Below, in pieces: positions 1 to 14,169 of a DNA stretch of 14,169 nucleotides. This DNA comes from Circinella umbellata (taxonomy: Eukaryota > Mucoromycota > Mucoromycetes > Mucorales > Lichtheimiaceae). The stretch lies in contig JAIWNF010000186.1 in assembly GCA_025093555.1 (NCBI GenBank), positions 1-14,169 on the forward strand, read 5' to 3'. Each line of letters starts with the position of its first letter. Position 1 is the stretch's first letter. The notes beneath the pieces are model-generated. The model made no database searches and was not told the DNA's origin. It worked only from the letters and a program-made list of their open reading frames with translations. Both the position numbers and the translations under genes were made by a program.

Positions 1-103
1 AGCCACTTTTACGCTGTTCACAAAAAGCGTAAAAGCTGATTTTTCGCGCAGTGCAGTAAAAAGCATAATTGGTATTAAAAATAACCGATCAATAATTACG
101 ACA
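1..103 (-). repeat. partial 3' LTR of Ty3/gypsy element
   Basis: On the minus strand, a purine tract just after the pol stop codon is followed by TAT and then TGTCGTAATT. That is the expected arrangement of polypurine tract, short spacer and LTR beginning with TG. The rest of the LTR runs off the left edge of the window, so its length and its terminal CA cannot be seen. No second LTR copy exists in the window because the 5' half of the element is missing. The LTR call is an inference from position and the TG start; the exact first base could differ by a few positions. Confidence 0.6.
6..35. repeat. 10-bp inverted repeat (hairpin) in the LTR
   Basis: The arms cttttacgct (6-15) and agcgtaaaag (26-35) are perfect reverse complements separated by 10 bases. 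The hairpin lies inside the inferred LTR and could be part of its regulatory or RNA-end structure; no function is shown by the sequence. Confidence 0.5.
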
Positions 104-106
104 ATA

Positions 107-119
107 TCCCCTCCCCAAA
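107..119 (-). other. polypurine tract of the retrotransposon
   Basis: The minus strand reads TTTGGGGAGGGGA immediately after the pol stop codon and 3 bases before the TG start of the LTR. In LTR retrotransposons this RNase H-resistant purine run primes plus-strand DNA synthesis. Position and composition both fit. Confidence 0.7.
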
Positions 120-839
120 CTATTGGTCGTCTCTGACCAATGCAAGAGCATTGGAGGGAACAGAATCATAAAAGGCGCGTGTAGCAGCATGTGCAGCAAC
201 TGGGTCGAACCAAGGAGACTGAGGTGTAGACTGGCTATGGATAGGGCGCAAACGATCTGTATGAACCCAAGGTCCGTATTCTTTGCTATGAAGATCCTGG
301 AGCTTGTAGGTATCATGATCTAAATGATGATCTAAAACGACATAAGGACCCTTCCAGTTATATTCAAGACTGAGTTTTTGTTCATAGCGCATAAGAATAT
401 GATCCCCAACAGAAAAAATTTGGTGTTTCAAAGTAGCATCCCAAATGGCTTTGTCTCTTTCGGCATTAGCGCGTAAACGTTCAATAGCATTGGCACGAGC
501 TTCACGTAAACGGATCAAATCTGATTTGCGAGCATTGACCATCTCATCGAAATCGTGTGGTTCATCTATTGTTTGATTAACCAGCGGAGTTAGAGTATCA
601 CCAGGTAAACGAGGTTCAACACCATACACCATAAAATAAGGGCTAAGGCCAGTGGTCCGATGCTTGCGAATATTGCTTGAAAAAGTGGATTGCATTAAAA
701 AATCATCCCAGCGATGTATTTCACCATTTACATACTTGCGAATCATTTGCTTGAGTATAAAATTGCTTCTTTCAACCTTACTATTTGAACGGGGATGAAA
801 AGCAGAAGTAGCTTTATGATGTATTTTGACACGACCTAA
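120..839 (-). pseudogene. Ty3/gypsy pol, 3' fragment (integrase core end, GPY module, C-terminus)
   Basis: This is the downstream half of the interrupted pol frame. The open frame runs on to 887, but its first 16 codons come from the inserted repeat; native sequence begins with the TTA codon at 837-839 and LGRVK. The stretch FHPRSNSKVERSN carries the third catalytic residue of integrase (the E of VER), followed by the usual helix-rich segment and a basic, charged linker. A GPY-type module (NWKGPYVV) lies near open-frame residues 177-184. After that come DRLRPIH and a proline/serine-containing tail without a chromodomain. The frame ends at TAG, complement of 120-122, directly before the polypurine tract. 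Cut from its first half, it has no start of its own and cannot encode a working integrase. Confidence 0.9.
837..839. other. target-site duplication TAA, left copy
   Basis: TAA directly abuts the left end of the nested element (GAGAAA starts at 840) and is repeated directly after its right end. A 3-bp TAA/TTA duplication is characteristic of PIF/Harbinger insertions. On the minus strand it is the TTA leucine codon of the interrupted integrase. Confidence 0.85.
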
Positions 840-1184
840 GAGAAATGTTTTAAATGAAGATAAAATAAAAATATTTTTTATAAGCATAAAAATAAAAATT
901 ATATTGAAAATTTATAAAATATCAAAAAAATTGCAAATAATAAAAATATTGAAATAAATAAATAAATTTGTAATAAAATCTATATTAAAAATATAAAATA
1001 TAATTATATATCTTATTAAAAAGAAAAATATATCATAATATATAATGTTAATATAATTGCTATTAAAAGGATTTTAAATATATAGTATAAATCGAACAAT
1101 CTACAAAATATAGATAATAATCAGAAAATATAAATATGATTAAAAATGAGATTCATTGATTTTAAATTAACTAAAATGTTTCTC
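840..1184 (+). repeat. left terminal direct repeat (345 bp)
   Basis: Starts GAGAAATGTT and ends AATGTTTCTC. By visual comparison it is identical over its whole length to 2672-3016, at a constant offset of 1,832. My hand count gives 40 G or C in 345 bases (about 12%). The repeat itself has short inverted ends, so each copy also looks like a small MITE. It ends 42 bp before the transposase ATG, so it probably contains the promoter. Confidence 0.9.
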
Positions 1185-1226
1185 ATATTTAACAAAAAGT
1201 GAATTCTCTTATATATGTAAAAAATA

Positions 1227-2663
1227 ATGGATGCTACGATTAAACTTCAAAAAGAATATGAAAATTTAATAAAGTCAACTTGGGATTTTCTAAATAATGA
1301 ATATAATCCTATCAAAAAAAGAAATTATCACAGAACAGAATTACAAGAAATCAAATTAATTAATAAAATGAAAGATGAAATTTATAATAGATTAGGAGAG
1401 TTACCAATGTTTATTTTTATTACTGATTTCTGTAATAATTTTAATATACCAGGACCTTATAATGATATTGATAAGGCTATTGTGATAGTGTATCATTTAA
1501 TAATTGGTATATCTATCAATCAAATGGAAACATACTTGAATTATACAAATTTTTTTAGAATGTATAAATATATTTTTATTACAAAATATGATGAGCTAAA
1601 TAATTGGATAGATAAGATAATTTATAAATGCTCTTCAAATAAAAATATTAGGCTATTATCTGCATATATCAATAATCCTGATTTAGTAAAACATATTACT
1701 TTAATATTAGATGGACATCACAATAAGATTATTTATGAAAATGTGACTGTTGATCAAAAAACATTATATTCTTGGAAATTAAAATCACCTGGTCTAAACA
1801 CACAATTTATAATAGATACCAATAATATTGTTGTATATATATCAGATAGCTTACCTTGCAAGGATAATAATGATGATAAAATGTTAATTAATAATGTAAA
1901 CTTTAATAAATTTTTTACAATATATGATAATTTATGTTTTGATGGTCTATATTTAAATACATTACATGAAACAATAGCAAAATATTCATTAAGGAATATT
2001 GATATAGATGAATCAAATTTTACTTTTCCAATTAATAAAAAGAAGAAAATAAAACTTCAAAAAGATGAAGAGGAATTAAATAAATATATAGGAGGATTTA
2101 GATCAAAAATTGAAACTTATTTTGCTTATATTGGTAAAAAATTCAATAGATTTGATGCCAAGAATAAAATCCGTGTTACAAAATTAGAAACATATAATAT
2201 ACAATTAAGATTTTGTTGTGCATTATTAAATATTAAAAAGATTGTAGATATTACAAAGCTGAATATGTTACCAAAATATTCAAAATGGATGGAAAAGGGG
2301 TTTAATTATCCTAATAAAAATAATATAATTTGTAAATCTGAAACAGTACTATTTAAATTCAATAATATGAATATTATGAAAAATCGACAATTAGATACCC
2401 TATCTGCTTTATTAAATGATATTAATATAGATGAAAATATGGATTTCACCAACAACAATAATATAATCAATTGTAATGACGAATTAAATTATGAAGTTCA
2501 GTATATATATAATCATAGAATAAATGAAAAAAATCAAAAGGAATATTTAGTAAAATGGAAGGGATATAATAAAAAGTATAATTCTTGGGTCAATGAAAAA
2601 AACTTTGTAGAAACTGAAATAATTGATTTATATAATAAAGATTTAATGGATGAAGATATCTAG
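1227..2663 (+). CDS. DDE transposase (PIF/Harbinger/IS5-like) with C-terminal chromodomain
   Basis: A 478-residue protein, expected to catalyse cut-and-paste transposition in the nucleus. Residues 1-130 are helix-rich, with a helix-turn-helix-like stretch near 75-125. The catalytic domain spans about 155-335. LILDGHHNKI (159-168) carries the first Asp (D162). YSWKLKSPGLNTQFIID (181-197), followed by IVVYISDSLPCKDNNDD, matches the DDE_Tnp_4 pattern of a KK.p..NvQ strand, a G-like turn and a pGs..D loop. FDGLYL supplies the probable second Asp (D239, less likely D234). FRSKIETYFAYIGKKFNRF (291-309) matches the R..VE..fg.lK.rF helix and gives E296. A chromodomain lies at about 420-475: YEVQYIYNHR, then EYLVKWKGYNKKYNSW, with candidate cage aromatics Y422, W444 and W454. 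The ATG has A at -3 and G at +4. The frame is intact and stops at TAG, 8 bp before the right repeat. Codons are strongly A/T-ending. The superfamily is assigned by motif reading; the chromodomain is the surer of the two calls. Confidence 0.85.
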   Translation: MDATIKLQKEYENLIKSTWDFLNNEYNPIKKRNYHRTELQEIKLINKMKDEIYNRLGELPMFIFITDFCNNFNIPGPYNDIDKAIVIVYHLIIGISINQMETYLNYTNFFRMYKYIFITKYDELNNWIDKIIYKCSSNKNIRLLSAYINNPDLVKHITLILDGHHNKIIYENVTVDQKTLYSWKLKSPGLNTQFIIDTNNIVVYISDSLPCKDNNDDKMLINNVNFNKFFTIYDNLCFDGLYLNTLHETIAKYSLRNIDIDESNFTFPINKKKKIKLQKDEEELNKYIGGFRSKIETYFAYIGKKFNRFDAKNKIRVTKLETYNIQLRFCCALLNIKKIVDITKLNMLPKYSKWMEKGFNYPNKNNIICKSETVLFKFNNMNIMKNRQLDTLSALLNDINIDENMDFTNNNNIINCNDELNYEVQYIYNHRINEKNQKEYLVKWKGYNKKYNSWVNEKNFVETEIIDLYNKDLMDEDI

Positions 2664-2671
2664 ATTTCTAT

Positions 2672-3016
2672 GAGAAATGTTTTAAATGAAGATAAAATAA
2701 AAATATTTTTTATAAGCATAAAAATAAAAATTATATTGAAAATTTATAAAATATCAAAAAAATTGCAAATAATAAAAATATTGAAATAAATAAATAAATT
2801 TGTAATAAAATCTATATTAAAAATATAAAATATAATTATATATCTTATTAAAAAGAAAAATATATCATAATATATAATGTTAATATAATTGCTATTAAAA
2901 GGATTTTAAATATATAGTATAAATCGAACAATCTACAAAATATAGATAATAATCAGAAAATATAAATATGATTAAAAATGAGATTCATTGATTTTAAATT
3001 AACTAAAATGTTTCTC
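2672..3016 (+). repeat. right terminal direct repeat (345 bp)
   Basis: Same orientation as 840-1184 and, by visual comparison, without a mismatch. It starts 8 bp after the transposase stop codon, so it would provide the 3' untranslated region and poly(A) signal, as a 3' LTR does. On the minus strand its last 18 bases extend the interrupted pol frame to a stop. Confidence 0.9.
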
Positions 3017-3019
3017 TAA
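3017..3019. other. target-site duplication TAA, right copy
   Basis: TAA follows the last base of the right direct repeat (TTTCTC, ending at 3016) and matches 837-839. With one of the two copies removed, the retrotransposon frame reads straight through, which independently confirms the 3-bp size. Confidence 0.85.
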
Positions 3020-4858
3020 GTAAAAATTCAGAACTTTGGACATGAAATTACTGGCGCGATCAGTTAAAATTTCAATAGGACAACCAAAACGCATAACGAT
3101 TTCTTCATAAATAAAATCAGCAATAGCTTGGCCAGTGGCATCAGGAAGAGCACGAGTTATAGTCCAGTTTGTTGCATAGTCCACCGCCACTAGGATCCAG
3201 CGATTACCATTAATAGTTTTTGGTAATTCCCCCATGAAATCTAAATGCCAACGAGCAAAGGGTTCTGGAACATCTAATGGTTTCATAGGTGCATGATGTG
3301 TATTACGGTCAGCATTTGCACCAAGTTGACACTGAGGACAGTTGCGGATCCAGTTTTGAATGTCTTCCTTCATATTAGGCCACCACCAGCGTTTCTTGAT
3401 TAAATCAAATAATGTAGCAATTCCAGGATGTCCAAAACTTGTGTGAAAATGGTGCACAATATCAGCACGACGAGCAAAAAGTGCAAAACGGATTTCTTGT
3501 ATTGTTGATCCACTTTTTACTTTTCGGTAGATTTGGCCATCCTTGACAATAAATTTGTCTTGATGTTTCATAAGCAGATCCTTATATATAGACGGCCATT
3601 TAGGAGGATCAAATGAATAGAATTTTGGCCAATCTGATTCTTCAATTGACTTGAGAGCATACAAATGATCCGGTTCCATTGATTGTTCTGCAGGAGTGCA
3701 ATCAGGACCATCCCTGCGAGATAGTAGGTCAGGAATAACGTTTTCTGTCCCTTTCTTGTACTGAATGATAGGATCATATAATTCTAATTCGGCCATCCAA
3801 CGAATAAGGCGTGGTGGTGGTGGTTTTCGACGAGAGCGAAAATAGACCAAGGGATGATGATCAGTACGGACAACAAACTGACGGCCTTCTACAAAACAGC
3901 GCCAGATGCGTAGAGCATGTAACACAGCTAAAAGTTCGCGTTCTTGGGCCGGATAAGCACATTCAGCCATTGATAATTTTTTTGATTCAAAAGCAACAGG
4001 ATGCATAACACCAGCATCATCTTCTTGCATAAGGACACCACCAACGGAATAATTGGAACTATCCACTTCAATGATATAAGGTTTCGCAGGGTCAGGTGGT
4101 AGTAACACAGGAGCAGCAGTCATACAGTTTTTTATTTTTTCAAACGCGGCTTGGCATTCTTGAGTCCAAACAATACTTCTTTTCTTTGCACCAGTACCTT
4201 TTGTTAAATCAATTAAACACGACGTAATTGAACTAAACCCACGAATGAAGCGCTGGTAATGGGAACAAAGACCGATAAATTGATGCACCATTTGGACATT
4301 GGTTGGAACTGGCCAATCTTGAATAGCTTTAACCTTCAACTTGGATGGCAAAATACCAGCAGCAGAAATATGGAATCCAACAAACTCTAATTCAGTTTTA
4401 AATAATTCAGTCTTCTTAATGTTTGCGACCAGCTTTGCATCACGTAACCGATTCAATACTTGGAGAACATGGTTTTCATGATCTTCATATGTTTTACTGT
4501 AAATTAAAATATCATCGAGATATACGAGCGCGTACTTGTCAATACAATCATCGAGTGCTTTGTTGATAACAGATTGAAATGCTGGAGGAGCGTTGCGTAG
4601 ACCAAAGCCGAGTCCCAACCATTCAAAAGATCCATAACGTGTGTTCATAGCTGTTTTTGGTACGTCTTCAGGTCGAATTGGAAGTTGATGATATCCACTT
4701 TTCAAATCAATTGACGAGAAGTATTTGGCTTGAGAGAGGCGTTCAAGACATTCATCAATACGTGGTAATGGATGTGAATGACGTTTTGTTACTTGATTCA
4801 AAGCACGGTAATCCACACAAAGGCGTATTTCACCATTCTTTTTACGTACGAATAGCAT
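3017..4858 (-). pseudogene. Ty3/gypsy pol, 5' fragment (RT, RNase H, integrase zinc finger and first core half)
   Basis: The open frame is 619 codons; the last 5 come from the inserted repeat. Reverse transcriptase: VRKKNGEIRLCVDYRALN at the start, SSIDLKSGYHQ with D51, and the YLDD box at 113-116. The thumb and connection follow (HISAAGILPSKLKV, FIGLCSHYQRFI). RNase H: D266 in EVDSSNYSVGG, E307 in QERELLAV, D333 in RTDHHPL and D377. Integrase zinc finger: H472/H477 with C507 and C510 (HHCC). Core: D540 in WHLDFMG and D600 in LTDRASNF. The frame is broken at 3017 by the nested element, before the catalytic E. At the other end, the RT domain lacks its N-terminal part: the first native residues appear at about 4858, directly after foreign simple-sequence DNA, so the ATG there is fortuitous. 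All visible catalytic residues are intact, which indicates little decay before interruption. Confidence 0.93.
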
Positions 4859-4862
4859 TCTT

Positions 4863-4910
4863 CATCTCATCCGACATCCGCTCATCCAATCCGATGATCC
4901 AGTCATCCGA
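4863..4910. repeat. degenerate CATCCG/TCATCC simple repeat at the truncated retrotransposon end
   Basis: Several spaced copies of (T)CATCC(G)A occur here; on the minus strand they read as GGATGA/GGATGT/CGGATG. They start within a few bases of where pol similarity stops, so this is probably the breakpoint or a filler sequence. In one minus-strand frame the repeat reads as acidic residues (SDD, DERMSDEM); I take this as a by-product. Confidence 0.55.
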
Positions 4911-5374
4911 AAGATTGAAAGTGCTTAATAGGTTTTTTTTATAGGTGTTTATAAAAAAAACATAAAAATATTGGATTGAAAAAGTGTGCCGCATTTTAAT
5001 GTAAGTGTAGCAAGTCAATAAATGTGACAAATATTATTTTATCAACTCAAAGATTCATCAAACTTTTTAGATCTAAACTTTTTGAAATGATCTAATCCCA
5101 AAGATGTTGAAATGTTATTACTTGATCCCTATTCATTATATTTCTTATAACATATTATTCCTCAAATTATTTATGTCACAACGTTTCCTATATTATTTCA
5201 TAATAATACTAATATTTGTCCCTTTCCAAAACGAAGAATAGCAAATAAAAAAAATAACCATTGTTGAAGAAGACGTCTAGAATAGTTTATTTGATATTTG
5301 TATTACCATAGTGATATATGTAATATAATTATAAACCCCAATACTCTCTCTATTTTGTACATTCTAAATGTTCA

Positions 5375-5419
5375 TCATCCAAGTATTCGTCATCCAAATA
5401 TTCATCATCCAAATCCAAG
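5375..5419. repeat. three-copy tandem repeat, 15-bp period
   Basis: Units are tcatccaagtattcg, tcatccaaatattca and tcatccaaatccaag. On the minus strand the repeat falls inside a 42-codon frame (5350-5478, ATG to TAG) and reads as YLDLDDE, YLDDE, YLDDE. The frame is short and has nothing else to support it, so I record the repeat and not a gene. It shares the TCATCC core with 4863-4910. Confidence 0.6.
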
Positions 5420-6082
5420 TATATAAACTGTAATATCAACCCATATCCGCAGCACTTTTTTTCAATGATTATTTGCATAAGCTATAAAATCTACTCAAAC
5501 AAAAATAAAATAAAATACTACCACCATTAGTAAACAAATACATTATAGTAATATAATTCGGAGAAAGAGTATGTATGTAAAATGAAAGAGTAGTACCACT
5601 TACCAATCATCAAGCACAATGTCCAGTTATATAAAAGCAATTATGTCAAAGATAGGGATATATAAACAAGAAGGAGCTTTGATAATAAAATTAAGTAATG
5701 CTAGTTGTTTTGTAGGGTTATCAAGGTGTATATTAGATAGTTTTATTGACCAAAATTAAATAAAATATTTGTTAAAATCCATTGGTAAATAAGTAGATTG
5801 TTGTAAAGAATATATTTGTCTATAAACTCAATCCACAATAGTTAGTAGAGTAAAGATGTAATATTGTAATCGTTAAGCTAATAGATGCTTATTGGCGTTA
5901 TTGAACATGTCCGTTCGTGTGTAAAATAGATATGATGATGAGTGATTAAAATAATATAATAAAAAAAGACTACCAAACTTAGTTGTTTCATTTGGAGTAA
6001 CGAAGATTTGATTGAAGAAGCTTGGTTTTCTCTTTTTTTTTTTGCTGTCACACATAATTTTTTTTTCAACACAGAGCCATAC

Positions 6083-6105
6083 TATATACGCACGCGTACG
6101 CGCAC
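6083..6105. repeat. 23-bp strictly alternating purine-pyrimidine tract
   Basis: The tract starts tatata and continues cgcacgcgtacgcgcac, with strict pyrimidine-purine alternation and a local cluster of CG dinucleotides in otherwise AT-rich DNA. Such tracts can adopt Z-form DNA; whether this one does is unknown. Confidence 0.45.
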
Positions 6106-6558
6106 TTTATATTTATAATTTCGGCTTTTTTTAATAAAAAGTATTCTTTTCCCTATTTTTATATTTCTCTTCATAAAAAGCTTTCATCTACTATATTATC
6201 TTTTACATTACGGATTTATTTATTTTATTTTTATATGTATAATAAAAATTACCATGTACTTTTCTACAATTGCCATCGTTTATTAAAATATGCTTCTATT
6301 TTATTTCTTTGAACCAGTTTGAAGTACAATATTTATTCTGAACCAATCTAAACCAATCGCGCTATATTATACTTATATACGAAAAGACAAATCAATCACG
6401 ATAACAACTTTTACAATATCCAATACCTTTTCTTACATTCCAAATCAAAACTTATTATAGATTATTTCACTCTTTTCCTTGATTCACTACAATACGACGG
6501 TTCTTCCTACTTCGACTGTATTTCTGCCAAAAAAAATATACATACACACTTCATCTAC

Positions 6559-7199
6559 CTATCCGATCCGATCCATGAAGAACACTAATTTAATATATTT
6601 CTTCACCCAATCATATCGTTTTTCAAGATTATGAGAACTATTTCTCAATAAAGGATGCAAGGTTACCCTCTTTACAGTCAGATTACACTCATGAAGAATA
6701 AAATTTCCAACAGAGGTTGTCTTCAAATTGAAATTTTGGAATGATTCCATTAAACTATCTACTGGATTTTGTCTTGTTGCTTAGGGGTACTCGTCAAAAA
6801 ATTCAATAAGATGCTGTTTATGCTCTTCCTGAAGCTGCTGTTGTTTTCGGTTAACCTTATTCGTCTGTTTTTCAGAAATATTCCAATCAGGTTCTTCTTT
6901 GAGATGTTTTGCCCACATTTGTCCTGTACAAACTTCCACTGTGCTTTACAAGCAGCAGGAGCAGCTTTCCAAAGTTTAACTCTATTGAAATACCAAAAAA
7001 CAGCTTTATGCTTGTCAGTATAAACTTTGTATTTTCTACCTTTTGCTGTTTCTGTTACTAATTCTTCAGATAGTTCTTTTATTCTTGTATCAAGCTCTTC
7101 TATAGGTTCAGTAGGAAAGCGACCCTGGAAAGAACGGTATTGAGTTAGGGTCATCAAAGTTCCAAGGTTATAAGGGTCGATGTCCTCCTCAATGTCCAT
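6559..7199 (-). pseudogene. decayed N-terminal fragment of a Tc1/mariner (IS630-type) transposase
   Basis: The minus-strand frame from 7199 begins MDIEEDIDPYNLG and reaches a helix-turn-helix region: KVYTDKHKAVFWYFNRVK, then WKAAPAACKA. Within about 6936-6944 the coding sense moves to the next frame, which continues VEVCTGQMWAKHLKEEPDW and later SVGNFILHECNLTVKRV and EKRYDWVKKYIK. These match the paired HTH and linker that precede the DDE domain in IS630/Tc1 transposases. The second frame has a TAA at 6781-6783 and closes with TAG at 6559-6561, and I see no DDE domain after it. Upstream, the frame stays open to 7232 and is then closed by a TAA at 7233-7235, although acidic coding-like sequence continues past it. 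One frameshift, several stops and loss of the catalytic domain make it a relic. The family call rests on motif pattern, not on catalytic residues. Confidence 0.7.
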
Positions 7200-7235
7200 T
7201 ACTTCATTTCCTTCCTCATCAACAATCTTTCCTTA

Positions 7236-8332
7236 ACCATCTTTATAAAAAACTGTTGCTCATTTATGTACTTGATTAAGAGTAAAGGTAAAAAGATGCA
7301 AAAGTTAAAAACGAAAATTGAATTGATGCAAATGCGAACTTTGGACTAGTAGAAAAGCGAAGATTAGGCGGAGAACAAAACGAATTTCATTTGTAAGTTT
7401 ACAAAATTTGGGAGTGGGGCCACTGGATAAAAAAAAACAAACAATAAAGATTACCATATAGGGCTATTTTGTGCACATGGTACAAAATGTTGAAAAAGAT
7501 AAGAAAAAAATGGAGTTATTATCGTACAACCTGAATCCGACAAAAAAAAGTTAGTTAGTGAACTTATAAGGTTTTATATTTGAACGAAATAACTCACGTC
7601 GTGGATAATAGTTATATATTCTCACAATTGCAATACTTTTTTAGAACAGGGGTCCATTAGAAAAGGAGAGAGGGAGACTTTACCATGTATATATAACTAT
7701 TACTGTTTTTACGTAATATGCATATATATAGAGTTACGCTTTAATATTTTTTACTAGCAGCTGGAAATCTGAATGTAATTGAACTGGTCTTTTTTTAAAA
7801 AGAGAATAAAAATGATTTTTTTTGTTTACTGTTGCTTAGTAAAATGAAACTGACAAAATTATCCATTCTTAGAGTAAAAAAAAAGAGAGAAGAAAAATGA
7901 GATGATGGGGAGTATTAAAGAGAAAGCGGATGCTTGGCGTTCTTTTTAATTAAAAGAAGAGGTTGATATTAATCTAATTTATTTTCAATTACTAAAAGCA
8001 ACTCGTGTGGTTATTTTTGGATACCAGTGATTGTATATGAGAGCTATACAAATGAAAAAATATACTGATCGAAGCAGCCATTAACATTCTATCAATGGGG
8101 TAAAGATAATCATATAAATATACATACACAGTCAATAGCTGAATCTGCTTTTCTTCTTCTTATAGATTTTCATTGCAGAAACCACTTTCAAAAACTGGCA
8201 CTAGTTGAGGAATGACTGGATATTGTCATGAAAAAATCGTCCAAAAGGAATATAACATGCACGAATGATCAAGGATTTCTTAAAAAACACTTAAACTCGA
8301 TCGAAGCATCAGTGCTATTGAAACTGGCGCCC
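7236..8332. other. AT-rich spacer without a recognisable gene
   Basis: I find no convincing frame, RNA gene or long repeat here. Near 8209 the sequence GGAATGACT matches the outer end of the inverted repeat at 9675-9736 read on the other strand. Near 8318-8332, TTGAAACTGGCGCCC resembles TTCAAAATTGGCGCC at its inner side. A worn copy of that repeat family may lie here. Confidence 0.5.
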
Positions 8333-8356
8333 ATATATATATATATATATATATAT
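8333..8356. repeat. (AT)12 microsatellite
   Basis: Twenty-four bases of uninterrupted AT dinucleotides, 15 bp before the left inverted repeat at 8372. Confidence 0.9.
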
Positions 8357-8371
8357 CTACCTAAAGTAATT

Positions 8372-8465
8372 GGGAATAACTTCGGGCACGCCAAAAATTG
8401 ATAGTCAGATGAGGGGCGCGCCAATTCTGAGCCAGCACTTTAGTAACATGGCGCGCCCTTCGTCT
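8372..8465 (+). repeat. left inverted repeat with two GGCGCGCC palindromes
   Basis: Begins GGGAATAAC and ends CCCTTCGTCT. GGCGCGCC lies at 8415-8422 and 8450-8457. The last 45 bp match the reverse complement of 9675-9719 at 39 positions, with the final 26 identical. It is about 32 bp longer than its partner, apparently through an extra copy of the outer GGC.CGCCAA segment. Confidence 0.7.
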
Positions 8466-9674
8466 GTTTTACTTTGCTTGCTCTTGTTCAAGTTTGCTAT
8501 ATGAAACATATCTTATTTAAACTGAATTTTCTCTACTTTAAATAAAAGAATTATGAATAAAAATATGACAGTCCGGTTGAATCATCATCATTCTTCAGTT
8601 GAATACTTTTTGATAATAAAAATATCAAGCCATTTGGAAAACTATTAAAGATATACATATTAATTTCTTTTTAGTCTATTATATCCAATGGGTCAAATCA
8701 AATTAAGAATTAATTCATATAAAGTAAAAAATCATATTCAATTTTTATTTTTACTTTCAAAGGCTTTAGTAATAACATATTGAAATATTTATGCAATGGA
8801 AATATTGTACAAATACTAATAATAGGTGTTGTACATATTAGTATAAGCTTGCTATTATGGGATCCATGGACCAGCAGGATTCTCCAACATAGGTTCATTA
8901 CAAAAAACAATAACATTTAAAGACTATACCGCTATCTTTCATACAAAGTGTTCTTGTTCTTGACTCATTCAACAAGACTACACCAATATTTCATTTGAGG
9001 ATGCTTGTTTGAGAATCAAAATCTTGACTCTAGAGTTTACGATCAGCCACAAGACGAAAATTATGCCTCTAAGAGAAATCTCTAGAAGCTATTGTTATTC
9101 ATATAAAATATGATTAATTTAATTTTTTTTATCGTTTTGTATTATTATATTTATGTCACCTTTTTTTCGTTATACTATGTATGACCCAATTTCTTTCTTC
9201 TTCCCTATTTATATGGTACGTACTCTCTTACTTGGTAATTTATATTATACAGATTATTCCTTTATCCTACGTAATAAATGTTGATACGTGATCTTTTTGT
9301 GAGATGCTCCTATAGCTCACCTATTCTATATTATTATAATTTATATGTCCTTTTCTTGTAATTTCGTTTATTTATAGCACAAGCATTATATAATACGTAT
9401 TATAGTTATACGTATGCCTACAATTAGTGCCATTTTTTATGTATGTCATACTGCTTCGCTTCTTTGCTATTGGCTTCTTTGTATAGTTACAGAAGTATAC
9501 GTATTGCATTCTTTTATAACTTTTTGCTTCAGTGATTTTTGAGTATATCTTATGGCGTAGAAATAGAAAGAAACTCTATGTTCAATTGGCACAATACGTT
9601 AAATATATTGTTAATAAGTATTGTTGAGATTGTGAATATTTTGAATAAGTGAAGAAAAAGGGTAGATGAAGGGT
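8466..9674. other. interior of the candidate element, no recognisable gene
   Basis: AT-rich DNA with no family-like frame. The palindrome TACGTA occurs five times between 9217 and 9503, with related TACGTG and TACGTT at 9285 and 9595; it is also frequent up to 12.5 kb, so it does not mark this element specifically. Confidence 0.5.
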
Positions 9675-9736
9675 AGACGAAGGGCGCGCCATGTTACTAA
9701 GATGCCTGTTCAAAATTGGCGCCTGTAGTCATTCCC
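9675..9736 (-). repeat. right inverted repeat with one GGCGCGCC palindrome
   Basis: Inverted partner of 8372-8465, with GGCGCGCC at 9683-9690. Its second palindrome is reduced to GGCGCC (9718-9723). It is markedly GC-richer than the surrounding DNA. The minus-strand frame that overlaps it (9697-9990) is not gene-like. Confidence 0.7.
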
Positions 9737-10076
9737 TTAAAAAAACATTCATCTCGAAAATAAAAAACACCATTTATGAATACTAAACGAGCATATACGT
9801 ACGAAATCAAAAACACCATGGTCAATTTCTTCTGAAAAATCCTGTATATACACGAAAATATTCTCACTAAAAAGCTTTTGAATCTTCTTTTTTCCAACCT
9901 TTTATAACTACTGAAAAAGACATATATATCGTTGCTTTTTATACATTGTGTAAAATATACAAATTTGTGGGGTAAAAGAACAATTCTCAAAGAGAGGAAA
10001 AGAAATGTGGGGAAAAAAAAGAGGATAGATCATCTTCACTACTATTGTTGTGCATGTTGATTGTTTCAACAGGATA

Positions 10077-10934
10077 TTATTGTTGACCTGAATGTTGATT
10101 ATTCCCATCAGAATGCGATGTTGTAGTACTAGTACTAGTAGAAGATCGATTATTATGAGTTGGATGATGGGAAGTTTTAGATTGTTCTAAACTTTTTCCA
10201 TCTCGTGTTGGTTGTAAATTATTATATTTCAGAATACGATGTGATGCTCTTGAAAATACCAATGAGTCATTATCGAAAGAGCGTTTTCTTTCTGTGTAAG
10301 TTGGCTGTTACAACACTAACCCACGTTCTAATCCAATCTTGACAAAATCCTATGCTTCTTTCACATATTCATCCGATCCATTCTGACTGTAAACATGTAT
10401 GAGATTTAAGAGTATTGTGATTTCCGTCTTTGCATCACGTAATGGTGGATGAATTTGATTCAAAAAAAAGCTTGCGTATTTTAAGCTTTTTTCAGGATGA
10501 GGAGCATATCGAACCATGGTAGCAGTAGCGTTTCGAAAATAAACTATTTCTGCATTTATGAACGTCCGGTTATTGCTTGAATATTGAGGCTTATCAGGAC
10601 AATACACATCGGCAGCTCGACCCAATGGATCTTGTAACTGTAGCTTTTCTAGCAAATGTGAAAACAGTTTTTCACCAGCTTCAAAATCATTAATCTTTTT
10701 TAGTTCATCAAGAATAGTATCCATGAGATCATGGAAAGACGTCTCCACTGTGGGCGTTTCCAATATTTTTTGTGTTTTAGATAACATTATCAGGCCTATG
10801 TATTGTATCACTATCCTAGAAAAAGTTATTAAAATGAGAAAAAGAATGATAAATGGGAACACCCTTTTTTTCCATTTTATGCGCACGTTGAAAAAAAATT
10901 GATAAAATTGATAAATTAATAAAATTAGACCAGT
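10077..10934 (-). pseudogene. membrane-anchored TPR-like protein, frame interrupted by two stops
   Basis: One minus-strand frame is coding-like from about 10934 to the TAA at 10077 but is interrupted by TAG at 10350-10352 and TAA at 10308-10310. The N-terminal part has a basic stretch (IKWKKR) followed by a hydrophobic segment of about 22 residues (VFPFIILFLILITFSRIVIQ), typical of a membrane anchor. A helical region follows. ILLNLIHVYSQNGSDEYVKEA and the sequence after the first stop, DFVKIGLERGL, fit a TPR helix pair. The tail is rich in Ser, Thr, Asn and Gln. There is no in-frame ATG before the hydrophobic segment; the first comes after it, complement of 10785-10787, so a 5' exon may be missing. 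A 60-bp GT...AG segment beginning GTGAAA and ending TAACAG would remove both stops, but it would also remove the TPR-like DFVKIGLERGL. I therefore favour decay over splicing. No specific family is recognised. Confidence 0.5.
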
Positions 10935-11038
10935 TTACCCTAATAGGGTGCACTAAATTTTGGGTAGTAAACCTTCCTAATTTGGATTTTTGGGTACTTA
11001 GCTACTGAAAATTTGCGTATCTCGCCACCGAAGGAGCC

Positions 11039-11078
11039 CAAAACTACACAAAAACTACACAGAACTACACAAAACTAC
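11039..11078. repeat. tandem repeat of AAAACTACAC, about four copies
   Basis: Units are aaaactacaca, aaaactacac, agaactacac and aaaactacc, a period of 10-11 bp. CCTTCC at 10972-10977 and GGAAGG at 11083-11088 flank the area in inverted orientation, which might mark a small element, but the arms are too short to claim one. Confidence 0.6.
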
Positions 11079-12544
11079 CTGAAGGAAGGTGTCTTTTTTT
11101 TCAGATTTTGGTTACTTTTGAATACTACGATCAATCTCGGTCAATTTGATAGTACCCTATACTCTAGTCAACATTATTAGTTACGAGTTTTATACACGTA
11201 TTATGTTAAAATGTGATAAAAAAAACGATAGCGAAAATAAGAGTGAAGCTATAATGACCAAAAGGACTTAAACATTGACTTCCTCCATTAAATAATTCTC
11301 GAAATATTTTATGACTATATAATGTTCTACTAGAATGAATAGAACGACTTGAAAAATATACGATCAAATATTATTATTATATAAATGTATGTTTTCTATT
11401 TTGCTACTATATGGAACTAGTGATGACTAGCTTTTTTTTATTAGGTTCATTATCCTGTTTAAACAATCAGACCCTTGTTTCATTTTTTTCTTTGATATTC
11501 TCTTAGTTAAATGCCACCAATAATGTATCGATTACAATATACGTAGTAACTAATTATATCAACACTTATAATTTACTTTCAGTTACAGAATTGCTAGCCC
11601 ATTTGTTTCTAGATGAATAATTATATTTTGTTGTATCATTCTAGTTCGCCAGAATTGGATAATGAAGTATATAAACAGCCAATAAGCGTAATCAATCAAC
11701 ACCACTTTGTCCTTTTCATTAAGAAACCTATCATATAACGAATTTTGCAATATTTATTATCATATCCTATATATATTTACCTATATTATTTTATTTATCT
11801 TTTACAACATTGACATTACGTACATATAGTTAAATCTGTACATAAAGGGAAAAAATTACAATGAAACTTAGAGTTATTGTATTACTCACAAGTAAACCAA
11901 GTATTGAAATAATAGAAAAAGTAAACACTTCTAAAATGAATAACACATATTTCTTTGTATTTTCTATATGAACGTATAATCATCTTTGTAAAAGTTGTTA
12001 TAGTTGAGATACTTATAATTATAAGCGTTAATTTAAACAAGATAAGAATAAATCGAGAACAGAATAGCTCGGATCATATCAATATAATAAGGGATAAAGA
12101 AAGTTATGTCAAATACGTAACTTATTTAACAAAGAGAAAAATAAATAGAAGGGCGGTTTTTATAACTAGTAAACTCGACCGATCAAATAGTCAGGAAAGA
12201 GAATGTATTTAAATAAAATGAAGAAAAAGTGAACTAACTGTTTTATTGCAGAGAAAGGAAGAAGCTATTCTACGTATTCTAAATAACTGACTATCTGTTT
12301 CCTTAATCAGAATCCCAGTTTGCTGGGTAAGACCAGATCCAATTTCATGTAAAAATGATTCTGTAAATATAAATGAACGTCATCGAACAGATGTAAACTC
12401 GACTACGTATTATTCATTGTAAAAAAAAACTTCTGGTACTGCTTTATCTAAGTTTATACGTAAAAGAAATGTGATAATGATAACGATAATAATAAAAAGT
12501 ATTTATAATACTTAAAGAAAAAAAATAAGATAGAAAAATATAAT

Positions 12545-12579
12545 AGAAAGAGGAAGAGAAAAGAGAAAAGAGAGAAAAA
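12545..12579 (+). repeat. 35-bp uninterrupted purine run
   Basis: Only A and G from 12545 to 12579, inside a longer A/G-rich stretch. It lies 25-60 bp downstream of the stop of the minus-strand protease-like gene, where it would be a pyrimidine-rich 3' untranslated sequence. Confidence 0.7.
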
Positions 12580-12603
12580 CCCAGAAAGAGAGATAATACT
12601 ACG

Positions 12604-13789
12604 TTATTTTTCTTGAAGCTCCTGATCAAGTGTCAATTGACGATATATGACTAATCCTGTATATTTAATCTTGCCATCAATCCGTTTTACTTTCTTAGGA
12701 GAAGACTTCATGTTGTCGAATTCGTACACATCTCCATTAGGAATTGTGCACATGGCTTTAAAGTGAAAACCAGTCGATCTAGTAGCTAATACACGTCTAC
12801 AGAGCTGATATTCGGCTTTTTCAATTTTAATTTTCAATGGGTAATAAGTTATACTTCTTCATAGCTCCCCATGTTTCTCTCGCCATTCTACACCATGCCC
12901 CTGGGATCTGTCTACCACAATAATGAATTTAGCATACTCAACAATCTGGCGTTGCATAAGTAGCGAATCATCAAGTGAAACTTTGCAGTCCATAATGCTT
13001 TCCTCTAACAGTCCACCCAAATTTACTAATCGCCAATCGCCTAAATCTTCTTCAACAAAATTCTCATCGTTCAAATAAAACATGGCTCGTTTTGTTCTGA
13101 TCTTGTTTGATTTTTGAGTATCTTCTGTTATCCATGCTTTTAATTCATTTTTTGTAGGAGCTGAGATTTTATAGACTTCAGCTTTCATGTGAAACTAAAA
13201 GTGTCCAAGAAATGAATGGATACAGCGAGGGTCAAGAATACATTCACAGACATCTAGTGGGTCGCCAAAGAATCCTCTCTCTCTTACTCCGTATTTTCCT
13301 TCATTATCCCATATAAACTCCCGTGCTGACAATATACCACTTGTAAAGTCATGCTTCTGTACAGCTTTCCAAAGGTTAGCAAAAAGCTGAGCTCTTGGGT
13401 CATCGTCGATTCTAGGAGGCTCAGGAATATAGGGCATAACTGATTTTGATATAATATTGAAGATACAATCAGTAGAACAAGCGTTTTCTCTATTTGGAAC
13501 AATATTACGTGGATAATCAACCTCAGGCTGATCATTAACAGATCTACATAATAATGGGTCAGTAAGAATTATTAAACAGATGTAGTGCCTTCTTTTAATC
13601 TACATACATTATTTTTGCTTGCTTTTTGTCTTGATACTCTTGCTTCTTTTCCTTTTGAAATTGATCACGGACCTCAGACTGTCTCATTGCACGGGCTTCA
13701 CGTGCATCAATAATCGTAGTCGTGTCTTCTTCTTTATCGGGGCTGTTTTCATGTTGATGATTTTCTACTGTATAGGATTTTGCATTCAT
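12604..13789 (-). pseudogene. ubiquitin-specific protease-like (C19/UCH) gene with one intron and two in-frame stops
   Basis: Exon 1 is 13789-13608 (charged N-terminus, MNAKSYTV... to KKQAKI). Exon 2 is 13543-12604, after a 64-bp intron. The joined frame would be 373 residues, which is small for a USP. The Cys box is PNRENACSTDCIFNII (residues 77-92, catalytic C83), compared with the family's N.GN.C..ns.lQ. GDPLDVCECIL (154-164) resembles the QQDA.EF motif. IVEYAKFIIVVDR and the later ITYYPLKIKI resemble the core strands before the His box. The His box is GFHFKA, with H321 and D337/N338 in YEFDN, followed by GLVIYRQL, compared with GHY...DD...YiLfY. Stops lie at TAG 13195-13197 (codon 177) and TGA 12859-12861 (codon 289). 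A 57-bp GTCTGT...TTTTAG segment could remove the first as an intron, with weak signals and loss of the second motif. For the second I see no good intron. Deubiquitinase activity is inferred from motifs. The ATG sits 21 bp from the repeat array; an in-frame TGA lies just upstream. Confidence 0.62.
13544..13607 (-). other. 64-bp spliceosomal intron in the protease-like gene
   Basis: On the minus strand it starts GTATGT, has TACTGAC as a near-consensus branch site 15 bp before the end, and ends TTATGTAG. Removing it joins the ATAAT end of exon 1 to ATCTGTTAAT and keeps the frame into the Cys box. Size and signals fit fungal introns. Confidence 0.75.
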
Positions 13790-13810
13790 TTCTGGACACA
13801 ACCTTCAATT

Positions 13811-13943
13811 TTTTCGCTTATAAGAGTAATTTTTTTCGCTTATGATGTTGATTTTTTTCGCTTATGATATGCTATGTTTTTTGCTTATGATGGCGGTGCT
13901 TTTCGCTTATGATAGCATTAATTTTCACTTATGATATATGATA
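13811..13943 (+). repeat. left arm: six units of a 22-bp tandem repeat
   Basis: Units start at 13811, 13833, 13855, 13878, 13900 and 13922, spaced 22, 22, 23, 22 and 22 bp. Each has a conserved 14-base core, TTTTCGCTTATGAT (some with C to T or G to A changes), and a variable 8-9-base tail. A degenerate seventh unit may begin at 13944 (TTCGTTTATC). The array starts directly upstream of the protease-like gene and would cover its promoter. Confidence 0.9.
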
Positions 13944-14147
13944 CTTCGTTTATCCCGTAAAAGCAGATGCAGCAAATATTAAAGAAAAATTGGTATTAGT
14001 CATGAAAAACTCCCCCTATCATTTATGTAAATCTCTTGGACCTCATAAGTAAGAAATTATATAGGTATTACAAGCGAAAATTAATGCTATTATAAGCAAA
14101 AAACACCGCCATCATAAGCGAAAAACATAGCATATCATAAGTGAAAA
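13855..14147. mobile_element. foldback-like inverted duplication with a 115-bp loop
   Basis: Left units 3-6 (13855-13943) pair with the inverted units 14059-14147 around a spacer at 13944-14058 without a gene. Inverted ends built of short tandem repeats are the hallmark of foldback (FB-type) elements known from Drosophila and other eukaryotes. Whether this is a mobile element, a rearranged minisatellite or two elements head to head cannot be decided from one partial copy. Confidence 0.55.
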
Positions 14148-14169
14148 ACACTGCCATCATAAGCGAAAA
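14059..14169 (-). repeat. right arm: five inverted units of the same 22-bp repeat, cut by the window edge
   Basis: Units end at 14080, 14102, 14124, 14147 and 14169, again spaced 22-23 bp, in the opposite orientation to the left arm. Read on the minus strand, the tails ATGCTATGT, GGCGGTGT and AGCATTAA occur in the same order as in left units 3, 4 and 5. Pairwise matches are 22/23, 20/22 and 20/22. The array continues beyond the window. Confidence 0.9.

What the first reader, a model, noticed from the sequence alone, without database searches (positions are those of the whole stretch)
840..3016. DNA transposon with LTR-like 345-bp direct terminal repeats
Cut-and-paste elements normally end in inverted repeats. 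This one, with a DDE_Tnp_4-type transposase and a TAA duplication typical of PIF/Harbinger, is bounded by two long direct repeats that I read as identical. The ORF starts 42 bp after the left repeat and ends 8 bp before the right one, just as in an LTR element, yet there is no RT, integrase, primer site or polypurine tract. Short inverted termini remain at the outer edges. I do not know of a described superfamily with this architecture; that is a statement about my knowledge, not a search result.
Basis: partly seen in the sequence, partly recalled or inferred. Interest (0 to 1): 0.9.

Follow-up and report, generated by a model that had tools for sequence, protein, structure and literature searches.

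The report
Fungal transposon with LTR-like direct repeats
This jumping gene, in a genome that is likely fungal, has two identical 345-letter direct repeats at its ends, each shaped like a miniature transposon; our literature searches found this layout only in the animal family KolobokP, and it would likely let the element move whole or leave a lone repeat behind.

Summary
Window 840-1184 and 2672-3016 are identical 345-bp direct repeats (R), flanked by TAA/TAA, around one 478-aa gene: a DDE_Tnp_4 transposase ending in a chromodomain. It is not a one-off misassembly: four more elements in this genome share the plan with other repeat sequences (two with R of 201 bp, one of 361 bp, one decayed). 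Four of the five have matching 3-bp duplications (TAA, ATT, CTT, ACT), and empty sites were found for three. R carries imperfect inverted ends on both sides, so it is itself transposon-shaped. Solo R copies exist in two related families: three with TTT/TTT, and one at a site whose duplicate holds R-gene-R. Direct-repeat transposases fall in one strongly supported clade; relatives without repeats lie outside. R cannot be aligned between the families compared, yet is near-identical within elements, so the pair is likely homogenised. The claim that no such architecture is described is wrong: KolobokP (Kojima and Bao 2022) has it, in another transposase superfamily and with a homing endonuclease. 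This is a second, apparently independent lineage without that enzyme. How the repeats are kept identical is inferred, not shown.

The parts
837..839 (.). left 3-bp target-site duplication, TAA
   Evidence: the flanks meet with a 3-base spacer in uninterrupted Ty3-type copies on C42 and C113
840..1184 (+). left long terminal direct repeat (R), 345 bp
   Evidence: identical to 2672-3016
840..852 (+). left-end inverted motif GAGAAATGTTTTA of left R
   Evidence: 10 of the first 12 bases match the reverse complement of the other end of R
1172..1184 (-). right-end inverted motif (TAAAATGTTTCTC) of left R (inner)
1185..2671 (+). internal region (INT), 1487 bp
1227..2663 (+). transposase ORF, 478 aa, without internal stop
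   Evidence: dN 0.39 against dS 0.91 in comparison with the L006 transposase
1710..2231 (+). DDE_Tnp_4 catalytic domain (residues 162-335); putative triad D162, D239, E296
2490..2639 (+). C-terminal chromodomain (residues 422-471)
2672..3016 (+). right long terminal direct repeat (R), 345 bp
2672..2684 (+). left-end inverted motif of right R (inner)
3004..3016 (-). right-end inverted motif of right R (outer end of the element)
3017..3019 (.). right 3-bp target-site duplication, TAA
3020..4858 (-). host of the insertion: Ty3-type pol reading frame, cut within the integrase region (its other piece is about 120-836)
   Evidence: the naming as Ty3-type is by recall of motifs; observed only
4970..4972 (.). 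ATT inside an interspersed repeat: the empty-site counterpart of the L006 insertion
   Evidence: the two L006 flanks overlap here by exactly 3 bp

Best explanation
This is a composite-like DNA transposon, two identical 345-bp direct repeats around one DDE transposase gene, that inserted as one unit with a 3-bp target duplication, and each repeat would be a small transposon in its own right because it carries an end motif on both sides. The chromodomain transposase likely acts on the outermost GAG/CTC ends to move R-INT-R, and could also act on the two ends of one R. Recombination between the two R copies likely produces solo R copies and, as the reciprocal product, a circle with a single R plus INT. 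The two R copies are likely made identical again by recombination or by integration from a single-R intermediate. Shown here: unit insertion, empty sites, ends on both sides of R, solo R copies in related families, one pair of duplicated sites with R and with R-INT-R, and within-element identity. Inferred: which ends the transposase uses, the circle, and the homogenising step.
For: Unit insertion: L006 (TSD ATT) and L007 (CTT) sit in interspersed repeats whose uninterrupted copies show one site; the window insertion lies in a frame that is uninterrupted in related copies on C42 and C113. L008 has R of 361 bp and ACT on both outer sides, its left R split by about 2.7 kb of foreign DNA. Ends of R: 8 to 11 of 12 terminal bases inverted-match in window R, L006 R, L008 R and three solo copies. 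Solo R with TTT/TTT at C79, C142 and C192. C157 carries one R where the duplicated stretch on C189 carries R-INT-R, with about 170 bp and 120 bp of near-identical flanks. Homogenisation: R pairs differ at 0 of 345 (window), 0 of 201 (L007) and 1 of 201 bases (L006), whereas R does not align between window, L006 and L017 better than shuffles, at transposase dS 0.91 between window and L006. Clade: the 4 direct-repeat rows of this genome fall on one side of a 100/100 branch, the 21 rows without them on the other.
Against: No circle or transposition has been observed. No solo copy was found for the window family or the L006/L007 family, so mobility of R alone is not shown for this very element. 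Solo R with duplications can arise by recombination alone. No tandem (R-INT)n-R array was seen. The order of events at C189/C157 is unclear: R-R divergence (3 changes in about 190 bp plus a 32-bp gap) lies between the near-flank identity of about 99.8% and 96% further out. Of the five direct-repeat elements only window, L006 and L007 have frames without a stop; L008 has one stop and L017 four. The C206 copy of R lacks its 5' part and has no matching flanks. Independent origins of R in each family are not excluded.
Confidence: 0.8

Rival explanations
1. Ordinary cut-and-paste element whose two R copies stay identical only through gene conversion by the host; the direct repeats and the inner ends play no part in transposition. 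(It overlaps with the best explanation on homogenisation and differs on the role of R, so the two odds do not exclude each other.)
For: Close identical repeats convert readily (established knowledge). Relatives without repeats have short inverted ends alone (L009: GGAGGACATT ends, TSD AAT, the one candidate in a scan).
Against: The architecture is kept across a clade whose members differ at about half of their residues, while R turns over; a feature without a role would be expected to be lost at times. Both inner ends of R keep the GAG/CTC motif, though where R copies are identical the inner ends simply follow the outer ones.
Confidence: 0.35
2. LTR retroelement or its derivative that captured a transposase gene.
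For: Long direct repeats and ORF spacing look like an LTR element.
Against: The only ATG-started ORF of 50 aa or more is the transposase. R ends in GAG...CTC, not TG...CA; INT does not begin with TGG; duplications are 3 bp. The same transposase type carries the repeats in all five cases.
Confidence: 0.02
3. Misassembly or a chance local duplication at this one site.
For: The window is one whole 14-kb contig.
Against: Four other elements on other contigs (C69, C21, C1, C189) have the same plan with different repeat sequences, three of them with their own target duplications.
Confidence: 0.02
4. Two separate miniature elements (MITEs) happened to insert on either side of a transposase gene.
For: R is transposon-shaped and solo R copies exist in the L008 family.
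Against: No target duplication at the inner edges, one duplication around the whole. It recurs in five elements; window R and L006/L007 R were found nowhere else in this genome.
Confidence: 0.04

Closest known systems
KolobokP (Kojima and Bao 2022, PMC9587614; animals of 7 phyla)
   Same: R-INT-R plan with long terminal direct repeats that have their own short inverted termini; solo repeats with target duplications; a transposase inside INT.
   Different: Other transposase type: KolobokP belongs to Kolobok (C/DxxH motif, CCHC finger); here DDE_Tnp_4 plus chromodomain, 0 of 41 rows with C/DxxH or CCHC by pattern. No His-Me nuclease ORF here. Window and L006/L007 elements are 2.1-2.2 kb against 4.0-4.7 kb for autonomous oyster families. 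R 201-361 bp against about 450 or 660 bp. No tandem arrays seen here.
PIF/Harbinger and the wider PHIS superfamily (PMC4482050, passages seen)
   Same: DDE transposase of the DDE_Tnp_4 kind (that PHIS falls under this Pfam model is recalled), 3-bp duplications, short imperfect inverted termini beginning with G.
   Different: Duplications not confined to TWA; no second (Myb/SANT) ORF; chromodomain in the transposase; long direct repeats.
IS26 translocatable unit and the IS2-like megacircle of Burkholderia thailandensis (PMC6350997, abstract seen)
   Same: Direct repeats at both ends; for the megacircle, a circular form holding one repeat plus the middle is reported.
   Different: Bacterial; the transposase lies inside the repeat, not between the repeats; no circle has been shown here.
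LTR retrotransposons
   Same: Long direct repeats identical in young copies; solo repeats (recalled).
   Different: No reverse transcriptase or integrase gene in the element; different ends and duplications.

Membership tests
[quoted passage not shown]
KolobokP | each direct repeat has its own short terminal inverted repeats | tested here: met
   8-11 of 12 bases, imperfect
KolobokP | Kolobok transposase with C/DxxH motif and CCHC zinc finger | tested here: not met
   0 of 41 aligned transposases by pattern; Pfam DDE_Tnp_4 in 41 of 41
KolobokP | His-Me finger homing endonuclease gene (not seen in some members, per the paper) | tested here: not met
   single ATG-started ORF of 50 aa or more in the 2177-bp element; for the exception
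KolobokP | solo repeats with target duplications | tested here: met
   three solo R with TTT/TTT, in the related L008 family; none for the window family
KolobokP | tandem arrays (R-INT)n-R | tested here: inconclusive
   none seen, but only five elements are available
PIF/Harbinger group as defined in PMC4482050 | TSD 5'-TWA-3' | tested here: not met
   direct-repeat elements: TAA, ATT, CTT, ACT; solo R: TTT three times
PIF/Harbinger group as defined in PMC4482050 | most autonomous elements have a second ORF with a Myb/SANT domain | tested here: not met
PIF/Harbinger group as defined in PMC4482050 | short terminal inverted repeats beginning with A or G | tested here: met
   GAG ends, imperfect
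PHIS superfamily | transposase alignable with PHIS transposases over the catalytic region | tested here: inconclusive
   Pfam DDE_Tnp_4 match above cut-off (41 of 41 rows at E up to 0.01); no direct alignment with named PHIS transposases was made
LTR retrotransposon | reverse transcriptase and integrase genes | tested here: not met
bacterial composite transposon | transposase encoded within the terminal repeat | tested here: not met
   the ORF lies between the repeats

The most novel reading that the evidence does not exclude
A second, independent superfamily of DNA transposons has evolved LTR-like paired ends, and it remakes them at every jump from a single repeat: a circle holding one R plus INT would be nicked by the transposase at the 3' ends of both termini of that one R, giving a linear with complementary R-long 3' overhangs; strand transfer and gap filling would then yield R-INT-R with two identical repeats and a 3-bp duplication. 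That would be an LTR-like duplication cycle without reverse transcription and without a homing endonuclease.
Probability: 0.2. Interest if true: 0.85.

Novelty: new variant of a known kind. Interest (0 to 1): 0.62.

Why it matters
[quoted passage not shown] A second lineage, with another transposase and no such enzyme, indicates that the plan can arise and persist without it, and points to the shared feature, a repeat bearing both transposon ends, as what needs explaining. The element is small, and copies with open frames, decayed copies, empty sites and solo repeats occur side by side in one 50.8-Mb genome, so the mechanism can be tested. It also warns annotators that a pair of identical direct repeats need not mean a retroelement.

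Tried and rejected
Rejected: misassembly, retroelement origin, chance MITE pair (see rivals). L003 and L004, weak matches to window R, are AT-rich simple sequence. Flanking direct repeats at L023 (86% and 68%) are read as a neighbouring tandem partial copy of the same non-repeat family; L026, 99.6% identical to L023 over 2316 bp, shows none, so I did not count L023. Weak pairs at L048 (73%) and L056 (68%) were not counted; L048 is AT-rich with no end motif; another part of L056 proved to be the split left repeat of L008. I first read the L008 repeat as 48 bp; one search showed 361 bp. I first believed there were no solo copies; searches corrected this for two other families. In one search the row L054_R reads 3 of 12 because my cut began one base early; I dropped that row. 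The same script printed TCT/CCT for L007 because of a shifted cut; CTT is read. An attempt to use divergence to tell which state came first at C189/C157 was dropped as ambiguous. Searches of viral contigs and genome contigs found no relative. Foldseek showed chromodomains in the 50 rows listed; no PIF/Harbinger structure appears in the list, which excludes nothing. Contig lengths of the 77 database homologues (63 of 77 between 1.6 and 2.6 kb) were not used as evidence, since short-read assembly would give the same for many repeats.

Full report
Observation. Two 345-bp direct repeats, 840-1184 and 2672-3016, are identical. They bound a 1487-bp internal region with one ORF, 1227-2663, 478 aa; no other ATG-started ORF of 50 aa or more exists on either strand of the 2177-bp element. 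TAA stands on both outer sides; the inner sides (ATA, TAT) do not match. The window is the whole of contig C97 of a 50.8-Mb, 210-contig assembly.

Other copies in the genome. The transposase search gave 94 match rows. Five elements have flanking direct repeats: the window, L006 on C69, L007 on C21, L008 on C1 and L017 on C189. L006 and L007 differ at 2 of 2111 bp; their R is 201 bp, identical between the two R copies of L007 and different at one base, the first, in L006. L008, first seen as a 48-bp repeat, has a right R of 361 bp; its left R is in two pieces that together match query positions 1-48 and 47-360, 2.7 kb of foreign DNA apart, with ACT on both outer sides and A for G as first base of the left R. 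L017 is decayed: its frame holds four stops, the start of its left R is missing, and its right R holds a palindromic stretch of about 320 bp; where both copies exist they differ at 3 of about 190 bases and by one 32-bp gap. No other locus was counted; L023, L048 and L056 are discussed under rejected items.

Insertion as a unit. For L006, the left flank aligns to window 4882-4972 (75%, with gaps) and the right flank to 4970-5162 (96%), overlapping by ATT, an empty site of the same interspersed repeat; of 39 further places listed for that repeat, 36 match from the first base after R (a capped list). For L007, copies on C178 and C57 show the uninterrupted sequence; the two flanks overlap there by CTT plus a G that could belong to the target or to the element. 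For the window, related Ty3-type copies on C42 and C113 align to both flanks with a 3-base spacer; these copies are diverged (68-78%) and C42 has CAG there. So R-INT-R goes in as one piece with a 3-bp duplication.

The repeat as a unit. R begins GAG and ends CTC; 8-11 of the 12 terminal bases are inverted-repeat matches in window R, L006 R, L008 R and three solo copies. A 361-bp query of L008 R gave 13 rows: its own right R; two rows for the split left R; C142, C79 and C192, which are solo copies with TTT on both sides; C19, the right R of a 5'-truncated element (L054); C206, lacking its 5' part and without matching flanks; and five partial rows not fetched. The L017 R gave three rows: its two R copies and C157, where flanks of L017 surround one R only (about 170 bp left, 120 bp right; 99.8% over the left match; the first 31 bases fetched from C157 do not align). 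A stretch 1.2 kb beyond the element on C189 matches C157 at 96%, 7.2 kb beyond its R, so the two contigs share a larger duplicated or allelic stretch with further differences. Which state is older cannot be told. Window R and L006/L007 R were not found outside their elements, within the stated limits of that search.

Clade and homogenisation. In a tree of 88 transposases rooted at the midpoint, the four direct-repeat rows and 59 database relatives lie on one side of a 100/100 branch, the 21 rows of this genome without direct repeats and four further database rows on the other; L009 is a long branch whose place is flagged as unsure. The direct-repeat rows fall in three of the four subclades (20, 6 and 26 rows; none in the 11-row one); some of the deeper forks are weak. 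L017 was too broken for the tree, and no DNA was available for the 59 database relatives. R sequences of window, L006 and L017 do not align better than shuffles (the lowest count was 13 of 200 shuffles, for window against L017 left; L008 was not in this test), whereas R pairs within elements are identical or nearly so. If the architecture is ancestral to the clade, the two R copies must have been kept alike while R as a whole turned over. Independent gains in each family remain possible.

Relatives without repeats. L009 has ends GGAGGACATT and AAT duplications, the one candidate of a scan; others have GAGG-, GGGG- or GGCG-like ends with TAT, CTT, TTA, TAA, CTG and ATA (read by eye). So the direct-repeat plan arose, or was lost, within a set of ordinary short-terminus elements with 3-bp duplications.

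Mechanism. Shown: unit insertion, two-sided ends on R, solo R in related families, and same-site R versus R-INT-R. Inferred: the transposase uses the outer ends; R-R recombination makes solo R and a single-R circle; the pair is restored by recombination or, in the boldest reading, by nicking both 3' ends of the one R in such a circle, which leaves R-long overhangs that are copied into two identical repeats.

Known systems. KolobokP has the same plan, with solo repeats, tandem arrays and a His-Me nuclease (PMC9587614: abstract, passages, sections 5, 8, 9, 10 and the first of two parts of section 13 read). Its authors propose unequal crossover and a circle recombining with a solo repeat. The Kolobok signatures are absent here by pattern. 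The PIF/Harbinger definition (PMC4482050, passages) is not met for TWA and the Myb ORF. For the bacterial megacircle I saw the abstract and outline only (PMC6350997). Literature searches showed no other DNA transposon of this plan in their listings (titles and starts of abstracts); only open-licence papers are held, and Repbase was not available.

Noticed in passing
window 13788-14169: Array of about 22-bp repeats (TTTTTCGCTTATGATR) present in both orientations: arms 13833-13936 and 14066-14169 are 88% complementary, at the contig end.
   Followed up: no
window 8418-8465 and 9675-9722: 48-nt inverted repeats, 88% complementary, 1209 nt apart: possible ends of another DNA element.
   Followed up: no
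window about 4862-5162: Interspersed repeat next to the Ty3-type frame; the L006 target is another copy, and 40 places are listed for part of it.
   Followed up: partly
L010 and L011 (C198): Two identical non-repeat transposase elements in inverted orientation, with 335-bp inverted repeats between them.
   Followed up: no
L029 / L058 (C57): Palindromic pair of transposase copies, 76% identical over about 1.78 kb.
   Followed up: no
L006:1095, and L056 at the first base of the left R of L008: In both elements the first base of the left R reads A where the right R has G.
   Followed up: no
L008 R and its relatives: Inside R lies an end-like palindrome: CTTTTCTC, TAA, GAGAAAA, resembling a right end and a left end joined by a 3-bp spacer; also seen, with small changes, in C79, C142, C192, C206 and C19.
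   Followed up: no
L006 and L017, just before the right R: Both carry a shared stretch ending in CTTGACTTTTTCTC about 20 bp before the right R, possibly an older right end.
   Followed up: no
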